Shown here: positions 1 through 64,000 of the stretch, piece by piece
Numbering within the stretch: the stretch's first letter is position 1
How the letters are laid out: each line of letters begins with the position of its first letter
Assembly (NCBI RefSeq): GCF_001624705.1
Contig: NZ_JSEO01000012.1
Coordinates: 1-64,000 of the forward strand
Direction of reading: 5' to 3'
Source of the DNA: Marinomonas sp. SBI8L
GTDB lineage: Bacteria > Pseudomonadota > Gammaproteobacteria > Pseudomonadales > Marinomonadaceae
Length of the DNA: 64,000 bases
Program-made: the position numbers and the translations under genes
Notes under the pieces: model-generated
Databases searched by the model: none
Told to the model about the DNA's origin: nothing
What the model saw: only the letters and a program-made list of their open reading frames with translations

Positions 1-2
1 TC

Positions 3-119
3 CTTGTTAGAGGGTTTAAAAAGGTCAAAGGAGAGTGGTCATTAATGAATCTAGCCTACAATTTTACCCGTGTGCTAAATATTATTGGTATGAAGGGTTT
101 TAAAGCTTACTGCCAGTAG
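3..119 (+). CDS. IS1182-like transposase, C-terminal fragment (cut by window edge)
   Basis: The frame is open from the window edge to TAG at 117-119 and encodes about 38 residues. It contains the stretch LAYNFTRVLNIIGMKGFKAY, the usual C-terminal signature of IS1182-family DDE transposases. Only the tail is visible, so whether the element is intact to the left cannot be judged. I could not identify the terminal inverted repeat in the following 420 bases. Family assignment is by recognised motif only. Confidence 0.7.
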   Translation, partial: LVRGFKKVKGEWSLMNLAYNFTRVLNIIGMKGFKAYCQ

Positions 120-541
120 AAAAAGTATTCTTTAACCTCCTCAGAGGAGCCTCAAAGCCTTTAAAAAAAGATGCTCTCTGTAATCTTCATAAAGGGTTCT
201 TAAACTACAGAAAAGCTTTTTGATTCATAAAAAGTCATTGACGTTAATTCTTTCACAGCTTCTCCTCCGTGGGAATGTATACTCGTCAGCTCTGCTGGCG
301 TTAGAACTAAGGTGCCCCTCTAAACGACATTTTAATACTAGAGTAGATCTCGTGGTTAGCGTTTCTTGATAACCACTGGGTTGTTAATGATTCCATCCCG
401 CTTCCTATTTTGAAACGTAAATGGAGGATTTATCGCTTTGAATTTGTTTGCATAAATGAAACTTTGTTTTTCATTTATGCTAGTTTTTCTATCTGAGTGA
501 CTTGGTTAGTATCTTCAGTTTATTCGTAAATGAGCTAGAAG
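120..541. other. 422-base non-coding stretch behind the transposase tail
   Basis: No convincing gene was found. The stretch holds three local inverted repeats: an imperfect stem near 284-300 (CGTCAGC with GCTGGCG), a 7-bp stem at 352-358 with 370-376, and a perfect 12-bp stem at 450-480. The right end of the IS element should lie here, and so should the promoter of the outer-membrane protein gene at 542. Confidence 0.5.
450..480. repeat. Perfect 12-bp inverted repeat upstream of the OMP gene
   Basis: GCATAAATGAAA at 450-461 pairs perfectly with TTTCATTTATGC at 469-480 across a 7-base loop, followed by a short T-rich run. It could be a weak terminator for a transcript leaving the IS element or an operator for the gene at 542. 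Sequence alone does not decide. Confidence 0.5.
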
Positions 542-1117
542 ATGAAAAAGAAATTAGTAAGTGTAATTTTATTAGCCAATGCCTATGTTTTTCCTACTTA
601 TGCGTCAGAAAACTTTAGTATAGAAGCTCTTCTTGGTCGTGCTAACCAAGCTATAAATGTAGTAGGTGAAGATACTAAAGAAGGAGATAGTACCTCAAAA
701 GGCATTAGATTCTCTTATTTTATGAATGATAACTTTTCATTAGATGTATCTTATGTTAATTACGGAAGTGCCAGTTATAAAACATCATCTGTATCAGTTA
801 GGACAAAATCTTCTGTTAAGAGTATTGGTATACAAGGTCTTCTTCCTATCAATGAGAAGTTAAAGCTATCAGCAAGAGGTGGTATTTCTTTTTGGGAGTT
901 TGACACAGTAGAAGCTTTTACTTCTTCAACTAATATCTGGACTTTTGATGATGATGGTATGGACCCTTATTATGGTTTAGGTCTTGAATATATTCTAGAT
1001 GATAAGGTTAGCTTAGGGCTGGATCTTTCTTATATCAAAATGGGGATTGAACCTTCCAATTTAACTGCGGATCACGAGGTAATTAATACCTCTCTTTCAC
1101 TTGGATACCGCTTCTAA
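542..1117 (+). CDS. Small outer-membrane beta-barrel protein (OmpA-like/opacity type)
   Basis: This 191-residue protein starts with a signal peptide (KKK, hydrophobic core, likely cleavage after Ala21). The rest alternates polar and aromatic residues in strand-sized blocks and ends in Tyr-Arg-Phe, the terminal aromatic expected for BAM-dependent barrel insertion. Repeated blocks such as LGLEYILDDKVSLGLDLSYI fit an 8-stranded OmpA-like or Opa-like barrel without a peptidoglycan-binding domain. The role is unknown; such proteins are often adhesins or envelope stabilisers. It is a single gene between IS debris and a convergent aminotransferase gene, with a shared terminator after it. Confidence 0.75.
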   Translation: MKKKLVSVILLANAYVFPTYASENFSIEALLGRANQAINVVGEDTKEGDSTSKGIRFSYFMNDNFSLDVSYVNYGSASYKTSSVSVRTKSSVKSIGIQGLLPINEKLKLSARGGISFWEFDTVEAFTSSTNIWTFDDDGMDPYYGLGLEYILDDKVSLGLDLSYIKMGIEPSNLTADHEVINTSLSLGYRF

Positions 1118-1124
1118 TCTTGAG

Positions 1125-1160
1125 AGATACAGATTAAGAGACTCATCTTAATCTGTATCT
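1125..1160. terminator. Bidirectional terminator between convergent genes
   Basis: Perfect 15-bp arms at 1125-1139 and 1146-1160 with a 6-base loop lie between the stop of the barrel gene and the stop of the convergent aminotransferase gene. Confidence 0.7.
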
Positions 1161-1177
1161 TTGAGCAGCTTGATGAG

Positions 1178-2506
1178 CTATTTAAATCTAGTATGGAAAG
1201 CTTTTAGGCGTGCCTCAAGGTCCTCTAGCTGTTCATCCTGTACTTGTGAGACACAAGCTCTTGCACCCTTTATCTGTTCTGAACCTGTGTTATTCAAAGA
1301 GATAGCACTGATACCATGATAAAGCAGGTTAGTTAATAGGGCGTCACCATCTAGATTTGGATGAAAGAAGGTGAAGTAGAAACCATCACTGAGTGGTGTC
1401 CCATTGTCTTCAGCGTAGACAATTTCAAAACCATATTTAATGAATAAGGCTTTCATTTTCGCTGCTCTATCTTGATATACCTTAGTTAGGTTTAAAAAAG
1501 GTAGCTGGCCATCGTTTGATGCTTTTAACATAGCACTTAAGCCATATTGTGTTGAGTGCGTTACACCTGCAGATAAGCCCGCTAAGGCTCCAAAAATTAT
1601 GGCTTTACCAAATTGATCATGGGTGAAGTTTGTATTGAGTGCTGGATACTGGCGTTCAAACAGCGCATCAGAAATAACAAGGTTAGCGATTCTTTGTCCG
1701 GCATAGCTAAATACCTTTGAACTTGAAATCAGTAAGATGTATTCATCCGTATAATGAGCAATACTTGGCTGATAAGGCCCCTCACCTGGAATGCTATAAT
1801 CTTCTCTGTAGTCCATACCAAAATAAGCAAGATCTTCTATTACAATCACATCATACTTTTTAGCTAAAGTTGCTATCGTCTTTAGCTCTTCTTCGTTAAA
1901 GCAAATCCAAGCAGGGTTATTAGGATTAGAGTAAAGAAGTGTTGTGTATTGGCCACTGGCTAAGTGCCTTTCTAGTTCTGTTCCAAGTGCATCTCCTCTG
2001 TGGTTGTAAACATCGAAGCTCCCCCATGTTTGTCCTATCATTTCTAGTTGACGCTTTTGATTAGGAAATCCTGGATCAATAAAGAGGGTCGCGCCTTTTT
2101 CTTTAGTTCGATTACCTACTAGGAAAGAGGCTAGTGCGCCTTGTGCTGCACCAACAGTGGGAAAGCAACCAATAGAGCTTACTTTGATATTCATAAACAA
2201 CTCACAGAAGCGACTGATTTCCTGCTTGAGTTGAGGTATGCCTTCAAGCATGGGGTATTTTGAGGCCACACCAGATTCCAGTGCTTTAATCTCTCCTTCA
2301 ATCCCTATGCTAGGTGCTGGTAATCCTGGTACTCCCATTTCCATACGAATGTACTTTTCACCTGTATCTGACTCAATTGTATTAACTAATGCAACGAGTT
2401 CTCGAATAGATGCTTTAGCAAGAGAGGGAATTTTGGCTTTATCTAATGCATTACTGACTTTTTGAAAATCTATTGGGGTATTATCTGTTGTTACTTTGGT
2501 CATCAT
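1178..2506 (-). CDS. PLP-dependent class I/II aminotransferase
   Basis: The 442-residue protein has the fold-type I aminotransferase layout: a Tyr/Phe-rich small domain, the NPNNP loop at residues 194-198, Asp225 (pyridine-nitrogen partner in IED) and the Schiff-base lysine K264 in SSSKVFSYAGQR. It should be a cytosolic amino-acid or keto-acid aminotransferase, but I cannot assign the substrate. Two consecutive ATG codons (2504-2506 and 2501-2503) make the start uncertain by one residue; the upstream AGAGTAG-like site is weak. It is a single gene, separated by about 200 bases from the ECF-controlled operon that points the same way. Confidence 0.8.
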   Translation of the reverse strand: MMTKVTTDNTPIDFQKVSNALDKAKIPSLAKASIRELVALVNTIESDTGEKYIRMEMGVPGLPAPSIGIEGEIKALESGVASKYPMLEGIPQLKQEISRFCELFMNIKVSSIGCFPTVGAAQGALASFLVGNRTKEKGATLFIDPGFPNQKRQLEMIGQTWGSFDVYNHRGDALGTELERHLASGQYTTLLYSNPNNPAWICFNEEELKTIATLAKKYDVIVIEDLAYFGMDYREDYSIPGEGPYQPSIAHYTDEYILLISSSKVFSYAGQRIANLVISDALFERQYPALNTNFTHDQFGKAIIFGALAGLSAGVTHSTQYGLSAMLKASNDGQLPFLNLTKVYQDRAAKMKALFIKYGFEIVYAEDNGTPLSDGFYFTFFHPNLDGDALLTNLLYHGISAISLNNTGSEQIKGARACVSQVQDEQLEDLEARLKAFHTRFK

Positions 2507-2714
2507 ATTTCTACTCTGCTAAAACTGTCTTATTTAATAAGGTTAGAAATATGTTACCTCATACAAAAAAGTGGTTTGAAACATTTAGCGCGAGGATTTT
2601 TTGCTTAGTCATTTCAAAAAATAATGCGAGATAATAAAGGCCTAACTCAGAAGGCGGGCTTTTATCTTTGTGCTAGATTAGGTGAGTAAGCTTCAGAGTC
2701 ATTCACTTTCACAA

Positions 2715-3248
2715 CTAAAGCTTTTCAATGTAGATAATGATTTCTCCCACCTTGAAACCAAATTTAGTCATGTCTGTCTTATTAAAGAGTCGATCTTGAT
2801 CCAGTAAAAACATCCAATCATCAAGTGTGACAGTATAGTTTTCGCCTTCTACCTCAATCTCAAGATCATACTGCCAATATAATGCAGAGCCTTGAGTTCG
2901 GCCTTTTGCTATACCAATAACATCTGCAGCTTGTCCTATGTAGTTATTGTTTCCTACTTTTTCTAGTTGCCATATTCTAATGGACTTCTCTCCATCATCG
3001 AATTCAAACCATTCTTTAATTTCTCCTTTATTGCCTTGCCAATCAGCCATCATTTTTACGTTGAAACGCCTTAGCAAGTTGCCTGAGCGATCTAATACCA
3101 TGCCATAGGCAACAAGCTCACCTTGAAAAAATGTTTCTAGTTTGAGTTCAGGTGTACTTCCTAAATGCTTATCTAAACTAGGTGAACTACAAGCCATGAT
3201 GGATAGGCTGATAAAAAAAAGCGTGATTATTTTGATTAATTTTGTCAT
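2715..3248 (-). CDS. DUF3833 family lipoprotein
   Basis: This 177-residue protein has a lipoprotein signal ending in LSIMAC, so Cys20 would be the acylated residue and the protein would sit in an envelope membrane. The body matches the DUF3833 family in style (FFQGELVAYGMVLDRSG near residues 40-57 and DDWMFLLDQDRLFNK near 140-155). Its biochemical function is unknown. It is the last gene of the ECF-controlled lipid operon, downstream of the chalcone-isomerase-like and DUF2878 genes. Family members usually occur in exactly this company, which suggests a joint role in envelope lipid modification or its quality control. Confidence 0.75.
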   Translation of the reverse strand: MTKLIKIITLFFISLSIMACSSPSLDKHLGSTPELKLETFFQGELVAYGMVLDRSGNLLRRFNVKMMADWQGNKGEIKEWFEFDDGEKSIRIWQLEKVGNNNYIGQAADVIGIAKGRTQGSALYWQYDLEIEVEGENYTVTLDDWMFLLDQDRLFNKTDMTKFGFKVGEIIIYIEKL

Positions 3249-3290
3249 GGGTTAGTTATTCGCCTTTTTAAGCATTTATCGAATGAGAAG

Positions 3291-3785
3291 TCATTGTGAG
3301 AGCCCTAATAGCTGTTTTCTTAATTTGGGTTCTGAGGTGTTTTCTGATAACCAAATAGCCAAAAAGGCAGGACCAAATGTTGGGTCTTGAATCACTCCAA
3401 GTGGCTCAAGGTTAAAATAAAACTGACTTTGTCCTTGTGAATCTAGCTTAAGCAGTAAACTGTCTTTTTTCTGTACGTCTGGAAAAAAACTTGTTAAATG
3501 CTTTAGCCATTTGTCTATCTCTTCATTGGTGTAGTTAAGCTTCTGCCATTGATCCTTGGTGGCATCGACTAACGCCTTACTTGAAATTGTCTTTTGATAG
3601 ATAATTTTCAGGGCGAGCTCATCTTGATTGTTTAAGTCCACTTGCTGGTTCGTGCCATAGAGCTCTGCTTGATACAAGGTCCAAAATAAGTAACTCATCT
3701 CTCCTTCACCTAATTTTGTTAGGTGCTCTATGGGGGTGGCACATGCCTGTGAACTGACGAAAAAAATCATTAACCAGTATTTCAT
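3291..3785 (-). CDS. Chalcone isomerase-like domain protein, periplasmic
   Basis: The 164-residue protein has a short signal peptide (likely cleavage after Ala16, SQACA/TP). The mature part resembles the bacterial chalcone-isomerase-like family: a Tyr-rich first strand (FWTLYQAELYG), a helical middle (TKDQWQKLNYTNEEIDKWLK) and a final segment on GPAFLAIWLSENT. Bacterial members are not flavonoid enzymes; the fold is shared with fatty-acid-binding proteins, so binding of a lipid or oxidised acyl chain is a plausible inference. It lies 3 bases downstream of the DUF2878 gene and 42 bases upstream of the DUF3833 gene, in the lipid operon. Confidence 0.7.
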   Translation of the reverse strand: MKYWLMIFFVSSQACATPIEHLTKLGEGEMSYLFWTLYQAELYGTNQQVDLNNQDELALKIIYQKTISSKALVDATKDQWQKLNYTNEEIDKWLKHLTSFFPDVQKKDSLLLKLDSQGQSQFYFNLEPLGVIQDPTFGPAFLAIWLSENTSEPKLRKQLLGLSQ

Positions 3786-3788
3786 ATA

Positions 3789-4298
3789 TCACCTAACTTG
3801 ATAGAAATCAGAGGGGACAAGCTGCCTATACACTTTAACTAGCAGAGGAAAGACGATGGCCCAACTTAAAGCTAAATAGATTAAACTTGTGCTGGTTGAT
3901 AAATCGCTATTGCTTAATGCTCCAGCCTTTATGCCTCCCCAATAACTTAAAGTGCCTCCAACTGCACCAACTAAGGCTAGAAGCCAATAAGTTTGCTTAG
4001 TAAACCAATTGAAACTGTGGTTAAAGCTGATACTGAACATGGCCCATAGCATGATTAACCAAATAGGAAAAAAGCGAGTATCGGCTTTAAAGGTGCCAAG
4101 ATAAAAGTGCAAGCTATCAATACAAATCCCAACGCCAATGAGAGCAAGCAGTTTAAAATCGGCTTTGGTACTCGGTGATAAGTAAAAATTCAAACAAATA
4201 AAAGCGAAGATAATAGGGGCAGCATATTGAGTAAAAAAAGCTGCCACTAGCCAACTTGCTTGAAAGAGCCCTAAATTAATAAGCCAAAACCACTTCAT
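3789..4298 (-). CDS. DUF2878 family inner-membrane protein
   Basis: About 169 residues with five or six hydrophobic segments. MKWFWLINLGLFQ at the start and the later SIIYLALSW-like helices fit DUF2878. I place the start at the ATG at 4296-4298, which has AAGGTG a few bases upstream, rather than at the in-frame TTG at 4331. The gene overlaps the end of the cyclopropane synthase gene by 23 bases and is 3 bases from the next gene, so it is certainly co-transcribed. Its function is unknown; co-occurrence with Cfa and DUF1365 points to lipid modification at the inner membrane. Confidence 0.72.
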   Translation of the reverse strand: MKWFWLINLGLFQASWLVAAFFTQYAAPIIFAFICLNFYLSPSTKADFKLLALIGVGICIDSLHFYLGTFKADTRFFPIWLIMLWAMFSISFNHSFNWFTKQTYWLLALVGAVGGTLSYWGGIKAGALSNSDLSTSTSLIYLALSWAIVFPLLVKVYRQLVPSDFYQVR

Positions 4299-5562
4299 CT
4301 TCTGCACCTTGATATCTTGGCTTTCTTGCAACTATATGGTGCGTGCTGATAACACGTTCTAAAAAAGCGCCTTCACAATAGCTAAAGTAAAATAACCAAA
4401 GGCGTTTAAACTCTTCGTTATAACCTAACTGTTTAAGTTGCTCCCATTCCTTCTCGAAAGCCTGTTTCCAGTCGTCCAAGGTACGAGCATAGTGCAAGCC
4501 AATATCATTAATTTGATGTATCACCATATCGGTACTTTTTTCAAAATGACGGGACATTTCTGCAATGGAAGGTAAGCAACCACCAGGGAAAATATACTTT
4601 TGAATAAAGTCCACACCCTTGCGGTATTGTTCATATCGAGTATCGGCAATGGTGATGGACTGAATGAGCATTTTGCCGCTTGGCTTAAGTAGGTTTGAGC
4701 AGGTAGAAAAGAAAGTAGGAAGAAACTCATGTCCTACGGCTTCAATCATCTCTATAGATACTAACTTGTCATACTGGCCCGAAAGCTTTCTATAATCTTG
4801 TTTGAGAAGGGTGATTTTATCTTCTAGGTCAAGTTCATTAACTTGTTTTTGCGCATAGTCAAACTGAGCATCTGAAATAGTCGTGGTTGTGACCTTGCAG
4901 CCATAATTTTGAGCCATATAAATCGCTAAACCGCCCCAGCCAGTACCAACTTCTATAACATGGTCATTCGCGGTCAAGCTAAGCCGCTCGCAAATTGTTT
5001 TCATTTTGTTTATTTGAGCTTGGCTTAGGCTTTGCGCTTTATCATTATAGATAGCAGAAGAATACTGCATAGAAGTATCTAGAAAGCCTTGGTATAAATC
5101 ATTACCAATATCGTAGTGGGCAAGAATATTACGTTTAGAGCCTTGCTCTGAGTTGATGTTTTTACGTCTTAAAAAGAGGTTTTTTAACTTAGATAACCAT
5201 CTCATATTTCTTTCGATCTTATCTAGCTCTATAGAGTTTCTTGCCATGACTTGTATGACTTTAGTCAGATCTGGGCTGGTCCATTTAGAGTCAAGAAAAG
5301 CCTCCGCTGCACCTATGCTGCCATTTGCTAAAACATCTATATAAAAGCTTAAATCATGAATGACTATTTGCCCTTTGAGATCCGTACTTTCATCACCAAA
5401 AAAATAACTCTCATGCGCTTCAATCAGCTCAAGTTGAGCATCTTTAAGTTGGCTGAGTAGAGCAAAAATAATGCGACGACTTTGAGAAACTTTACCGCCA
5501 ACGTCAGTCGAATTGATGTTATTTTGCTTAAACTGCTGTCTTTGTTTCACAATATTTTCCAT
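4276..5562 (-). CDS. cfa: Cyclopropane-fatty-acyl-phospholipid synthase family methyltransferase
   Basis: This 428-residue SAM-dependent methyltransferase should add a methylene or methyl group across double bonds of unsaturated phospholipid acyl chains at the membrane. Visible features are an N-terminal lipid-binding part, HYDIGNDLY at 149-157, MQYSSAIY at 165-172, the SAM loop VIEVGTGWGGL at 202-212, and C-terminal CEGAFLERVISTHHIVARKP. Start ATG has AGAGG upstream. It lies in the middle of the ECF-controlled operon. Paralogues in Rhodobacter RpoE-ChrR regulons include Cfa and relatives that methylate acyl chains on the way to furan fatty acids, so the exact product here (cyclopropane or methylated acyl chain) is open. 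Confidence 0.88.
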   Translation of the reverse strand: MENIVKQRQQFKQNNINSTDVGGKVSQSRRIIFALLSQLKDAQLELIEAHESYFFGDESTDLKGQIVIHDLSFYIDVLANGSIGAAEAFLDSKWTSPDLTKVIQVMARNSIELDKIERNMRWLSKLKNLFLRRKNINSEQGSKRNILAHYDIGNDLYQGFLDTSMQYSSAIYNDKAQSLSQAQINKMKTICERLSLTANDHVIEVGTGWGGLAIYMAQNYGCKVTTTTISDAQFDYAQKQVNELDLEDKITLLKQDYRKLSGQYDKLVSIEMIEAVGHEFLPTFFSTCSNLLKPSGKMLIQSITIADTRYEQYRKGVDFIQKYIFPGGCLPSIAEMSRHFEKSTDMVIHQINDIGLHYARTLDDWKQAFEKEWEQLKQLGYNEEFKRLWLFYFSYCEGAFLERVISTHHIVARKPRYQGAEDEVVLAY

Positions 5563-5589
5563 GGAAAACCTCTCATCATAATCAATAAA

Positions 5590-6360
5590 TTAGGTGTTAG
5601 AGCTGGAGTCTGGGTGAGAGACAAAAGGCACACGTTTAACTAAGAGTTTTAGGGCCTGCCAATAAATGCCGAGCAGAATTTTGAGTGTCATAGAAGGTAA
5701 TGACACTAAGGTTGCTCTTAGTTGTTTTGCATCCAACGTTTGTTTTTTTAAGGTAAGAGTCGCATCAAAAACCTTGCTAGCTTGATGGTTCTCTATATGT
5801 ACTATGGCTTTGTGTTCAGGTGGGGTAATTTGCCAATGGTAATCCATATCCATTTCCATAAAGGGAGACACATGAAAGTCTTTTTTAACTTTTACTTCTT
5901 GTCCTATGGGGATGAGGTAATAGTGTCTTTCTCGCCATGGGGTATTGCTAACCTCGGCTAACATGTATTGGCATTCACCGTCTTCGTTATAGCAAAAGTA
6001 GAAGTTAATTGGACTGAAATAGAGCCCAAGACAGCGACATTGGGCTAGCATCATGACACGGTTAGTGTGCTTCCAATGACCACCAAGTTTGATGATTTTA
6101 CTTTGGACTCTTTGCTTTAAGTCTCCGCTTTCAGATTTGATATAATCAGCTTGTTGAAAGCGAATCGGATTAAACCAACGACTGCCAAAGAGTTTACTTA
6201 ATTTATTCGTGTGCTCTAGCTCATCTAAATCTAGGCCCATCATATAAATACGATAGCTAAATTGGTGAAACACCTTGGCGTAACGTCTGTGCCTAACGCT
6301 GCCAGAGTAGATGCCACTCTTGAGTGAAATCGGGGATTGCGGAGCACTTAAACCTGTCAT
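5590..6360 (-). CDS. DUF1365 family protein
   Basis: The 256-residue protein shows the DUF1365 pattern: SGIYSGSVRHRRY near residues 16-28, LDLDELE near 44-50, LGLYFSPINFYFCY near 112-125, EVSNTPWRERHYYLIP near 136-151 and FHVSPFMEMDMDYHW near 161-175. The reaction is unknown. Family members sit almost always between an FAD-dependent amine-oxidase-like protein and Cfa, as here. Its ATG overlaps the upstream FAD oxidoreductase stop as ATGA, indicating translational coupling and perhaps a physical complex. A role in producing or delivering a modified acyl chain is inferred from context only. Confidence 0.82.
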   Translation of the reverse strand: MTGLSAPQSPISLKSGIYSGSVRHRRYAKVFHQFSYRIYMMGLDLDELEHTNKLSKLFGSRWFNPIRFQQADYIKSESGDLKQRVQSKIIKLGGHWKHTNRVMMLAQCRCLGLYFSPINFYFCYNEDGECQYMLAEVSNTPWRERHYYLIPIGQEVKVKKDFHVSPFMEMDMDYHWQITPPEHKAIVHIENHQASKVFDATLTLKKQTLDAKQLRATLVSLPSMTLKILLGIYWQALKLLVKRVPFVSHPDSSSNT

Positions 6361-7610
6361 AACCCTGCTCCAAATCGTTTTGTTACGTCAAGAGCGCTTT
6401 TTACACCATCCTCATGAAAGCCGTTGTACCAATAGGCGCCAACAAAGTGAGTGTTGTTTTTACCGCAAATAAGATGCCTTTTGTTTTGTGCACTCACGCT
6501 TTGGGTATTTAAAACTGGATGATGATAAGTAAAGGACTGAATAATCTTATCTGGGTCTATTGCCGCATCTTGATTGAGGGTTACACAAAAGGTTGAATCA
6601 TTTTTGATACCTTGCAAAATGTTCATAATATAAGTCACACAAGCTGGGTGATCCGATGCTTTATCTAATCTGTAATTCCAACTTGCCCAAGCAAGTTTCC
6701 GTTTAGGTAGAAGTTTAGTGTCTGTATGTAGTGTGACTTGGTTGGGGCTATAAGGAATACCCGCTAAAATTGCCTTTTCATCGAGGCTTGCATCGCCGAG
6801 TAATTGTAAGGCTTGGTCTGAATGGCAGGAAAAAATGACCTCATCAAAGATTTTTTCATCACCATTAGCAAATAATAGATGTACGCCATCAGCTTGACGT
6901 GTGACTTGTCTAATGTCCGTGTTTAGCTGAATTGCTTGGGTAAGCTTATCTGTGATTTTACTTACATAACTCCGTGACCCACCTTCAACAACATACCATT
7001 GGGGACGATCGACAATATTGAGTAATCCATGATGGAAGAAAAACTGAATAAAGAATTTAAGCTCGAACGCCTCCATCTCTTGTAAGCTTGTGGACCAGAT
7101 TGCAGCTCCCATGGGTAAAATGTAATGTTCAGCAAAGAAGCTAGAGAAACCTTGTTTAGCTAGGAAATCGCCTAAAGTCTTGGCTTGGCTAAAATCATTT
7201 TCATGAAAGGCTTTTTTACAAAGCCTATTGAATTTAACAATTTCAAAAATGAGTTTCCAAAATCTAGGTTTTAATAGGTTTCTTCTTTGAGCGAACAGGG
7301 TATTAATAGTGTGTCCATTGTATTCAAAACCTGATTTCGGGTTATGAACGCTAAAGCTCATTTCAGTTTCTTTTTTATTAACGCCCAGTTTGTCGAGCAA
7401 CCTTATGAAATTGGGGTAGGTTCTGTTATTGAACACAATAAAACCTGTATCAATCGCTAGCTTTTCACCCTTATGTTCTATGTCTATTGTTGCCGTGTGA
7501 CCACCTACATAATGGTTTTTTTCATACACTGTGACATTGTGCTCTGGGTCGAGTAAGTGAGCACAAGTTAGTCCTGATATACCTGAACCTATAATGGCAA
7601 TATTCTTCAT
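6357..7610 (-). CDS. FAD-dependent amine-oxidase-like oxidoreductase
   Basis: About 417 residues. The N-terminus has a Rossmann FAD motif (GSGISG at 8-13) and the GG-type extension VGGHTATI that contacts FAD. LPMGAAIWSTS and the C-terminal FVGAYWYNGFHEDG fit the NAD(P)/FAD amine-oxidase superfamily found with Cfa and DUF1365. I use the ATG at 7608-7610, preceded by AAGGATGG, rather than the TTG at 7643; this also leaves a 2-base gap to the SDR stop instead of an overlap. It probably oxidises or desaturates the acyl chain acted on by Cfa, by analogy to furan-fatty-acid pathways. That is inference. Confidence 0.82.
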   Translation of the reverse strand: MKNIAIIGSGISGLTCAHLLDPEHNVTVYEKNHYVGGHTATIDIEHKGEKLAIDTGFIVFNNRTYPNFIRLLDKLGVNKKETEMSFSVHNPKSGFEYNGHTINTLFAQRRNLLKPRFWKLIFEIVKFNRLCKKAFHENDFSQAKTLGDFLAKQGFSSFFAEHYILPMGAAIWSTSLQEMEAFELKFFIQFFFHHGLLNIVDRPQWYVVEGGSRSYVSKITDKLTQAIQLNTDIRQVTRQADGVHLLFANGDEKIFDEVIFSCHSDQALQLLGDASLDEKAILAGIPYSPNQVTLHTDTKLLPKRKLAWASWNYRLDKASDHPACVTYIMNILQGIKNDSTFCVTLNQDAAIDPDKIIQSFTYHHPVLNTQSVSAQNKRHLICGKNNTHFVGAYWYNGFHEDGVKSALDVTKRFGAGL

Positions 7611-7612
7611 TT

Positions 7613-8320
7613 TTAAACCATCCTTGAGGCGAGCCGTTGCCAAATTGAAAGAGGTAGAAAGCTAAAGCACTTCATTAAGAGTACGAAGACAGTAGGGAAG
7701 TTGATTTCTGATTTCTCTTTATCAATTCCTCGTATGATTTTGCTCGCAGCATCTTTACTATTAATAAGCATTGGCATGGGGAAATTATTTTTTTGAGTCA
7801 GAGGAGTATCTACAAAACCTGGGTGTACTGTGGTGACATTAATCTCATGCTCTTTTAAAGATATAGCCAGTGTTTTACCTAAATAGGTTAACCCTGCTTT
7901 AGATGTGCCATAGGCTTCTGCTCTTGGTAGAGGTAAAAGTGCGGCACTTGAACTAACGAGGACCAATCGTCCTTTTTTATTGATATGTTTAAGCCATTTC
8001 TCTAAGCCGTATGCGACAGAAATTAGATTGATTTTAATGACTCTCTCAAACATTTTTGCATCAAAATTTAGGCTGTCGTCTATGTATTCACAATCACCCG
8101 CATTAAAAATAAGCATATCTAATGACTCTTTTAAATCTGGGTAATCCTGATACTGAGTTAGGTCAAAACAAAGACTGGTGATATTGACACTTTGCGATAC
8201 TAACTCTTCTAATCTGGCTTGATTGCGACCGCAAGCAATCACTTGGTGCCCTTTTTCTGCATAGGCCATAGCCAATTGGTATCCAATACCTGAAGTGGCG
8301 CCTGTTATCATGATTTTCAT
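7613..8320 (-). CDS. Short-chain dehydrogenase/reductase (SDR)
   Basis: A classical SDR of 235 residues: cofactor loop TGATSGIG at 6-13, NAG at 73-75, catalytic Asn98, serines 123-125 (VSSS) and the YxxxK pair Tyr137/Lys141. The Arg after the second strand (ACGRN) favours NADP(H). The C-terminal hydrophobic stretch FVLLMKCFSFLPLSIW suggests membrane association. ATG overlaps the preceding NTF2-like gene as ATGA. The substrate is unknown, but position in the ECF/ChrR lipid operon suggests a lipid carbonyl or alcohol. Confidence 0.85.
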   Translation of the reverse strand: MKIMITGATSGIGYQLAMAYAEKGHQVIACGRNQARLEELVSQSVNITSLCFDLTQYQDYPDLKESLDMLIFNAGDCEYIDDSLNFDAKMFERVIKINLISVAYGLEKWLKHINKKGRLVLVSSSAALLPLPRAEAYGTSKAGLTYLGKTLAISLKEHEINVTTVHPGFVDTPLTQKNNFPMPMLINSKDAASKIIRGIDKEKSEINFPTVFVLLMKCFSFLPLSIWQRLASRMV

Positions 8321-8751
8321 GCTTGGCTCGCTCTAGACTTAATACTTTTAATAAGTGCACCTAAAAGCGGAATTTGTTCATAAAGCATGGCACCAAGATC
8401 TAGATAGTCACGATGGAAGATAACCTTGTCATCTTGGCTTTTTATGTGGGAATGTCCTTGCACTTTAATTGGCTGCTGTTTATTTAATTTTTTATGACAA
8501 AAGGTCATGGTCCAATAAATAGCCGCTTCACTGTCAGCCTCTAATACTTCTTCGACAACAAACTGACAATGGCTCACTTGGGTATAGAGTTCATCAAAAT
8601 AATTAAGCAAAGTGTCTAGACCTTTTAGCTTGTGCATAGGGTCAACAAATTGAACATCTTGGTGATAGATCTCTTTAAGTAGATGTAAATTATCTACACC
8701 TAACTTGCTGTAGGTTGTAATAAAGTTATCTAACCATAAGGTGTTTGCCAT
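8317..8751 (-). CDS. NTF2-like/SnoaL-like protein, first gene of the ECF-controlled lipid operon
   Basis: The 144-residue protein has the cone-shaped NTF2-like pattern: an N-terminal helix pair, LKEIYHQDVQFVDPMHKLKG near residues 23-42, then strands containing VQGHSHIK and the C-terminal FHRDYLDLG. Such folds act as small hydrolases, isomerases or ligand binders. It is the first gene after the ECF-type promoter at 8797-8824 and overlaps the SDR gene by 4 bases, so all eight genes down to 2715 are likely one transcript. Its role is unknown; members of this group accompany Cfa/DUF1365 operons. Confidence 0.75.
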   Translation of the reverse strand: MANTLWLDNFITTYSKLGVDNLHLLKEIYHQDVQFVDPMHKLKGLDTLLNYFDELYTQVSHCQFVVEEVLEADSEAAIYWTMTFCHKKLNKQQPIKVQGHSHIKSQDDKVIFHRDYLDLGAMLYEQIPLLGALIKSIKSRASQA

Positions 8752-8796
8752 GATTTATGCCTTTTAATGTTTACGCTTATAAACTCATTAATTACC

Positions 8797-8824
8797 AATA
8801 CGCTAGTGAATGGGTTTTAGATCA
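8797..8824 (-). promoter_or_regulatory. ECF sigma-factor promoter P1 of the lipid operon
   Basis: On the minus strand, -35 TGATCT (8819-8824) and -10 CGTATT (8797-8802) are separated by 16 bases. The same hexamers and spacing occur before the ECF sigma gene and before the LON-domain gene (see 10380 and 11082). A transcript start near 8790 is inferred, giving a leader of about 40 bases. Confidence 0.75.
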
Positions 8825-8904
8825 CAATTGTTTAAAATTAGTTTTTAGTATTGGTGATGAGAAAGCCTGATTAATATCGAAGAAAGCTGATACTCAGGCA
8901 TAAA

Positions 8905-8932
8905 AAAAGAGAAGCTTTCATTCTTCTCTTTT
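8905..8932 (-). terminator. Terminator after chrR
   Basis: AAAAGAGAAG at 8905-8914 and CTTCTCTTTT at 8923-8932 form a 10-bp stem with an 8-base loop. Read on the minus strand it ends in a T-run, placing a terminator between chrR and the lipid operon, so the operon depends on its own ECF promoter. Confidence 0.75.
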
Positions 8933-8999
8933 GTTTATTTTGCTTTTAATACCTTGTTTTAATTAAGGTTAGTTAATTTTATTAGAAATGCATGAAAAG

Positions 9000-9731
9000 C
9001 TAGTAAATGAGTTTCCCTAGGGGGTTAAGCAATTTAGAAAAGCCCTGAGTAAAGTGAAGAGCATCACTGACTAGGGTTAAACATATGCAGCCATCTTGCG
9101 TAATAGGTGAATGGGTATGCGCTTTATCTAACCAGATGAAATCTCCCTTTTGATATGTGCCCATATCGTCTTCAAAACTACCTTCTAATAAGAGAGTGAT
9201 TTCTATACCAGTATGAGTATGCTGGGGAATTTGCCCGCCTTTATCTATTTTGAGAAGACTTAAACGCCTTTCATCATCATTGAATTGAAAGCGAGCTCGT
9301 GAAACTTTACCAACCCCCTGCCACGGTGCTGCATCTAAAGAACTTAGCGCTCTGGGAAGAGGTAAATGACCGTCTTTGTGGCTAATGATCTTTTGATTTT
9401 GTTCGGAATGAGCTGGCTCTATATCTTCATACATTTCTTGGTTCGGGACGCTTTCTTCAATCATGCTCTCATCGAGAGGTAGCGACATTATTTCATCAAT
9501 CATATTTTTAGATAAGCTAGAGTCGAATGCTTGATGAGTGCATGGATCAAAACTGTCCATTATGTCTTGCTCAAAGGCTTTTTCAGCGGCTATTTCTGTT
9601 AGTTGATTAACCTCTTTTTGGCACTGTTCACACATTTCAATGTGGCTAGACACTATGATGGCAACAGATGGGTCAAGATCCCCTTGGATAAAGGCGCGTA
9701 AAACAGCTTGAGTCGGGTGTTGTTTAATCAT
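9000..9731 (-). CDS. chrR: ChrR-type zinc-dependent anti-sigma factor with cupin domain
   Basis: This 243-residue cytosolic protein holds an ECF sigma factor inactive until a signal such as singlet oxygen or organic peroxide releases it. Residues His5, His30, Cys34 and Cys37 (HIEMCEQC) match the zinc-binding set of the anti-sigma domain in ChrR. A longish acidic linker (90-110) leads to a C-terminal cupin domain with HTHTGIEI near residues 170-177 and GDFIWLDKAHTHSP near 196-209, giving a second potential metal site. Its start overlaps the sigma gene by 8 bases, the usual arrangement. The signal sensed here is inferred from the family. Confidence 0.9.
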   Translation of the reverse strand: MIKQHPTQAVLRAFIQGDLDPSVAIIVSSHIEMCEQCQKEVNQLTEIAAEKAFEQDIMDSFDPCTHQAFDSSLSKNMIDEIMSLPLDESMIEESVPNQEMYEDIEPAHSEQNQKIISHKDGHLPLPRALSSLDAAPWQGVGKVSRARFQFNDDERRLSLLKIDKGGQIPQHTHTGIEITLLLEGSFEDDMGTYQKGDFIWLDKAHTHSPITQDGCICLTLVSDALHFTQGFSKLLNPLGKLIY

Positions 9732-10347
9732 GGTCTCTATCTCCCATTTGCTGTTTTAATTTTGAAAGTGCAAGTCGCAGGCGTGATTTTACCGTGCCTA
9801 AAGGAATACCTAATTGTTTGGCTAGTTGTTCTTGGGTGAGTTCTTGGTAATAAACCCCTTTAATGATGGACTGTTGAGCAAGAGGTAAAGAGTCAATACA
9901 TCTCAAGACTTTTTCATTAAGCAGATGATCTTTAAATTCAGAGTCATCGGATAGCTCTTCTGTTAAGTCAGATGGCCATATATCATCTGAAAGGGAAATA
10001 TTATCCTTGTGTTTCATTTTTCTGAGAGTGTCAAAGCAAGTGTTACGCATTAGGGTATAAACCCATGTAGTGGCTGCGCCCTTACTTGCTTCAAAAAGGT
10101 GGGCTTTCTTCCAAACTAATGACATGGTGTCTTGAACGAGTTCATTCGCCATTGCTTCATTATTTAGTTTACTGATGCCAAATCGCTTTATTTTTGGCGC
10201 AAAGAAATTAAATAGCTCAGTGAAGGCTTTTTTATCCCTTTGCTTTGCAACTGAGTTTAGCCAGCAACAAAGTTCTGTTGATAATTGGGGTGGGGTAGCG
10301 ATGCTATCATCCTTATATTTCCCAAAAGTCTTTATGCTAGTGTGCAT
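9724..10347 (-). CDS. rpoE: ECF RNA polymerase sigma factor, partner of ChrR
   Basis: A 207-residue two-domain ECF sigma factor. Region 2 runs over roughly residues 33-105 (DKKAFTELFNFFAPKIKRF to TLMRNTCFDTLRK, with the -10-reading WVYTLMRN helix). Region 4 is near residues 150-200 with helix-turn-helix TQEQLAKQLGIPLGTVKSRL. There is no region 3. Together with ChrR downstream this is the RpoE-ChrR pair known for response to singlet oxygen. The gene has its own copy of the promoter it is predicted to recognise, which implies positive autoregulation. It is a specialised ECF factor and not the essential envelope-stress RpoE of enterics. Confidence 0.9.
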   Translation of the reverse strand: MHTSIKTFGKYKDDSIATPPQLSTELCCWLNSVAKQRDKKAFTELFNFFAPKIKRFGISKLNNEAMANELVQDTMSLVWKKAHLFEASKGAATTWVYTLMRNTCFDTLRKMKHKDNISLSDDIWPSDLTEELSDDSEFKDHLLNEKVLRCIDSLPLAQQSIIKGVYYQELTQEQLAKQLGIPLGTVKSRLRLALSKLKQQMGDRDHD

Positions 10348-10379
10348 ATTAAATCAGCCATAGTGATCATTTATAGTCT

Positions 10380-10407
10380 AATACGTAATCAATGAAAATA
10401 AGGTTCA
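10380..10407 (-). promoter_or_regulatory. ECF promoter P2 of rpoE-chrR (autoregulation)
   Basis: Minus strand: -35 TGAACC (10402-10407), 16 bases, -10 CGTATT (10380-10385). The surrounding bases are also shared with P1 (leading G; CGTATT followed by [A/G]G). The transcript start would be near 10373, about 26 bases before the ATG. Confidence 0.7.
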
Positions 10408-10412
10408 CTTTC

Positions 10413-11048
10413 TTATGAATTATTTCCTTGAATATAGGTTGTCAAAAAAGTAGTCAATGATGACAAGCTGTCTGGTTGTATAAAATGTGCCTTCACCTTA
10501 TGTGGTACAGGTAAAACTTCAAGCAGTCTTGCATTAACCCAGTGAGCACTTTCAAAGTGTGGAATTGGGTAAAGTAGGTTTAAATCCTGATATTGATAAA
10601 ACAGCTCCTTCAGTGTGGCGACTAATATCGGCTTCGGCGGCACAGGTTCTGAAATTGAGCTTGTAGGCCAATGTGGTCTTGGTAAGCAATCGCTTAAAAG
10701 TAGTCCATCATCTTGATAGTGAAAGCTTTGTAAGCTCACTAAAAACTCTCCTTCAACATCAATCAAGAGAACGCCATCATCTCCTTGATCAAAGTCCACT
10801 ATTTTTACCAAGGTCCCCCAATGAGAAACTGGGGTATTTGATTCTTGTGCTTCTGTGTCATTTTTTACAGGGTTAGGAAACGCAATCACAAAGCCACGAC
10901 TTTCTAACGAAGCCATTACCATGGTGAGGTACTTAGCCTCGAAGATTCTTAACTTTTGTCTTCCTTTTGGTAATAGGAAGACATGCAAAGGAAAAATCGG
11001 CATATCTGTAATTGGTACAGAAGAGTTGGTTAACTGTGGTGTTAGCAT
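10413..11048 (-). CDS. LON peptidase substrate-binding-domain protein
   Basis: This 211-residue protein consists of the N-terminal domain of Lon alone: ITDMPIFPLHVFLLPKGRQKLRIFEAKYLTM near residues 13-43, and no ATPase or peptidase. Stand-alone LON-domain proteins are widespread and of uncertain function; binding of damaged or exposed polypeptides is a reasonable inference. It has a perfect copy of the ECF promoter (TGATCC-N16-CGTATA) just upstream, so it should belong to the RpoE-ChrR regulon although it is a separate transcript. Confidence 0.83.
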   Translation of the reverse strand: MLTPQLTNSSVPITDMPIFPLHVFLLPKGRQKLRIFEAKYLTMVMASLESRGFVIAFPNPVKNDTEAQESNTPVSHWGTLVKIVDFDQGDDGVLLIDVEGEFLVSLQSFHYQDDGLLLSDCLPRPHWPTSSISEPVPPKPILVATLKELFYQYQDLNLLYPIPHFESAHWVNARLLEVLPVPHKVKAHFIQPDSLSSLTTFLTTYIQGNNS

Positions 11049-11081
11049 AAGTAATTTGACACTTTAATAGGTTTTAATCTT

Positions 11082-11109
11082 TATACGAGTGTCGAGCGCA
11101 AAGGGATCA
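11082..11109 (-). promoter_or_regulatory. ECF promoter P3 of the LON-domain gene
   Basis: Minus strand: -35 TGATCC (11104-11109), 16 bases, -10 CGTATA (11082-11087), again preceded by G. It is the best match to the TGATCC -35 described for Rhodobacter RpoE-ChrR targets. The start codon at 11048 leaves a short leader. Confidence 0.72.
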
Positions 11110-11243
11110 CTTTTACACAACCTGAATTTAAAGAAGCCTAGCCTAATGAATGTGACACCTTGCTAATGATTGAGGTGAAGAGAAAAGCCTGTAGAATTCT
11201 TAGTTAAGGATATGAGAACTAACTTTAAGCATAAGGAAATCAC

Positions 11244-11756
11244 TTGGATATCAAAATACGACATTTAGAAAAAGTCGATGCACCCGCATTAAGAGACATC
11301 TATCGCCATACCAGCGTGACGGAAAATACCTCCCAACTACCTTATTTGAATTCTGAAACAATTGATGGTTTATTTGAGCGCCCGAATTGCTACAACCTAG
11401 TTGCAGAACTGGGCTCTGATGAAGTTACAGCAAAAATACTAGGCCATGTGTCAATTATGACGTCACATAAAATGCGCATGAAGCATTCTGGTGTTTTGAT
11501 GATAGCGGTGCACCCTGATGCTCATGGTAAAGGGATTGGTAAAGCCATGTTGGTTGAGATACTCAATCAAGCGGATAACTGGCTTAACCTAGTGCGAATT
11601 GAGTTAGAAGTACATGCAGATAATGCTGTAGCCATTGCGCTTTATCAAAAGCTTGGCTTTGAAATAGAAGGTGAAAAGCGTTTTAGTATTTTTAAAGATG
11701 GTAGGTTATCCAGCCTCTTGATAATGGCAAGAATTCGCCCTGATTTTAAACCCTAG
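11244..11756 (+). CDS. GNAT N-acetyltransferase, YhhY/AaaT-like
   Basis: A single GNAT domain over 170 residues. The acetyl-CoA loop is VHPDAHGKGIGKAML near residues 91-105, followed by RIELEVHADNAVAIALYQKLGFEIEG. The N-terminal part (LRDIYRHTSVTENTSQLPY) and the NWL-RIEL segment resemble E. coli YhhY, an L-amino-acid N-acetyltransferase; the substrate here is inferred. Start is TTG at 11244 with AAGGA six bases upstream, and an in-frame stop lies just before it, so no longer form exists. Confidence 0.78.
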   Translation: MDIKIRHLEKVDAPALRDIYRHTSVTENTSQLPYLNSETIDGLFERPNCYNLVAELGSDEVTAKILGHVSIMTSHKMRMKHSGVLMIAVHPDAHGKGIGKAMLVEILNQADNWLNLVRIELEVHADNAVAIALYQKLGFEIEGEKRFSIFKDGRLSSLLIMARIRPDFKP

Positions 11757-11821
11757 CCAGTGAGCAAGCTTATCGAATAAAAAATGAAAAGGTTAAACTT
11801 GTAAGAATTAAAGGAAGGGAT

Positions 11822-12742
11822 GTGTTAGATAGGTTAGAAGAGGGTATACGCCCTTTGGTTGAAGATTTTATTAGTGCTGGTAAGCCTTGCTCCAGTGAGC
11901 TTAGTATTGAAGACAGGCGAACTGGGTATATAGCGAGTACTTCTCTTGCTGATACCGCGCCACAGCTATTTGCTGAATATGAAATAAGGCTAAATGGGAT
12001 CAATATGAAGATCTATCAGCCACTAGATGGGACGGATCTACCGCTTTGCATCTATTTTCATGGCGGCTGTTTTGTTAGCGGTGGTTTTTTAACGCACGAC
12101 CCGCAATTAAGGGAGTTAGCGCATCAGTCTGGCTGTATTTTTGTTTGCATTGAGTATCGCTTAGCTCCGGAACATATCTATCCAGCAGCCCATGATGATG
12201 CTTATTTCGGTTCTCTAGCGATTAAAGAGCATGCTCGAAGAATTGGTGGAAACGCAAATGAAATTAGTTTTATGGGTGATAGTGCTGGTGGTCATCTTGC
12301 TCTTATTACAGCGCTTCGTTTGAAAAATAAAACCGATTGGTTACCGAATAAATTAGCGTTAATTTATCCTATGCTAGACCCAAAAGGATTATCTCCTAGT
12401 TATTCTGCAAATGGCTCTGATTACATAATTACGAGCAAAATGTTGCTTTCTGGTTTTGAGCTTTATTTGGGGGATGCTGATTATGATGAACAAGACTCTG
12501 AATTAAATGTTTTAATGAGTGCTAAGTTTGAAGGCTTGCCTCCTACTTATATTGTGACTGCAGAATATGACCCTTTATTGGATGAAGGTTTGCTTTTATC
12601 TGAACGTTTAAAAGTCTCGGGTGTGGAAGTAAAAAGTGAAACCTATCCCGGTGTTATTCATGGTTTCTTCCAACTCTCTGGGGTGAGTAAGTCTGCCGTT
12701 AACTGTATTCACTCTTTGTCTGAATGGATAAGCGAATACTAG
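11822..12742 (+). CDS. Alpha/beta-hydrolase esterase, hormone-sensitive-lipase (HSL) family
   Basis: This 306-residue carboxylesterase has the full HSL catalytic layout: oxyanion-hole HGG at 80-82, nucleophile Ser154 in GDSAGG, Asp250 in AEYDPL and His280 in VIHGF. No signal peptide, so cytosolic. Start is GTG at 11822, supported by a strong AAGGAAGGG site immediately upstream. Natural substrates of such proteins (short-chain esters, drug-like acetates) cannot be read from sequence. It follows the GNAT gene by 65 bases and could be co-transcribed. Confidence 0.83.
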   Translation: MLDRLEEGIRPLVEDFISAGKPCSSELSIEDRRTGYIASTSLADTAPQLFAEYEIRLNGINMKIYQPLDGTDLPLCIYFHGGCFVSGGFLTHDPQLRELAHQSGCIFVCIEYRLAPEHIYPAAHDDAYFGSLAIKEHARRIGGNANEISFMGDSAGGHLALITALRLKNKTDWLPNKLALIYPMLDPKGLSPSYSANGSDYIITSKMLLSGFELYLGDADYDEQDSELNVLMSAKFEGLPPTYIVTAEYDPLLDEGLLLSERLKVSGVEVKSETYPGVIHGFFQLSGVSKSAVNCIHSLSEWISEY

Positions 12743-12776
12743 GCAGTATTTCGCCTTATGACTTAATGAGGACACA

Positions 12777-13148
12777 ATGCAAGATTTTGAAAAACTAATA
12801 AAAATAGTAAAACGAAAGAGTGCTTTAGATCAGGGGAATACTTGGTCAAATGGCTCTTCGACCTATTTAGAAGAAATTAAAAAAGAAGTCGATGAAGTTA
12901 TTGAAGAAATGCCTAAGCAGCGAGACTGTTATTTGGAAGATGAATTAGCTGATGTGCTATGGGATTATCTGAATGTTTTACAGGCGATCGAACAAGAAAG
13001 AGGTATTAGCATTGATTCAGTATTGGCACGAGCCTGCCATAAATATGAAGAGCGCATTTCTGGCTTAGAATCAGGTAAGACGTGGGCCGAGATTAAGCAG
13101 AATCAAAAATTGGTATTAGCTAAAGAGCAAGCTGAGTCACTCATTTAA
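12777..13148 (+). CDS. MazG-like nucleotide pyrophosphohydrolase
   Basis: The 123-residue all-alpha protein has paired acidic helices (YLEEIKKEVDEVIEEM near residues 30-45 and YLEDELADVLWDYLNVL near 52-68), typical of MazG-type metal-dependent NTP pyrophosphohydrolases, which remove aberrant nucleotides as NMP plus pyrophosphate. The single short domain is unlike the two-domain E. coli MazG. ATG is preceded by GAGGA. It sits 34 bases after the esterase gene. Confidence 0.78.
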   Translation: MQDFEKLIKIVKRKSALDQGNTWSNGSSTYLEEIKKEVDEVIEEMPKQRDCYLEDELADVLWDYLNVLQAIEQERGISIDSVLARACHKYEERISGLESGKTWAEIKQNQKLVLAKEQAESLI

Positions 13149-13213
13149 TCATAGTGTGATCTCAAGTTTGTTGGGGAATAAAATTTCTACTTATTGCTCA
13201 AGGAGGGCCTAAA

Positions 13214-13531
13214 ATGTCAGAAAATCCAGTTTTAGAAGTGGCTATATTAGATGTGAAACCGGATCAAAGTGAAAGTTTTGAACTGGCTTTTGCTAAAGCT
13301 CAGACCATTATTATTGGCATGCCTGGTTATCTTTCTCACCAATTACAGCGATGTATTGAAAACCCTAATCGATACCTTTTATTAGTTAATTGGCAGACCC
13401 TTGAAGATCACCAAGTAGGTTTTCGTGAGTCTCCCGAGTATCAAGAATGGAAGTCACTATTACATCACTTTTATGACCCTTTTCCTGTGGTTGAACACTA
13501 TCAAGGTATTTATGCAGGAGCGGTAGAATGA
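13214..13531 (+). CDS. Antibiotic biosynthesis monooxygenase (ABM)-domain protein
   Basis: A 105-residue dimeric alpha+beta barrel protein of the ABM family, with the usual LEVAILDVKPDQSESFELAFAKAQ start and ESPEYQEWKSLLHHFYDPFP end. Members are heme-degrading or quinol-oxidising monooxygenases or simply small-molecule binders. No heme-binding Asn/His pair is obvious, so the function is open. Strong AGGAGG site 7 bases before the ATG. Its stop overlaps the next gene start as ATGA. Confidence 0.8.
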   Translation: MSENPVLEVAILDVKPDQSESFELAFAKAQTIIIGMPGYLSHQLQRCIENPNRYLLLVNWQTLEDHQVGFRESPEYQEWKSLLHHFYDPFPVVEHYQGIYAGAVE

Positions 13532-14037
13532 AGTTAGAGTTGCTAAATGAGAAGCACCTGACAGCCTTGATGGATTTTGAGCTTGAGAATCGTCTTTATT
13601 TTGAAAGTATGATTGCCTCGCGAGGCAATGATTTTTATCGACGGCCTGTGGTGCTTGCTCATATTAGAGACCTACTATCTGACTATGATGCAGGAGAAAA
13701 ATTATCGTGTTTAGTAGTTCAAGATGATGAGGTGATTGCTAGGGCGAATATCAAAGACATTGATGATGAGGTTTCGACAGCAGAAGTTGGCTATCGTGTG
13801 GCCGAGTCTGCAATAGGTAAAGGTGTTGCCAGTTTTGCGCTAGCCAGTTTGATTGAACTTGCTAAGACTCAGTTAGGGCTTAAAAGCTTAACCGCTTGGG
13901 TAATGAGTAATAATCCAGCTTCAGCTAGAGTGCTGGAAAAGCAAGGGTTTATTGAGCAAGAAACCATACAGAATCATTATTGCTTTAACAGGCGTTATCT
14001 TGCTTGTACCCAATATCGACTCAACTTAGATCGTTAA
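13528..14037 (+). CDS. GNAT N-acetyltransferase, RimJ/RimL-like
   Basis: This 169-residue GNAT-fold protein has TAEVGYRVAESAIGKGVASFAL as the acetyl-CoA loop (near residues 87-108) and LTAWVMSNNPASARVLEKQGFIEQ, the block typical of RimJ/RimL-type acetyltransferases that modify ribosomal or other proteins. The target is unknown. It is translationally coupled to the ABM gene and followed by a hairpin terminator. Confidence 0.8.
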   Translation: MKLELLNEKHLTALMDFELENRLYFESMIASRGNDFYRRPVVLAHIRDLLSDYDAGEKLSCLVVQDDEVIARANIKDIDDEVSTAEVGYRVAESAIGKGVASFALASLIELAKTQLGLKSLTAWVMSNNPASARVLEKQGFIEQETIQNHYCFNRRYLACTQYRLNLDR

Positions 14038-14053
14038 TTTATTGTAAATAAAA

Positions 14054-14074
14054 AAGCCCAGGAAAACTGGGCTT
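14054..14074. terminator. Terminator between convergent genes
   Basis: AAGCCCAG at 14054-14061 pairs with CTGGGCTT at 14067-14074. The T-run is on the minus strand, so it mainly ends the Gfo/Idh transcript, but it can also stop the GNAT operon. Confidence 0.75.
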
Positions 14075-14104
14075 AAATCGTATCTAGATTAAAAGTTTGC
14101 ACTA

Positions 14105-15145
14105 TTAATGTTTATGGTGGTGGTGTTCGTGATGATGTTCCTCAATATTTTCATCATGGATTTCAGGGTCTTGTTCGTACCTTACTCCCATATCTTGTCG
14201 TATTTCATCCAAGGTTTGAACCAAGTCTAGACTATGCTGCCAAGTGAAATTAGGGCTTTGAATGAGCTCTTCTTCTAAACAGCGATTGACTTCATCAACT
14301 TCAAATTGATAGCCCATACCTGGGAAATCAAAAGCCACCGCTCTTTCATTATTGTCTTTTGAAATCAAACGGCAGGACTTGGCTTTATGCCACTCTGTAT
14401 CGATTTCAATATAGCCTTTACTACCTGATAGAACCGCTCTATTCGGAGAGTGGGAAATAATAGAAGACTCTAGAGAGGCGAGTGCACCATTATCCCAACC
14501 TAGTAGCATTTGGTTAAGCACGTCTACATCGGTTTCATTTAAGATGGCTTGGTTTTGAACAAAATCTGGTTTACCCCAGAATAGTTGAGCTAAAAAGACT
14601 GGGTAAATTCCCACATCGAGTAAGGCACCACCACCGAGTTTTAGGTTATTAACCCTATGTTCTGGGTCTGTTGGAGCAACAAAGCATAGGCTTGCTTGAA
14701 TGCTGTTTAACTGACCAATCTCTTCATCAGCAACCCAGTCAATTACTTGTTCAATAACAGGGTTAAAGCGAGTCCACATAGCCTCCATTACAAACACTTT
14801 GTGCTTCTGGGCTAGGGCATATAGCTCTTGAGCTTGGTAATCATTCATAGCAAAAGGCTTTTCACACAGTACAGCTTTACCGGCAAGAATACAGGCCTTA
14901 GTTAGTTCGTAATGATGAACATGGGGCACAGCAATATAGATAACATCGACTTCGTCACTATTAATTAAAGAATAGTAATCTTGCAAGGCTAATTCGATAT
15001 CAAACTCTGTCGCAAACGCATCAGCAGTATCCTTATTGCGAGAAGCCACTGCTCTTAGTTCTCCTGATTTAGTGAAGGAGAAATCCCTAGCAAAGTGGTG
15101 AGCGATTTTACCAGTACCTAAAATGCCCCAACGGAAATTTTTCAT
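14105..15145 (-). CDS. Gfo/Idh/MocA-family oxidoreductase with histidine-rich tail
   Basis: This 346-residue NAD(P)-dependent sugar or polyol dehydrogenase relative has the Rossmann motif GILGTGKIA at 7-15, the family signature EKPFAM at 95-100 and the C-terminal beta-sheet domain with LGGGALLDVGIYPV. The last 12 residues contain eight histidines (335-346), which is unusual for the family and suggests binding of Zn, Ni or Cu. A 12-bp palindrome lies between the start codon and the next gene. Substrate unknown. Confidence 0.85.
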   Translation of the reverse strand: MKNFRWGILGTGKIAHHFARDFSFTKSGELRAVASRNKDTADAFATEFDIELALQDYYSLINSDEVDVIYIAVPHVHHYELTKACILAGKAVLCEKPFAMNDYQAQELYALAQKHKVFVMEAMWTRFNPVIEQVIDWVADEEIGQLNSIQASLCFVAPTDPEHRVNNLKLGGGALLDVGIYPVFLAQLFWGKPDFVQNQAILNETDVDVLNQMLLGWDNGALASLESSIISHSPNRAVLSGSKGYIEIDTEWHKAKSCRLISKDNNERAVAFDFPGMGYQFEVDEVNRCLEEELIQSPNFTWQHSLDLVQTLDEIRQDMGVRYEQDPEIHDENIEEHHHEHHHHKH

Positions 15146-15158
15146 AAGTTTCTCCTAA

Positions 15159-15170
15159 TGCGATATCGCA
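15159..15170. promoter_or_regulatory. 12-bp perfect palindrome upstream of the Gfo/Idh gene
   Basis: TGCGATATCGCA sits 14 bases before the start codon, overlapping the leader. Its size and position fit a repressor operator. No cognate regulator is adjacent. Confidence 0.35.
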
Positions 15171-15215
15171 ACACACCTTTATAAAGAGTGATGCGATTTG
15201 TTACTGCTGTTCGAA

Positions 15216-15890
15216 TTAATTTAAGGCTTGTTCAAGTATCTCGAGTCGACTTTCTAAATCTAGAACCTTGTCTTCAAGGTAGCGAACTTTTTCTTCAAGT
15301 CCGGTTTGCTTTTCTGCATCCATTGTTTGTGCTTGTGAACTTGCTTCATTTACATAAGCTGTATTAGTGCTTTGCTTATATTCACTAAAACAATGGATGA
15401 AACGTGATTCACGTTTGCCTGGCTCTCTTGCTAACTGTTGAACATAAGTCACACCATTTTTATCTGATAAAGTATGTAAACAGCTTTCAACTTCTGCTGA
15501 GTTAGAAAATTGGCAAAGACGTCCACTTCGTGATTTTAACTCTCCAGGTGTCTGAGGACCTCGTAATAATAATAAACAAATGATGGCAAACTCTTGTTCG
15601 CTAAATTGTCTATCCGAGAACTCAGTATTACAGAACCTGTGTTGAAACTTAGCTGTTCGACTATTGAAGTCTGACGTATCGACAACTAAGGCTTCTTCTA
15701 TTAAAGCGTCTATAGCTGTTTGAACTTCACCTTGTGAGTAGCTTACAACAGGGTCACGATTAGACTTTTGATTACAAGCATTGGTCAGGGCATTTAAAGA
15801 TAAAGGATATTGATCAGGAGTAGTAACCTGTTTTTCCATTAGGCTACCAAGAATTCTACTTTGCATATCATCCAGCATAACGATACTCAT
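15216..15890 (-). CDS. yceH: YceH family protein (DUF480)
   Basis: A 224-residue protein with two winged-helix-like repeats characteristic of YceH/DUF480: LGSLMEKQVTTPDQYPLSLNALTNACNQKSNRDPV near residues 15-49 and ICLLLLRGPQTPGELKSRSGRLCQF near 105-130. It ends in a coiled coil over the last 30 residues (EEKVRYLEDKVLDLESRLEI). The molecular role is unknown. It has its own start with a modest upstream site and is separated by 70 bases from the Gfo/Idh gene, probably the same transcript. Confidence 0.85.
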   Translation of the reverse strand: MSIVMLDDMQSRILGSLMEKQVTTPDQYPLSLNALTNACNQKSNRDPVVSYSQGEVQTAIDALIEEALVVDTSDFNSRTAKFQHRFCNTEFSDRQFSEQEFAIICLLLLRGPQTPGELKSRSGRLCQFSNSAEVESCLHTLSDKNGVTYVQQLAREPGKRESRFIHCFSEYKQSTNTAYVNEASSQAQTMDAEKQTGLEEKVRYLEDKVLDLESRLEILEQALN

Positions 15891-15899
15891 ACTTCATCC

Positions 15900-16730
15900 T
15901 TATGAATTGGTTTCTTGTCTCTCTATTTTATTGTTTTTTAATGAAAAAGGCATTTTTATTAAGAACAATAAGGTGAGTTTTTCTGGGTTCTTTTCGAAAT
16001 TTCTAGCGTATTGCGGGTGTCCCGTTTTTAGGTTGAGGTCTGTATTTTCATCACCTGACGTATAGGAATTAAAGAGACGGTCCCAAAAACTTAAGAAGAA
16101 ACTGTAATTGGAGTTTGCTTCTTTAGCCAATTGAGAGTGATGAATACGGTGCATATCCGGCGTAACAAGAATAAACCTGATGACTTTATCGAGTTTTTTC
16201 GGTAGATAGCCATTGGCGTGGTTGAACAAAGCGCTAGAGTTAAGTAAAACGTCAAAAATAATGACGGCTTCGAAAGGGATAGAGAAAACAAAAATAATGG
16301 CAGCTTTATAAGCAAGTGATAGTAAAATTTCTGCTGGGTGAAAGCGAACGGCTGTCGTTAAATCTATTTGTGGATCGGTATGATGTACTTGATGAATTCG
16401 CCAGAGTAATGGAAATGTATGGCTGGCTCTATGCTGCCAATATATGGCTAGGTCGAGAAGTAATATGGCTAGAATAAGGCTGGCAATAGGCTTGTCAGCA
16501 AAAAACTCTAGTCGTAAAAAGGAAGTGTCATTTATGGACAAGGCAAGAGTCGCTAGAAGGATAGGTTGTGCTAACCTTACGACAAAAATATCGATAAAAA
16601 AAAGAGACAAATTATGACGCCAGCGACGCCCAATTTGCTCTAGTTTGACTTTAGGTTTGATGCTTTGCCAGGATAAAAAACTTGCAAAGCACAATAGGAA
16701 AATCAGTACTCGAAAGTCGTAATCTGTCAT
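15900..16730 (-). CDS. Sterol desaturase/fatty acid hydroxylase family membrane enzyme
   Basis: The 276-residue integral membrane protein carries the eight-histidine di-iron signature: HRASH-type box His100/His104, HQVHH at 113-117, His131 in RFHPAE, and HRIHH near residue 195. Four hydrophobic helices surround them. It would hydroxylate or desaturate a lipid at the inner membrane using O2. The lipid substrate is unknown; bacteria with this gene usually lack sterols, so a fatty acyl or hopanoid/carotenoid-like lipid is more likely. It is 9 bases upstream of yceH, which may make one operon. Confidence 0.83.
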   Translation of the reverse strand: MTDYDFRVLIFLLCFASFLSWQSIKPKVKLEQIGRRWRHNLSLFFIDIFVVRLAQPILLATLALSINDTSFLRLEFFADKPIASLILAILLLDLAIYWQHRASHTFPLLWRIHQVHHTDPQIDLTTAVRFHPAEILLSLAYKAAIIFVFSIPFEAVIIFDVLLNSSALFNHANGYLPKKLDKVIRFILVTPDMHRIHHSQLAKEANSNYSFFLSFWDRLFNSYTSGDENTDLNLKTGHPQYARNFEKNPEKLTLLFLIKMPFSLKNNKIERQETNS

Positions 16731-16806
16731 GGTGTTTACATCAAACCTTAAGTCGGCTTCTTAAATTAAGAAATTGAAATAATTACTATCTAATTCTTGT
16801 AATTAT

Positions 16807-17199
16807 TTAATGTAGATCAATTTTTTTATGCTGGATCTTATGAACTAAATCACTTTTTACTCTACTTAAAAGTTCCGCAATTACATTAAGATTCATCTTA
16901 TCAAGGTTTTCAAAATGGAAACAGTCGCTACCCATTTGAGCGGGCTGTAACCTTTCTTCAAAGTGACTCAATAATTCTGAATCTGGGATGTATAGGCTTA
17001 AATAACCTGATCTTGCTGCTAATCCGAATAGCCCTTCGTGGTCAATTTCAAATAAAGGCATGCCTGATTTTAAACTTAATGTTGCATCAGGAGCGATTAA
17101 GCTCATCAATGAGACGATTTCTTCAAAGTCATCCTTTACATGAATGGGCAGTTTTTCGAGATAGTCCTGTAGCATTAAACTGGATGTGAGCGCTTGCAT
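16807..17199 (-). CDS. DUF1801/YdhG-like small protein
   Basis: This 130-residue cytosolic protein has the DUF1801 pattern: an N-terminal helix on YLEKLPIHVKDDFEEIVSLM, then a beta-rich core with SGMPLFEIDHEGLFGLAARSGYLSLYIPDSELL, and a C-terminal helix. Bacillus YdhG, an iron chaperone (Fra), belongs to this family, but the function in proteobacteria is not established. Single gene between the sterol desaturase and PatB-like genes. Confidence 0.65.
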   Translation of the reverse strand: MQALTSSLMLQDYLEKLPIHVKDDFEEIVSLMSLIAPDATLSLKSGMPLFEIDHEGLFGLAARSGYLSLYIPDSELLSHFEERLQPAQMGSDCFHFENLDKMNLNVIAELLSRVKSDLVHKIQHKKIDLH

Positions 17200-17313
17200 A
17201 CTAACCTCTCTATCGACATAACACAGCTAAAGGCCTCAAATAATAGGCGCTAAGCCTTTTAAATTAAGGGCCTAGCTCAAAATTATGTGATAGAGAGAAG
17301 TAATGTTATGAAT

Positions 17314-18462
17314 CTACATTACCTTCAGCAGCCTAGTTAGTGCTTGGTCGAGTTGTTGATAGGAACATCCAAAGTTTAGGCGAATAAAGTTCGGATTGCC
17401 AAACTGTTTACCATCAGAAATAGCTACTCCAGCCTTCAAAAAGTATGCCTCAGCATTATCTAAACTAAGGTGTGACACATCTATCCAAGCTAAATAGGTG
17501 GCTTCAATTTTGCCCATTTTACATTGAGTAGGTGCTAGCCTTTGTTGGATTAAGGCTCTGTTTTTTCTTAGGTATTTTATTAGGTCCTGATGCCAATTTT
17601 GGCACTGAGTATAGGCTGCTTTAGTTGCATTAAAAGCTAATAAATTTGGATCAGGCATTATCCCTGAACGGGCGAGATTAAATTTATTTTTTAACGTTAA
17701 ATTTTGTGTCACGGAATACGCAAGCCCAAGGCCTGCCACATTGTATGTTTTGCTTGGAGCCATAAGTGTAACGGTTCTGCTAGCGGCATCTTGATTGAGG
17801 CTAGCAAAAGGAATGTGGGTAAGGCCTTCGTCTAAAATCAAATCACAATGAATTTCATCAGATACAACAGTAAGGTCATATTGTTCTGCTAAGGCGTGAA
17901 TTTGTAGTAATTCATCACGGCTAAATACTGTGCCGCCTGGGTTATGTGGGTTACAGAGCAATATAAGTTTGGAATTAGAGTCAGCACAAGCGTCAGCAAA
18001 CGCCTGCATATCAGGAAGCCAACGATCATTTAGCAGCTGCATGGGAATAGAATGTATTTTTCTATTAGCTAACTCAGCAGCTTTAGTTAAGTGAAAATAA
18101 ACGGGACCAGGAATAATAACGCCTTCATCTTCTTGAGTGAAAGCACGAACCGCCACATGTAGAGCGCACACTAGACCTGGTAGATAATCAATTTGATTCG
18201 CCTTAATATCCCAGTGATAGTTATTTTTTGCATTATCAATAATTGCTTGGTCAAGCTCTGCGTCCGCTCTTGTATAGCCGAAGACGCCATCGCTGACTCG
18301 GTCTTGAATGGCTTTGATAATAGGTTCTGGTGAAGCAAAGTCCATATCCGCTACCCACATAGGAATAACATCATCGGGGAATTTATCCCACTTGATACTA
18401 TGGGTATTGTGTCTATCTTTGGCTTTAATCAGGGTATTTTCCTGCAAGTGGAAGTCTGACAT
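17314..18462 (-). CDS. PatB/MalY-family PLP-dependent C-S lyase
   Basis: The 382-residue fold-type I PLP enzyme shows PatB/MalY hallmarks: MWVADMDFASPEPI at 35-48, NPHNPGG at 171-177, SDEIHCDLIL at 201-210 and the Schiff-base lysine K238 in APSKTYNVAGLG. Family members cleave cystathionine or cysteine S-conjugates to pyruvate, ammonia and a thiol; MalY also binds MalT. Cystathionine beta-lyase-like activity is the best guess. Monocistronic, with a long divergent spacer to betI. Confidence 0.88.
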   Translation of the reverse strand: MSDFHLQENTLIKAKDRHNTHSIKWDKFPDDVIPMWVADMDFASPEPIIKAIQDRVSDGVFGYTRADAELDQAIIDNAKNNYHWDIKANQIDYLPGLVCALHVAVRAFTQEDEGVIIPGPVYFHLTKAAELANRKIHSIPMQLLNDRWLPDMQAFADACADSNSKLILLCNPHNPGGTVFSRDELLQIHALAEQYDLTVVSDEIHCDLILDEGLTHIPFASLNQDAASRTVTLMAPSKTYNVAGLGLAYSVTQNLTLKNKFNLARSGIMPDPNLLAFNATKAAYTQCQNWHQDLIKYLRKNRALIQQRLAPTQCKMGKIEATYLAWIDVSHLSLDNAEAYFLKAGVAISDGKQFGNPNFIRLNFGCSYQQLDQALTRLLKVM

Positions 18463-18888
18463 TGATGGTTTCCTTACAAATTTAGTACGCGGAAAGTTGA
18501 TGCGTTCAATCGTTAAAGATTAGTTTCCTAGGTGCATGTTAAAGTTTGATTTGTTAATTTATTTTTGAGGAAGCAGTGAATAACTTCTCTCGCCACAATG
18601 TGTGGATAATAGGTCCTCGTTTTATGGCGAAGAGTGTCATTCAATTTACTGGCTTGTTTGTTTCTGAGCAAGTGTTATAAATTCATTTAACCTTGAAATA
18701 AAGGTGATGCCTTGTTGTAAATGAACCACACACTAAAAAAGAAGTTTGTTGAACATTTAAGCAACTTATCCTAAACCGACATGGACCAATACAAAAAATC
18801 CCTTCATAAAAAATGTGTTATTATAAAAATAATTAATAAAAACAAATAGATATTTTATTTATCTATTTTTCATCAAAGAGTCATTAGC

Positions 18889-18918
18889 TTGACCCTTTTA
18901 ATCATTACGTCCTAGTAT
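18889..18918 (+). promoter_or_regulatory. Sigma70 promoter of betI
   Basis: TTGACC at 18889-18894, an 18-base spacer and TAGTAT at 18913-18918. The predicted start falls inside the operator-like palindrome directly downstream. Confidence 0.6.
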
Positions 18919-18922
18919 GCGG

Positions 18923-18944
18923 TTATTGAACGCGCATTTAATAA
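18923..18944. promoter_or_regulatory. Candidate BetI operator
   Basis: A 22-base imperfect palindrome with outer arms TTATT/AATAA and a core ATTGAACG resembling half of the ATTGAAC-type site known for BetI. It lies between the -10 box and the betI start codon, where binding would block transcription (autorepression relieved by choline). Confidence 0.5.
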
Positions 18945-18956
18945 AAAGGTAATTTG

Positions 18957-19532
18957 ATGCCTAAAGTAGGAATGCCAGAGATTAGAAAGCCTCAATTAAT
19001 CAAGGCTGCGATAGAAGCGATTGATGAATTAGGCTTTGCCGGAGCGACCGTGAGTGTGATTGGTAAAAAAGCAGGTGTATCTCCTGCTATTATCAATCAT
19101 TACTTTGGCGGTAAGAATGGCCTTTTAGAAGAAACGATGAAAAGTTTAATTCGTGAGTTTTTTGATATTTTAAATGATCAATTAGAAGCGAAAAAATCTT
19201 TTTCATGTAAAGAACAAGTAATAGCAATAGCGAATACTTGCTTTAGCCAATCGCAAACCAGCGCGCAAGCAATGAAGGCTTGGATAGGCTTTTGGGCTTC
19301 TGCCATGCATACGCAAAACTTGGCCCGGTTACAAAAAGTTTATGCGCGCCGCCTTAATAGCATCTTGGTTGTCACTTTAAGACAGCATTTTGCAATTGAA
19401 GAAGCGCGTCATATTGCTGCTACTTTGGCTGCTTTAATAGATGGCATGTGGTTAAGAAGCTGTTTAGCTGGTGATGAAAAGCACTCTTCGGAAAGTTTGA
19501 TTGAAGAGTATTTAGAAACTGTTTTTAAATGA
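18957..19532 (+). CDS. betI: BetI, choline-responsive TetR-family repressor
   Basis: A 191-residue TetR-family protein. The opening MPKVGMPEIRKPQLIKAA is the typical BetI N-terminus, followed by the helix-turn-helix ATVSVIGKKAGVSPAIINHYFGGKNGLL near residues 27-54. The C-terminal domain binds choline in the family. Start is the ATG at 18957 (a TTG lies one codon earlier), preceded by AAAAAGG. Directly upstream of choXWV on the same strand, it should repress choline uptake when choline is absent. No betA/betB dehydrogenase genes are in this window. Confidence 0.9.
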   Translation: MPKVGMPEIRKPQLIKAAIEAIDELGFAGATVSVIGKKAGVSPAIINHYFGGKNGLLEETMKSLIREFFDILNDQLEAKKSFSCKEQVIAIANTCFSQSQTSAQAMKAWIGFWASAMHTQNLARLQKVYARRLNSILVVTLRQHFAIEEARHIAATLAALIDGMWLRSCLAGDEKHSSESLIEEYLETVFK

Positions 19533-19672
19533 AGGATTAGTTAGTAAAAGCGTTAACACGTTAGAAGTACATATAAATACTACTCAATAAATTCGGTTGT
19601 ATTTTTTAAGCGAGACTTATCTCGATTGAAATACTATCTAAGCCCAATGGGCATAAATAAAGAGGGGAAATT

Positions 19673-20608
19673 ATGTTATCTAAAGTTAGTAAGTCTCTAT
19701 TTATAACCTCAGCCGTAGCTGTATCAAGTGCAGGTATCGCGGCTGAATGTTCAACAGTTCGTTTCTCAGACGTAGGTTGGACAGATATCACAGCAACCAC
19801 TGCTGTTGCCTCTGAAGTTCTTCAGGGCCTAGGTTATAAAACCAAAACTCAACTCTTGTCTGTTCCTGTTACTTATACATCTTTAGCCAATGGTGATATT
19901 GATGTCTTTCTAGGTAACTGGATGCCAACTATGGAAGCGGATATTGCGCCTTATTTAAAAGCGGGCACAGTTGAAGATTTAAGAGCTAACTTAAAAGGCG
20001 CAAAATATACACTTGCAGTAAGTAAAAATGCTTACGATGCTGGCGTTAAAACCTTTGCCGATCTTGCTAAGTTCAAGAAAAAATTCAATGGCCGTATCTA
20101 TGGTATCGAACCAGGTAATGACGGTAACCGCATAATCCAAGACATGATTAACTCAAATGCGTTCGAATTGAGTGACTTTCAGTTAGTCGAGTCAAGTGAA
20201 GCTGGCATGCTTTCTCAAGTTTCGCGTAATACACGTCGTAATAAGTGGATCGCTTTCCTAGGTTGGGCTCCGCACCCAATGAATGCCAATTTCGAAATGG
20301 AATATTTAGCGGGTGGAGATGATTACTTTGGCCCTAACTATGGTGGCGCAGATGTACATACTAATGTTCGTAAGTCTTATACCACAGAATGTCCAAATGT
20401 AGGCAAGTTGCTAACTAACCTTGAGTTCTCTCTAGCAATGGAGAATGAAATCATGGGTGCGATTCTTGATGATGGTAAGAAACCAAGCCTAGCAGCTAAA
20501 GAGTGGTTGGCGAAAAACCCAGGTGCTTTAGATGCATGGTTAGATGGGGTTAAAACCCAATCTGGTGGTAACGGCATCAGTGCTGTTAAAAGCCATTTAG
20601 GTCTTTAA
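19673..20608 (+). CDS. choX: Choline ABC transporter, periplasmic binding protein ChoX
   Basis: This 311-residue protein has a signal peptide (likely cut after Ala24) and the quaternary-amine OpuAC-type binding fold: DVGWTDITAT near residues 33-42, a Tyr/Trp-rich cage with LGNWMPTMEADI, and GIEPGNDGN, which is typical of the choline-specific ChoX branch. It delivers choline to ChoWV. Strong AGAGGGGA site. A hairpin separates it from choW, so the binding protein can be made in excess. Confidence 0.9.
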   Translation: MLSKVSKSLFITSAVAVSSAGIAAECSTVRFSDVGWTDITATTAVASEVLQGLGYKTKTQLLSVPVTYTSLANGDIDVFLGNWMPTMEADIAPYLKAGTVEDLRANLKGAKYTLAVSKNAYDAGVKTFADLAKFKKKFNGRIYGIEPGNDGNRIIQDMINSNAFELSDFQLVESSEAGMLSQVSRNTRRNKWIAFLGWAPHPMNANFEMEYLAGGDDYFGPNYGGADVHTNVRKSYTTECPNVGKLLTNLEFSLAMENEIMGAILDDGKKPSLAAKEWLAKNPGALDAWLDGVKTQSGGNGISAVKSHLGL

Positions 20609-20636
20609 TTAAGCATTAGAATAATAATATAAAAAT

Positions 20637-20665
20637 GGCCCAACTTAGTGACTTTAGGTTGGGCC
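20637..20665 (+). terminator. Intercistronic stem-loop between choX and choW
   Basis: GGCCCAAC at 20637-20644 pairs with GTTGGGCC at 20658-20665, followed by a weak T-run. Such hairpins attenuate or stabilise the upstream message and fit the excess of binding protein over permease usual in ABC operons. Confidence 0.6.
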
Positions 20666-20710
20666 AAGTTTTACAGAGGGTAAGAGAATGAATTTGGCAG
20701 AGGTAAGATT

Positions 20711-21556
20711 ATGAACTGGCTTACGGATAATAAAATACCACTCGGAAGCTGGATGGAATCCTTTGTCGATTGGTTGATCGATGTGGCAGGGGTATTTTTT
20801 GACTTTTTATCAGAGGTACTAGAAACCCTAATTTTAACCTTGGTAGGTGCAATTGAATGGATGCACCCACTTGCCGTCATTGCCGTTGTTCTTGTTGGAG
20901 CTTGGTTCCTGCATAGGAGTATTGGCTTATTAGTTTTTATTAGTTTGGCTTTGTTACTGATTTTGAACTTAGGCTATTGGGTCGAAACAATTCAAACCTT
21001 GGTGCTTGTGGTATCAGCAACCTTTATTAGTGTATTAATTGGTGTGCCTTTAGGAATTGCAGCAGCTCATAGACCTTGGTTATATACCATAATGAGACCG
21101 ATCCTTGACTTGATGCAAACTATCCCGACTTTTGTGTATTTGATTCCAACGCTAATTTTATTTGGTTTAGGTTATGTTCCTGGCCTGATTTCAACCATTA
21201 TTTTTGCTGTCGCAGCGCCTATTCGTTTGACATATTTAGGGATTAGTAAGGTTCCAAGTGAGTTAATTGAAGCAGGTTTAGCCTTTGGTTGTACTAAATC
21301 TAAGCTACTTTATAAAGTCGAGTTGCCAGCCGCTATGCCTAACATAATGGCAGGCATTACTCAGTGCATTATGTTGTCGCTCTCTATGGTGGTAATCGCT
21401 GCTCTTGTTGGTGCTGATGGGCTTGGTAAACCAGTTATTCGTGCCTTGAATACAGTAAATATTTCACAAGGTTTTGAAGCGGGTATTGCGATCGTATTAG
21501 TAGCAATTATGCTTGATCGAATTTGTAAATCTCCATCTCGTGGTAAAGAGGAATAA
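20711..21556 (+). CDS. choW: Choline ABC transporter permease ChoW
   Basis: The 281-residue inner-membrane protein has an N-terminal amphipathic region, then about six transmembrane segments. The permease EAA-type loop is EAGLAFGCTKSKLLYKVELPAAMPNIMAGI near residues 184-213, which contacts the ATPase. MRPILDLMQTIPTFVYLIPTLILFGLG is the usual quaternary-amine permease block. It ends 2 bases before choV. It forms the channel for choline with ChoV. Confidence 0.9.
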   Translation: MNWLTDNKIPLGSWMESFVDWLIDVAGVFFDFLSEVLETLILTLVGAIEWMHPLAVIAVVLVGAWFLHRSIGLLVFISLALLLILNLGYWVETIQTLVLVVSATFISVLIGVPLGIAAAHRPWLYTIMRPILDLMQTIPTFVYLIPTLILFGLGYVPGLISTIIFAVAAPIRLTYLGISKVPSELIEAGLAFGCTKSKLLYKVELPAAMPNIMAGITQCIMLSLSMVVIAALVGADGLGKPVIRALNTVNISQGFEAGIAIVLVAIMLDRICKSPSRGKEE

Positions 21557-21558
21557 GC

Positions 21559-22746
21559 ATGGCTGTTATCAGTATTCAAAACTTAGATGTTGTCTTTGGT
21601 GATAATCAAGCTGCTACTTTAAGCTTAATGGATCAAGGTAAAAATCGAGAGCAGATTTTAGGTGAAACCGGCGATGTTGTTGGTGTTCAGAATGCAACGA
21701 TTGAGGTAAATGAGGGTGAAATTTGTGTCCTCATGGGGTTATCTGGATCAGGTAAATCAACCTTGCTGAGAACATTAAACGGCTTAAATAAAGTGGCTCG
21801 TGGTAAGTGTCTTGTTCGTGATGGTGATGAGATGGTCGATATGGCGACTTGTAATGAAGCAACCATGCGACATATGCGTACTCATAGGGTATCTATGGTA
21901 TTTCAAAGCTTTGCTTTGATGCCATGGTTAACGGTACTTGAAAATGTTGCCTTTGGTCTAGAAATGCAAGGCATGGCAAAGGCTGAACGTTTAGAAAAAG
22001 CCATGCAACAGCTAAAAATGGTGAGTTTGGATCAATGGGCAGATAAAAAACCTGATGAACTATCGGGCGGCATGCGCCAACGTGTTGGCCTTGCTCGTGC
22101 TTTTGCTATGGATACAGATGTACTTTTAATGGATGAGCCTTTTTCAGCACTTGATCCTCTCATTCGTACACAGTTACAAGATGAGTTGATCGAACTGCAA
22201 AAAACGCTAAATAAAACCATTGTTTTTGTAAGTCATGACTTGGATGAAGCGCTAAAAATTGGCACGAAAATCGCGATTATGGAATCTGCCAATATCATTC
22301 AAGAAGATATTCCAGAGCAGATAGTGCTGAACCCGGCGACTCCTTATGTTGAAAAGTTTGTCGCACATACAAACCCGCTGAATGTACTTAAAGGTGACTC
22401 TTTGATGACACCGATTGAGAAACTTCAAAATGAAAGTGGTACTTATCAAGCGGAAAAAGGGCTTAACTTTGCGTTGTCAGCAGAAGGAAAGCTCGAATCT
22501 GTTGATAGCACTGAAGGCTCTCATCTTGTTGTTGATTGGGCTCAAGGACTAGAGATTAATAAACTTGCTTTAGGAAGTGTCGTGCTAGCGCCGTCAGATA
22601 TTAATATGCGTGATGCGGTAGAAGTGAGATACCAAACACAACAACCTCTTTTATTGCAAAAGGAAGGTTTTGTAGTCGGTGTACTTGGAGATCACGATTT
22701 TTACCATGCGCTATTAGGTAAGCACTTTTCATCTAATGATAGTTAA
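21559..22746 (+). CDS. choV: Choline ABC transporter ATPase ChoV
   Basis: A 395-residue ABC ATPase: Walker A GLSGSGKST at 60-68, signature LSGGMRQRVG near 173-182 and Walker B LLMDEPFSALDP near 193-204, followed by the H-loop FVSHDLDEALKIG. The insert before Walker A and the 150-residue C-terminal extension are typical of the quaternary-amine (ProV/ChoV) group; the extension is a regulatory domain. It powers choline import. Confidence 0.9.
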   Translation: MAVISIQNLDVVFGDNQAATLSLMDQGKNREQILGETGDVVGVQNATIEVNEGEICVLMGLSGSGKSTLLRTLNGLNKVARGKCLVRDGDEMVDMATCNEATMRHMRTHRVSMVFQSFALMPWLTVLENVAFGLEMQGMAKAERLEKAMQQLKMVSLDQWADKKPDELSGGMRQRVGLARAFAMDTDVLLMDEPFSALDPLIRTQLQDELIELQKTLNKTIVFVSHDLDEALKIGTKIAIMESANIIQEDIPEQIVLNPATPYVEKFVAHTNPLNVLKGDSLMTPIEKLQNESGTYQAEKGLNFALSAEGKLESVDSTEGSHLVVDWAQGLEINKLALGSVVLAPSDINMRDAVEVRYQTQQPLLLQKEGFVVGVLGDHDFYHALLGKHFSSNDS

Positions 22747-22777
22747 TTTCCATTAGGTCATTTTAATGATTCTGAAA

Positions 22778-22813
22778 AAGCATAAACTTTACGACAAGGT
22801 TTATGCTTTTTTT
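22778..22813 (+). terminator. Terminator of the cho operon
   Basis: AAGCATAAAC (22778-22787) with GTTTATGCTT (22799-22808) gives a 10-bp stem followed by T's to 22813. Confidence 0.85.
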
Positions 22814-22846
22814 ATGGGGAAATTTAATTGAAGAGGTTAAATGGCC

Positions 22847-23461
22847 CTATTCAGGAAAGGACATTAAAGTTATTTGGATGGCTATGAAGATAACGAGTGT
22901 GCCGTTAAATCTATTTAACCAGCGCCAGAAGCTGGCTTTCTCTAAATATGGTGCTAATAATCTACCAATTAAAGTTAGAGTTAAAAACCATAATACTGAT
23001 GCACTCACTCCACCCATAATAAATTGGTAAGTGTTGTCCTGCCATTGATTCGCTAAGCTGCCCATTAAGATTAAAGTATCTAGGTAAAAGTGAGGGTTTA
23101 GCCAAGTCACAGCCATTGCTGTTGTTAATAATAACCCTAAAGGTAGCTTAGCTTTTGCTTTACTCAGCAAGAGTGCTTCGTTTGCAAAAGATGCTTTAAT
23201 TCTTGAGAGACCAAAATAGGTTAAAAAGAGAACACCTGCAATTCGAGTTACCTCGAGTAAAATAGGATAAGACTTGATTAGTGCACCAATTCCCAAAGCA
23301 CCCAGAGAGATAGATAGGGTATCACTTATCATAAAAAGGATAGCAATACTTAGAGCCCAATGTCGCTTTAAAGCCTGCTCTAATAAGAATGCGTTCTGGG
23401 CTCCAACTGCAATAATTAAGCCTCCACCTGTAATAAAACCACTGAGAAAAGCTGCGCTCAT
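22847..23461 (-). CDS. LysE/ArgO-family amino acid exporter
   Basis: The 204-residue inner-membrane protein has six hydrophobic segments and the LysE/ArgO opening GFITGGGLIIAVGAQNAFLLEQALKRH, followed by TWLNPHFYLDTLILMGSLA. It exports basic amino acids or their toxic analogues such as canavanine. It is divergent from an argP-type LysR regulator across a 127-base spacer, the classical lysE/argO-lysG/argP arrangement, so induction by arginine or lysine through that regulator is expected. Confidence 0.87.
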   Translation of the reverse strand: MSAAFLSGFITGGGLIIAVGAQNAFLLEQALKRHWALSIAILFMISDTLSISLGALGIGALIKSYPILLEVTRIAGVLFLTYFGLSRIKASFANEALLLSKAKAKLPLGLLLTTAMAVTWLNPHFYLDTLILMGSLANQWQDNTYQFIMGGVSASVLWFLTLTLIGRLLAPYLEKASFWRWLNRFNGTLVIFIAIQITLMSFPE

Positions 23462-23588
23462 TTGTTTGCTCCATTAGCTAATGTCAAATGCCATAAGGCT
23501 AAAAACCGCTGGAAGAATAACAATAGGCGATATATAAATGTAATTAATATAAATAATGATTAAGTAATAAAAATAATGTTGGGAGCTT

Positions 23589-24467
23589 ATGGATTACAAG
23601 GCAATTGAGTGTTTAAGGCAGGTTGTTGAGTCACAAGGATTTGAGAAAGCTGGTGAGGCTTTAGGTTTAACTCAGTCAGCTGTATCACAAAAAATTAAAC
23701 GTTTAGAACAATCTTATAATAGTGTTTTATTAATCAGGGAAAAGCCACTTAGGTTGACTGATCTAGGTAAGAAGCTAAATATGCATTTTATTAAAGTGCA
23801 GTTAATGGAGCAGGCACTTATTCAAGAATCCTATGGTGATAAAAGTCTGCAATGCCTGCCAATAGCGATTAATAATGACAGTTTGGCAACTTGGTTTATT
23901 GAAGTAATTAGTGACTTTTCTAAAGAGAAGAGCCGACGCCTACAAACGAAGGTTGCTGATCAAAGCCAAACGCGAGATCTGTTAAAAAAAGGGGAAGTTG
24001 TAGCAGCATTGAGTGATGTCGGCTCTTGTGTTGCTGGTGGGCAATCTCTTTATCTTGGGACTATGGAGTATATTTTGGCGGCTAGCCCTGAATTTGTTCA
24101 TCAATATTTGGGGGAAAAATATAGTCCTAAGGATATACATCATGTTCCCGCACTCATTTTTGATGAAAGTGATCAGCTTTGGTCAAGCTATCAACATGAA
24201 GTACTAGGCCTGAAGGAGCATGCCGGTCCAAGTCATTGGCTACCTTCTACTCAAGGGTTTGTGCATATGCTACTAAGCCATTCTGTATGTGCTTTAGTGC
24301 CAAGAATACAGGTTAAGCAGGAATTGAAAGATAAGAGCTTAGTTGAGCTGTTTCCTAATAAGGTGTTAAAAGTGCCACTTTATTGGCATTGGTGTGGACT
24401 TGATTCAGATATTATAAATGAATTAACAGATACCGTTGTTAAGCAAGCAGGTATGTCTCTAATTTAA
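23589..24467 (+). CDS. argP: ArgP (IciA)-type LysR-family regulator
   Basis: A 292-residue LysR regulator. The N-terminal winged helix reads AIECLRQVVESQGFEKAGEALGLTQSAVSQKIKRLEQ near residues 5-41, followed by a co-inducer domain ending in a short C-terminal strand. Full-length similarity to ArgP/LysG is clear in style, including the FPNKVLKVPLYWHWC end. It should activate the divergent exporter gene in response to intracellular arginine or lysine. Confidence 0.87.
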   Translation: MDYKAIECLRQVVESQGFEKAGEALGLTQSAVSQKIKRLEQSYNSVLLIREKPLRLTDLGKKLNMHFIKVQLMEQALIQESYGDKSLQCLPIAINNDSLATWFIEVISDFSKEKSRRLQTKVADQSQTRDLLKKGEVVAALSDVGSCVAGGQSLYLGTMEYILAASPEFVHQYLGEKYSPKDIHHVPALIFDESDQLWSSYQHEVLGLKEHAGPSHWLPSTQGFVHMLLSHSVCALVPRIQVKQELKDKSLVELFPNKVLKVPLYWHWCGLDSDIINELTDTVVKQAGMSLI

Positions 24468-24566
24468 TGCGCTTTATTCTAGGTTAGTCTCATGAAAGCA
24501 AATTTTTCGTATTTATTTTAAAGTGAATTTTGTTAGACTTCCTGCAATCAAACAAAAGGATTCAAT

Positions 24567-25403
24567 ATGATTCGTAAATGCTTATTTCCTGTTGCGGGTT
24601 ATGGCACTCGTTTTTTACCAGCAACTAAATCTATGCCCAAAGAAATGCTACCAATTGTTAATAAGCCTTTGGTGCAATATGGTGTTGAGGAAGCTGCTCA
24701 AGCAGGACTTAATAATGTGACCTTTGTCACGGGGCGTGGTAAACGAGCTATTGCTGACCACTTTGATACGAGTTATGAATTAGAGCATCAGATAGCTGGA
24801 ACTAGTAAAGAAGAATATCTAGTGGATATTCGTCATCTGATTAATAATGTAAATTTCTCATATATTCGTCAGAACCAAATGCTAGGTTTAGGCCACGCAA
24901 TTTTAACGGGAGAACCTCTTATTGGTGAGGAAGCCTTTGGTGTTGTGCTTGCTGATGACCTTTGTATTATGGATGAAGAGAGTCAAGAGGGTGTTTTAGA
25001 GCAGATGGTTAAGCTCTATAATCAATTTCGCTGTTCGATTGTGGCAATTGAAGAAGTACCTGCTGACGAAGTTAATAAATATGGTGTGATCGCCGGAGAG
25101 AGTATGGGTGACGGTTTATACCGAGTCACTGATATGGTTGAAAAGCCTGCAATTGATGAAGCTCCTTCTAATCTGGCTATTATTGGGCGATATATCTTAA
25201 CGCCAGATATTTTTGAAAAGCTAAAAACGACACCACCAGGGCGTAATGGTGAAGTGCAAATTACAGATGCACTTATGCAGCAGGCCAAAGAAGGCTGTGT
25301 GATGGCTTATAAATTTAAAGGTCGACGTTTTGATTGCGGTAGTGTGGATGGCTTTGTTGAAGCCACTAACTATTGTTATGAAAACCTCTATAAGCGCAAA
25401 TAA
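24567..25403 (+). CDS. galU: UTP-glucose-1-phosphate uridylyltransferase GalU
   Basis: This 278-residue enzyme makes UDP-glucose from UTP and glucose-1-phosphate. The nucleotidyl-transferase loop is GYGTRFLPATKSMPKEMLP near residues 10-28. Sugar-binding VEKPAIDEAPSNLAIIGRYIL and the C-terminal FKGRRFDCGSVDGFVEATNY complete the signature. UDP-glucose feeds the ugd enzyme at 48381 in this window and hence core sugars. AAAGGA-like site before the ATG; own terminator. Confidence 0.95.
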   Translation: MIRKCLFPVAGYGTRFLPATKSMPKEMLPIVNKPLVQYGVEEAAQAGLNNVTFVTGRGKRAIADHFDTSYELEHQIAGTSKEEYLVDIRHLINNVNFSYIRQNQMLGLGHAILTGEPLIGEEAFGVVLADDLCIMDEESQEGVLEQMVKLYNQFRCSIVAIEEVPADEVNKYGVIAGESMGDGLYRVTDMVEKPAIDEAPSNLAIIGRYILTPDIFEKLKTTPPGRNGEVQITDALMQQAKEGCVMAYKFKGRRFDCGSVDGFVEATNYCYENLYKRK

Positions 25404-25416
25404 GTTTAGAATAAAA

Positions 25417-25441
25417 AAAACCAGCATTTAGCTGGTTTTTT
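25417..25441. terminator. Terminator between galU and suhB (convergent)
   Basis: AAAACCAGC at 25417-25425 pairs with GCTGGTTTT at 25431-25439, A-run on one side and T-run on the other, so it works in both directions. Confidence 0.85.
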
Positions 25442-25467
25442 TGCTTTCTAATAAGGCTTGTAACCCA

Positions 25468-26250
25468 TTAGAAGTGTTTATTAAGAACAGGTAATAGGCT
25501 CTTGAATAAACGTGGGTTTGCGCATAAAACAGTATCATTCACACTTGGTGAGCCTTGGAAATCAGAAAATAGGCAGCCAGCTTCTTTCGCGATGAATAGT
25601 GGCGCTTGTGTTTCCCAATCATATAATTTCATCGCCCATACTGCATCAAGTTTACCAGCCGCAACGTTAGCAAGCATAAGCGCTGGGCAGTCTTGCATCA
25701 TAACGCGTGCGCCTTTTTCAGCAACTTCTTTTAGTGCATTGAACTGGCTAGTAATTTGGCTAGAAAGTTTATCAGTACCTGGGAATTGGCTACCAAGTGT
25801 ACTGTTCTCAATAGAACCAATTGATGATGTGCGAATACGTGAGTTGTTTAAATAAGCACCACGACCTTTACTGGCGTAAAACTCATCACGGGTTGATGAA
25901 TTGATCAGAAGTGCATGCTCAACTTTTCCATTTTCAACATAGCTTATTGTTAGTGCGTGGCCTGAAAGGTTGCGAGAAAATAGGTGTTGACCTTGAATGG
26001 CATCAATAATCCACTCACCTTTTTCGCCTGTTTGCACTTCACCTTGCAAACGAGTTGTAATGGTCTCTGTTGGGTATGCTTTTGCTAAAGTGTGAACGAT
26101 TGTTTTTTCAGCGCCAATACAAATATCTTTGTATGCTTGTTCAGGGTTTTGTCCCTGTTCTTTATCAAACAAGATTTTTTCTTGTACGTGGAGGATAAAA
26201 TCAACTGCAGCGCGAGCTGCTTTTAGAGCGACATTAATTCGAGGTTGCAT
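25468..26250 (-). CDS. suhB: SuhB-like inositol monophosphatase family protein, catalytic residues eroded
   Basis: The 260-residue protein has the IMPase fold and aligns in order with SuhB (MQPRINVALKAARAAVDFI start; LDAVWAMKLYDWETQAPLF and EAGCLFSDFQGS end). However, the metal-binding motifs are changed. The canonical GEESG is replaced around residues 67-71 by RLQGE, the DPLDGT box reads DAIQGQ at 83-88 with the second Asp now Gln86, and the C-terminal WD is WE at 212-213. Phosphatase activity is therefore unlikely. SuhB in E. coli also works in rRNA antitermination with NusA, which does not need catalysis, so that role may remain. It is divergent from trmJ, as in many gammaproteobacteria. 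Confidence 0.88.
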   Translation of the reverse strand: MQPRINVALKAARAAVDFILHVQEKILFDKEQGQNPEQAYKDICIGAEKTIVHTLAKAYPTETITTRLQGEVQTGEKGEWIIDAIQGQHLFSRNLSGHALTISYVENGKVEHALLINSSTRDEFYASKGRGAYLNNSRIRTSSIGSIENSTLGSQFPGTDKLSSQITSQFNALKEVAEKGARVMMQDCPALMLANVAAGKLDAVWAMKLYDWETQAPLFIAKEAGCLFSDFQGSPSVNDTVLCANPRLFKSLLPVLNKHF

Positions 26251-26467
26251 ACAATACCATTACATTTAAAAGAGACGTCAGAAGACCTGAAGTCAATAAG
26301 CTATCGGAAAAGTGTTAAAGAGCGTTTCAGCCGAATTTTGTGAGTTAAATAAGCTCAAAGTGAAAGGCAGAAAGATGGCGCGGATTTTATCCGATTATGG
26401 CGTCTATGACTAGGGTGTTTTGTTTAAAAATTAAACAATACGAGGTTTAATTTCATTTAGTCATTGC

Positions 26468-26495
26468 TTACTCAAGTAAGATGATCTGCTATTAT
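26468..26495 (+). promoter_or_regulatory. Extended -10 promoter before the candidate RNA
   Basis: TGC-TATTAT (26487-26495) is an extended -10 element with a weak -35 (TTACTC at 26468-26473, 16-base spacer). The expected start, about 5-7 bases downstream, coincides with the first base of the RNA closing helix at 26500. Confidence 0.55.
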
Positions 26496-26499
26496 GCCT

Positions 26500-26767
26500 A
26501 GGGAAGCTGAGAATAAATCCTCCCGTCTCAGCGTGTGGATAAAACGCCTGAGATTTAAGGCGAGAGTTACAACTTAATAGTTACTATATTGATAAGGCTC
26601 TCAACTTACTAGATAAGGCTTTTAGGGCACGTCCTTCGGGTCTTTCAGAAAAAATGTCTTCCTGTGTTGTCCCTTCTTGGAAGGGGCCTACATTACGTCA
26701 AAGTGACGCCTTGTTCGACACTTTTTCTGAGAAGACTGAGAAGAGGTGACTTAATCTAAGCTTCCCT
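26500..26767 (+). ncRNA. Candidate structured non-coding RNA, about 268 nt, family not recognised
   Basis: The two ends pair: AGGGAAGCT (26500-26508) with AGCTTCCCT (26759-26767), and the helix continues inward through AGA/TCT and TAA/TTA with only two single mismatches (26500-26516 with 26751-26767). Inside are CGCCT/AGGCG (26545-26562), GAGAG/CTCTC (26562-26602), and a 13-bp helix TCAGAAAAA..TGTC/GACA..TTTTTCTGA (26645-26658 with 26717-26730) that encloses two hairpins, CCCTTC/GAAGGG (26671-26685) and CGTCA/TGACG (26696-26708). There is no T-run at the 3' end, suggesting processing. It does not look like 6S, tmRNA, RNase P or SRP RNA. Confidence 0.55.
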
Positions 26768-26827
26768 GCAAAATGTCATCAAATTTAATTGATTGAAAGT
26801 CATCCAGTGAAAAGAGCATATTTCTAA

Positions 26828-27553
26828 ATGAATAAGGTACGTATTGTATTAGTTAACACTTCCCATCCAGGTAATATTGGCGCAGCAGCTAGAGCAATGA
26901 AAAATATGGGGCTAGCTAGACTGTATCTTGTTGCACCGAAAGTTTTTCCAAGTGATGAAGCTAATAGTCGAGCGTCAGGTGCGACTGACATTTTAGAAAA
27001 TGCTGTTGTTGTAGATACATTGGAAGAAGCTATTGCAGACTGCCAGTTAGTAGTCGGTACAAGTGCTAGAGAAAGGCATATCCCTTGGCCTTTAGTTGAT
27101 CCTAGACAAGCAGCAGATATGGTTCATGAAGAAAGTTTAGAGTCCGCATTTGTATTTGGTCGTGAGGACAGGGGGCTAACAAATGAGGAGTTACAACGCT
27201 GTCATTATCATGTTCATATCCCTTCTGTAGAAAGTTTTAGTTCTTTAAATTTAGGGGCTGCGGTACAAGTGATTGCTTACGAACTTCGAATGCGCCTTCT
27301 TGCACAGAAGGATGCACCTATTGTTGCTTCTAAATGGGATGTACCAGCAGCAACAAGTGAGCAACTTGATCATATGTTAACTCATTTGGAATCCGTATTA
27401 TCTAAAACCGAATTTTTAGATCCTAAAGCACCGCGACAAGTTATGACGCGTTTTAGGCGTCTATTTCAGCGTGCTCAGTTGGATCAACAAGAGGTGGGTA
27501 TGTTAAGAGGTGTATTAACTTCAGTAGATAAACTAGACGAAAAGAAAAACTAA
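26828..27553 (+). CDS. trmJ: TrmJ, tRNA (cytidine/uridine-32-2'-O)-methyltransferase
   Basis: A 241-residue SPOUT-class methyltransferase that adds a 2'-O-methyl group to position 32 of tRNA. The knot motifs are VLVNTSHPGNIGAAARAMKNMGL (residues 8-30), FVFGREDRGLTNEEL and the SSLNLGAAVQVIAYELRMR block, followed by the C-terminal helical dimerisation part. It lies just downstream of the candidate RNA and divergent from suhB. No strong ribosome-binding site is seen. Confidence 0.92.
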   Translation: MNKVRIVLVNTSHPGNIGAAARAMKNMGLARLYLVAPKVFPSDEANSRASGATDILENAVVVDTLEEAIADCQLVVGTSARERHIPWPLVDPRQAADMVHEESLESAFVFGREDRGLTNEELQRCHYHVHIPSVESFSSLNLGAAVQVIAYELRMRLLAQKDAPIVASKWDVPAATSEQLDHMLTHLESVLSKTEFLDPKAPRQVMTRFRRLFQRAQLDQQEVGMLRGVLTSVDKLDEKKN

Positions 27554-27588
27554 GTGCGTGATGAAGAATAAACTTTGCACTCTAAATT

Positions 27589-27629
27589 AATGATTAAAAA
27601 AGGCGCTCAAAGCGCCTTTTTTAATCATT
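27589..27629. terminator. Bidirectional terminator between trmJ and gnd
   Basis: 18-bp arms (27589-27606 and 27612-27629) with core AAGGCGC/GCGCCTT and a TCAAA loop. Confidence 0.9.
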
Positions 27630-27645
27630 TACAAAGAATGAGTAC

Positions 27646-29172
27646 TTATTTTACTTTCGTTTCAGGGCGACCTTCTTGTTGCCAATGAGTGTGAAACTTT
27701 TCACCTCTTGACGAGTCTGCTCTTTCATAGGTATGAGCGCCGAAGTAATCTCTTTGTGCCTGTAAGAGATTTGCTGGCAATACTTCAGAGCGATAACCAT
27801 CAAAATAAGCAAGCGCAGAAAAGAAAGTTGGTGCTGGAATCCCCGACTGTGCAGCTAATACAACTGAGTTTCTTAAACCTACTTGTCTTTCTTCTAATTG
27901 ATCTGCGAAGTAATCAGACAGTAACAGGTTATCCAGTTCAGGCTCTTCAGTAAAAGCGTCTGCAATTTTCTGCAAGAAAGAAGCGCGAATAATACAGCCG
28001 CCACGCCAAATCTTTGCAATATCGACAAAATTGAGCTTCCAATCATACTCAGCTTGAGCTGCGCGCATAATTTGAAAACCTTGAGCGTAAGCGCAAATTT
28101 TTGCACTGTAGAGTGCATCATGAATACTGGCTTCAACATGTTCAGTATTAACGTCCGCAAGGTCTGTTATACCTACAAGAGTACTTGCTGCTTGGTATCT
28201 CTGGCTTGTTAATGTACTCAAAGCTCTTGAGTAAACGGCTTCACTGATAATGCCCGCTGGTACACCCATTTGAGTTGCACTAATGGCTGTCCAACGCCCT
28301 GTTCCTTTTTGACCAGCGCTATCTAATATCAGGTCAACCAGAGGTTCTCCTGTTTTGATATCATCCTGTTGCAAGATATCTGCCGTAATCTCTACTAGGT
28401 AACTGTTTAAAACCCCTTGGTTCCACTTTTCAAATAGTTTGCCTATTTGTTTCGGGCTATAGCCTAAGATGGAGCGTAGAAGATGGTAGGCTTCACATAT
28501 AAGCTGCATATCGGCATACTCGATACCATTATGAACCATTTTTACATAGTGTCCCGCACCATTCGGCCCAAGGTATGCGGTACAAGGCTCCCCATCAAAA
28601 ATCGGCTTGCCAGGTGTTCTGGTTTCGATTGGTTTACCGTCTTCATCCACCTTAGCGGATACAGCTTCCCACATAGGCTTTAAGTATTGCCAAGATTCCG
28701 CGTCACCACCTGGCATTAAAGATGGGCCGAAACGTGCTCCAACTTCACCACCTGATACTGCTGTTCCGAAAAACTTTAGCTGATGTTTATATTCTGCTTC
28801 ACGACGAATGGTATCCGTCCACTGACTATTGCCACAGTCAACAACGATATCATTTGGTTCTAGTCCTGCTTGAATTAAGTTTTGACAAACATCATCAACA
28901 GGTTGGCCTGCTGGAACCAAAAGAACTATCACTCTTGGTGTGACTAGATGACCAAGCATTTCTTTAAGAGAATCACAGCCAATGATTCTTGCTTTTTCTA
29001 CATCTGCTGGACGTTCAGCAATTTCACTTGAAAGTACATCCTCTACTTTCTTAGTGTCTAGATCGAAGCCTGCAACACGATAGCCATGATCGGCTAAATT
29101 GAGGGCAAGATTTTTGCCCATAACACCTAATCCAATAAATCCTATATTGCAGTCCTGAATCATATTAACCAT
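27646..29172 (-). CDS. gnd: 6-phosphogluconate dehydrogenase, decarboxylating
   Basis: About 508 residues. It converts 6-phosphogluconate to ribulose-5-phosphate plus NADPH in the oxidative pentose phosphate pathway. NADP-binding GFIGLGVMGKNLALNL, the catalytic block GAGHYVKMVHNGIEYADMQ and GTGRWTAISATQMGVP are intact. The N-terminal half has a short extra loop before the GPNGAGH block compared with the 468-residue E. coli enzyme. I place the start at the ATG at 29170-29172 (MVNMIQD), since the longer frame begins with TTG and a proline run; another ATG lies three codons further in. Confidence 0.93.
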   Translation of the reverse strand: MVNMIQDCNIGFIGLGVMGKNLALNLADHGYRVAGFDLDTKKVEDVLSSEIAERPADVEKARIIGCDSLKEMLGHLVTPRVIVLLVPAGQPVDDVCQNLIQAGLEPNDIVVDCGNSQWTDTIRREAEYKHQLKFFGTAVSGGEVGARFGPSLMPGGDAESWQYLKPMWEAVSAKVDEDGKPIETRTPGKPIFDGEPCTAYLGPNGAGHYVKMVHNGIEYADMQLICEAYHLLRSILGYSPKQIGKLFEKWNQGVLNSYLVEITADILQQDDIKTGEPLVDLILDSAGQKGTGRWTAISATQMGVPAGIISEAVYSRALSTLTSQRYQAASTLVGITDLADVNTEHVEASIHDALYSAKICAYAQGFQIMRAAQAEYDWKLNFVDIAKIWRGGCIIRASFLQKIADAFTEEPELDNLLLSDYFADQLEERQVGLRNSVVLAAQSGIPAPTFFSALAYFDGYRSEVLPANLLQAQRDYFGAHTYERADSSRGEKFHTHWQQEGRPETKVK

Positions 29173-29679
29173 AAATTTTGATCTACTTTGTGTGGGGGGA
29201 GGGGGATTCAGGTGCAAATTTTACCACGAAGATGTGGTGATATACGTCATATATCAGGGCATGAAATGAAAAAAACTTAATTTAAGTTAAATTTTAAGAA
29301 TTTAAGCGATTTTAGTAACTAAATGCTGACTTTTTGGTCAGAAAAAAGGTAATAAAACATCAAAAGTATAAAAATCATATAAACCAAGCCACAAAAGTAA
29401 TAAAACAACAAAAACGTAAAGAATATAAGTTATAAAAAATATTTTTGATAAATATATTGATCTTTAGATAATTGCTAAATTCTTATATTGATATTATAAA
29501 TCTATATAAATCATATAGTTATATTTGAATTACATTTTTCTTGTAGGTGCTGAAATAAAATAACAAATTGATCTAACAATATTTTTTTTTATATTGATTT
29601 GTTACTATAAAAATCAATAGGCATCAGCACATTAAAAAGACGAACTAAGATTCGTTAAGTTCATAGAGGAAAACTAAAA
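29173..29679. other. 507-base AT-rich divergent spacer between gnd and pckA
   Basis: It is extremely AT-rich with a 5-bp hairpin (CTGAC..GTCAG near 29326-29341) and an 8-bp inverted repeat ATTGATTT/AAATCAAT (29593-29600 with 29611-29618) about 60 bases before the pckA start. The inverted repeat overlaps a plausible promoter (TTGTTACTATAAA). It should hold both promoters. No coding frame. The base composition fits a curved or H-NS-like binding region. Confidence 0.5.
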
Positions 29680-31236
29680 ATGAGTTCGGCAACTGAGCTT
29701 CCAAAGATTCAAAAAAACCTAAATACGCCGGCGCTTGTTGAGCAAGCATTGGCAAATGGAGAAGGGCAACTAGCAGATAATGGCGCTGTAGTCGTTGAAA
29801 CTGGTGCTCGTACTGGTCGTTCTCCGATGGATCGTTTTATTGTTGAAGAAGCGTCTAGTAAAGATTCCATACATTGGGGACCTGTAAACCGCCCTTTCCC
29901 TGAAGCAAAGTTTGCTCCATTGTGGGAACGTGTAGAAACTTATTTAAATGCTAAAAACTCTTATGAATCCAATATTCATGTTGGTGCTGGTGATGAGCAT
30001 TATTTACCCGTAATTATGCGTACCGAAACTGCATGGCATCATTTGTTTGGACGTAATCTATTTATTCGTCCGGAGACTTATAACCCAGCGTCTAAAGGTG
30101 AGTGGCAAATTATTAATGCACCAGGTTTTGTATGTGAGCCTGAGCGTGATGGTACTAACTCTGATGGTTGCGTTATCCTGAACTTTGCAGCAAAAAAAGT
30201 TTTGATAGCTGGTATGCGTTATGCCGGTGAAATGAAAAAAGCGATGTTCTCTGTGCAAAACTATTTGTTACCAGCAAAAGATGTATTACCTATGCATTGT
30301 GCTGCTAACGTAGGTGCTGATGACGATGTTACTCTATTTTTTGGTTTATCTGGCACAGGTAAAACAACCTTATCAGCTGATCCTGAGCGCTTTTTGATAG
30401 GTGATGATGAGCATGGTTGGGGTAAAGATACTGTTTTCAATATTGAAGGCGGTTGCTACGCAAAATGTATTGACCTTTCTGAGAAAAATGAACCTCTTAT
30501 TTGGAAAGCAATTAAGTTTGGCACCATAGTAGAGAATGTTGTATTAGATAAAGAGTCTCGTGTGGCAGATTACGCTGATACTTCTCTTACCCAAAATAGC
30601 CGTGCTGGATACCCTCGTGAACATATTGATAAACGTGCTGCTGGTAACCGTGCCGGTGAGCCAAATGCGATTATCTTTTTAACATGTGATTTGACAGGTG
30701 TATTACCTCCAGTATCTGTTTTGACAAAAGAAGCTGCGGCATATCATTTCCTTAGCGGTTATACAGCTTTAGTTGGTTCAACAGAAATGGGTGCAGGTAG
30801 CGGCATTAAATCGACTTTCTCTACTTGTTTTGGTGCACCTTTCTTCCCTCGTGCTGCTCACGTATATGCTGAGCTATTAATTAAGCGTATTGAAGAGTTC
30901 GGCAGTAAAGTTTACCTAGTAAATACAGGTTGGACCGGTGGTGCTCATGGTAAAGGTGGTAAGCGTTTTAGCATTCCAACGACACGTGCTGTTATCTCCG
31001 CGATTCAAACTGGCGCTCTAGAAAATGCTGAATTAGAGCAACTTGATAAGTTGAATCTTGCTGTCCCTAAGCAGGTTGAAGGCGTTGACTCTGTATTATT
31101 AAACCCGAGAAACACTTGGGAAGATAAAGCTGCCTATGACGCACAAGCACAAGATTTGATTGGCCAGTTTGTTGATAACTTTACTAAGTTTGAAGGCATT
31201 TCTGACAGCATTCTTGCTGCTGGACCGACTCGTTAA
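29680..31236 (+). CDS. pckA: Phosphoenolpyruvate carboxykinase (ATP)
   Basis: The 518-residue gluconeogenic enzyme converts oxaloacetate plus ATP to PEP, CO2 and ADP. It has the P-loop [14 protein letters not shown] at 222-235, metal-site GDDEHGW at 241-247, the TGARTGRSP substrate loop near residues 41-49 and RAGYPREH. Full length compared with the family. GAGGAAAA site upstream of the ATG. Long AT-rich leader and a strong terminator isolate it as a single regulated gene. Confidence 0.95.
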
Positions 31237-31267
31237 TGACGTTTTATGCTTAATCAGTTCAATGATT

Positions 31268-31301
31268 AACGAAAAAAGCCGCTTTTGCGGCTTTTTTCGT
31301 T
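31268..31301 (+). terminator. Terminator of pckA
   Basis: 15-bp arms at 31268-31282 and 31287-31301 with core AAAAGCCGC/GCGGCTTTT and a 4-base loop. Confidence 0.9.
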
Positions 31302-31356
31302 ATTAATCGCGCTAAATGGTCTAGTGGTCGTCACCTGCTTGAGTTAGTCTAGATTG

Positions 31357-32121
31357 ATGTTTATTGATAGCCATTGCCATTTAGACTTTATTGATTTTGA
31401 ACCAGACCTTGATCTTGTCATTGCGCGAGCTTATGCCGAAAATGTACAAGCCTTTGTTGTGCCATCAACAAGTTACCAAAGTTGGCAGAGAGTCTGTGAG
31501 TTAAAGACTGCTCGTTCTTCTATCCGAGCTGCATATGGTATTCACCCTTATTTTTTGGCTCAGGAAAAGTTTGCAAACTTAGATTTTTTAGAAGCGTTTG
31601 CAGCTGAAAATGGTGCCATTGCGATTGGTGAGATAGGACTTGATTATTGGCCTGGAAGTGTCAATCATGAGATCCAAAAGCGCTTTTTACTGAGGCAGTT
31701 AGACATCGCGCAAAATTTACATTTGCCTGTGATTCTTCATGCGAGAAAAAGCTATGATGAATTATTACTTATATTGAAAAACTACTCATTAGTTGGTGGC
31801 ATTCTTCATGCTTTTACTGGCAGTGAAGTGCAAGCGAAACGTTTTATAGAGCAAGGTTTGTTATTAGGTATTGGTGGTAGTGTAACTTACCCAAGAGCTC
31901 AAAAGACTAGACGTATGTTAAAGGGTCTATCGGATCAGCAATTTGTTTTAGAAACTGACTCTCCGGATATGCCACTGTCTGGTTTGCAAGGCTTGCGAAA
32001 TGAACCTGTCAATATTACTAAAGTTGCTCATGTTATTGCTGAACTGAGAGAACAAGAAGTGAGTGAGATAGCAGATTATACATCTGTTAATATTATGAAA
32101 TTGTTTAAAAACTGGAATTAG
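31357..32121 (+). CDS. TatD-family metal-dependent hydrolase/DNase
   Basis: About 254 residues. MFIDSHCHLDF at the start supplies the two metal-binding histidines (His6, His8). GEIGLDYW gives the bridging Glu, VILHARKSYDELL and GGILHAFTG the later histidines, and LETDSPDMPL the conserved Asp. TatD proteins are 3'-5' DNA exonucleases or general metallohydrolases. I use the ATG at 31357, one codon after a TTG. No clear ribosome-binding site. It begins a three-gene run with the SDR-like and membrane genes. Confidence 0.88.
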   Translation: MFIDSHCHLDFIDFEPDLDLVIARAYAENVQAFVVPSTSYQSWQRVCELKTARSSIRAAYGIHPYFLAQEKFANLDFLEAFAAENGAIAIGEIGLDYWPGSVNHEIQKRFLLRQLDIAQNLHLPVILHARKSYDELLLILKNYSLVGGILHAFTGSEVQAKRFIEQGLLLGIGGSVTYPRAQKTRRMLKGLSDQQFVLETDSPDMPLSGLQGLRNEPVNITKVAHVIAELREQEVSEIADYTSVNIMKLFKNWN

Positions 32122-32133
32122 AGGAAAGTAGAC

Positions 32134-33003
32134 TTGCCTAACGAAAAAGACATCAATGCCCCAATTAAGATCTTATTGCTAGGTAGCGATACTAATATTG
32201 GTGAAGAGCTTATAAGCTTTTCCGAAGAACTTGCTGAGTTTTCTTTGACTTCTTTAACTCAAGAAAGCTTCTATCAGACTCAATTCTCAGTTGATAGTTT
32301 TAATAAGTATGATGTTGTACTTGATGCGTTAAGTATAGGTGCAAATACAGACGACTTCGCTCAAATAAAAGCCTGTAACGATATGCTGCAAGATGCTGAC
32401 GTTAGCATGTTTATGCTAAGTAGTGTTGAAGTCTTTTCTGGCGATAAGGGGACAGCGTATGACGAGAATGAGGAACCCGACGCAAAATCTACTAAAGGAC
32501 AGCAGCTTGCTGAAATTGAACAACTGGTTTTAAGTGATAGTAATAATATTGTGCTTAGGAGTGGTTGGCTGTTTGGTTGTAAACAGCAAGACTTTGTTGC
32601 CAGTACATTAGCTAAATTAAAACTTGGCGAACCTGTCTTACTTGAGGATGATTTGCTTGGTAATCCAACTCCTATCTCAGATTTAGTGAGGGTTGCATTC
32701 TCTTTGATTAAGCAAAGGCATTTTGGAGCTAAAAACTCAGGCGTTTACCACTATGCTTGTGCTGAAGACATTAGTTGGTTTGGTTTTGGGGAAGCAGTAT
32801 TAACTAATGCATCTCAATTTAATATTCAATTTCAAGCAAGCTTACAAGCAACGAATTCTAGTGAAGCTGAAGTCACAGATTTAACGCTATTAAGAAAGCA
32901 ATCTCTTTCTTGTCGTAAAATTTTTAACCATTTTGGGGTAAAGCAGCGACCTTGGCGAGCAAGCTTAAGGAACTTAGTGAAAGATCTTTATCAAATGAAT
33001 TAG
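32134..33003 (+). CDS. RmlD-like/atypical SDR protein, function unknown
   Basis: The 289-residue protein has an extended-SDR fold resembling dTDP-4-dehydrorhamnose reductase (RmlD): a degenerate Gly motif in ILLLGSDTNIGEEL near residues 13-26, FMLSSVEVFSG near 94-104, and RSGWLFG near 143-149. The catalytic YxxxK is not clear, so cofactor binding may persist without the usual reduction. TTG start at 32134 is backed by GAGGAAAG. Closely follows tatD; the pathway is unknown. Confidence 0.62.
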   Translation: MPNEKDINAPIKILLLGSDTNIGEELISFSEELAEFSLTSLTQESFYQTQFSVDSFNKYDVVLDALSIGANTDDFAQIKACNDMLQDADVSMFMLSSVEVFSGDKGTAYDENEEPDAKSTKGQQLAEIEQLVLSDSNNIVLRSGWLFGCKQQDFVASTLAKLKLGEPVLLEDDLLGNPTPISDLVRVAFSLIKQRHFGAKNSGVYHYACAEDISWFGFGEAVLTNASQFNIQFQASLQATNSSEAEVTDLTLLRKQSLSCRKIFNHFGVKQRPWRASLRNLVKDLYQMN

Positions 33004-33054
33004 TTCTGGCAGACTGAAACTGAACCATTAAGAACGAATAACGGGGCGTTAAAG

Positions 33055-33447
33055 GTGTATAAAATAAATCATAAAATGATATTTATTAGTATATTAACCC
33101 AGATGGCATTTGGTTTTTTCTGGTTAACTGCTGCACCTACTCCACTTATTTCGATTCAACCTGATATTAGCCTAGCATTAACTGCTTTAGCTTGTGTTGT
33201 GTCATTTGTTTATTTTTATGCTTGGTTAATCAGTAGGTTACGTTCAAGCTCTCGTTGGGAGATGGGAGCTATTGCTATTTCATTATGGCTTTTTTGCGTA
33301 TTTCCCAATGTTGTAATTACTCATTTGTTGTTTGATTTAACATTAGATGTGCAAATTTATACTCTAGCTTTTAGTGCTATTGCGACTTTGTTGAATGCTA
33401 TTATACTTCCCTTTTCGCGTTCATCTCGGTCAATTTTTAAAGGTTGA
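33055..33447 (+). CDS. Small membrane protein, function unknown
   Basis: 130 residues with four predicted transmembrane segments (near residues 8-28, 38-60, 70-92 and 98-118) and a basic C-terminal tail, so likely inner membrane. GTG start at 33055; an ATG eight codons on has no better site. No family recognised with certainty. Third gene of the tatD run, followed by a strong terminator. Confidence 0.6.
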   Translation: MYKINHKMIFISILTQMAFGFFWLTAAPTPLISIQPDISLALTALACVVSFVYFYAWLISRLRSSSRWEMGAIAISLWLFCVFPNVVITHLLFDLTLDVQIYTLAFSAIATLLNAIILPFSRSSRSIFKG

Positions 33448-33457
33448 TCCTGAGGGC

Positions 33458-33498
33458 AAACATAAAAAAACCAGCTAAAAGCTGGTTTTTTTATGTTT
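33458..33498. terminator. Bidirectional terminator before fabY
   Basis: 18-bp arms (33458-33475 and 33481-33498) with core ACCAGC/GCTGGT and A/T-runs on both sides; it serves both the membrane-protein gene and the convergent fabY gene. Confidence 0.9.
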
Positions 33499-33514
33499 AA
33501 AGTTTAGTAAGAAG

Positions 33515-35431
33515 CTAAACCAGATCTGAAAATTCATTATCGACATCTAAATCAACTGGGTTGAGATACCCAGGCATCTTAATTGCGTCAGCGCTCATTT
33601 TCAGGTCATATCCAGAGAGCACATCTTTACCAAAATGATAAATGGGTTGGCTTTCTCCGTGAATTGCTGCTTGATGATAATCTTGGGCCGCTTCTTTAGT
33701 TTTAACAAGCTTTGATTGATAACTCTCTAGGCTTGCCTTGTCATAGCGTTTCTCAAGCATTTCCATGGTTTTCTTCGGTGATAGAAGTACGGCAGTGCCA
33801 TTATTACCACCAAAGCCTTTTGAGTTTAATAATGCACCTTGGAAGTGGTCTTTGCCATAAACTTCATGTTTAAGCTGGAACTTCAGCCCATCAGTATAAA
33901 CATCATCTGCGATACTTTGAGTGGTTGTGAAGCCTGGTAAAATACCATGTTCCCAAACACCTAATGATAAATGAAGTTGGTCACCACCTGCTGTCCCTTG
34001 AGAATGCCCAATAAAAGCTTTCATTGCGGTTACTGGTATATTCTCTGCGTTAAAGCTTGTTGCTACTTGGCTTAAGACATGGGATTCGGTGATTCTGTTT
34101 TGAGGTGTACTTGTACCATGAGCTTGAATGAAAGTATGGTTTTTCAAACCATCTTCGCCAATGATTTTTTGTAAATACGCCATGGCTTTGCCCATGGTCA
34201 GATAGTTACCAATACCTGGTGCTGAGATGGACTTTTTATGGCCATCTGCATAAGCGTAAACGGCTGGCACTGAACCAAATATTTGTGCTCCAAGCTCTAT
34301 TGCTAGGGCATCATCCATTAGAAGTGTCCACTGGCTAGATTCACCGATAGTGAAGCCAACATTATTACCAAAAGGACGACAGCTGCGAGTATGATCTGGT
34401 TCTTTCTGATCTTTGATTGCATCAAGCGCTAGGAGAGCACTGTCTTCAGCTAATGCTCCCATAGTCCTAAAGCCTTCAATGACTTCTGGCGTGATAGGTG
34501 CGTCACTGCCACCGACAATAGCAACGCGTGTTTTACCTGACTTGATGCCTTCAACCGCTTTTTCTAAGTTGAAAAAATAAGTAGCACAGGCTCCAATAGA
34601 GGTTCCTATTGAACCCACACTGCCTAATACATAAGCGTTTACGAAATCTGCAGGCATTTGCGCATAACCTAATGGTAAATGCTTAGAGGTAGTGCGCTTA
34701 CCTATAAGGGCAGATTTCAGCATACCACCAAAGCCTAAATCATCCATTTGACCAATAGAGTTAGCTGCATAAACAGCGACCTGGTCAGGCGCAACAGTAT
34801 CTCTAATTGTTTGCCATGGAATACCGCTACTAGACAAGGCATCTGAAGCGCCGTAAACCGTCATTTGCAAGCCACGTGGATGGTTACGAGATTGATATAG
34901 CTTGGCCGGATCAAAGCCTGTTGGCAACTGACCTGCTGCTTTGACACTTAATGATTTACTGTCCTTAACAAAGGCTTCCAAATTACCATTTATAACGACT
35001 TCACTAAGATTATCTGACAGTGCTTTAACCTGCCATTGTGAAGGAAGGTCATCAGGGATAGAGCGAGTTTTAATAGTGAAGCTAATGCTTTCACCTTCTG
35101 TGTTAGGTAATAAAGAAGTGCTTTTATGAATATTGACTTTGTCGACATCAAATAAAGAAGGATGAATTCTTCTTATTAAGGTTTTTGTTAAAACCTCATC
35201 ACTGATGATATCTAATAGTTCTTCAGGCGTATTCGTTTGAACATCACCTTTATACCAATGACCATGATGGAAATGAGCAGTATTAGTAAGCGTAGCTAGA
35301 TCTAATAATACCTCTTGCTGGATTGATTTAGGTAATAAGTCAAAAACAATACGGCGGTATGCTTGGTGTGAAGATGTGCGACCAGCCGGGTTAATTCCGC
35401 CAAATCCAACAATAACAGGTAAACGTGCCAA
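33515..35431 (-). CDS. fabY: FabY-type beta-ketoacyl-ACP synthase
   Basis: The 638-residue KAS starts fatty-acid synthesis by condensing acetyl-CoA with malonyl-ACP, as FabY does in Pseudomonas aeruginosa instead of FabH. The opening ARLPVIVGFGGINPAGR, long N-terminal extension, Cys282 in IGACATYFF, His438 in QAHGTSTP and His476 in IGHSQGTAGGDQ match FabY. The start is TTG with GAGGA seven bases upstream. The large N-terminal part (about 190 residues) is characteristic of this branch. Monocistronic. Confidence 0.92.
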   Translation of the reverse strand: MARLPVIVGFGGINPAGRTSSHQAYRRIVFDLLPKSIQQEVLLDLATLTNTAHFHHGHWYKGDVQTNTPEELLDIISDEVLTKTLIRRIHPSLFDVDKVNIHKSTSLLPNTEGESISFTIKTRSIPDDLPSQWQVKALSDNLSEVVINGNLEAFVKDSKSLSVKAAGQLPTGFDPAKLYQSRNHPRGLQMTVYGASDALSSSGIPWQTIRDTVAPDQVAVYAANSIGQMDDLGFGGMLKSALIGKRTTSKHLPLGYAQMPADFVNAYVLGSVGSIGTSIGACATYFFNLEKAVEGIKSGKTRVAIVGGSDAPITPEVIEGFRTMGALAEDSALLALDAIKDQKEPDHTRSCRPFGNNVGFTIGESSQWTLLMDDALAIELGAQIFGSVPAVYAYADGHKKSISAPGIGNYLTMGKAMAYLQKIIGEDGLKNHTFIQAHGTSTPQNRITESHVLSQVATSFNAENIPVTAMKAFIGHSQGTAGGDQLHLSLGVWEHGILPGFTTTQSIADDVYTDGLKFQLKHEVYGKDHFQGALLNSKGFGGNNGTAVLLSPKKTMEMLEKRYDKASLESYQSKLVKTKEAAQDYHQAAIHGESQPIYHFGKDVLSGYDLKMSADAIKMPGYLNPVDLDVDNEFSDLV

Positions 35432-35580
35432 TTCAATTTCCTCGATTCAAATATGAATTAAAGTGGTGTCATTGTAATAAAGCCGATAATGCTTAGCCAC
35501 CTTGAATTCAAAAATAAGTTAATGAATTTAATGGTTTATAATTCACCTGCATTTATCTTTTTGCTTGATATGTTTTGAGG

Positions 35581-36435
35581 TTATTTGGTTGTGCTTACCT
35601 TTTCAATTTCCTGATCAAAGCGCGCTAATTTGTTATAGCTAATGAGAGATTTTATTTCCTCAACATAAGCGTGGCCGCGTTGTGAATAAGGTAATAAACC
35701 TGATACCAAGTCTACTCCAGTAATGTTTTTGTTTTCTTCTCTAAGTTTAGCGCGTTCTTTTCTCAGTGCTCTGTAGGCTGCATTTGAATTTAAGTTATCG
35801 ATATAAGCATAAACCGATTCTCTGGCACTTTTAAACTTTTGGACTTCATGGTCCGCATCTTCATCACGAGATTCAGGTACTAAGCCACAGCCTATTTTAA
35901 AGCACCATTGCCCAAAATAATTATTACCTTTTAGTGCGAAACGTGAAGTACCCCAAGCTGACTCATTTGCCGCTTGAGCTAAAACAAGGGATTCAGGAAT
36001 GACATCTAGGTGAGGATATAACTCAGCTAGGTTTTCTGGCGTATAAACACCGACTTTTTTTAGCTTGAATATTTTTCTTAGTGCCGCAAGCCATCTTTTT
36101 TCTTCTCGTGTTGGGGGTTCCGCATTGTGAATGATGCGTGTTAATTCATTTCTATCTCGAATCAATAAAGCATTCTTTTCTGCGGCAAAGGGCACTAAAA
36201 ATTGAAAGAAGGTTTCTTTTCTTTGTTTAATATCTTGAATCTTTGCAAAATCAGGTTTCACAGGCATCGGCTGAAAAGGTGTTGCCTTGTTAATCACAAG
36301 TTGGTTCTCAAGTAATGGTTCAGCCTCTTGGGACTGAGTGACTTCTTGTTCGTCAGGGGCGGGCTTATCGCCCAACTTGAACCAAAGAACTAGTACGACA
36401 GCAATAGAAATTAGCCAAAGAATTTTTCTGTCCAT
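35581..36435 (-). CDS. Bax-like glucosaminidase-domain protein
   Basis: About 284 residues: one N-terminal membrane anchor (KILWLISIAVVLVLWF) and a C-terminal glucosaminidase/Bax-type domain with the catalytic-region block ESLVLAQAANESAWGTSRFALKGNNYFGQWC followed by VYAYIDNLNSNAAYRALR. It should cut peptidoglycan glycan strands on the periplasmic side. I choose the ATG at 36433-36435 directly before the anchor; a TTG at 36492 would add 19 residues. Single gene, minus strand. Confidence 0.82.
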   Translation of the reverse strand: MDRKILWLISIAVVLVLWFKLGDKPAPDEQEVTQSQEAEPLLENQLVINKATPFQPMPVKPDFAKIQDIKQRKETFFQFLVPFAAEKNALLIRDRNELTRIIHNAEPPTREEKRWLAALRKIFKLKKVGVYTPENLAELYPHLDVIPESLVLAQAANESAWGTSRFALKGNNYFGQWCFKIGCGLVPESRDEDADHEVQKFKSARESVYAYIDNLNSNAAYRALRKERAKLREENKNITGVDLVSGLLPYSQRGHAYVEEIKSLISYNKLARFDQEIEKVSTTK

Positions 36436-37125
36436 AAAGATAACAAACCTATTTTGAGCAAGAGTAAACAAATATATTGATCGAAAGATCAATCATGCTG
36501 AACCTGAGTACATATTATCGCCAAAATTCATGACATTTTATAGACCTTGTTGGTGCCAAGATTAAAAAGTCCACATTAGGTGCCTGCGGTTAAGTTTCTT
36601 TTTCTTAGTTTGTTCTTGTCAGGTTTGCGATAAAAATGTATCAAGCAAGGTGTCAATTTGACGTAATTTAGACCCCTTTTGAGTAGGGGAATGTATGTAG
36701 TGGATGAGTGCTGAAATGCCGTATAGGTGTTCTTCTAGGGCCCGAAATACGTGGTATAAAAGTCCTACCTTTAAGTTGAAGATCTTATCATTAGCGTCGC
36801 TTTTAAGTAGCGCCCTTCGCTATACATCTAGAGTCTGCTATTCACCCGCTAAGGTAGGGGGCTTATCCGTAGGTTTCTTAATCAATATAAAAAAGCTTCA
36901 AAGCATCCTTATGTAATGCTTTATTTATTGTAATTTTCTGGAAATTTGCTTCAAAGCATGAAGATAAAACCTAAGCTTCACAATTTTTAACCGATTTTAA
37001 TCGCACAATGGGGGTCTCTAGAGTGCTTATCAAGAGTGGGTGTGGTTAAATTCAATTTATTTTAAGCTTGACGTTCGAAACTTGTTTTAGCCTTTAAAGG
37101 GTAAAAGTAGGTTATAAGAGTATCT
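36436..37125. other. 690-base spacer between the Bax-like gene and the diguanylate cyclase
   Basis: It holds a degraded minus-strand gene (36619-36906), a hairpin CCCCT/AGGGG near 36670-36686, a small stem TAGCG/CGCTA (36808-36822) and a 12-base direct repeat GCTTCAAAGCAT at 36895-36906 and 36948-36959. The remainder shows nothing I can name apart from promoter space for the cyclase. Confidence 0.45.
36619..36906 (-). pseudogene. Degraded small gene with three in-frame stops
   Basis: Reading the minus strand from ATG at 36906 gives a protein-like 95-codon frame interrupted by TGA (codon 3), TAG and TAG. All three could come from C-to-T changes (CGA to TGA, CAG to TAG twice). The last 66 codons are open, with credible content (GLLYHVFRALEEHLYGISAL, then SKLRQIDTLLDTFLSQT before TGA). 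The opposite strand is open over 70 codons, a common shadow of former coding. No family recognised. Chance cannot be excluded. Confidence 0.35.
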
Positions 37126-38268
37126 ATGACATCACGATTTACAAGTCTATTTATCCCTTCAGTGATTGCTCTATTGAGTTTGTACCTGAGCGTTTATGTG
37201 GATAAGATCCCCGCGGTTTGGTTAGCCTTGTTGGAATGGCTTCCTTATATTTTTTCTAGTCTTGTTATATTACTGGCATGGCATTTTAATAAGGGTTTAG
37301 TCCTTATAGTGTGCTTGATCCTTATGTTGCCTCTATTGCCTATTGATAATTTAGGCAATAAAAATAATGTATCAGTCTATCTCCTCTTGACGAGTTTAAA
37401 TTTAGCTCTTGTTAGCCAATTACAAGAGAGAGGTTTTTTTAACCGTTTTGCTGTAAACCGCATTATCTTTGTTGCTATGCAACTATTGTGGTGTATGGCA
37501 TTGGCAGAAGCATGGATAAAAATCCCTGGAATCTCGCTCTACCTAATTAATATAGAAAGTTTTAGTTTTGCATTAGCCTTTTTTACTTTGACTTTTTTGA
37601 TTAGTCTGGCTTTTTTAGCAAGTAAATGGTGGCTTAAATCAGATACCTTCAGTGGCGCTATTTTAGTGTCCTTACTCCTTATCGCTTTGATGCATTTTTT
37701 ATCACTTAATAGTAAGCAAGCAGCCCTAATGCATACGGGGGTATTTGTTATCTGGTGTATTTATTTATTAATTGATAGCCACAAAATGGCTTATGTTGAC
37801 GAGTTAACTCAGTTACCTGGTCGAAGAGCATTGAATGAAAAATTATTAGGTTTATCAAAACACTATGTTATCGCTATGTTAGATGTTGATCACTTTAAGA
37901 AGTTTAATGATACCTATGGTCATGACATGGGAGATCTCGTGTTAAAAAGTGTGGCGAATAATATGGATAAAGTCACGTCTGGAGGTAAAGCCTTTAGATA
38001 CGGTGGAGAAGAATTTGCTATCGTTTTTGCCCATAAAAAGAAAGAGGACATATTATCTGCATTAGAAGGGGTAAGAGAGTCTATCGCCTCACAAATGGTC
38101 GATATCTATGATAGTAAAAAAGATGTCTATAAAGGTGTGTCTGTCACTATAAGTATAGGCGCAGCTTTATCAAATTCTGAGCGGCATGCACAAGATGTGA
38201 TTAAACATGCGGATCAGCTTTTATACAAAGCTAAGAAAAAAGGCCGTAATTGCGTGATCATAGAGTAA
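37126..38268 (+). CDS. Membrane diguanylate cyclase (GGDEF, GGEEF variant)
   Basis: The 380-residue protein has about seven N-terminal transmembrane segments (residues 8-215) and a C-terminal GGDEF domain with MLDVDHFKKFNDTYGHDMGD near 251-270 and the active-site GGEEF at 293-297. It should make cyclic di-GMP from GTP at the inner membrane. The RxxD inhibitory site expected five residues before GGEEF is absent (TSGG at 284-287), so product inhibition through the I-site is unlikely. No EAL domain. Signal unknown. Confidence 0.9.
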   Translation: MTSRFTSLFIPSVIALLSLYLSVYVDKIPAVWLALLEWLPYIFSSLVILLAWHFNKGLVLIVCLILMLPLLPIDNLGNKNNVSVYLLLTSLNLALVSQLQERGFFNRFAVNRIIFVAMQLLWCMALAEAWIKIPGISLYLINIESFSFALAFFTLTFLISLAFLASKWWLKSDTFSGAILVSLLLIALMHFLSLNSKQAALMHTGVFVIWCIYLLIDSHKMAYVDELTQLPGRRALNEKLLGLSKHYVIAMLDVDHFKKFNDTYGHDMGDLVLKSVANNMDKVTSGGKAFRYGGEEFAIVFAHKKKEDILSALEGVRESIASQMVDIYDSKKDVYKGVSVTISIGAALSNSERHAQDVIKHADQLLYKAKKKGRNCVIIE

Positions 38269-38352
38269 TTCTTTAAGGGTCAAGCTTCCTTTTTTTATCC
38301 AGTCCTATTTCATAATATGGAAAATAAAACTTGACCATGTGGTTCATTTTTC

Positions 38353-38381
38353 TTGATCTGTGTAAATCTTAAGCATATAAT
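38353..38381 (+). promoter_or_regulatory. Strong sigma70 promoter of the small RNA candidate
   Basis: TTGATC at 38353-38358, a 17-base spacer and a perfect TATAAT at 38376-38381. No coding frame begins downstream for about 420 bases. Confidence 0.7.
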
Positions 38382-38387
38382 CCCAAA

Positions 38388-38639
38388 ATTGAAAAAAACG
38401 TTTCTAAGTTTTATTTTTTGAAACTAAGTAATGATTAAAGAATTTTAGCAGTTTTAGAAACGTCTGAGACTGGGTCAAATCTGAGTGACCGAACAGAATA
38501 TTTTATGCTGTGATTAAGCCGTGTAAAACTATAAGAGCCAACGTGGTGCAACAAAATATTCAATAACGAATGCCTATAGTTATTGCTTGATTTTGTTGTA
38601 GGGGTAAAAGGGGGGGGCAGCCAAGCTTCCCCTTTTTTT
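38388..38639 (+). ncRNA. Candidate small RNA, about 250 nt, family not recognised
   Basis: It runs from the predicted start to an intrinsic terminator with no open frame. Structure seen: perfect 10-bp pair ACGTTTCTAA/TTAGAAACGT (38398-38407 and 38454-38463); hairpin GGTCA/TGACC (38473-38490); a two-part hairpin of CAACAAAAT/ATTTTGTTG (38549-38557 with 38590-38598) and CAATAAC/GTTATTG (38561-38567 with 38579-38585); then the terminator. It does not match CsrB, Qrr, 6S or Spot 42 in my reading. The target is unknown; it lies between a diguanylate cyclase and a TetR gene. Confidence 0.55.
38606..38639 (+). terminator. Intrinsic terminator of the small RNA candidate
   Basis: AAAAGGGG (38606-38613) pairs with CCCCTTTT (38629-38636), T-run to 38639. 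Confidence 0.85.
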
Positions 38640-38798
38640 ATGCCTGTAAAATGGTTGAGACTGAACCATGCTATATCTTTCTAAGTCTATCTTTTGCTTG
38701 TGTATTCTTGCTCCTAATAAAACGTGTTATTGTAAAACTTGCTTTAATTAGACTCATTTAAATGATTGCCTGTAATATCTGACTGAGGACAACTCCCT

Positions 38799-39437
38799 GT
38801 GGAAGAAAAACGTGCAAAAGATCAGCTAAAAGCTCATATACGAGCTCAAAACCAAGCGTTAATTTTATCAACTGCAGAGAGAGTTTTTGCTCGTCAAGGT
38901 CTGGCTAAAACAACAACTCAGATGATAGCGAATGAAGCAGGGTTACCTAAGGCGAATATTCACTATTATTATCGCTCTAAAAAGGATTTGTTAGAGGCTG
39001 TGCTGGGTAACATTCTTCAACTTTGGTTAGAGTCTGTTAGTTGCTTTGTATTAGAAGATGGGCCAAAAGCCTGTTTAACTCGTTATATAAGCGAAAAAAT
39101 TGATCAGTCTCGAATTAATACTAATGCTTCGAAAGTTTTTGCGATGGCTTTAATTGGAGAAGAGCCATTCGTTTTAGAGTATCTAAATAAGCATTTTGTC
39201 AGTGAATTAGCTAGAGAGAAACAAACGATTCAGGCATGGATTGATCAAGGTAAAATGAAATCGATTTCTGCTGAGCATTTGTTTATTAGTTTATGGGCTT
39301 TAACTCAGACCTACGCTGATTTTGATGCGCAAATTAAAATTGTGCTGAATAAGACGGAATTAGAAGAAGATGATTATGAGCAGGCAAAAGAATTTGTCAC
39401 CAACATGATCTTAAGTAGTTGTGGTATTTCTGACTAA
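38799..39437 (+). CDS. TetR/AcrR-family regulator (RutR-type C-terminal domain)
   Basis: A 212-residue TetR regulator with helix-turn-helix KTTTQMIANEAGLPKANIHYYYRSKKDLLEAV near residues 37-68 and a helical ligand domain resembling the RutR group. Start is GTG at 38799 behind GAGGA. It is followed after 29 bases by a LysE-family exporter and probably controls it or itself. Ligand unknown. Confidence 0.82.
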   Translation: MEEKRAKDQLKAHIRAQNQALILSTAERVFARQGLAKTTTQMIANEAGLPKANIHYYYRSKKDLLEAVLGNILQLWLESVSCFVLEDGPKACLTRYISEKIDQSRINTNASKVFAMALIGEEPFVLEYLNKHFVSELAREKQTIQAWIDQGKMKSISAEHLFISLWALTQTYADFDAQIKIVLNKTELEEDDYEQAKEFVTNMILSSCGISD

Positions 39438-39466
39438 GAATCAGCGGACTTTAAAGGTAGAAAATT

Positions 39467-40096
39467 ATGACACTTGAAAGTGGCATCACATTTTTCATTG
39501 CGATATTTATTTTTGGCATCACACCCGGACCTGGTATTTTTGCCATATTGGCAAAGAGTATGACGCAAGGTGCTAAGTCATGTACTTGGCTAAGTGTAGG
39601 CATGGTTATCAGTGATATCTGTTATTTGGTAATGGCATGTTTTGGCTTAGCAAGCCTCGCGTATGCTTGGGAAGAGGTGTTTTTAATTATTAGGGTCTTG
39701 GGTGGTGCCTATCTCGTATATTTAGGTTGGAAAATGTGGACTTCTGTTCCTGCACTAGCGCAGGAGTTATCTAATCCAGACTTAAAAGTTAAGCAGCAGG
39801 ATAAGTTGTCATCATTTATTCAGGGCTTTATGATTTCTGCCTCTAACCCTAAAGTGATTTTATTTTATATTGCATTTTTACCGACCTTTATGGATGTAAC
39901 TCAGTTAGGTACACAAGACATTGTCATTGCGAGTTTACTGACTTTTGTTGCTTTGATGTCAGGTCTTACATTAATTGCGCTAATGGCAGCACAGGCAAGA
40001 AAGCATTTAAATTCTCCTAAATCTTTAAAGCTTGTTAATCGTACTGCTGGGTCAATTATGGCAACAGCAGGTTTATATGTAGGTTTGAAAGGCTAG
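39467..40096 (+). CDS. LysE/RhtB-family translocator
   Basis: The 209-residue protein has six transmembrane segments and the RhtB/LysE signatures ITPGPGIFAILAKSMTQG near residues 18-35 and SASNPKVILFYIAFLP near 123-138. It is an exporter of amino acids or related metabolites. It is downstream of the TetR gene in one likely operon and has a strong terminator. Confidence 0.85.
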   Translation: MTLESGITFFIAIFIFGITPGPGIFAILAKSMTQGAKSCTWLSVGMVISDICYLVMACFGLASLAYAWEEVFLIIRVLGGAYLVYLGWKMWTSVPALAQELSNPDLKVKQQDKLSSFIQGFMISASNPKVILFYIAFLPTFMDVTQLGTQDIVIASLLTFVALMSGLTLIALMAAQARKHLNSPKSLKLVNRTAGSIMATAGLYVGLKG

Positions 40097-40122
40097 CTTT
40101 AACAGTTAGGTTTTAAGATAGT

Positions 40123-40160
40123 AAAAAGCCGCTAAAACATTATTTTTTAGCGGCTTTTTT
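40123..40160. terminator. Bidirectional terminator between the exporter and upp genes
   Basis: 15-bp arms (40123-40137 and 40145-40159) with core AAGCCGCTAA/TTAGCGGCTT. Confidence 0.9.
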
Positions 40161-40189
40161 AGTTTGTTTCTTTAGCTAAGTAAAAGCTA

Positions 40190-40846
40190 TTAACGAGTGC
40201 CGTAGATACGGTCGCCAGCATCACCTACTCCTGGGCGAATGTAGGCATTCTCATCTAGGCAGCGATCAATAACACCAATATACATAGGCACATCTGGGTG
40301 TTCTTCTTTAAATGCTTTGATGCCTTCAGGGGCTGCAAACAAGCAAATAAAACGAATGTTTTTAGCGCCTAAGTCTTTCATTTTTTGAATAGCAGCAGCG
40401 GCTGAATTACCTGTTGCTAGCATTGGGTCGACAACTATTATGGTTCTTTGATCTAAGGAATGAGGCATTTTTAAGTAGTAATCAACAGGGTGCTTAGTCT
40501 CAGGGTCACGATACATGCCAATATGACCAACACGTGCAGAGGGCGAAAGTTTTAAAACGCCTTCTGCTAAACCGTTACCTGCACGCATAATAGTAACTAT
40601 ACAAAGCTTTTTACCCTTTAATACTGGGCTCATGGCTTTTTCAAGTGGTGTTTCTACTTCAACCTCTTCTGTCTCAAGGTCTCTTGTTGCTTCATAACCA
40701 ATTAGAGTACCTAGCTCTTCCACTAGCATTCTGAATTCACGTGTACCTGTATTTACATCTCTTAAACTGGTGAGTTTATGTTGAACAAATGGGTGGTCAA
40801 TTAGATGAATGTCTGAGTAAGTCTCGAGAATGTTATTAGTTGTCAT
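40190..40846 (-). CDS. upp: Uracil phosphoribosyltransferase
   Basis: The 218-residue enzyme salvages uracil to UMP using PRPP. The PRPP loop is VDPMLATGNSAAAAI near residues 137-151. IMRAGNGLAEGVL and the C-terminal uracil-binding GVIDRCLDENAYIRPGVGDAGDRIYG are intact. The C-terminal GDAGDR motif is characteristic. Usual length. Minus strand, single gene, with a divergent spacer to lon. Confidence 0.95.
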   Translation of the reverse strand: MTTNNILETYSDIHLIDHPFVQHKLTSLRDVNTGTREFRMLVEELGTLIGYEATRDLETEEVEVETPLEKAMSPVLKGKKLCIVTIMRAGNGLAEGVLKLSPSARVGHIGMYRDPETKHPVDYYLKMPHSLDQRTIIVVDPMLATGNSAAAAIQKMKDLGAKNIRFICLFAAPEGIKAFKEEHPDVPMYIGVIDRCLDENAYIRPGVGDAGDRIYGTR

Positions 40847-41192
40847 AACTGGGTCCTTATTCTTTTTAGACTCAAAATTAAGTGTTTAAGCTTATTTAGG
40901 CTTTGATAAAACTGCGTCTACTCTGGGGCTGGATTATGAATTAATCCTGACCTAATAGATAGATCTAGGCCAATTGGAGAGGCTTAAATCTGTTTTATTC
41001 AATTTGTTTTGATATCAGTTATACGGCTTGATTCTTCATTCTCGCTTGTATTTATATGATTCGACATTACATAAAGAACTATCGAACATAAACAGAATGA
41101 GAAAAATAGGTAGGTTTAGAACTTCATTTGCTTGGTAGTGTATTCAGGCAGCTTACCTGTAGCATCTCAATAATAGACAAATTGAGAAGAGA
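40847..41192. other. 346-base divergent spacer between upp and lon
   Basis: It should hold both promoters. I see AT-rich sequence with no clear sigma32-type or palindromic element and no coding frame. Confidence 0.4.
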
Positions 41193-43649
41193 ATGAGCAA
41201 CGAAGACAATTTTTCAGATGATACAGACACATTAACGAAACAAGATGTTGTGATTGATGAGCTAGAAGGGGATGACGTTGTTCTAAGTGATCCAAAAGCT
41301 TTAGCTTTGCCTGAAGACGTTCTGCCTGATGTTATTTATATTTTACCTCTATCGAGTAGGCCTTTCTTTCCCGCTCAAGTTCAGCCTGTCGCAGTAGACC
41401 TTGACCCTTGGGAAGAAACTCTCGAAAGAATCTCTTTGGACTCACAATCAAGTGTTGGTTTGCTTTTCAGCGAAAGTGCGACAGATGGTGCGCCTTCTGT
41501 AAATGAGTTTAAGCAAATTGGTTGTGTGGTAAAGGTACACAAAGCAACACCAGAATCAGGCAAGATGACTTTCTTAGCTCAAGGCTTAAAGCGTTTTGAA
41601 GTGGTTGAATGGCTAGATGAAGAAGCTCCATATCGCGCGCGTGTTAAGTACTTAACGGACACAAAAGTAAATGATGATGAATCTAAAGCGTATTCCATCT
41701 CTATTTTGGATTCTATTAAGGAGCTAATTCGTGTTAATCCTTTATTCAGTGAAGATTTAAGGCAGTATTTAGCGCGCTTTTCATTTAATCAACCTGGCTT
41801 GTTAGCTGACTTTGCCGCCTCGATTACATCAGCAGAGGCGGATGAACTGTATCATGTATTAGAAACAAGACCTGTTCATAAACGCATGCACTTATCTCTT
41901 TTATTGCTAAAACGAGAGTTAGAAATAGCCCGTTTGCAAAATGAAATCAGTGCTGAGGTGAATGATAAAATTAGCACTCATCAAAGAGAGTTCTTTTTAA
42001 AGGAGCAGCTTAAGGTTATTCAAAAAGAACTTGGCTTATCAAAAGACGATAAAACCTCAGATATTGATAAATTTAGACAACGGCTTGAAGGCAAGCAACT
42101 AACGGAAAAACAGCAAGAAAAAATAGATGAAGAGCTAGAGAAGTTGGGCATTCTTGAGTCTGGTTCGCCTGAGTATGGTGTGACTCGCAACTATCTTGAA
42201 TGGGCTACAGCCTTACCTTGGGGCGTTTGCTCACAGGATAATATGGACATAATCAAGGCGCGCCAAGTGTTAGAAGATCACCATACTAGTTTGGATGATG
42301 TGAAAGACCGTATTATTGAGTTTCTTGCTTTGGGTGCGCATCGTGGTGAGATGGGAGGATCTATCATGCTTTTAGTTGGACCTCCAGGTGTTGGTAAAAC
42401 ATCAATTGGCAAATCTATTGCAGCATCTTTAGATCGTGAATTTTACCGTTTTAGCTTGGGTGGTATGCGAGATGAAGCAGAAATTAAGGGGCATAGACGT
42501 ACCTATATTGGTGCTTTACCCGGTAAATTCGTACAAGCTTTAAAAGATGTGAAGGTCGAAAATCCTGTCATCATGTTAGATGAAATAGATAAAATAGGGG
42601 CTTCTCATCAAGGCGATCCTGCTTCTGCTTTATTAGAGGCATTAGATCCTGAGCAGAACGCTGAATTCCTCGATCATTACTTAGATATGAGAGTGGATTT
42701 ATCTAAGGCATTATTTGTTTGTACTGCTAACCAACTAGATACGATTCCTAGTGCACTGTTAGACCGTATGGATGTGATTCGTCTATCTGGCTATATTGCT
42801 GAAGAGAAGTTAGCAATTGCTAAGCAGCATTTATGGCCCAAGTTACTGAAAAAAAATAAGCTGCTTAAAAAGCAATTAAACATTACTGACGCAGCGTTGA
42901 AGCATCTCATTGAGAATTATGCCCGTGAAGCTGGAGTGCGTGGTTTAGATAAACTATTGCAGAAAGTACTACGAAAATGTGTTGTGCAATTGATGACTGA
43001 AAGTGCTGAAAGTATCAATGTCGGTATTAAAGATATTGAGGCTTTGTTAGGTGCTCCTTATTTTAAAGCTGACTCTTCAATTAGAGGGGTTGGTGTTGTA
43101 ACTGGCCTAGCTTGGACTTCTATGGGAGGTGCAACCTTACCTGTTGAAGCAAATCGAGTGCATGAGTTGAGCCGTGGCTTGAAATTAACGGGTAAACTTG
43201 GGGATGTTATGAAGGAGTCTGCTGAAATTGCGCACTCTTATGTCGCTTCACATTCTAAAACCTTTAATTTGCAACCAGATTACTTTGATAAAAGTACGAT
43301 ACATCTTCATGTCCCAGAAGGTGCGACTCCCAAAGATGGGCCAAGTGCTGGTGTGACTATGGCTACTGCGCTTATGTCTTTAGCGAGAAATGAGCCAATA
43401 AAAAAAGGTCTGGCTATGACAGGGGAGCTAACCTTAACTGGGCAGGTCCTCGCTATAGGTGGCGTTAAAGAAAAGATTATTGCAGCGAAACGCAGTAAGA
43501 TCTTTGAGGTTATTTTGCCTGAGCCTAATAGACGTGATTTTGATGAGTTGCCTGATTCAATAAAAAGCGGCATGACAGTACATTTTGCCCAACGCTTCTC
43601 AGATGTTGAGAAGGTTGTTTTTGTTAAAGCAAAAGGCTCAGTTCATTAA
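41193..43649 (+). CDS. lon: ATP-dependent Lon-family protease, AsrA (second Lon) type
   Basis: An 818-residue Lon: N-terminal LON domain (LPDVIYILPLSSRPFFPAQVQPV near residues 44-66), coiled-coil linker, AAA+ module with Walker A GPPGVGKT at 396-403 and Walker B VIMLDE at 459-464, and protease domain with catalytic Ser718 (KDGPSAG) and Lys761. The N-terminal acidic extension and RPFFPAQ start resemble the AsrA (PA0779) type of Pseudomonas more than the housekeeping Lon. It degrades misfolded and regulatory proteins in the cytosol. Single gene with its own terminator. Confidence 0.92.
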   Translation: MSNEDNFSDDTDTLTKQDVVIDELEGDDVVLSDPKALALPEDVLPDVIYILPLSSRPFFPAQVQPVAVDLDPWEETLERISLDSQSSVGLLFSESATDGAPSVNEFKQIGCVVKVHKATPESGKMTFLAQGLKRFEVVEWLDEEAPYRARVKYLTDTKVNDDESKAYSISILDSIKELIRVNPLFSEDLRQYLARFSFNQPGLLADFAASITSAEADELYHVLETRPVHKRMHLSLLLLKRELEIARLQNEISAEVNDKISTHQREFFLKEQLKVIQKELGLSKDDKTSDIDKFRQRLEGKQLTEKQQEKIDEELEKLGILESGSPEYGVTRNYLEWATALPWGVCSQDNMDIIKARQVLEDHHTSLDDVKDRIIEFLALGAHRGEMGGSIMLLVGPPGVGKTSIGKSIAASLDREFYRFSLGGMRDEAEIKGHRRTYIGALPGKFVQALKDVKVENPVIMLDEIDKIGASHQGDPASALLEALDPEQNAEFLDHYLDMRVDLSKALFVCTANQLDTIPSALLDRMDVIRLSGYIAEEKLAIAKQHLWPKLLKKNKLLKKQLNITDAALKHLIENYAREAGVRGLDKLLQKVLRKCVVQLMTESAESINVGIKDIEALLGAPYFKADSSIRGVGVVTGLAWTSMGGATLPVEANRVHELSRGLKLTGKLGDVMKESAEIAHSYVASHSKTFNLQPDYFDKSTIHLHVPEGATPKDGPSAGVTMATALMSLARNEPIKKGLAMTGELTLTGQVLAIGGVKEKIIAAKRSKIFEVILPEPNRRDFDELPDSIKSGMTVHFAQRFSDVEKVVFVKAKGSVH

Positions 43650-43716
43650 TTCGACACTTAAATTTTTCCCTTGGCTTCTTCTTGATGCCATTTCATGAGA
43701 AAATCTTGTTTCAGAG

Positions 43717-43744
43717 AGGCACTATCATTTTGGTAGTGCCTTTT
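43717..43744 (+). terminator. Terminator of lon
   Basis: AGGCACTA (43717-43724) pairs with TAGTGCCT (43734-43741), followed by T's. Confidence 0.8.
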
Positions 43745-43837
43745 ATCGTGTTTTGACGAGATTAATTTAGCTTAATCTCGAATACTTATTTCTAAAACCT
43801 TCACTTTCAAATGTATCAATTCGATGGAGCATGTTGA

Positions 43838-45172
43838 ATGCCGTTAAAGGCAACCTTTACTTCTGGATCAACCTTGCGTCATGTTGTTGTTATGTCAGCA
43901 ACCGGTGCTTTTGGACTTATGTCCATGTTTATGGTTGATTTGATTGATATTTTATTTCTCTCCATGCTTGACCAAAAAGAGGTCGTAGCGGCTGTTGGTT
44001 TTGCAAGTTCCATCATGTTTTTTACTATCTCCTTGAGCATAGCCGTGTCTATATCTGCTACGGCTTTAGTATCTAAGGCTGTAGGACAGGGGGATAGAGT
44101 GCAAGCAAAACGACGAGCGACTAATGTCCTTGTGTTTGGTGTTTTGTTTTCATTTCTTATTATTTATTTTTTAATGCCAAGAATCCCTCATTTACTCTAT
44201 TTCTTAGGGGCGAATGGAATTACTCTGGATTTAGCGACGAGTTATTTACAGATCTCTATTTTAGGTATGCCGGCTATTATGGTGGGTATGATTGGCTCTG
44301 GTATAATGCGTGCTCTGGGCGATGCCAAGCGCGCTATGTACGCTACTTTAATTAGTGGTTTAGTTAATGCTGTACTAGATCCATTGTTAATTTTTGGACT
44401 AGGGTTAGGCCTAGATGGTGCTGCAATAGCATCCCTAATTGCTCGCTGCTCTATGCTGGCAATTGCGTATTACGGCTTGGTAAACGTACATCAAATTTTA
44501 TCACGCTTTGATTGGCTGTATTTTGCCCAAGATTTTAAACAAATTTCCTTTATCGCTTTTCCCGCCATGTTAACCAACATGTCGTCGCCACTTGCGAATG
44601 CCATAGTTACTGAGCACATGGCTACCTTTGGCGATGATGCTGTTGCGGCTTACTCCATTATTGGGCGTGTAATACCTGTTGTTTTTGGTGGTCTTTTTGC
44701 CTTATCTGGTGCGGTAGGTCCGATATTGGGGCAGAACTATGGGGCGGGCAACTTTTTACGAATGCAGCAAACTCTGACAAGTGCTGTTATTTATAGTTTG
44801 AGCTACTGCGTATTGCTTTGTCTAAGTTTGTACGAGTTACAATTTTGGCTCATTGATGTATTTAGTGCTGGCAAAGAGACTGCCGCTTTAATTTCATTCT
44901 TCGCGACATATATTTCTTTTAGTTTCTTTTTTCAGAGTTTACTTTTTATTGGTATCGCGACTTTTAATAATTTAGGAAGTCCTAAAACATCTGCTTGGTT
45001 AAACTTTGGTAGGGCTACCTTGGGTACTTGGCCTTTGATCGTGTTTTTTGGCTGGTTCTTTGATGCAAAAGGAATTTTTATTGGTCAGGCGCTTGGTTCT
45101 ATTATTTTTGGCTGTATTGCTTTCACACTAGCAAGGCGCTATATCGCTGAGCTAGAAGTCAAAACGAACTAA
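43838..45172 (+). CDS. MATE-family multidrug efflux transporter
   Basis: The 444-residue protein shows twelve hydrophobic segments in the two-bundle MATE pattern (DILFLSMLDQKEVVAAVGFASSIMFF near residues 28-53; ILGMPAIMVGMIGSGIMRALGDAKRAMYATLISGLVNAVLDPLLIFGLGLG in the middle). It would export drugs or metabolites using Na+ or H+. Substrate unknown. GGAG site before the ATG. It converges on tlyA with only 8 bases between the stop codons. Confidence 0.9.
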   Translation: MPLKATFTSGSTLRHVVVMSATGAFGLMSMFMVDLIDILFLSMLDQKEVVAAVGFASSIMFFTISLSIAVSISATALVSKAVGQGDRVQAKRRATNVLVFGVLFSFLIIYFLMPRIPHLLYFLGANGITLDLATSYLQISILGMPAIMVGMIGSGIMRALGDAKRAMYATLISGLVNAVLDPLLIFGLGLGLDGAAIASLIARCSMLAIAYYGLVNVHQILSRFDWLYFAQDFKQISFIAFPAMLTNMSSPLANAIVTEHMATFGDDAVAAYSIIGRVIPVVFGGLFALSGAVGPILGQNYGAGNFLRMQQTLTSAVIYSLSYCVLLCLSLYELQFWLIDVFSAGKETAALISFFATYISFSFFFQSLLFIGIATFNNLGSPKTSAWLNFGRATLGTWPLIVFFGWFFDAKGIFIGQALGSIIFGCIAFTLARRYIAELEVKTN

Positions 45173-45180
45173 AAAAGAAC

Positions 45181-45960
45181 TTACTGAGCTTTCTCTGTGT
45201 TGGTACTTAAGCTTGCCCAAATGAGATACTCCTGATTACCATCACCGCCTTTGATTTTGCTTTTAATATAGCAATGAACATTAAACCCTAAGTTCTCAAT
45301 GAGTTTTGTCATTTCAGTTTCTAGCCGAGCGACAGCTGTCTTATCTTTAACTATGCCTCCTTTTCCGATTGCTTGTTTACCCACTTCAAATTGAGGTTTG
45401 ACTAATGTGATAAGGTGTCCATTAGGTTTTAGTAGGTGTGGGAAGTTTGGTAGGATTTTTGTTTGAGATATAAATGACACATCCATTACGATTAGGTCAA
45501 AACCTTCAGGTGGGAAGTGATCACTGATATCTTGTTTGCTTAGATTACGTGCGTTAATCCCCTCAAGACAAATGATATTAGGGTTTTGTCTTAAGTTTTG
45601 ATCCAGTTGATCATGACCTACTTCTATACCTATTACTTTTTTGGCTCCCTCTTGGATAGCGCAATCACTAAAGCCACCTGTTGATTGACCAACATCCAAA
45701 ACGGTAAAACCACTAATATTGAGTTTTGTGTATTCAAGTGCCCCAGCTAATTTGAGTGCGCCTCGCGATACATATTTATCTGTATCATCAAGTAATAGCT
45801 TTATCTCGACATCTTGTTCTACTTTAAGACTTGGTTTTTGTACTTTTTGCCACTGGCCCTTGATGAAAATGGTAACTTTATTCTCAGAAATGTAGGTTTG
45901 TGCTTGAGCGCGGGATTTACAAAGGTTTTTTTGCGTAAGTAGCTGGTCTATACGTATCAT
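45181..45960 (-). CDS. tlyA: TlyA-family rRNA 2'-O-methyltransferase
   Basis: The 259-residue protein has an N-terminal S4 RNA-binding domain (IRIDQLLTQKNLCKSRAQAQTYISENKV near residues 2-29) and an FtsJ-like methyltransferase domain (TVLDVGQSTGGFSDCAIQEGAKKVIGIEVGHDQL near 86-119; LVKPQFE near 186-192). TlyA methylates 16S C1409 and/or 23S C1920 and affects capreomycin sensitivity in mycobacteria; the shorter form acts mainly on 23S. The target here is inferred from the family. Single gene. Confidence 0.9.
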   Translation of the reverse strand: MIRIDQLLTQKNLCKSRAQAQTYISENKVTIFIKGQWQKVQKPSLKVEQDVEIKLLLDDTDKYVSRGALKLAGALEYTKLNISGFTVLDVGQSTGGFSDCAIQEGAKKVIGIEVGHDQLDQNLRQNPNIICLEGINARNLSKQDISDHFPPEGFDLIVMDVSFISQTKILPNFPHLLKPNGHLITLVKPQFEVGKQAIGKGGIVKDKTAVARLETEMTKLIENLGFNVHCYIKSKIKGGDGNQEYLIWASLSTNTEKAQ

Positions 45961-46087
45961 TTTCTAGGCTTAGTGATTATGAAATAAGGGGCTATTTTAG
46001 CAAATAAGTAATAGCAACTATAGGCTTACAAACTTATTCAGCAAGGCATAAAATATAGCAAGTTTATGGATGAAAATAGGGTATGTT

Positions 46088-46915
46088 ATGCAAATTTCAG
46101 AGTTGTTTGATCAAATAGAACAGTTACCTATGGTGCCTGAAGTAGTGCGCACCTTGATTATGCAGTTAAATGACCCTGATATTGATTTAAATTCAGTAGC
46201 GGCAGATGTTGCAAAAGATCAGGTTATCTCTCTAAAGGTATTAAAAATTGTTAACTCAGCGCATTTTGGTTTGAGTCGAAAGATTTCATCCATTGATGAA
46301 GCTGTTGTTATGTTAGGTATGGCTAAACTGAAAAATATTGTTGTTGCATCTGGCTTAACTTCAAGTGTTCATCATGTTGTTGGGATGGATATGAAGAAGT
46401 TTTGGCAAGAGTCGATTTATATTGCTGGTATCGCTAAAGAGTTGGCTATCCTTGCTGATGAGTCAGACCCAGATGCTGCTTTTACGGCAGGTTTGTTATC
46501 AACGATTGGTAACTTATTGATAGTGATGGGTGTCCCCTCTCAGTCAATTGTAATTAAAGATAAGCAAGACGCTGGAATGGGTGGATATGAAGCAGAGCTT
46601 GAAGTGTTGGGTTTCTCAAGTGGGAATTTAGCTTCTAATTTGATAGAAAAATGGCGTTTCCCTCATATTTTAGGAGATGCTATTTTTGCTTATCAAAAGC
46701 CTTTGCTTTTAGCGAAGGACAATGCTTTGGCTTCTTTATTAAATCTAGCTCAGTATCTAGCGCGAGAAAAATTGAAGAGTAGTGATTTTGATACCATAAT
46801 GGCGAGTTTTCCATACGATGTTGCTAATAATGTCGGATTAAATCATGAAACGATGGAATGCCATCTAGATAGTATTTTTGTTGAAATTTCAGGCTTAGAT
46901 GAACTACTAAATTAA
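46088..46915 (+). CDS. HDOD-domain signalling protein
   Basis: About 275 residues forming a single HDOD domain (QLPMVPEVVRTLIMQLNDPDIDLNSVAADVAKDQVISLKVLKIVNSAHFGLSRKISSIDEAVVMLGM near residues 10-76). HDOD domains are HD-related but lack phosphohydrolase activity and act in signal cascades. I choose the ATG at 46088, which has TAGGG at good spacing, over the ATG at 46070. Partner unknown; a rhodanese gene follows 32 bases later. Confidence 0.87.
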   Translation: MQISELFDQIEQLPMVPEVVRTLIMQLNDPDIDLNSVAADVAKDQVISLKVLKIVNSAHFGLSRKISSIDEAVVMLGMAKLKNIVVASGLTSSVHHVVGMDMKKFWQESIYIAGIAKELAILADESDPDAAFTAGLLSTIGNLLIVMGVPSQSIVIKDKQDAGMGGYEAELEVLGFSSGNLASNLIEKWRFPHILGDAIFAYQKPLLLAKDNALASLLNLAQYLAREKLKSSDFDTIMASFPYDVANNVGLNHETMECHLDSIFVEISGLDELLN

Positions 46916-46947
46916 TTATTGAATGATGCTGCAGTTGAGGAAGTAAG

Positions 46948-47781
46948 ATGCGTACATTGATATCAGCACAAGCGTTAAAAAGTGAATTAGCTAATCCAGA
47001 TTTGATTATTTTGGACTCAAGGTTCTATCTAACAGATTTAGATAAAGGCCTGCTTGAGTACAATAAAGGGCATATTCCAGGTGCGCTATTTGTAGACCTT
47101 CATCATGATTTAGCCTCTCCTGAGAATGAGTTTAGTGGCAGACACCCTCTGCCAGCACCAGATGATTTTAGTCTTTATCTTCAGAAAAAGGGAATTAAGC
47201 TTAACTCTAAAGTTGTTGTTTATGATGATATGTCAGGTGCTATTGCTGCTAGAGCTTGGTGGATGTTAGCTCAAAACAATATAGATGTGAGAGTTCTTGA
47301 TGGCGGTATTAATGCTTGGTTGGCTATAGAAGGTGAGTTAGAAACTGTGGCACCTACTCTAAGAATCACTGATCAGTCGTTGAATATATCTTTCCCTTGG
47401 GCTGTGAGTGAAGAAGATGTGTTGGAAAATATGGAAACAGAAAGTTTCCAGCTGCTTGATGCTAGAGCAAGTGATAGATTTGAAGGTCAAAATGAAACAA
47501 TGGATCCATTGGCTGGCCATATCCCTGGAGCTTTAAATCGTCCTTTTCCGACTAATTTAGATAGCCAAGGTACTTTTTTATCATCTGAATCTTTGGCTCA
47601 AGATTTTAAGCAAATTGAGACGGATTTGGAAATTGTACATTACTGTGGTTCTGGAGTGACTGCTTGTCATAATGTATTGGCTAATTTGTCCGCTGCTGGT
47701 GATAATAAGCGCGTATTTATTGGGTCATGGAGCCAATGGTCAAAGAGAATGTTGAGATTAATGACTGAACAACAAGGTTAG
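46948..47781 (+). CDS. sseA: 3-mercaptopyruvate/thiosulfate sulfurtransferase (SseA-like)
   Basis: The 277-residue tandem rhodanese has an inactive N-terminal domain (LDSRFYLTDL, GHIPGALFVD) and an active C-terminal domain with Cys233 in HYCGSGVTAC. CGSGV[TS]A is the loop of 3-mercaptopyruvate sulfurtransferases. It transfers sulfane sulfur to acceptors such as cyanide or thiols in the cytosol. Strong GAGGAAG site before the ATG. Confidence 0.9.
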   Translation: MRTLISAQALKSELANPDLIILDSRFYLTDLDKGLLEYNKGHIPGALFVDLHHDLASPENEFSGRHPLPAPDDFSLYLQKKGIKLNSKVVVYDDMSGAIAARAWWMLAQNNIDVRVLDGGINAWLAIEGELETVAPTLRITDQSLNISFPWAVSEEDVLENMETESFQLLDARASDRFEGQNETMDPLAGHIPGALNRPFPTNLDSQGTFLSSESLAQDFKQIETDLEIVHYCGSGVTACHNVLANLSAAGDNKRVFIGSWSQWSKRMLRLMTEQQG

Positions 47782-47803
47782 TTGGACAGGAAAAAAGAAT
47801 AGG

Positions 47804-47833
47804 AAAGCACCTAATAATTCCCTAGGTGCTTTT
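47804..47833. terminator. Terminator between sseA and a convergent hypothetical gene
   Basis: AAAGCACCTA (47804-47813) pairs with TAGGTGCTTT (47823-47832). Confidence 0.8.
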
Positions 47834-47843
47834 GTCTCTGTAT

Positions 47844-48161
47844 CTATTTGGGTGTAACGCCAGCAATAAATATTTGGACTTCTTGAGTTTTTTCTCCAAA
47901 AATATGCTCTTTTACCAAATGAAGGAATAAATCAGCTTCTTTGGCGGTGACTATGCCGTCTACTAACTGAATACCAATACCTTCTTGAGTAAAGAAGAAG
48001 TGCCAGATATGGCCTTCAATGCAGACTTCTCCCTCTCCATTATCAAACGATACTTGCTCCCATTTGTAGTCAGTTGGAACAAAGCAAGACAGCTCTCTTC
48101 CTTGGTCTCCGTAGTTTAAATCTGGAATGTAGCCTTGACGATCAACAAGTTCAAATTTCAT
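47844..48161 (-). CDS. Hypothetical protein, function unknown
   Basis: This 105-residue soluble, acidic protein has no signal peptide or membrane segment. It appears alpha+beta with aromatic-rich strands (EGHIWHFFFTQEGIGIQLVDG near residues 49-69) and a helix on KEADLFLHLVKEHIFGE. I do not recognise the family. It is bracketed by terminator and spacer, so a monocistronic gene with AGGAGAT-like site before the ATG. Length and composition look genuine. Confidence 0.6.
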   Translation of the reverse strand: MKFELVDRQGYIPDLNYGDQGRELSCFVPTDYKWEQVSFDNGEGEVCIEGHIWHFFFTQEGIGIQLVDGIVTAKEADLFLHLVKEHIFGEKTQEVQIFIAGVTPK

Positions 48162-48380
48162 ATAGGATCTCCTGTGTAGACTTAATTAAAGACTACTCCT
48201 AAGTTAACAATTTGGCTCGTGTTTTTTTGCAAGTATGTTTATTTTTATTTATTTAGATCAAAGGTTCAGGAGGTTGAGAATTAGATAGAATGAAGCGCTT
48301 AGAATGCTTATAATTTGTTTATTAATAAAATAATTTTAGCTATTAGGTGCAGTGCATTTAAGTACGTGAAGGAAGGTTAA

Positions 48381-49550
48381 ATGAAAATAGCGGTAGCGGG
48401 CACAGGGTATGTTGGTATTTCAAACGCACTTTTACTTGCCCAGCATAATGAAGTGGTGGCGTTAGACATTATTCCTGCAAAAGTTGAGATGCTAAATAAC
48501 AAGTTATCGCCTATCTCTGATCAGGATATAGAGCGATTTTTACAGGAAGAGCAACTTAATTTTAAAGCAACACTTGATAAAGAGTTAGCATATGAAGAGG
48601 CTGATTTCGTTATTATTGCAACCCCGACAGACTATGACCCTGAGACTAACTATTTTAATACCTCTCATGTTGAGTCTGTAATCCAAGATGTTCTTACCAT
48701 TAATCCTGATACTTGTATGGTGATTAAATCTACCGTACCAGTTGGTTTTACAGCTTCAATGAAGGAAAAATTTAAAACAAACAATATTATCTTCTCTCCA
48801 GAGTTCTTAAGAGAAGGCAAGGCACTGCATGATAACCTTTATCCATCTCGTATTATTGTTGGGGAAAAGTCAGGTAGGGCTGAAATATTTGCAAGTCTTT
48901 TAGCTAAAGGTGCAGTTAAAGAAAATATCGATATATTAACTACGGACTCGACAGAAGCAGAAGCGATTAAATTATTTGCCAATACGTATCTTGCTATGCG
49001 AGTTGCTTTTTTTAATGAACTTGACAGCTATGCAGAAACACATGACTTGGACTCAAAACAAATTATTGATGGCGTAGGTTTAGATCCAAGGATTGGCACA
49101 CATTATAATAATCCATCTTTTGGTTATGGTGGATATTGTTTGCCGAAAGATACGAAGCAGCTACTTGCGAATTACAAGCAAGTGCCTAATAACATTATAA
49201 GTGCGATTGTAGATGCCAACAGTACAAGAAAAGATTTTGTTGCTGATGCTATTTTAAAGCGTCAACCTAAAGTTGTTGGTATTTATCGACTTGTGATGAA
49301 GGTGGATTCAGATAATTTTAGGGCGTCTGCTATTCAAGGAGTTATGAAACGAATTAAGGCAAAAGGAATTGAGGTAGTGATTTATGAACCTGCTCTCACA
49401 GAAATTAGCTTTTACAATTCAAAGGTTATAAATGACTTGAATGCATTTAAGGAGCTGAGTGATGTTATTGTGGCAAACCGTGTAACAGATGATATCTCTG
49501 ATGTGGATAGCAAAGTTTATACTCGGGACCTATTTGGTATAGATAGTTAG
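48381..49550 (+). CDS. ugd: UDP-glucose 6-dehydrogenase
   Basis: The 389-residue enzyme oxidises UDP-glucose to UDP-glucuronate with two NAD+. It has the Rossmann motif GTGYVG at 7-12, STVPVG at 117-122, EFLREGKAL and the catalytic Cys253 in [15 protein letters not shown]. The length fits the short enterobacterial Ugd type. GGAAGG site before the ATG. UDP-glucuronate or its derivatives are used in LPS core or capsule, and the next four genes are glycosyltransferases, so it supplies a core sugar nucleotide. Confidence 0.93.
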
Positions 49551-49564
49551 TATTAAGAGAGAGT

Positions 49565-50509
49565 ATGAAAAAATTAGCTTATCTTAAGCAAAGGATTAAA
49601 AAAATTTATTATTATTTAAGTGAAACGATAATAATAAATTTACCTGTAAAAAAGGTTAATTCGTCTGACTTTTTAAAATTTAGGAAGGATAGTTATATAC
49701 TTGAAAGAGTTAACTATTATTGCAAAGATCAAAATGTATATTTAATTTCTAATGAAGCTACTCAAGTAGCAAAATTTAAAAAAACTAAGAGTTTTGCATA
49801 CTATGCAGACACTAAAAAAGTTGTTCGCTATTTTTCAAAAAGTTTTAAATTTGATTATTTGTTTGGTGACATTATTCATGTCCCAGAATTTCCTAGCTTT
49901 TTAAAAAGTCGTCCTATATCCGATATTAATCAAAACTCGATTCTTCTTAAGCTTAATGCGATAAGACATTATCAGTTTTTGAATGATAAGGTTTTATTTT
50001 TTAATAAAAAGAGTATGGCTGTTTGGCGCGGGTATATTTACCAAGAACAAAGGGAACTTTTGGTTCGAGAGTTCGCAGAGCATCCATACATAGATGTTGG
50101 TCATTGTGATACTAAGCGCTTAGATGTCCCTGCGTATAAAGGCTTTATGTCAGTTGAAGAGCAACTTGATTATAAATACATTATCAGTGTTGAAGGTTAT
50201 GATGTTGCTACTAACCTAAAATGGATTATGTCGTCAAACTCTCTTTGTTTTATGCCAAAACCTCGGTATGAAACTTGGTTTATGGAAGGGCGCCTCCAGG
50301 CTGGTTTTCATTATGTTGAATTAAATGATGACTTTAGTGATCTAGCTGAAAAGATTATGTTTTATGAAGCTAATCCAGAGGCTGCTTTGGAAATTATTAA
50401 AAATGCGAATGAATTCGTAAGTCAGTTTCTAGATGATGAAAGAGAGAAAGTTATTGCCTTGCTAGTAGCTGAAAAATATTTCAAATTGTCTGGACAATTA
50501 TTAGGTTAA
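49565..50509 (+). CDS. GT90-family (CAP10/LpsA-like) glycosyltransferase
   Basis: The 314-residue protein resembles the GT90 LPS glycosyltransferases: VWRGYIYQEQRELLVREFAEHPYIDVGH near residues 157-184 and the CAP10 block YIISVEGYDVATNLKWIMSSNSLCFMPKP near 208-236, then ETWFMEGRLQAGFHYVEL. It would transfer a sugar (xylose, glucose or galactose in known members) to the core or O-antigen. Its first third is unusually Lys/Tyr/Asn-rich and AT-rich, unlike neighbours. 14 bases after ugd, so same operon. Confidence 0.82.
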   Translation: MKKLAYLKQRIKKIYYYLSETIIINLPVKKVNSSDFLKFRKDSYILERVNYYCKDQNVYLISNEATQVAKFKKTKSFAYYADTKKVVRYFSKSFKFDYLFGDIIHVPEFPSFLKSRPISDINQNSILLKLNAIRHYQFLNDKVLFFNKKSMAVWRGYIYQEQRELLVREFAEHPYIDVGHCDTKRLDVPAYKGFMSVEEQLDYKYIISVEGYDVATNLKWIMSSNSLCFMPKPRYETWFMEGRLQAGFHYVELNDDFSDLAEKIMFYEANPEAALEIIKNANEFVSQFLDDEREKVIALLVAEKYFKLSGQLLG

Positions 50510-50532
50510 CAAACTAAGTGGTAAGTAAAGAT

Positions 50533-51315
50533 ATGTCTGAAGGTAAGTTCACGATTGGCGTCATGATGATAGTCAAAAATGAAGAAAAGCACTTAAAAGC
50601 ATCATTAGAGTCAATAAGTGGCTGGGTTGATCAAATTGTGATCTTAGATTCTGGCAGCACAGATCATACCTTAAATATAGCGAAAGTTTATACGGATAAA
50701 GTTTATGAAAAACTGGATTGGGAAGGATTTGGAAAGCAAAGACAAGTTGCACAGTCTTATCTAAGTACTGATTGGGTATTAGTGCTTGATGCGGATGAGA
50801 TAGTAACAGAAGAACTAAAATTATCTCTTTTGCAGGCAGCTAGTAACCGCGATCAAAATATATGCTACCAAATAAACCGATATAGCAAAGCTTTTGGTAA
50901 ATATATTCGGTTTTCAGGATGGAGTCCTGATTGGATTGTGCGTTTTTATCCAAGAAATGTTGCTGGTTATAATGATGCGTTGGTACACGAAAAGGTAGTT
51001 ATGGATGCTGGTGTTCGTATAGCTAAGATTTCAAAAGGAAAGCTGCTTCATGATACTTATGATAATCTTCATCACTATATAGCTAAAACCACGGGTTATA
51101 TCAAAGCTTGGTCTGATCAGCGAGAAGGGAGAAAGAAGTCTGGTTTAACGACTGCCTTAGTTCATGCTTGGGGGTGTTTTATTCGTATGTATTTTATAAA
51201 GTTAGGCTTTTTAGATGGAAGACATGGGTTCATTCTTGCTTGGTTAGGCATGCATTCAACTTTTGTTAAATATATAGATCTTTGGTTGAGAGAAAACTCT
51301 AAGAAGGATAAATGA
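50533..51315 (+). CDS. GT2 glycosyltransferase, WaaE/KdtX-like
   Basis: About 260 residues with a GT2 (GT-A) fold: TIGVMMIVKNEEKHLKASLESISGWVDQIVILDSGSTDHT near the N-terminus, DADEIV as the metal site and a C-terminal HDTYDNLHHYIAKTTGYIKAWSDQREGRK block, which matches WaaE/KdtX, the enzyme adding a beta-glucose to heptose I of the LPS core. I choose the ATG at 50533 over GTG at 50518, although neither ribosome site is strong. It overlaps the next gene as ATGA. Confidence 0.83.
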   Translation: MSEGKFTIGVMMIVKNEEKHLKASLESISGWVDQIVILDSGSTDHTLNIAKVYTDKVYEKLDWEGFGKQRQVAQSYLSTDWVLVLDADEIVTEELKLSLLQAASNRDQNICYQINRYSKAFGKYIRFSGWSPDWIVRFYPRNVAGYNDALVHEKVVMDAGVRIAKISKGKLLHDTYDNLHHYIAKTTGYIKAWSDQREGRKKSGLTTALVHAWGCFIRMYFIKLGFLDGRHGFILAWLGMHSTFVKYIDLWLRENSKKDK

Positions 51316-52097
51316 AAGTTACTTTAATAATTACGACTTATAATTGGAAAGAAGCACTCGAGCTAGTTTTAACTAGTGTAAAAAGCCAAACAGCTATGCC
51401 TGATGAAGTTATTGTCGCTGATGATGGTTCTCGTGATGATACTAAAAAATTAGTTGCTGAATTTTCCCGAAATTATCCAACTAAACTTTTGCATAGTTGG
51501 CAAGAAGATAAAGGTTTTAGAGCCGCTAAAAGCAGAAATAAAGCAATTTTCAAGTCTAGTTCAGATTATATCGTCATGATAGATGGTGATATTGTATTGC
51601 ATCCAAATTTCATTAGAAACCATATAGCTGCTGCACAAGAAGGCTACTTTGTGCAAGGTGGGAGGGTTAGCTTAACTAAAGCTAATACGGTTGAACAGTT
51701 TAAAAACTTTAAGCTACCAAATCTATTTTCTAACGGCGTAAAAAATAGAAAAAACACTATCGAAAGTACATTTTTATCTAAACTTTTTACACGTACATGG
51801 AACTCAGATAAATCTACAAGGACCTGTAATTTTGCTGCCTGGAAGTCTGACTTATTTAAGGTGAATGGCTTTAATGAGGGCTTTGAGGGGTGGGGGCGAG
51901 AAGATAGCGAACTTGTAATTAGAATGTTAAACGCCAACTTAAACAGAAAATATTTAAAATTTGCTGCTGTTGGGTATCACCTTCATCATCAAGAAAATGA
52001 ACGAGCAAGCCTAGCTAAAAACGATTTGTTATTAACTGAGACAATCACAAAAAATTTAGTAAGGTGTGACGATGGTTTAGATAAGTATTCAAACTAG
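51312..52097 (+). CDS. GT2 glycosyltransferase with galactosyltransferase-type C-terminal domain
   Basis: The 261-residue GT-A enzyme has ITTYNWKEALELVLTSV (residues 7-23), VADDGSRDDT near 34-43, the metal-binding DGD (MIDGDIVLHPNF near 91-102) and a C-terminal GFNEGFEGWGREDSELVIRML block, typical of the glycosyltransferase-7C extension that closes the active site. It likely adds a sugar to the outer or inner core. ATG overlaps the upstream GT2 stop, so translation is coupled. Acceptor unknown. Confidence 0.83.
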   Translation: MKVTLIITTYNWKEALELVLTSVKSQTAMPDEVIVADDGSRDDTKKLVAEFSRNYPTKLLHSWQEDKGFRAAKSRNKAIFKSSSDYIVMIDGDIVLHPNFIRNHIAAAQEGYFVQGGRVSLTKANTVEQFKNFKLPNLFSNGVKNRKNTIESTFLSKLFTRTWNSDKSTRTCNFAAWKSDLFKVNGFNEGFEGWGREDSELVIRMLNANLNRKYLKFAAVGYHLHHQENERASLAKNDLLLTETITKNLVRCDDGLDKYSN

Positions 52098-52136
52098 AAA
52101 CTAGGTTTTAGCTTGAATACTCTTTTAATAATTGAA

Positions 52137-53204
52137 CTATTTGTTTATAACTTCAATTAAGTCATCGCAATGTTTGCTAACATTTTTAACTTTTGGCATA
52201 AGCTTACTTGGGTCGTTTAATATGATTTCTTTATTATCATGCAGGGTTAGAAACCTATCCAATGTCTCAGCCAAACTTAATGCATTTAGTTTAAACTTTA
52301 AACATGCATTTGATTCAATGACTTCAGTTGCACCAACTGCATCAGAAAGAATAACAGGTGTTCCGCATAAAATTGATTCTGGGCCTACTAAACCAAAGGG
52401 CTCGTATAAAGACGCTAAAATAGCTGCATCGCTGGCAGCATACAGCGAGTCCATATCTTTTCTAAAGCCTAGGTTTATAACTTTAGGGTGGTCAACTGGC
52501 TTTTTACTTGCTATCGCTAAAATAAATCTGGGGTCAGACTGATTCAATGCTTCAAGTATAATGTCTAAACCTTTTCTATGATGATTGTTGGAAGGAAAAA
52601 CAAGTAAAACTTGTTTCTCATTGACGCCTAATTCCTTTCTTATTCTTTCTCTTTGATTTTTAGCTTCTAATGAGAAGTTTTCAAAATCAATAGGTGGATA
52701 AATAACTTTTAGTTTATTGTCATTAATGTCGTAATGATTGCTGACTTCTTGTCCAACAAGTTTGGAATGAGCGACAATAACTTTAGCATTCTCAAAAAAG
52801 GTTTGCTCTCTCTTGTTTGTTAGTTTATCAAAAATGCTTAATTTGTTTTTTTTGATTGCTAAATTATGACCTATGTGTGTGCCGCCGACTATTGCAATAT
52901 CTACTGTAGTTGGTGTTCTTGTGCAGCTTATGGTTGGCCAAGACGTTATAGTTTTATTCGTTGATCTATAGTCAAATAAAAGCTTATTAAGTTTTGATAT
53001 AGGAGATAGATCTTTAATTTGAATGACTTCAACATTTCTATTAAAAACTAAAGAATTATCTAGCTTTCGAGTAATAACTCTAACCTTCATTCCTTTTGCA
53101 GAAAAACCATTAATCAGGTCTAGTACATAACGTTCCATTCCGCCTGCGTGTTTGACGGTATGGTAAATAATATTTATACCTTCAAACCTTTTGTTCTGAT
53201 CCAT
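52137..53204 (-). CDS. GT4 (GT-B) glycosyltransferase
   Basis: The 355-residue retaining glycosyltransferase has the HTVKHAGGMERYVLDL loop near residues 15-30, VLLVFPSNNHHRKGLDIILEAL near 190-211, and the EPFGLVGPESILCGTPVILSD nucleotide-sugar block near 268-288. It is convergent with the ugd/GT operon and head-to-tail with waaF, 25 bases apart, with a strong GGAG site. The layout suggests a core heptose or hexose transferase. Not close enough to WaaG for me to name it. Confidence 0.82.
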   Translation of the reverse strand: MDQNKRFEGINIIYHTVKHAGGMERYVLDLINGFSAKGMKVRVITRKLDNSLVFNRNVEVIQIKDLSPISKLNKLLFDYRSTNKTITSWPTISCTRTPTTVDIAIVGGTHIGHNLAIKKNKLSIFDKLTNKREQTFFENAKVIVAHSKLVGQEVSNHYDINDNKLKVIYPPIDFENFSLEAKNQRERIRKELGVNEKQVLLVFPSNNHHRKGLDIILEALNQSDPRFILAIASKKPVDHPKVINLGFRKDMDSLYAASDAAILASLYEPFGLVGPESILCGTPVILSDAVGATEVIESNACLKFKLNALSLAETLDRFLTLHDNKEIILNDPSKLMPKVKNVSKHCDDLIEVINK

Positions 53205-53229
53205 CGATTTCTCCGATTACTAGGTATTT

Positions 53230-54240
53230 TTATAAATTAATATTAGATATAACTTGCTTTGGTTTTAAATTGTTTTGACAGTTTGTATGCCCTAAAGGGC
53301 ATTGGCGCTTAAAGCAAGGTGAGCAGTCTAAATGCAGGTTATGAATGGTCTTTTTATCTGTGAGTGGTGGTGTATAAAGTTCACTGGTAGAACCATAAAT
53401 ACCATGGACATAAGTGCCAACGGCAGCGGCTACATGCATTAAACCGGAATCGTTACTGATTGCAAACTCAGCTTTGGCTAATAGGTCGATTGCATCAACA
53501 AGCTTAGTCTCACCACACAAGTTGAAAGCATATTCGCCTAATCCATCAATAATGTCATTGCCATCTTCCTTATCCTTAGGTCCACCAAGAACCCAAATTT
53601 GATAGCCCTCTTTTATAAAGTGCTTTGCAGTTTCATTAAAATGGGGGATAGGCCATTGCTTTGACGGGCCAAACTCTGCACCAGCCATAAGGCAGATAGC
53701 AGGCCTTTTCGGATGCAACTTAAGATCTTGAAATAGCTTTTCTTGGTTTTTCTCGTCAACTTTAAGCTCTGGGTTGGGTATGTTTTTAGGAGTAGGGGGG
53801 TAAGCTTCAAGTTTTTCCAGCCCAAGAGAAGTAAAGCGTTTGACTGTTTGGTCTAAGCTAGCTTTATCAAGCTTTCTTCTTTCATTTAGAAGGAAGTATC
53901 TTTGCTCTCCATGAAAGCCAACTCGTTTTGGAATGTTAGCAAAAAAAGGAACTAAAGCAGATTTCCAAGATCTAGGAAGAACGATGGCTTGATCGTACTT
54001 TTCACTACGTAAAGAGCTCCCTAGTTTTTTTCGTGTACTAATTCCCCATTCACCATGGCTAGTGGGTAAAGTGATAGCGTTTCTTACATCTGGCATACGT
54101 GCCAAGATGGGGGCAGACCACGCTGGACCTATCACATCAATAATGGCATCAGGATGGTTTTGTTTGATTTGGCGAAAAAGACTATTCGCCATAACCATAT
54201 CGCCGACCCAAGAAGGGCCGACTATTAAAAATTTAGCCAT
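53230..54240 (-). CDS. waaF: ADP-heptose:LPS heptosyltransferase II (WaaF)
   Basis: About 336 residues, GT9 family, adding the second heptose to Kdo2-heptosyl lipid A at the inner membrane. [23 protein letters not shown] at the start, [40 protein letters not shown] and [18 protein letters not shown] are the WaaF blocks. Start is ATG 54238-54240 (MAKFLI), with an in-frame ATG two codons earlier at 54246. It overlaps hldD by 8 bases. Confidence 0.93.
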
Positions 54241-55180
54241 TAGCATCTAGCCATGTCATATAATCTTTTACACCTGTTGCCAGATCCCTAAAATCACCTT
54301 GATAACCCGCTTCTCTTAGTTTGCTAATATCTGCTTGAGTGAAGCTTTGATAAGCACCTTTTAGGTGATCTGGGAAATTTATATACTCAATTTCACCTTT
54401 TTCATAGTGAGAAATAACAGTTGTCGCTATGGTTTTAAAAGGCTCTGCTTGGCCAGTACCTAAGTTGTAAATGCCTGAAGCTTGAGGATTATCTAGGAAC
54501 CATAGTTTCGTTTTTACCAAGTCTTCAACATAGATGAAATCGCGGCTTTGTCCGCCAGCTTCATAACCATCGTAAGCACCAAAAAGTTTCGGGTTTTCGC
54601 CTGAAAGCACTTGATTACGTAAGTGGAATGCAACACTTGCCATACTGCCTTTGTGCTGTTCTCTTGGGCCGTAAACATTAAAGTATCTAAAGCCTACAAT
54701 TTGAGATTCTGCATTAGGTAAAATATTGCGAATATATTGATCGAACTGAAACTTAGAAAAAGCATACATATTTAATGGTTTTTCATGGCTTCTTTCTTCT
54801 TTGAAAATAGGACCGGCGCCATAAACTGATGCAGAAGAGGCGTAAGAGAATGGGACTTTATGCTCAAGGCAGTAATCAAGAACTGCTTTTGAATATTGAT
54901 AGTTAACATCCATGACGTATTTGCCATTCCACTCTGTTGTTGCAGAGCAAGCACCTTCATGGAAAATAGCATCGACTTTTATAGATAGCGTTTTGTTTTT
55001 TAAGGCATCTAAGAAGTCATACATATCCATGTAATCAGCAATATTTAGATCTGCTAAGTTAATACATTTCTTGCCGTCTGTAAGGTCATCTACCAGTAAA
55101 ATATCGCTAATACCGCGATCATTTAGGGCTTTAATAATGTTGCTGCCGATAAAACCGGCGCCGCCTGTTACTATATACAT
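54233..55180 (-). CDS. hldD: ADP-L-glycero-D-manno-heptose 6-epimerase (HldD)
   Basis: The 315-residue extended SDR epimerises ADP-D-glycero to ADP-L-glycero-manno-heptose. It has the NAD(P) motif GGAGFIGSN at 6-14, Ser116, and the YxxxK pair Tyr139/Lys143. [13 protein letters not shown] and the C-terminal [16 protein letters not shown] are HldD-specific. It supplies WaaF and WaaC with donor. It follows the AGE-family gene and precedes waaF in one transcript. Confidence 0.95.
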
Positions 55181-55199
55181 ATTCTTTATCCTATTCCCT

Positions 55200-56363
55200 C
55201 TATGGGTTTCTTTGCATCCAGTTTATCACTTCGGTAAGCCCTAGAAAAATGTGATAACTGGTTGTTCCTGATAAATTAGCGTCTATTGGATTATTTTCAC
55301 CATCTAGGTATTCATTCCAACGACCGTCCACTTTTAGATAATGGTTGAAGGTGAAGTTCAGCCCAGTATGAATTGTTTGTGCTTGATCTTGATTTGACTC
55401 AACTTGCACGCAGGCCGCTTTTAAAAACTCAGTGATAGGCCAAATGCGTTTTGATGTGTCTAATGGCTTACCTGTTTTTGCATCTATTTGATTATAAATG
55501 CCACCTTTAGGATCAAAGCCATATTGACAGGCCTTCTCCCATAGATTAGTTGCCATGGTGAGATAAGATTTTTTAGGGTGTATCTTATAGGCTTGATGTA
55601 ATAACCAAACCCACTCAAAATGATGGCCAGGTTCAGTAATCTGGCCATCGTTTTTGTCTGCTTGCCAATCTAACTCAAAAAATTCTAGCAAACTTCTGCT
55701 TTTTTCATCATAGAAATGCGCTTCAGCCAACTCTAACAGAGAGATAATTTGTGTTCTATAGCAAGCTTCTTGTGTTGCATTAAACGCAGCAATATAACCC
55801 TCTAATAAATGCATATGAGGGTTTTGACGTCTTTGTTGTGTTTTATCAATAGGGTAGCTCTCATAAAAACCACCACTCTCTGCACTCATATGTTGAATGA
55901 GAAAGTCGTCGGTTTTCTTCATGAGTTCTAACGCTGATTTATCTTTTGTCGCATTAAAATAAAAACTAAAAGAGAGTAATACAAAGGCTAATGCGTAGGC
56001 ATCGCTTGTATTATCAAGAGGGATAAGCTTGTCGTTTAGAGAAAATCGCCAGCGTTCAATTCCATTTTCATTAAATAAATAGTTGTTAACGATAAACTTA
56101 TATAAAGGCTTAATAAGAGTAAGCCACTCAGGGTCTTTTGTTTCTAAATAGGCGTGTGAGAATGTGTAGAGTTGTCTGCATTGACTAAGCAGTCGAACAC
56201 GGCCCATCGGTTTTAATTGCCAGTTTTGATCGAGGCACTCTGCACTCATGCCGTTGGCTTTATTGATGCCTTTTAGTGACCACTTCGTAAGTAGATTTTC
56301 ATATAAATATGAGTGGCAAGGTGTAAGGAAATCTCGCTTACATTCTGGAATTGTGACTGTCAT
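55200..56363 (-). CDS. N-acylglucosamine 2-epimerase (AGE)-family protein
   Basis: About 387 residues forming an (alpha/alpha)6 barrel of the AGE/mannose isomerase group: [23 protein letters not shown] near residues 52-74, [34 protein letters not shown] and [15 protein letters not shown] carry the catalytic His/Glu set. It would interconvert aldose and ketose or epimerise C2. I choose the ATG at 56361-56363, since the longer frame runs into hldE promoter space. Placed between hldE and hldD, it may act on mannose-type sugars feeding heptose; that is inference. Confidence 0.75.
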
Positions 56364-56455
56364 TGTGGAATAAAACCTTATCTTTGTGACGATATCCAAC
56401 TTGGGTGTTTCATATGATAAGATGGGCGTCCCAAAAAATCGATTATTATTACGCC

Positions 56456-57883
56456 ATGGACTCTTCATATTTAAATTTTCAAGATAAACATATTCTAGTT
56501 GTTGGTGATGTCATGCTAGATAGATACTGGCATGGTGGCACTTCTCGAATTTCACCTGAGGCACCTGTTCAGGTTGTTAAGGTATCTCAAAATGAAGATA
56601 GGCCAGGAGGCGCTGCTAATGTTGCGCTAGGCCTTGCTCAATTAGGTATGACAGTAACCCTAATTGGTATCGTCGGAGATGATGAAAATGCAGATGCATT
56701 GGAGGCTTGTTTAAATAATGCGGGAGTGAATTGCCATTTCGTCCGTACTGCAAGTGCTCCCACCATAACTAAACTACGTCTAATGAGTCGTCATCAACAA
56801 TTAATTCGTATGGACTTTGAAGAAAGCTTTGCTGCTGAAGAGTTGCAGCAAGCTTTAGCTAGTGTAGTAAAAGAGCAAATATTAAATAAAGATGCGGTTA
56901 TTTTTTCTGATTATGCTAAAGGCACATTAGCGGGTGTACCAGAGCTTATTCGTATCGCTAATCAAGCGAGTGTTCCTTCTTTTGTTGACCCTAAAGGCAA
57001 AGATTTTTCAATTTACCAAGGTGCAACCTTGGTAAAACCTAACTTATTAGAGTTTGAAATCATTGTTGGGGCATGTGAATCAAATGATGAGGTATTAGAG
57101 CGTGGTGAAGCTTTAAGGCTGAAATATGGTTGGAAAGCTTTATTGGTTACTCGTGGTGAGGATGGGTTGGTGCTATTTGAAGAAGGGCAGCCGGCTTTCT
57201 CCTTAGCGACTGCAGCAAAAGAAGTATTTGATGTGACCGGCGCTGGCGATACTGTTGTCTCTGTTTTAACTGCGGTTTTTGTAACTAGTAAGCGTTTAAC
57301 TGATGCAGTTGAGTATGCAAACCAAGCGGCGGCTTATGTTATCAGTAAGTTAGGCACAGCTTCTATTACATCAAAACAACTTGATGCCATTATGTTTGCC
57401 AGAACAAGAACCACAAATTTTGGTGTACTCGCTCCTTCAGAGTTATTAGAACAAATTCAGCTTGCTCAAATGAACGGAGAAAAAATTGTTTTCACTAATG
57501 GCTGTTTCGATATTCTACATCCAGGTCATGTGACCTATATGAAACAAGCTAAAGCTTTGGGCGACAGGCTTATTGTTGCAGTGAATACGGATGCTTCTGT
57601 TAAACGCCTAAAAGGTGATAAACGTCCTATTAATTCTTTAGAGCATAGAATGGCTGTATTAGAAGGAATAGGTGCGATTGATTGGGTGACCAGCTTTGAT
57701 GAAGATACGCCAAAGGAAATTATTGAAGCTTTATCGCCTGATGTTTTGGTAAAAGGCGGTGACTATAGTATTGAAACCATAGTAGGTGCTGAGCATGTCC
57801 TTAGCCAAGGTGGCGAAGTAAAGGTATTAACCTTTGTTGACGGATATTCAACTACATCAATCATTGAAAAAGCGAATTTATAG
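56456..57883 (+). CDS. hldE: Bifunctional D-glycero-beta-D-manno-heptose-7-phosphate kinase/1-phosphate adenylyltransferase (HldE)
   Basis: A 475-residue fused enzyme of ADP-heptose synthesis. Residues about 1-315 form a ribokinase-like kinase (RPGGAANVALGL at 49-60; catalytic GAGD at 262-265). Residues about 340-475 form a nucleotidyltransferase with VFTNGCFDILHPGH (HxGH at 355-358) and the VKGGDY block. The start is the ATG at 56456 (MDSSYLN), as longer frames give no homologous sequence. Divergent from the AGE gene; first of three genes with msbA and waaA. Confidence 0.95.
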   Translation: MDSSYLNFQDKHILVVGDVMLDRYWHGGTSRISPEAPVQVVKVSQNEDRPGGAANVALGLAQLGMTVTLIGIVGDDENADALEACLNNAGVNCHFVRTASAPTITKLRLMSRHQQLIRMDFEESFAAEELQQALASVVKEQILNKDAVIFSDYAKGTLAGVPELIRIANQASVPSFVDPKGKDFSIYQGATLVKPNLLEFEIIVGACESNDEVLERGEALRLKYGWKALLVTRGEDGLVLFEEGQPAFSLATAAKEVFDVTGAGDTVVSVLTAVFVTSKRLTDAVEYANQAAAYVISKLGTASITSKQLDAIMFARTRTTNFGVLAPSELLEQIQLAQMNGEKIVFTNGCFDILHPGHVTYMKQAKALGDRLIVAVNTDASVKRLKGDKRPINSLEHRMAVLEGIGAIDWVTSFDEDTPKEIIEALSPDVLVKGGDYSIETIVGAEHVLSQGGEVKVLTFVDGYSTTSIIEKANL

Positions 57884-57939
57884 AGACTTTAATAAAAGTC
57901 AGCTGAAGCTCTCTCGCAACATATAACGGAAGAATTTAA

Positions 57940-59727
57940 TTGGAAACTAAAGTTAGTAAACCCGTATCGGATGTGAGTATTTACTTACGTTTGCTTAATT
58001 ATACGAAAAGCTCGTGGCCTTATTTTGTATTAAGTTTTTTTGGGTATCTGTTATATGGTGCGATGGAGCCTACGTTAGCTTATTTACTACAGTTAATTGT
58101 TGATACCTTAGGTAATCCAGAAGCAGAAGGCGCTAGAACGAATTTAGCTGACGATAGGCTATTTCTTCCTTTATTTATTCTGGGGATTTTCATTATTCGA
58201 GGAACAGGAACCTTCTTTGGTAGCTACTTTATGGCTGTTATCGGGACCAAGCTCGTTTTTGATCTTAGAGTTGATATGTTTAATAAGCTAAGTGACTTGC
58301 CATCAAGCTATTTTCATGGTGAATCAAGTGGTCGAATTTTATCAAAACTCACCTTTAATACAGAGCAGGTAATTGGTTCTGTGACTCAGGCATTGAGGGT
58401 GATCTTAAGAGAGGGTTTAACTGTTATTGGCTTGTTTGGTTTTATGTTATATACCAACTGGCGTTTGTCTCTCTTTTTTATTCTGATTATCCCCTTTATT
58501 GCGGTTATTGTGAGTTATGCTTCTAAGCGTTTTCGTAAGCTGAGTAAGCGTATTCAAAATGCGATGGGGGGAATTACTGATGTAGCCTCGGAAGCGATTA
58601 AAGGTCAGGAGGTTGTTAAGATATTTGGTGGTAAAGAGTATGAAAAAGAACGATTTTATCATGCGGCCTACCATAACAAGCGCTCTCAGCTCAAAATGGA
58701 GCTAACCAAGTCTTTAAACGTGCCTATTGTTCAGTTCATTGTGGCTACAGCTCTGGCTATGATTATCTGGTTGGCACTTGCTCCTGAAATCAGTGAAAAC
58801 ATGACCGCAGGCCACTTTGTTGCCTTTATTGGTGCGGCAGGAATGTTGAGTAAACCCCTTCGCCAGCTGACCGAAATTAATTCTATTTTGCAAAAAGGTT
58901 TAGCAGCAGCGCAAAGTATTTTTGAATTCTTAGATGAAGAAAGTGAAAAAGATACGGGGAAAACCAAAGTCGACACGCTAAAAGGTAAACTTGAACTTAA
59001 GCAGGTTAGCTTTGTTTACCCTAATACAGATAAAAAGATATTAAATAAAATTGATTTAACTTTGCCTGCCGGTAAAACCTTAGCCTTAGTTGGTCGCTCT
59101 GGCGGTGGTAAGTCTACTGTGGCTAACTTGGTCCCTAGATTTTATGACATTAATGATGGTGAGCTGTTAGTTGACGGTATTAATGTTAAAGAGTACGCCC
59201 TAAACGACTTGCGCCGAAATGTGGCTTTAGTTAATCAAAAAATAGTACTTTTCAATGCAAGTGTTCGTGAAAATATTGCTTATGGTCACCTGGCTGATGC
59301 TTCTGATGAAGATATTATCGCCGCTGCCAAAGCGGCTAATGCTTGGGACTTTATTGAAAAATTAGAGCATGGTTTAGATACCCAGGTCGGGGAAGACGGT
59401 ACACTTTTCTCTGGTGGTCAACGGCAGCGAATTGCAATTGCACGAGCTATTTTAAAAGATGCCTCCATCTTAATTTTGGATGAAGCAACCTCAGCGTTAG
59501 ATTCAGAATCTGAACGAGCAATTCAGCAAGCATTAAACTCATTGATGAAAAATAGAACGACAATAGCGATTGCTCATCGATTATCAACGATAGAGAAGGC
59601 AGATATTATTGCTGTAATTGATCAAGGGCAAATTATAGAGCAGGGAAGTCATGATGAACTGTTAGCAAAAGGTGGCGCTTATGCCAAGCTTCATGGTCAG
59701 CAGTTTAATGAGGAAGAAAGCCACTAA
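57940..59727 (+). CDS. msbA: Lipid A export ABC transporter MsbA
   Basis: The 595-residue half-transporter has six N-terminal transmembrane segments (residues about 20-320), then an ATPase with Walker A ALVGRSGGGKST, signature FSGGQRQRIAIARA, Walker B LILDEATSALD and the AHRLSTIEKAD H-loop. It flips lipid A-core across the inner membrane. The start is TTG at 57940, supported by GGAAGA; no usable ATG is nearby. Its stop overlaps the waaA start (TAATG), so the two are coupled. Confidence 0.95.
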   Translation: METKVSKPVSDVSIYLRLLNYTKSSWPYFVLSFFGYLLYGAMEPTLAYLLQLIVDTLGNPEAEGARTNLADDRLFLPLFILGIFIIRGTGTFFGSYFMAVIGTKLVFDLRVDMFNKLSDLPSSYFHGESSGRILSKLTFNTEQVIGSVTQALRVILREGLTVIGLFGFMLYTNWRLSLFFILIIPFIAVIVSYASKRFRKLSKRIQNAMGGITDVASEAIKGQEVVKIFGGKEYEKERFYHAAYHNKRSQLKMELTKSLNVPIVQFIVATALAMIIWLALAPEISENMTAGHFVAFIGAAGMLSKPLRQLTEINSILQKGLAAAQSIFEFLDEESEKDTGKTKVDTLKGKLELKQVSFVYPNTDKKILNKIDLTLPAGKTLALVGRSGGGKSTVANLVPRFYDINDGELLVDGINVKEYALNDLRRNVALVNQKIVLFNASVRENIAYGHLADASDEDIIAAAKAANAWDFIEKLEHGLDTQVGEDGTLFSGGQRQRIAIARAILKDASILILDEATSALDSESERAIQQALNSLMKNRTTIAIAHRLSTIEKADIIAVIDQGQIIEQGSHDELLAKGGAYAKLHGQQFNEEESH

Positions 59728-60959
59728 TGTTGGTGTATCGAATTTTAATGGGGTTGATTAGCCCTTTTATTCTGATGAAACTTTTTAAATTAGGGAAGGG
59801 TTACCCTGATTATTCTATTAGAAAGGTATTAGGCTTTAACAGAGAGGCTGTAAAGGCTGATGTTTGGATTCACTGTGCCTCTGTGGGTGAGGTGTTAGCG
59901 GCAAGGCCTTTAATTCAATCATGGCAAAACAGAAACCCTGATAAAAAAATACTTATTACAACTATGACGCCAACCGGTGCCGAACAAGTTACTAAAAGCT
60001 TTGGTGAATCTGTTGTTCATAGATATATTCCCGTTGACTGGTGCAGCTCGGTAAAACGATTTTTAAAAATGGTCGATTGCCCAAAGCTGCTTATTATAGA
60101 AACTGAGTTGTGGCCTAATTTGCTTTCTCAGGTGAAAAAAAAGGGAATGTCGCTCCACATTGTTAATGCGAGACTAAGTGAAAGGTCCTTTAAAAAGTAT
60201 GCTAAGTTTTCAGATTTTTCACGAAAGTTGATGGCTTTGCCTGATAGTTTTTGTGCGCATGCAGACGCTGATGCAAAACGCTTTAAGGCACTAGGTGCAT
60301 CGCAAGTGCTAGTAACAGGCAATATCAAGTTTGATCTAAAGGTTAATCCTCAAGTTATAAAGGATAATTGGCAGCAGTACTTTGCTAATAACGAATTTGT
60401 ATGGATTGCTGCTAGTACTCATGAAGGTGAAGATGTGCCTTTGCTTGAAGAGCATCAAATTTTAAAGGCTCAGCATCCAAGTGCAGTGCTTATTATTGTA
60501 CCAAGACACCCTCAAAGGTTTGAACAGGTTTTCCAGCAAGCTTGTGCTAAATTTGAAAATGTCGGGTTACGCTCTGAAACCCCATTTGAAGAATGGCATA
60601 ACCTTGATGTGCTTGTGGGAGATAGCATGGGGGAGATGATGCATTACTTCCAGGCGTCCGACCTTGCTTTTGTTGGAGGTAGCCTGATTGAGAGAGGGGG
60701 GCATAACCCTATAGAGCCCGCTCTTTTGTTTAAGCCTGTATTGGTGGGAGATCACACTTTTAACTTTAAAGACATTACTGAAAGTTTAGTCTTGTCTGGT
60801 GGTGGTTTGCGTTGCAAGAATAGTGAGTTAGTCGGAAGCCTATTACTCGCTTTTGCGAAAGATAAAGCTTTAGTTGCAGAAACGGGTATAGCAGCTTATG
60901 AGTATGCATTGAATAATCAAGGAGCGGTTGAAAGAGTGTTGGATGCAACTGACTCTTAA
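59727..60959 (+). CDS. waaA: 3-deoxy-D-manno-octulosonic-acid transferase (WaaA/KdtA)
   Basis: The 410-residue membrane-associated GT30 enzyme adds Kdo to lipid A precursor. It has an N-terminal anchor, VWIHCASVGEVLAARPL near residues 46-62, LLIIETELWPNLLSQVKKKG, and C-terminal DLAFVGGSLIERGGHNPIEPALLFKPVLVG. Start overlaps the msbA stop. Gene order hldE-msbA-waaA and divergent hldD-waaF place the main inner-core steps together. Confidence 0.94.
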   Translation: MLVYRILMGLISPFILMKLFKLGKGYPDYSIRKVLGFNREAVKADVWIHCASVGEVLAARPLIQSWQNRNPDKKILITTMTPTGAEQVTKSFGESVVHRYIPVDWCSSVKRFLKMVDCPKLLIIETELWPNLLSQVKKKGMSLHIVNARLSERSFKKYAKFSDFSRKLMALPDSFCAHADADAKRFKALGASQVLVTGNIKFDLKVNPQVIKDNWQQYFANNEFVWIAASTHEGEDVPLLEEHQILKAQHPSAVLIIVPRHPQRFEQVFQQACAKFENVGLRSETPFEEWHNLDVLVGDSMGEMMHYFQASDLAFVGGSLIERGGHNPIEPALLFKPVLVGDHTFNFKDITESLVLSGGGLRCKNSELVGSLLLAFAKDKALVAETGIAAYEYALNNQGAVERVLDATDS

Positions 60960-60997
60960 TCTAATCGTATTTCCCTAGTGTGCTTTTATCGGTTATG

Positions 60998-61023
60998 AAG
61001 AGAGGCTTTAATTTGCCTCTCTT
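60998..61023. terminator. Hairpin after waaA
   Basis: AAGAGAGGC (60998-61006) pairs with GCCTCTCTT (61015-61023), with only a broken T-run. Likely terminates waaA and the convergent HAD gene. Confidence 0.6.
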
Positions 61024-61044
61024 ACTGGTTTTCTTTCTTATTTT

Positions 61045-61743
61045 CTAATCTAGTAACTCTTTAAAGTCTGATAAGCAGGTTTTTGCTGCGCTCATATCAT
61101 TCTTAATATTAAATTCATGCTTAATGGCAATAACATCACAGCCTGCTTTTTGAGCTGCGCTAATTCCAGCAAATGAATCTTCAAATACCAAGGCGTCTTT
61201 TGCTTTTATATTGAGCTTTTTTAGAGCGGTCAGATACGCTTCTGGATGAGGTTTATGCTGGCTAACGTCTTCTTGGCTTATGACGAGATCAAAAAAGTGT
61301 TCAAGTTTCAGTTGAGTTAAAACTTGCTCAATCATCCAATTTGCGGCACTACTTACTACTGCAATTTTACAATTCAATTTTGCTAAATGCTCGAGGTAAG
61401 GCAAAAGGTTTTTACTAAGGCTAAGTTGCTCTTTTAAAAGGGTTTGGTAATGTAATCTGAAATGCTGATTAAACTCATTTAAATCTGGTTTTATATTCGC
61501 AGCAGCAAAGAAATGTTGCGTGACAGTTGGCCAATCTTGACCCATTACATCCTGATAAATCGTGTAATCCGTAGTGCTGCCATGGTCTTGGCAAGCTAGC
61601 GCGAGTGCTTTTCCTTTAAGTGGCTCTGAATTTACCAAAGTGCCGTCTAGGTCAAATAAATAAGCTAGGTATGTTTTGGGGATTTTGGGTGAGGGGGTTG
61701 AGTGTATCAAATCGTTTCCTTTAATTTTTATTCTGCCTTTCAT
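61045..61743 (-). CDS. HAD-superfamily phosphatase (beta-phosphoglucomutase/GPH-like, subfamily IA)
   Basis: This 232-residue protein has the HAD motif DLDGT at 31-35 (nucleophile Asp31, acid/base Asp33), SSAANW near residue 125, HKPHPEAYLTALKKL as motif III region and VFEDSFAGISAAQKAGC as motif IV. The long polar N-terminal segment (about 25 residues before the first strand) is unusual; no closer start codon exists. Substrate unknown, probably a sugar phosphate. It is divergent from the TPP riboswitch-thiB unit. Confidence 0.82.
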   Translation of the reverse strand: MKGRIKIKGNDLIHSTPSPKIPKTYLAYLFDLDGTLVNSEPLKGKALALACQDHGSTTDYTIYQDVMGQDWPTVTQHFFAAANIKPDLNEFNQHFRLHYQTLLKEQLSLSKNLLPYLEHLAKLNCKIAVVSSAANWMIEQVLTQLKLEHFFDLVISQEDVSQHKPHPEAYLTALKKLNIKAKDALVFEDSFAGISAAQKAGCDVIAIKHEFNIKNDMSAAKTCLSDFKELLD

Positions 61744-61821
61744 GGCAATGGCCTTGTCTTAATTAAGAGGTCTAAACTGGCCTTAAGTTCAAAATATCGT
61801 TACAATCCGCTTCGATTTTTT

Positions 61822-61919
61822 ATCTCATGGGGTGCACTGCTATTTTTTGATGCAGGGCTGAGAAGCAAAGGCTAACCCAATGAACCTGATCCAGATTATG
61901 CTGGCGTAGGGATTGAGAT
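61822..61919 (+). promoter_or_regulatory. TPP riboswitch (THI element)
   Basis: All conserved blocks are present in order: P1 closing arms ATCTCA (61822-61827) and TGAGAT (61914-61919), the GGGGTGC box (61829-61835), GCTGAGA near 61857-61863, ACCC..TGAACCTGAT near 61875-61890 and GCGTAGGGA near 61904-61912. It binds thiamine pyrophosphate and turns off the thiB-thiP unit downstream. Confidence 0.95.
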
Positions 61920-61977
61920 CCTCTATTTATAATATTTTTTAGCGCTTAATTTTATAAGCCAAAAAATAGAGAGCCTT

Positions 61978-62017
61978 CAAGCCTCGCCGCTCACAATGCC
62001 AGATACGGCTTGTTTTT
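61978..62017 (+). terminator. Expression platform of the TPP riboswitch: intrinsic terminator
   Basis: CAAGCC (61978-61983) pairs with GGCTTG (62007-62012), followed by five T's, just before the AGGAG site of thiB. Upstream, CTCTATTT (61921-61928) pairs with AAATAGAG (61964-61971) as a possible competing helix. Ligand-dependent premature termination is the likely mode. Confidence 0.6.
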
Positions 62018-62029
62018 AGGAGCGACACA

Positions 62030-63046
62030 ATGCGAACACCTTATATTACTTCTATAGCGCTAGCTACCCTAGCCAGTTTGTCTTTATCGGCTACAGTTGT
62101 ACAGGCTGACGAAGCTAAGACGTTGAATGTTTATACCTATGATTCATTTGCATCAGACTGGGGGCCAGGCCCTAAAATTAAGGCCAATTTTGAAAAAGAA
62201 TGCGCTTGTACCTTAAATTATGTCACCTTGGACTCTTCTGTTGGAATCCTATCTAGAGTGCAGCTTGAAGGGAGTTCTTCAAAAGCAGATGTGCTTTTAG
62301 GTTTAGATTTAAACCTAATGCAAGCGGCAAAAGCGAGCGGGTTAGTGTCGGAGCATAATGTGGATACTAGTAAGGTAACAACACCAGGCGGATGGAGTGA
62401 TTCTTACTTTGTGCCTTTTGATCAAGGGTATTTCGCTTTTATCTACAATACCGAGACCTTGAACGAGGTGCCTAAATCATTAAAAGAAGTGGTCGAAAAT
62501 CAAGATTTATCTGTTATTTATCAAGACCCAAGAACCAGTACGCCAGGCTTAGGTTTAATGTTATGGATGAAGTCTGTTTACGGTGACGATGCTGGAAAAG
62601 CTTGGCAAACGCTAGCAAGTCATACCAAGACAGTCACCAAGGGTTGGTACGACGGCTACAGCATGTTCCTAAAAGGTGAAGCGGATCTTGTTTTAAGCTA
62701 TACCACATCACCAGCCTATCATATGGTGGTAGAGAGTGAGTCTAAATATAAAGCAGTACCTGCATCTGAAGGTTTCTATCCTCAGGTTGAGGTCGCAGCT
62801 CAGTTAAAAAATGCACCGAATAAAGCCTTAGCGGATAAGTTTATGCAGTTTATTTTGACTCAAGGCTTCCAAGGTGAAGTTGCAACGGGTAACTGGATGT
62901 TTCCTGTGATTGAGCTAGGTGATGCTTTACCGAAAGCTTTTACTGATCTTGAGCAGCCAGCTAAAGTGCTGACTTTGCCAGCCGAGCAAGTTGCCGCTAA
63001 GCGTAAGCAATGGATTAATGAGTGGCTAGATTCAGTTACTCAATGA
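62030..63046 (+). CDS. thiB: Thiamine ABC transporter, periplasmic binding protein ThiB
   Basis: The 338-residue protein has a signal peptide (likely cut after Ala26, VVQA/DEA) and the ThiB fold: LNVYTYDSFASDWGPGPKIKANFEKECACTLNYV near residues 33-66, DVLLGLDLNLMQAA near 86-99, FVPFDQGYFAFIYN, and GWYDGYSMFLKGEADLVLSYTTSPAYH. It binds thiamine and TPP. Strong AGGAGCG site; TPP riboswitch upstream; overlaps thiP by 4 bases. Confidence 0.95.
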   Translation: MRTPYITSIALATLASLSLSATVVQADEAKTLNVYTYDSFASDWGPGPKIKANFEKECACTLNYVTLDSSVGILSRVQLEGSSSKADVLLGLDLNLMQAAKASGLVSEHNVDTSKVTTPGGWSDSYFVPFDQGYFAFIYNTETLNEVPKSLKEVVENQDLSVIYQDPRTSTPGLGLMLWMKSVYGDDAGKAWQTLASHTKTVTKGWYDGYSMFLKGEADLVLSYTTSPAYHMVVESESKYKAVPASEGFYPQVEVAAQLKNAPNKALADKFMQFILTQGFQGEVATGNWMFPVIELGDALPKAFTDLEQPAKVLTLPAEQVAAKRKQWINEWLDSVTQ

Positions 63047-64000
63047 GATTGGGTTCATTTGGAAGCAAGCTTACTATAAGTTTGCTTCCTGCTATCTTAA
63101 TCATTGGTTTTTTCTGCGTTATTGGTGTTGCAAGCTTTATTGCTTTACTTGCTTTTCAAGACCTTTCAAATTGGCATCAAACTCTTTCAAGTCGCTATAT
63201 CTGGCGATTACTTGAATTTTCTATTTGGCAGGCTTTATTAAGTAGTCTATTGAGCCTTGTTATTGCTATCCCTGTAACAAGTGCTCTTATGCATAGGCGC
63301 TTTATGGGGCGAGATTTTTTGCTACAACTTTTCTCTATTTCTTTAGTGGTTCCAACCATAGTTGCTATCTTAGGGATAGTTGTGGTTTATGGCCGTAGTG
63401 GCTGGATAACATCTGTAACTGACATTGAATTACCCTTGTATGGTTTGTTTGGTATCTTGCTAGCCCATGTCTTTTTTAATATGCCTTTGGCTGTACGTAT
63501 TCTTATTCAATCCCATAGTTTGATCCCTTCAGGTCAGTGGCGTTTATCTTATCAGCTTGGTTTCTCTCGATGGAACTTATTTAGATGGGTGGAATGGCCC
63601 TATTTACGTAAAGCTTTACCCGGTGCTTTTCTACTTATATTTATGCTTTGTTTTACAAGCTTTGCTGTTGTTTTAAGTTTGGGGGGAGGGCCTAAATCTA
63701 GCACTCTAGAGGTGGCAATTTATCAAGCGCTTAAATTTGAATTTGATATAGCTAAGGCGAGTGTTTTATCTTTGCTTCAAGTATTTGTTTGTACCTTAAT
63801 TGCTGTTCTAGTTTATCGGTTTGCTAGTGCTTACCAACAGGATTTTAGTTTAAAGCAATTAGATAGTTTTCCGGTGAAGGATAGCCTTCAAGCTAAATGT
63901 TTTGATTGGGGGGTTTTAGCCTTGGCCTTGTTGATTCTATTGCCTCCTTTTATTGCTATCTTGTCACCTATCTTTACACCGTTGTTTATAGATATGCTAT
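63043..64000 (+). CDS. thiP: Thiamine ABC transporter permease ThiP (3' end beyond window)
   Basis: Open from ATG at 63043 (overlapping the thiB stop as ATGA) to the window end, at least 319 residues. Several transmembrane segments are visible. The first EAA-type loop is around SYQLGFSRWNLFRWVEWPYLRKALPGAF. The second half of this fused two-domain permease has just begun at the edge. It forms the channel for thiamine with ThiQ, which should follow downstream. Confidence 0.9.
   Translation, partial: MRLGSFGSKLTISLLPAILIIGFFCVIGVASFIALLAFQDLSNWHQTLSSRYIWRLLEFSIWQALLSSLLSLVIAIPVTSALMHRRFMGRDFLLQLFSISLVVPTIVAILGIVVVYGRSGWITSVTDIELPLYGLFGILLAHVFFNMPLAVRILIQSHSLIPSGQWRLSYQLGFSRWNLFRWVEWPYLRKALPGAFLLIFMLCFTSFAVVLSLGGGPKSSTLEVAIYQALKFEFDIAKASVLSLLQVFVCTLIAVLVYRFASAYQQDFSLKQLDSFPVKDSLQAKCFDWGVLALALLILLPPFIAILSPIFTPLFIDML

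Follow-up and report, generated by a model that had tools for sequence, protein, structure and literature searches.

Positions 26,500 to 26,767 of the window, by which we mean the whole 64,000-nucleotide stretch of Marinomonas sp. SBI8L DNA analysed here, lie between suhB and trmJ and fold strongly enough that the first-pass annotation proposed a new structured RNA there. The question raised by this locus is therefore whether the fold belongs to an RNA gene of this particular spacer. We find that the spacer holds one worn copy of a small mobile DNA repeat and not a fixed RNA gene. The explanation we favour, and hold with considerable confidence, is that of a worn non-autonomous transposon (MITE) with IS5-group ends, situated between the trmJ promoter and trmJ and carrying a conserved core of two arms.

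The folded segment in front of trmJ

The fold itself is well founded. The two ends of the segment pair at 15 of 17 positions (26500-26516 against 26751-26767), the interior helices described earlier are present, including a long one at approximately 26640-26736, and the order exceeds chance, with RNA folding energies of -93.0 kcal/mol on the plus strand (z -5.15) and -93.8 kcal/mol on the minus strand (z -6.40); on either strand, 0 of 200 shuffles folded as well as the spacer. No Rfam family reached its gathering score in the spacer, in agreement with the earlier remark that the landmarks of familiar RNAs were missing, and a permissive scan of the spacer gave a single chance-level match, located beyond the promoter on its other side. 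Rfam likewise returned no known family for the element at 10 other loci. Elsewhere in the window a TPP riboswitch lies at 61818-61930, its 68.1 bits exceeding the gathering score.

The extended -10 promoter that had been placed at the 5' end of the segment exists, with TG at 26487-26488 and TATTAT at 26490-26495, but it is the promoter of trmJ, since [TA]CTGNTANNAT is common to all 30 spacers examined (29 free of the element, and the window). Among the other genomes of the genus 48 gave a match to trmJ; spacers were fetched from 29 of these, and all 29 offer an empty site: the comparison of suhB-trmJ spacers among relatives found no conservation of the element at the locus (0/29). The distance from [TA]CTGNTANNAT to the end of the printed spacer, which takes in about 12 nt of trmJ, is 56-78 nt in the 29 element-free spacers and 344 nt in the window, and a longer trmJ leader is accordingly to be expected from the insertion; transcription would then pass through the element, with a possible effect upon trmJ. 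A structured RNA gene specific to this spacer would account for the strong fold, and the element does start about where transcription from the trmJ -10 box would be expected to begin. Nevertheless, given that the element is absent here from every relative examined, is multi-copy with target duplications, and borrows a promoter belonging to trmJ, we reject this reading as extremely improbable. The extent first given to the folded unit also required adjustment, for the unit proper begins GGAA and ends TTCC, with limits set by aligned copies together with their flanks, and the target site lies outside it (Table 1).

Table 1. Positions in the window of the element, its parts and the flanking signals.
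Feature	Position	Strand	Basis or remark
Mobile element, 264 bp	26502..26765	+	Limits set by alignment of copies and their flanks; profile match 1-262 of 262
Left target-site repeat CTAG (YTAR)	26498..26501	.	Outside the unit; repeats of genus copies nearly all YTAR
Left terminal inverted repeat (TIR)	26502..26520	+	15/19 bases as in the E. coli IS5 end (our count)
Arm 1, decayed	26531..26632	+	Placed by alignment A3; unmatched by the arm model; folds differently here
Mini-hairpin CC-TTC-GG between the arms	26633..26639	.	Alignment A3; both pairs invariant in 22/22 elements
Arm 2, AAGGCG to CAACG sense	26640..26736	-	Arm model R1, 56.7 bits, E 9.4e-11
Right terminal inverted repeat (TIR)	26747..26765	-	Aligned copies with flanks
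Right target-site repeat, decayed (CTGC vs CTAG)	26766..26769	.	
trmJ promoter, extended -10 (TG-n-TATTAT); does not belong to the element	26487..26495	+	[TA]CTGNTANNAT in 30/30 suhB-trmJ spacers

Copies, target sites and the core shared across genera

A blastn search with positions 26480-26790 returned matches in 20 of 57 genomes, all of them within Marinomonas, and the window's own genome gave 13 scored matches out of 121 first-look candidates. With two other copies as queries, 30 and 34 of 49 genus genomes were matched. A pattern scan of named genomes listed at least 78 stretches, and all 78 of those listed bear the name Marinomonas. A 400-kb genome sample, picked without regard to copies, contained two intact and two diverged copies, a further copy truncated at the edge of a region, and two fragments. 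Within the window there are also a diverged copy at 36584-36875 on the minus strand and a fragment at 18569-18645 on the plus strand. An identical 4-bp repeat flanks both sides in 29 copies of a first set of 42 full-length matches (five duplicate loci left out; alignment A1 takes in 39 of the 42, three with long insertions being set aside), and in 79 of the 117 distinct full-length Marinomonas copies of the full set. These 79 comprise 37 TTAA, 32 CTAG, 5 CTAA, 4 TTAG and 1 CAAG, and because some of the repeats are non-palindromic they represent direct duplication and not an extension of the terminal pairing. The palindromes TTAA and CTAG (69) are far commoner among the identical repeats than CTAA and TTAG (9).

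Of the 110 Marinomonas copies whose flanks were long enough for the comparison, 101 are clear of any ORF of 100 aa or more, and where neighbours could be assigned on both sides (100 copies) these were tandem in 56, divergent in 24 and convergent in 20. By our count, 23 of the 110 copies adjoin an ORF of at least 100 aa whose last codon is exactly the TAA or TAG contained in the target repeat (24 ORFs, as one copy has ORFs from both sides). Such loci include L009, L045 and L006, and at L009 a single TTAA closes two convergent ORFs. Since the target coincides with the stop codon of the neighbouring ORF, its duplication restores the stop. Nine of ten such ORFs scanned matched a Pfam family, several up to near the end of the protein (an Asparaginase_C match runs to residue 319 of 321), and on the strength of these near-terminal matches the cases look like insertions into natural stop codons.

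The core predates the genus. From a match in a different family of the order we reached a 263-bp element that is flanked on each side by CTAG and folds in the same way (-148 kcal/mol). Used as a query, this element matched 50 of the 341 genomes searched in the order and 30 of the 131 genera represented, one of which is Marinomonas. Size and layout are shared in the other genera: a TIR helix, an arm, a mini-hairpin and an inverted arm. Among the folds of 22 elements and 4 Marinomonas clade consensuses, two large arms appear in 25 of 26 and the 7-nt hairpin between them in 20 of 26 (our counts). The two arms, each of approximately 96-101 nt, stand head to head around this hairpin and align once one is inverted, each reading AAGGCG, stem, apical hairpin, stem, CAACG. 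One later element set took in 17 of 22 elements, five being dropped (longer than 280 bp, or L329, L331 and L351).

Within the class, a covariance model of one arm matched 118 of 369 genomes, in 93 of 272 genera, so that structured-RNA scans of intergenic DNA will often meet this family, and for the phylum the figures are 98 of 378 genomes and 51 of 199 genera, with 55 of those 98 genomes lying outside the class and mostly in one family (our count); the E-values of this model are rough, and any long hairpin gains some score. When 48 matched loci were fetched, AAGGCG and CAACG stood at the expected place in 42, with at most one mismatch each, and a second arm lay on the opposite strand 90-130 nt away in 37 (counted by hand). 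Exact 4-bp repeats are rarer in these other lineages, at 6/22 and 7/25 (one of them ATAA). These rates come from end-finders that placed ends in 22 of 30 and 25 of 30 loci with a bonus for YTAR flanks and GG starts, and therefore lean upward. In one genome (G569) numerous contigs terminate in arms or element ends, which indicates that the assembly was broken by many near-identical copies. A search of the literature with the arm strings gave no match, and strings of the IS5 end matched two papers, in a body of work where most subscription journals were outside reach.

Against this background the copy in the window is a worn one, because the arm model matches its arm 2 and not its arm 1; both arms were matched in the two intact copies of the 400-kb sample. 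CTAG is intact on its left side only, and the ORF list of the window has no ORF of at least 60 aa inside the 264-bp element.

Covariation and strand asymmetry of the arms

The first-pass annotation had looked to compensatory changes for support, and with genuine relatives in the comparison covariation of the helices is indeed seen (22 elements; 27 arms). When the fold of one element (L326) was applied to 22 elements from 21 genomes, 86.3% of cells were paired, against 67.0% in shuffles and 36-46% with slid partners, while cells changed on both sides numbered 440 against 147 in shuffles and the covariation was 0.503, against 0.168 in shuffles and 0.09-0.13 with slid partners. The arms alone gave a covariation of 0.805 against 0.219. 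The underlying alignment (A4) holds 27 of 34 arms, and as four of the seven left out (one arm each of L332, L339, L343 and L346) have a changed motif, this value and model R1 are both weighted towards the typical arm. Pairing is preserved by many of the double changes that separate the Marinomonas clade consensuses; with the clade 4 fold applied to clade 2, 20 of 28 double-changed pairs are Watson-Crick and 13 of 18 one-sided changes break the pair. A tree-aware pairwise test of 112 Marinomonas copies (of the 117, those of 245-282 bp with identical ones merged) found no covarying pair at E<0.05, the best having E 0.65 and being a non-pairing pair of columns, in a set where power is low (columns changed 4.7 times on average, and the copies fall into three main clades). 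RNAalifold applied to the same 112 copies on both strands retained only 16 shared pairs, and there A.C exceeded G.U (68 to 18) on the plus strand, with no clean strand signal.

A more pointed result came from the kind of mismatch tolerated. Elements were folded with G.U forbidden, and isolated mismatches inside helices were counted. On the plus strand of 38 elements, arm 1 showed G.U 47 : A.C 7 and arm 2 showed G.U 4 : A.C 38. Arms were not picked by motif for this count; a one-mismatch motif picked 63 of the 76 possible arms, and these, each read in its own sense, gave G.U 70 : A.C 8, or 37 to 8 by our subtraction without the three richest positions (-8, -7 and 17). The imbalance is seen per arm (45 vs 5, with 13 ties) and per element (28 vs 2 of 36), while the TIR helices of the same 38 elements stood at 25 : 25 folded alone and 19 to 29 in whole-element folds. 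In this wider set, then, the behaviour of the TIR is that of duplex DNA, and the behaviour of each arm that of a single strand, the two strands being opposite. Among the 117 Marinomonas copies the arms are again opposite (52:9 and 14:66), but the closing helix is uneven too (G.U 32 : A.C 79) and the control fails there, so that the TIR control holds only in the wider set; unevenness of this kind would follow, among related copies, from counting a small number of inherited mismatches over and over. A genomic bias of one strand is ruled out because both arms lie within one element, and deamination of an exposed hairpin, which could give the bias, again implies single-strandedness. Each arm thus looks to be selected as a folded single strand, RNA or single-stranded DNA (ssDNA), with the two on opposite strands, and the wobble asymmetry makes a role at the RNA level possible. 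The compensatory changes together with the opposite wobble in the arms argue for selection on the inside of the element.

Mobilisation and possible functions of the core

A common form of the end in the genus, GGAAGGTGCGAACAAGTCC, is identical over 19 bp to one end of IS5 (the insH element) of E. coli K-12. A 4-bp duplication of a YTAR target is the rule for IS5. Of 49 genus genomes, 37 have IS5-type transposases, whose identity to InsH reaches 74%, the two intact ones scanned belong to the IS5 family in NCBIfam, and the genus IS5 copies have similar ends, preceded by YTAR in 21 of 27 (our count, one MITE copy left out). G231, from a different genus, has a broken IS5-type element terminating in GGAGCCTCTGAATAATTCTG and a copy of the MITE terminating in GGAGCCTCTGAATAATTCCG. 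Unlike IS5, the element carries no transposase gene and has no likeness to it, by eye, inside the ends; derivation from IS5 by internal deletion was accordingly considered and found unsupported, the sequence inside the ends differing by eye from the IS5 copies read. It is reasonable to postulate that an IS5-group transposase supplied from elsewhere recognises the inverted ends, and that the element is inserted into a YTAR tetranucleotide, which is duplicated; of these steps the ends and the duplication are seen directly, and mobilisation by IS5 is what we infer from them. In the window's genome, a draft assembly of 69 contigs, none of five candidates was an IS5 transposase, and no matching ends were found at five PF01609 matches; as no IS5 transposase was found, the family looks stranded in this genome.

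IS5 cannot move the element everywhere, however, since in some lineages the ends are unlike IS5. They differ by lineage (GGAAGGTGCGAA, GGAGCCTCTGAA, TACTCTTTCAAGG and TGTCCCTTAACAG). For the TACTCTTTCAAGG ends, no autonomous partner was apparent as a facing pair at IS spacing among the matches listed in eight genomes, judged by eye, where many of these ends lie at contig edges. Collections of plasmids and phages gave no match to the element.

With regard to the core, each arm looks constrained, on the statistical evidence given above, to fold as a single strand, namely the strand along which it is met before the other arm. The mechanism we favour is that a transcript, arriving from either side, would fold whichever arm emerges first, and an insertion in either orientation would then always offer one correct arm. 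Such an arm would perhaps bind a conserved protein, or perhaps set processing or termination, so that insertions near genes would be tolerated. More broadly, and only tentatively, we suggest a mobile class spread over the phylum in which the lasting part is not the ends but a pair of opposed single-strand modules, one per strand, the core riding on unrelated inverted repeats as a direction-proof RNA or ssDNA device.

A competing account takes the arms to be ssDNA hairpins that act in replication or transposition and are recognised on one strand, in the manner of REP or attC, with TIRs and arms alike serving mobility. BIME/REP pairs and attC sites are inverted hairpin pairs, or hairpins used on one strand. 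A strand-specific constraint on two arms of opposite strands fits such a scheme, as do exchangeable ends around a constant core. Unlike BIME/REP and attC, the element has long TIRs and 4-bp target duplications; these point to a DDE-type duplex mechanism, and the tolerance of G.U most simply indicates RNA, yet each is compatible with ssDNA. By eye, neither a GTAG foot nor attC boxes were noticed in the arm alignment. We regard ssDNA hairpins as a genuine possibility, albeit one that we would not call probable, and the opposite wobble signature offers a direct way of telling RNA function from ssDNA function. The core might alternatively be that of an ordinary MITE, functionless and kept by shared descent and by the self-correction of near-palindromes, as template switching can homogenise long inverted repeats and stable folds are general among MITEs (PMC10969869). 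Self-correction of a palindrome, however, predicts no opposite G.U bias in two arms, nor does it predict a mismatch motif, AAGGCG/CAACG, fixed inside a helix over many genera (42/48 loci), and we consider a functionless core unlikely and disfavour it.

A transposon with a core selected as single strands, which we prefer, has partial counterparts. Correia/NEMIS and ERIC, bacterial MITEs with effects at the RNA level, resemble the element by description as small intergenic mobile repeats with folding transcripts, and RNase III cleavage is reported for Correia transcripts; opposed arms and a phylum-wide spread are absent from the available part of their account (PMC10969869). QMITE1 and QMITE2 of Coxiella burnetii are MITEs found via small RNAs, with very stable predicted folds, and they are set apart from the element by size or repeats: QMITE1 is 300-400 bp with 2-4-bp repeats, and QMITE2 has 7-9-bp repeats (PMC5896051).

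MITEs are usually treated as the local debris of one insertion sequence, and here a MITE core retains one architecture across a large part of a class and beyond it, in further classes of the same phylum. A minor observation concerns arm 1, where TGTGGATAA, a perfect DnaA box in reverse complement, occurs at 26534-26542; it is not kept in the other aligned genera, and it stands at the same place in most aligned Marinomonas copies.
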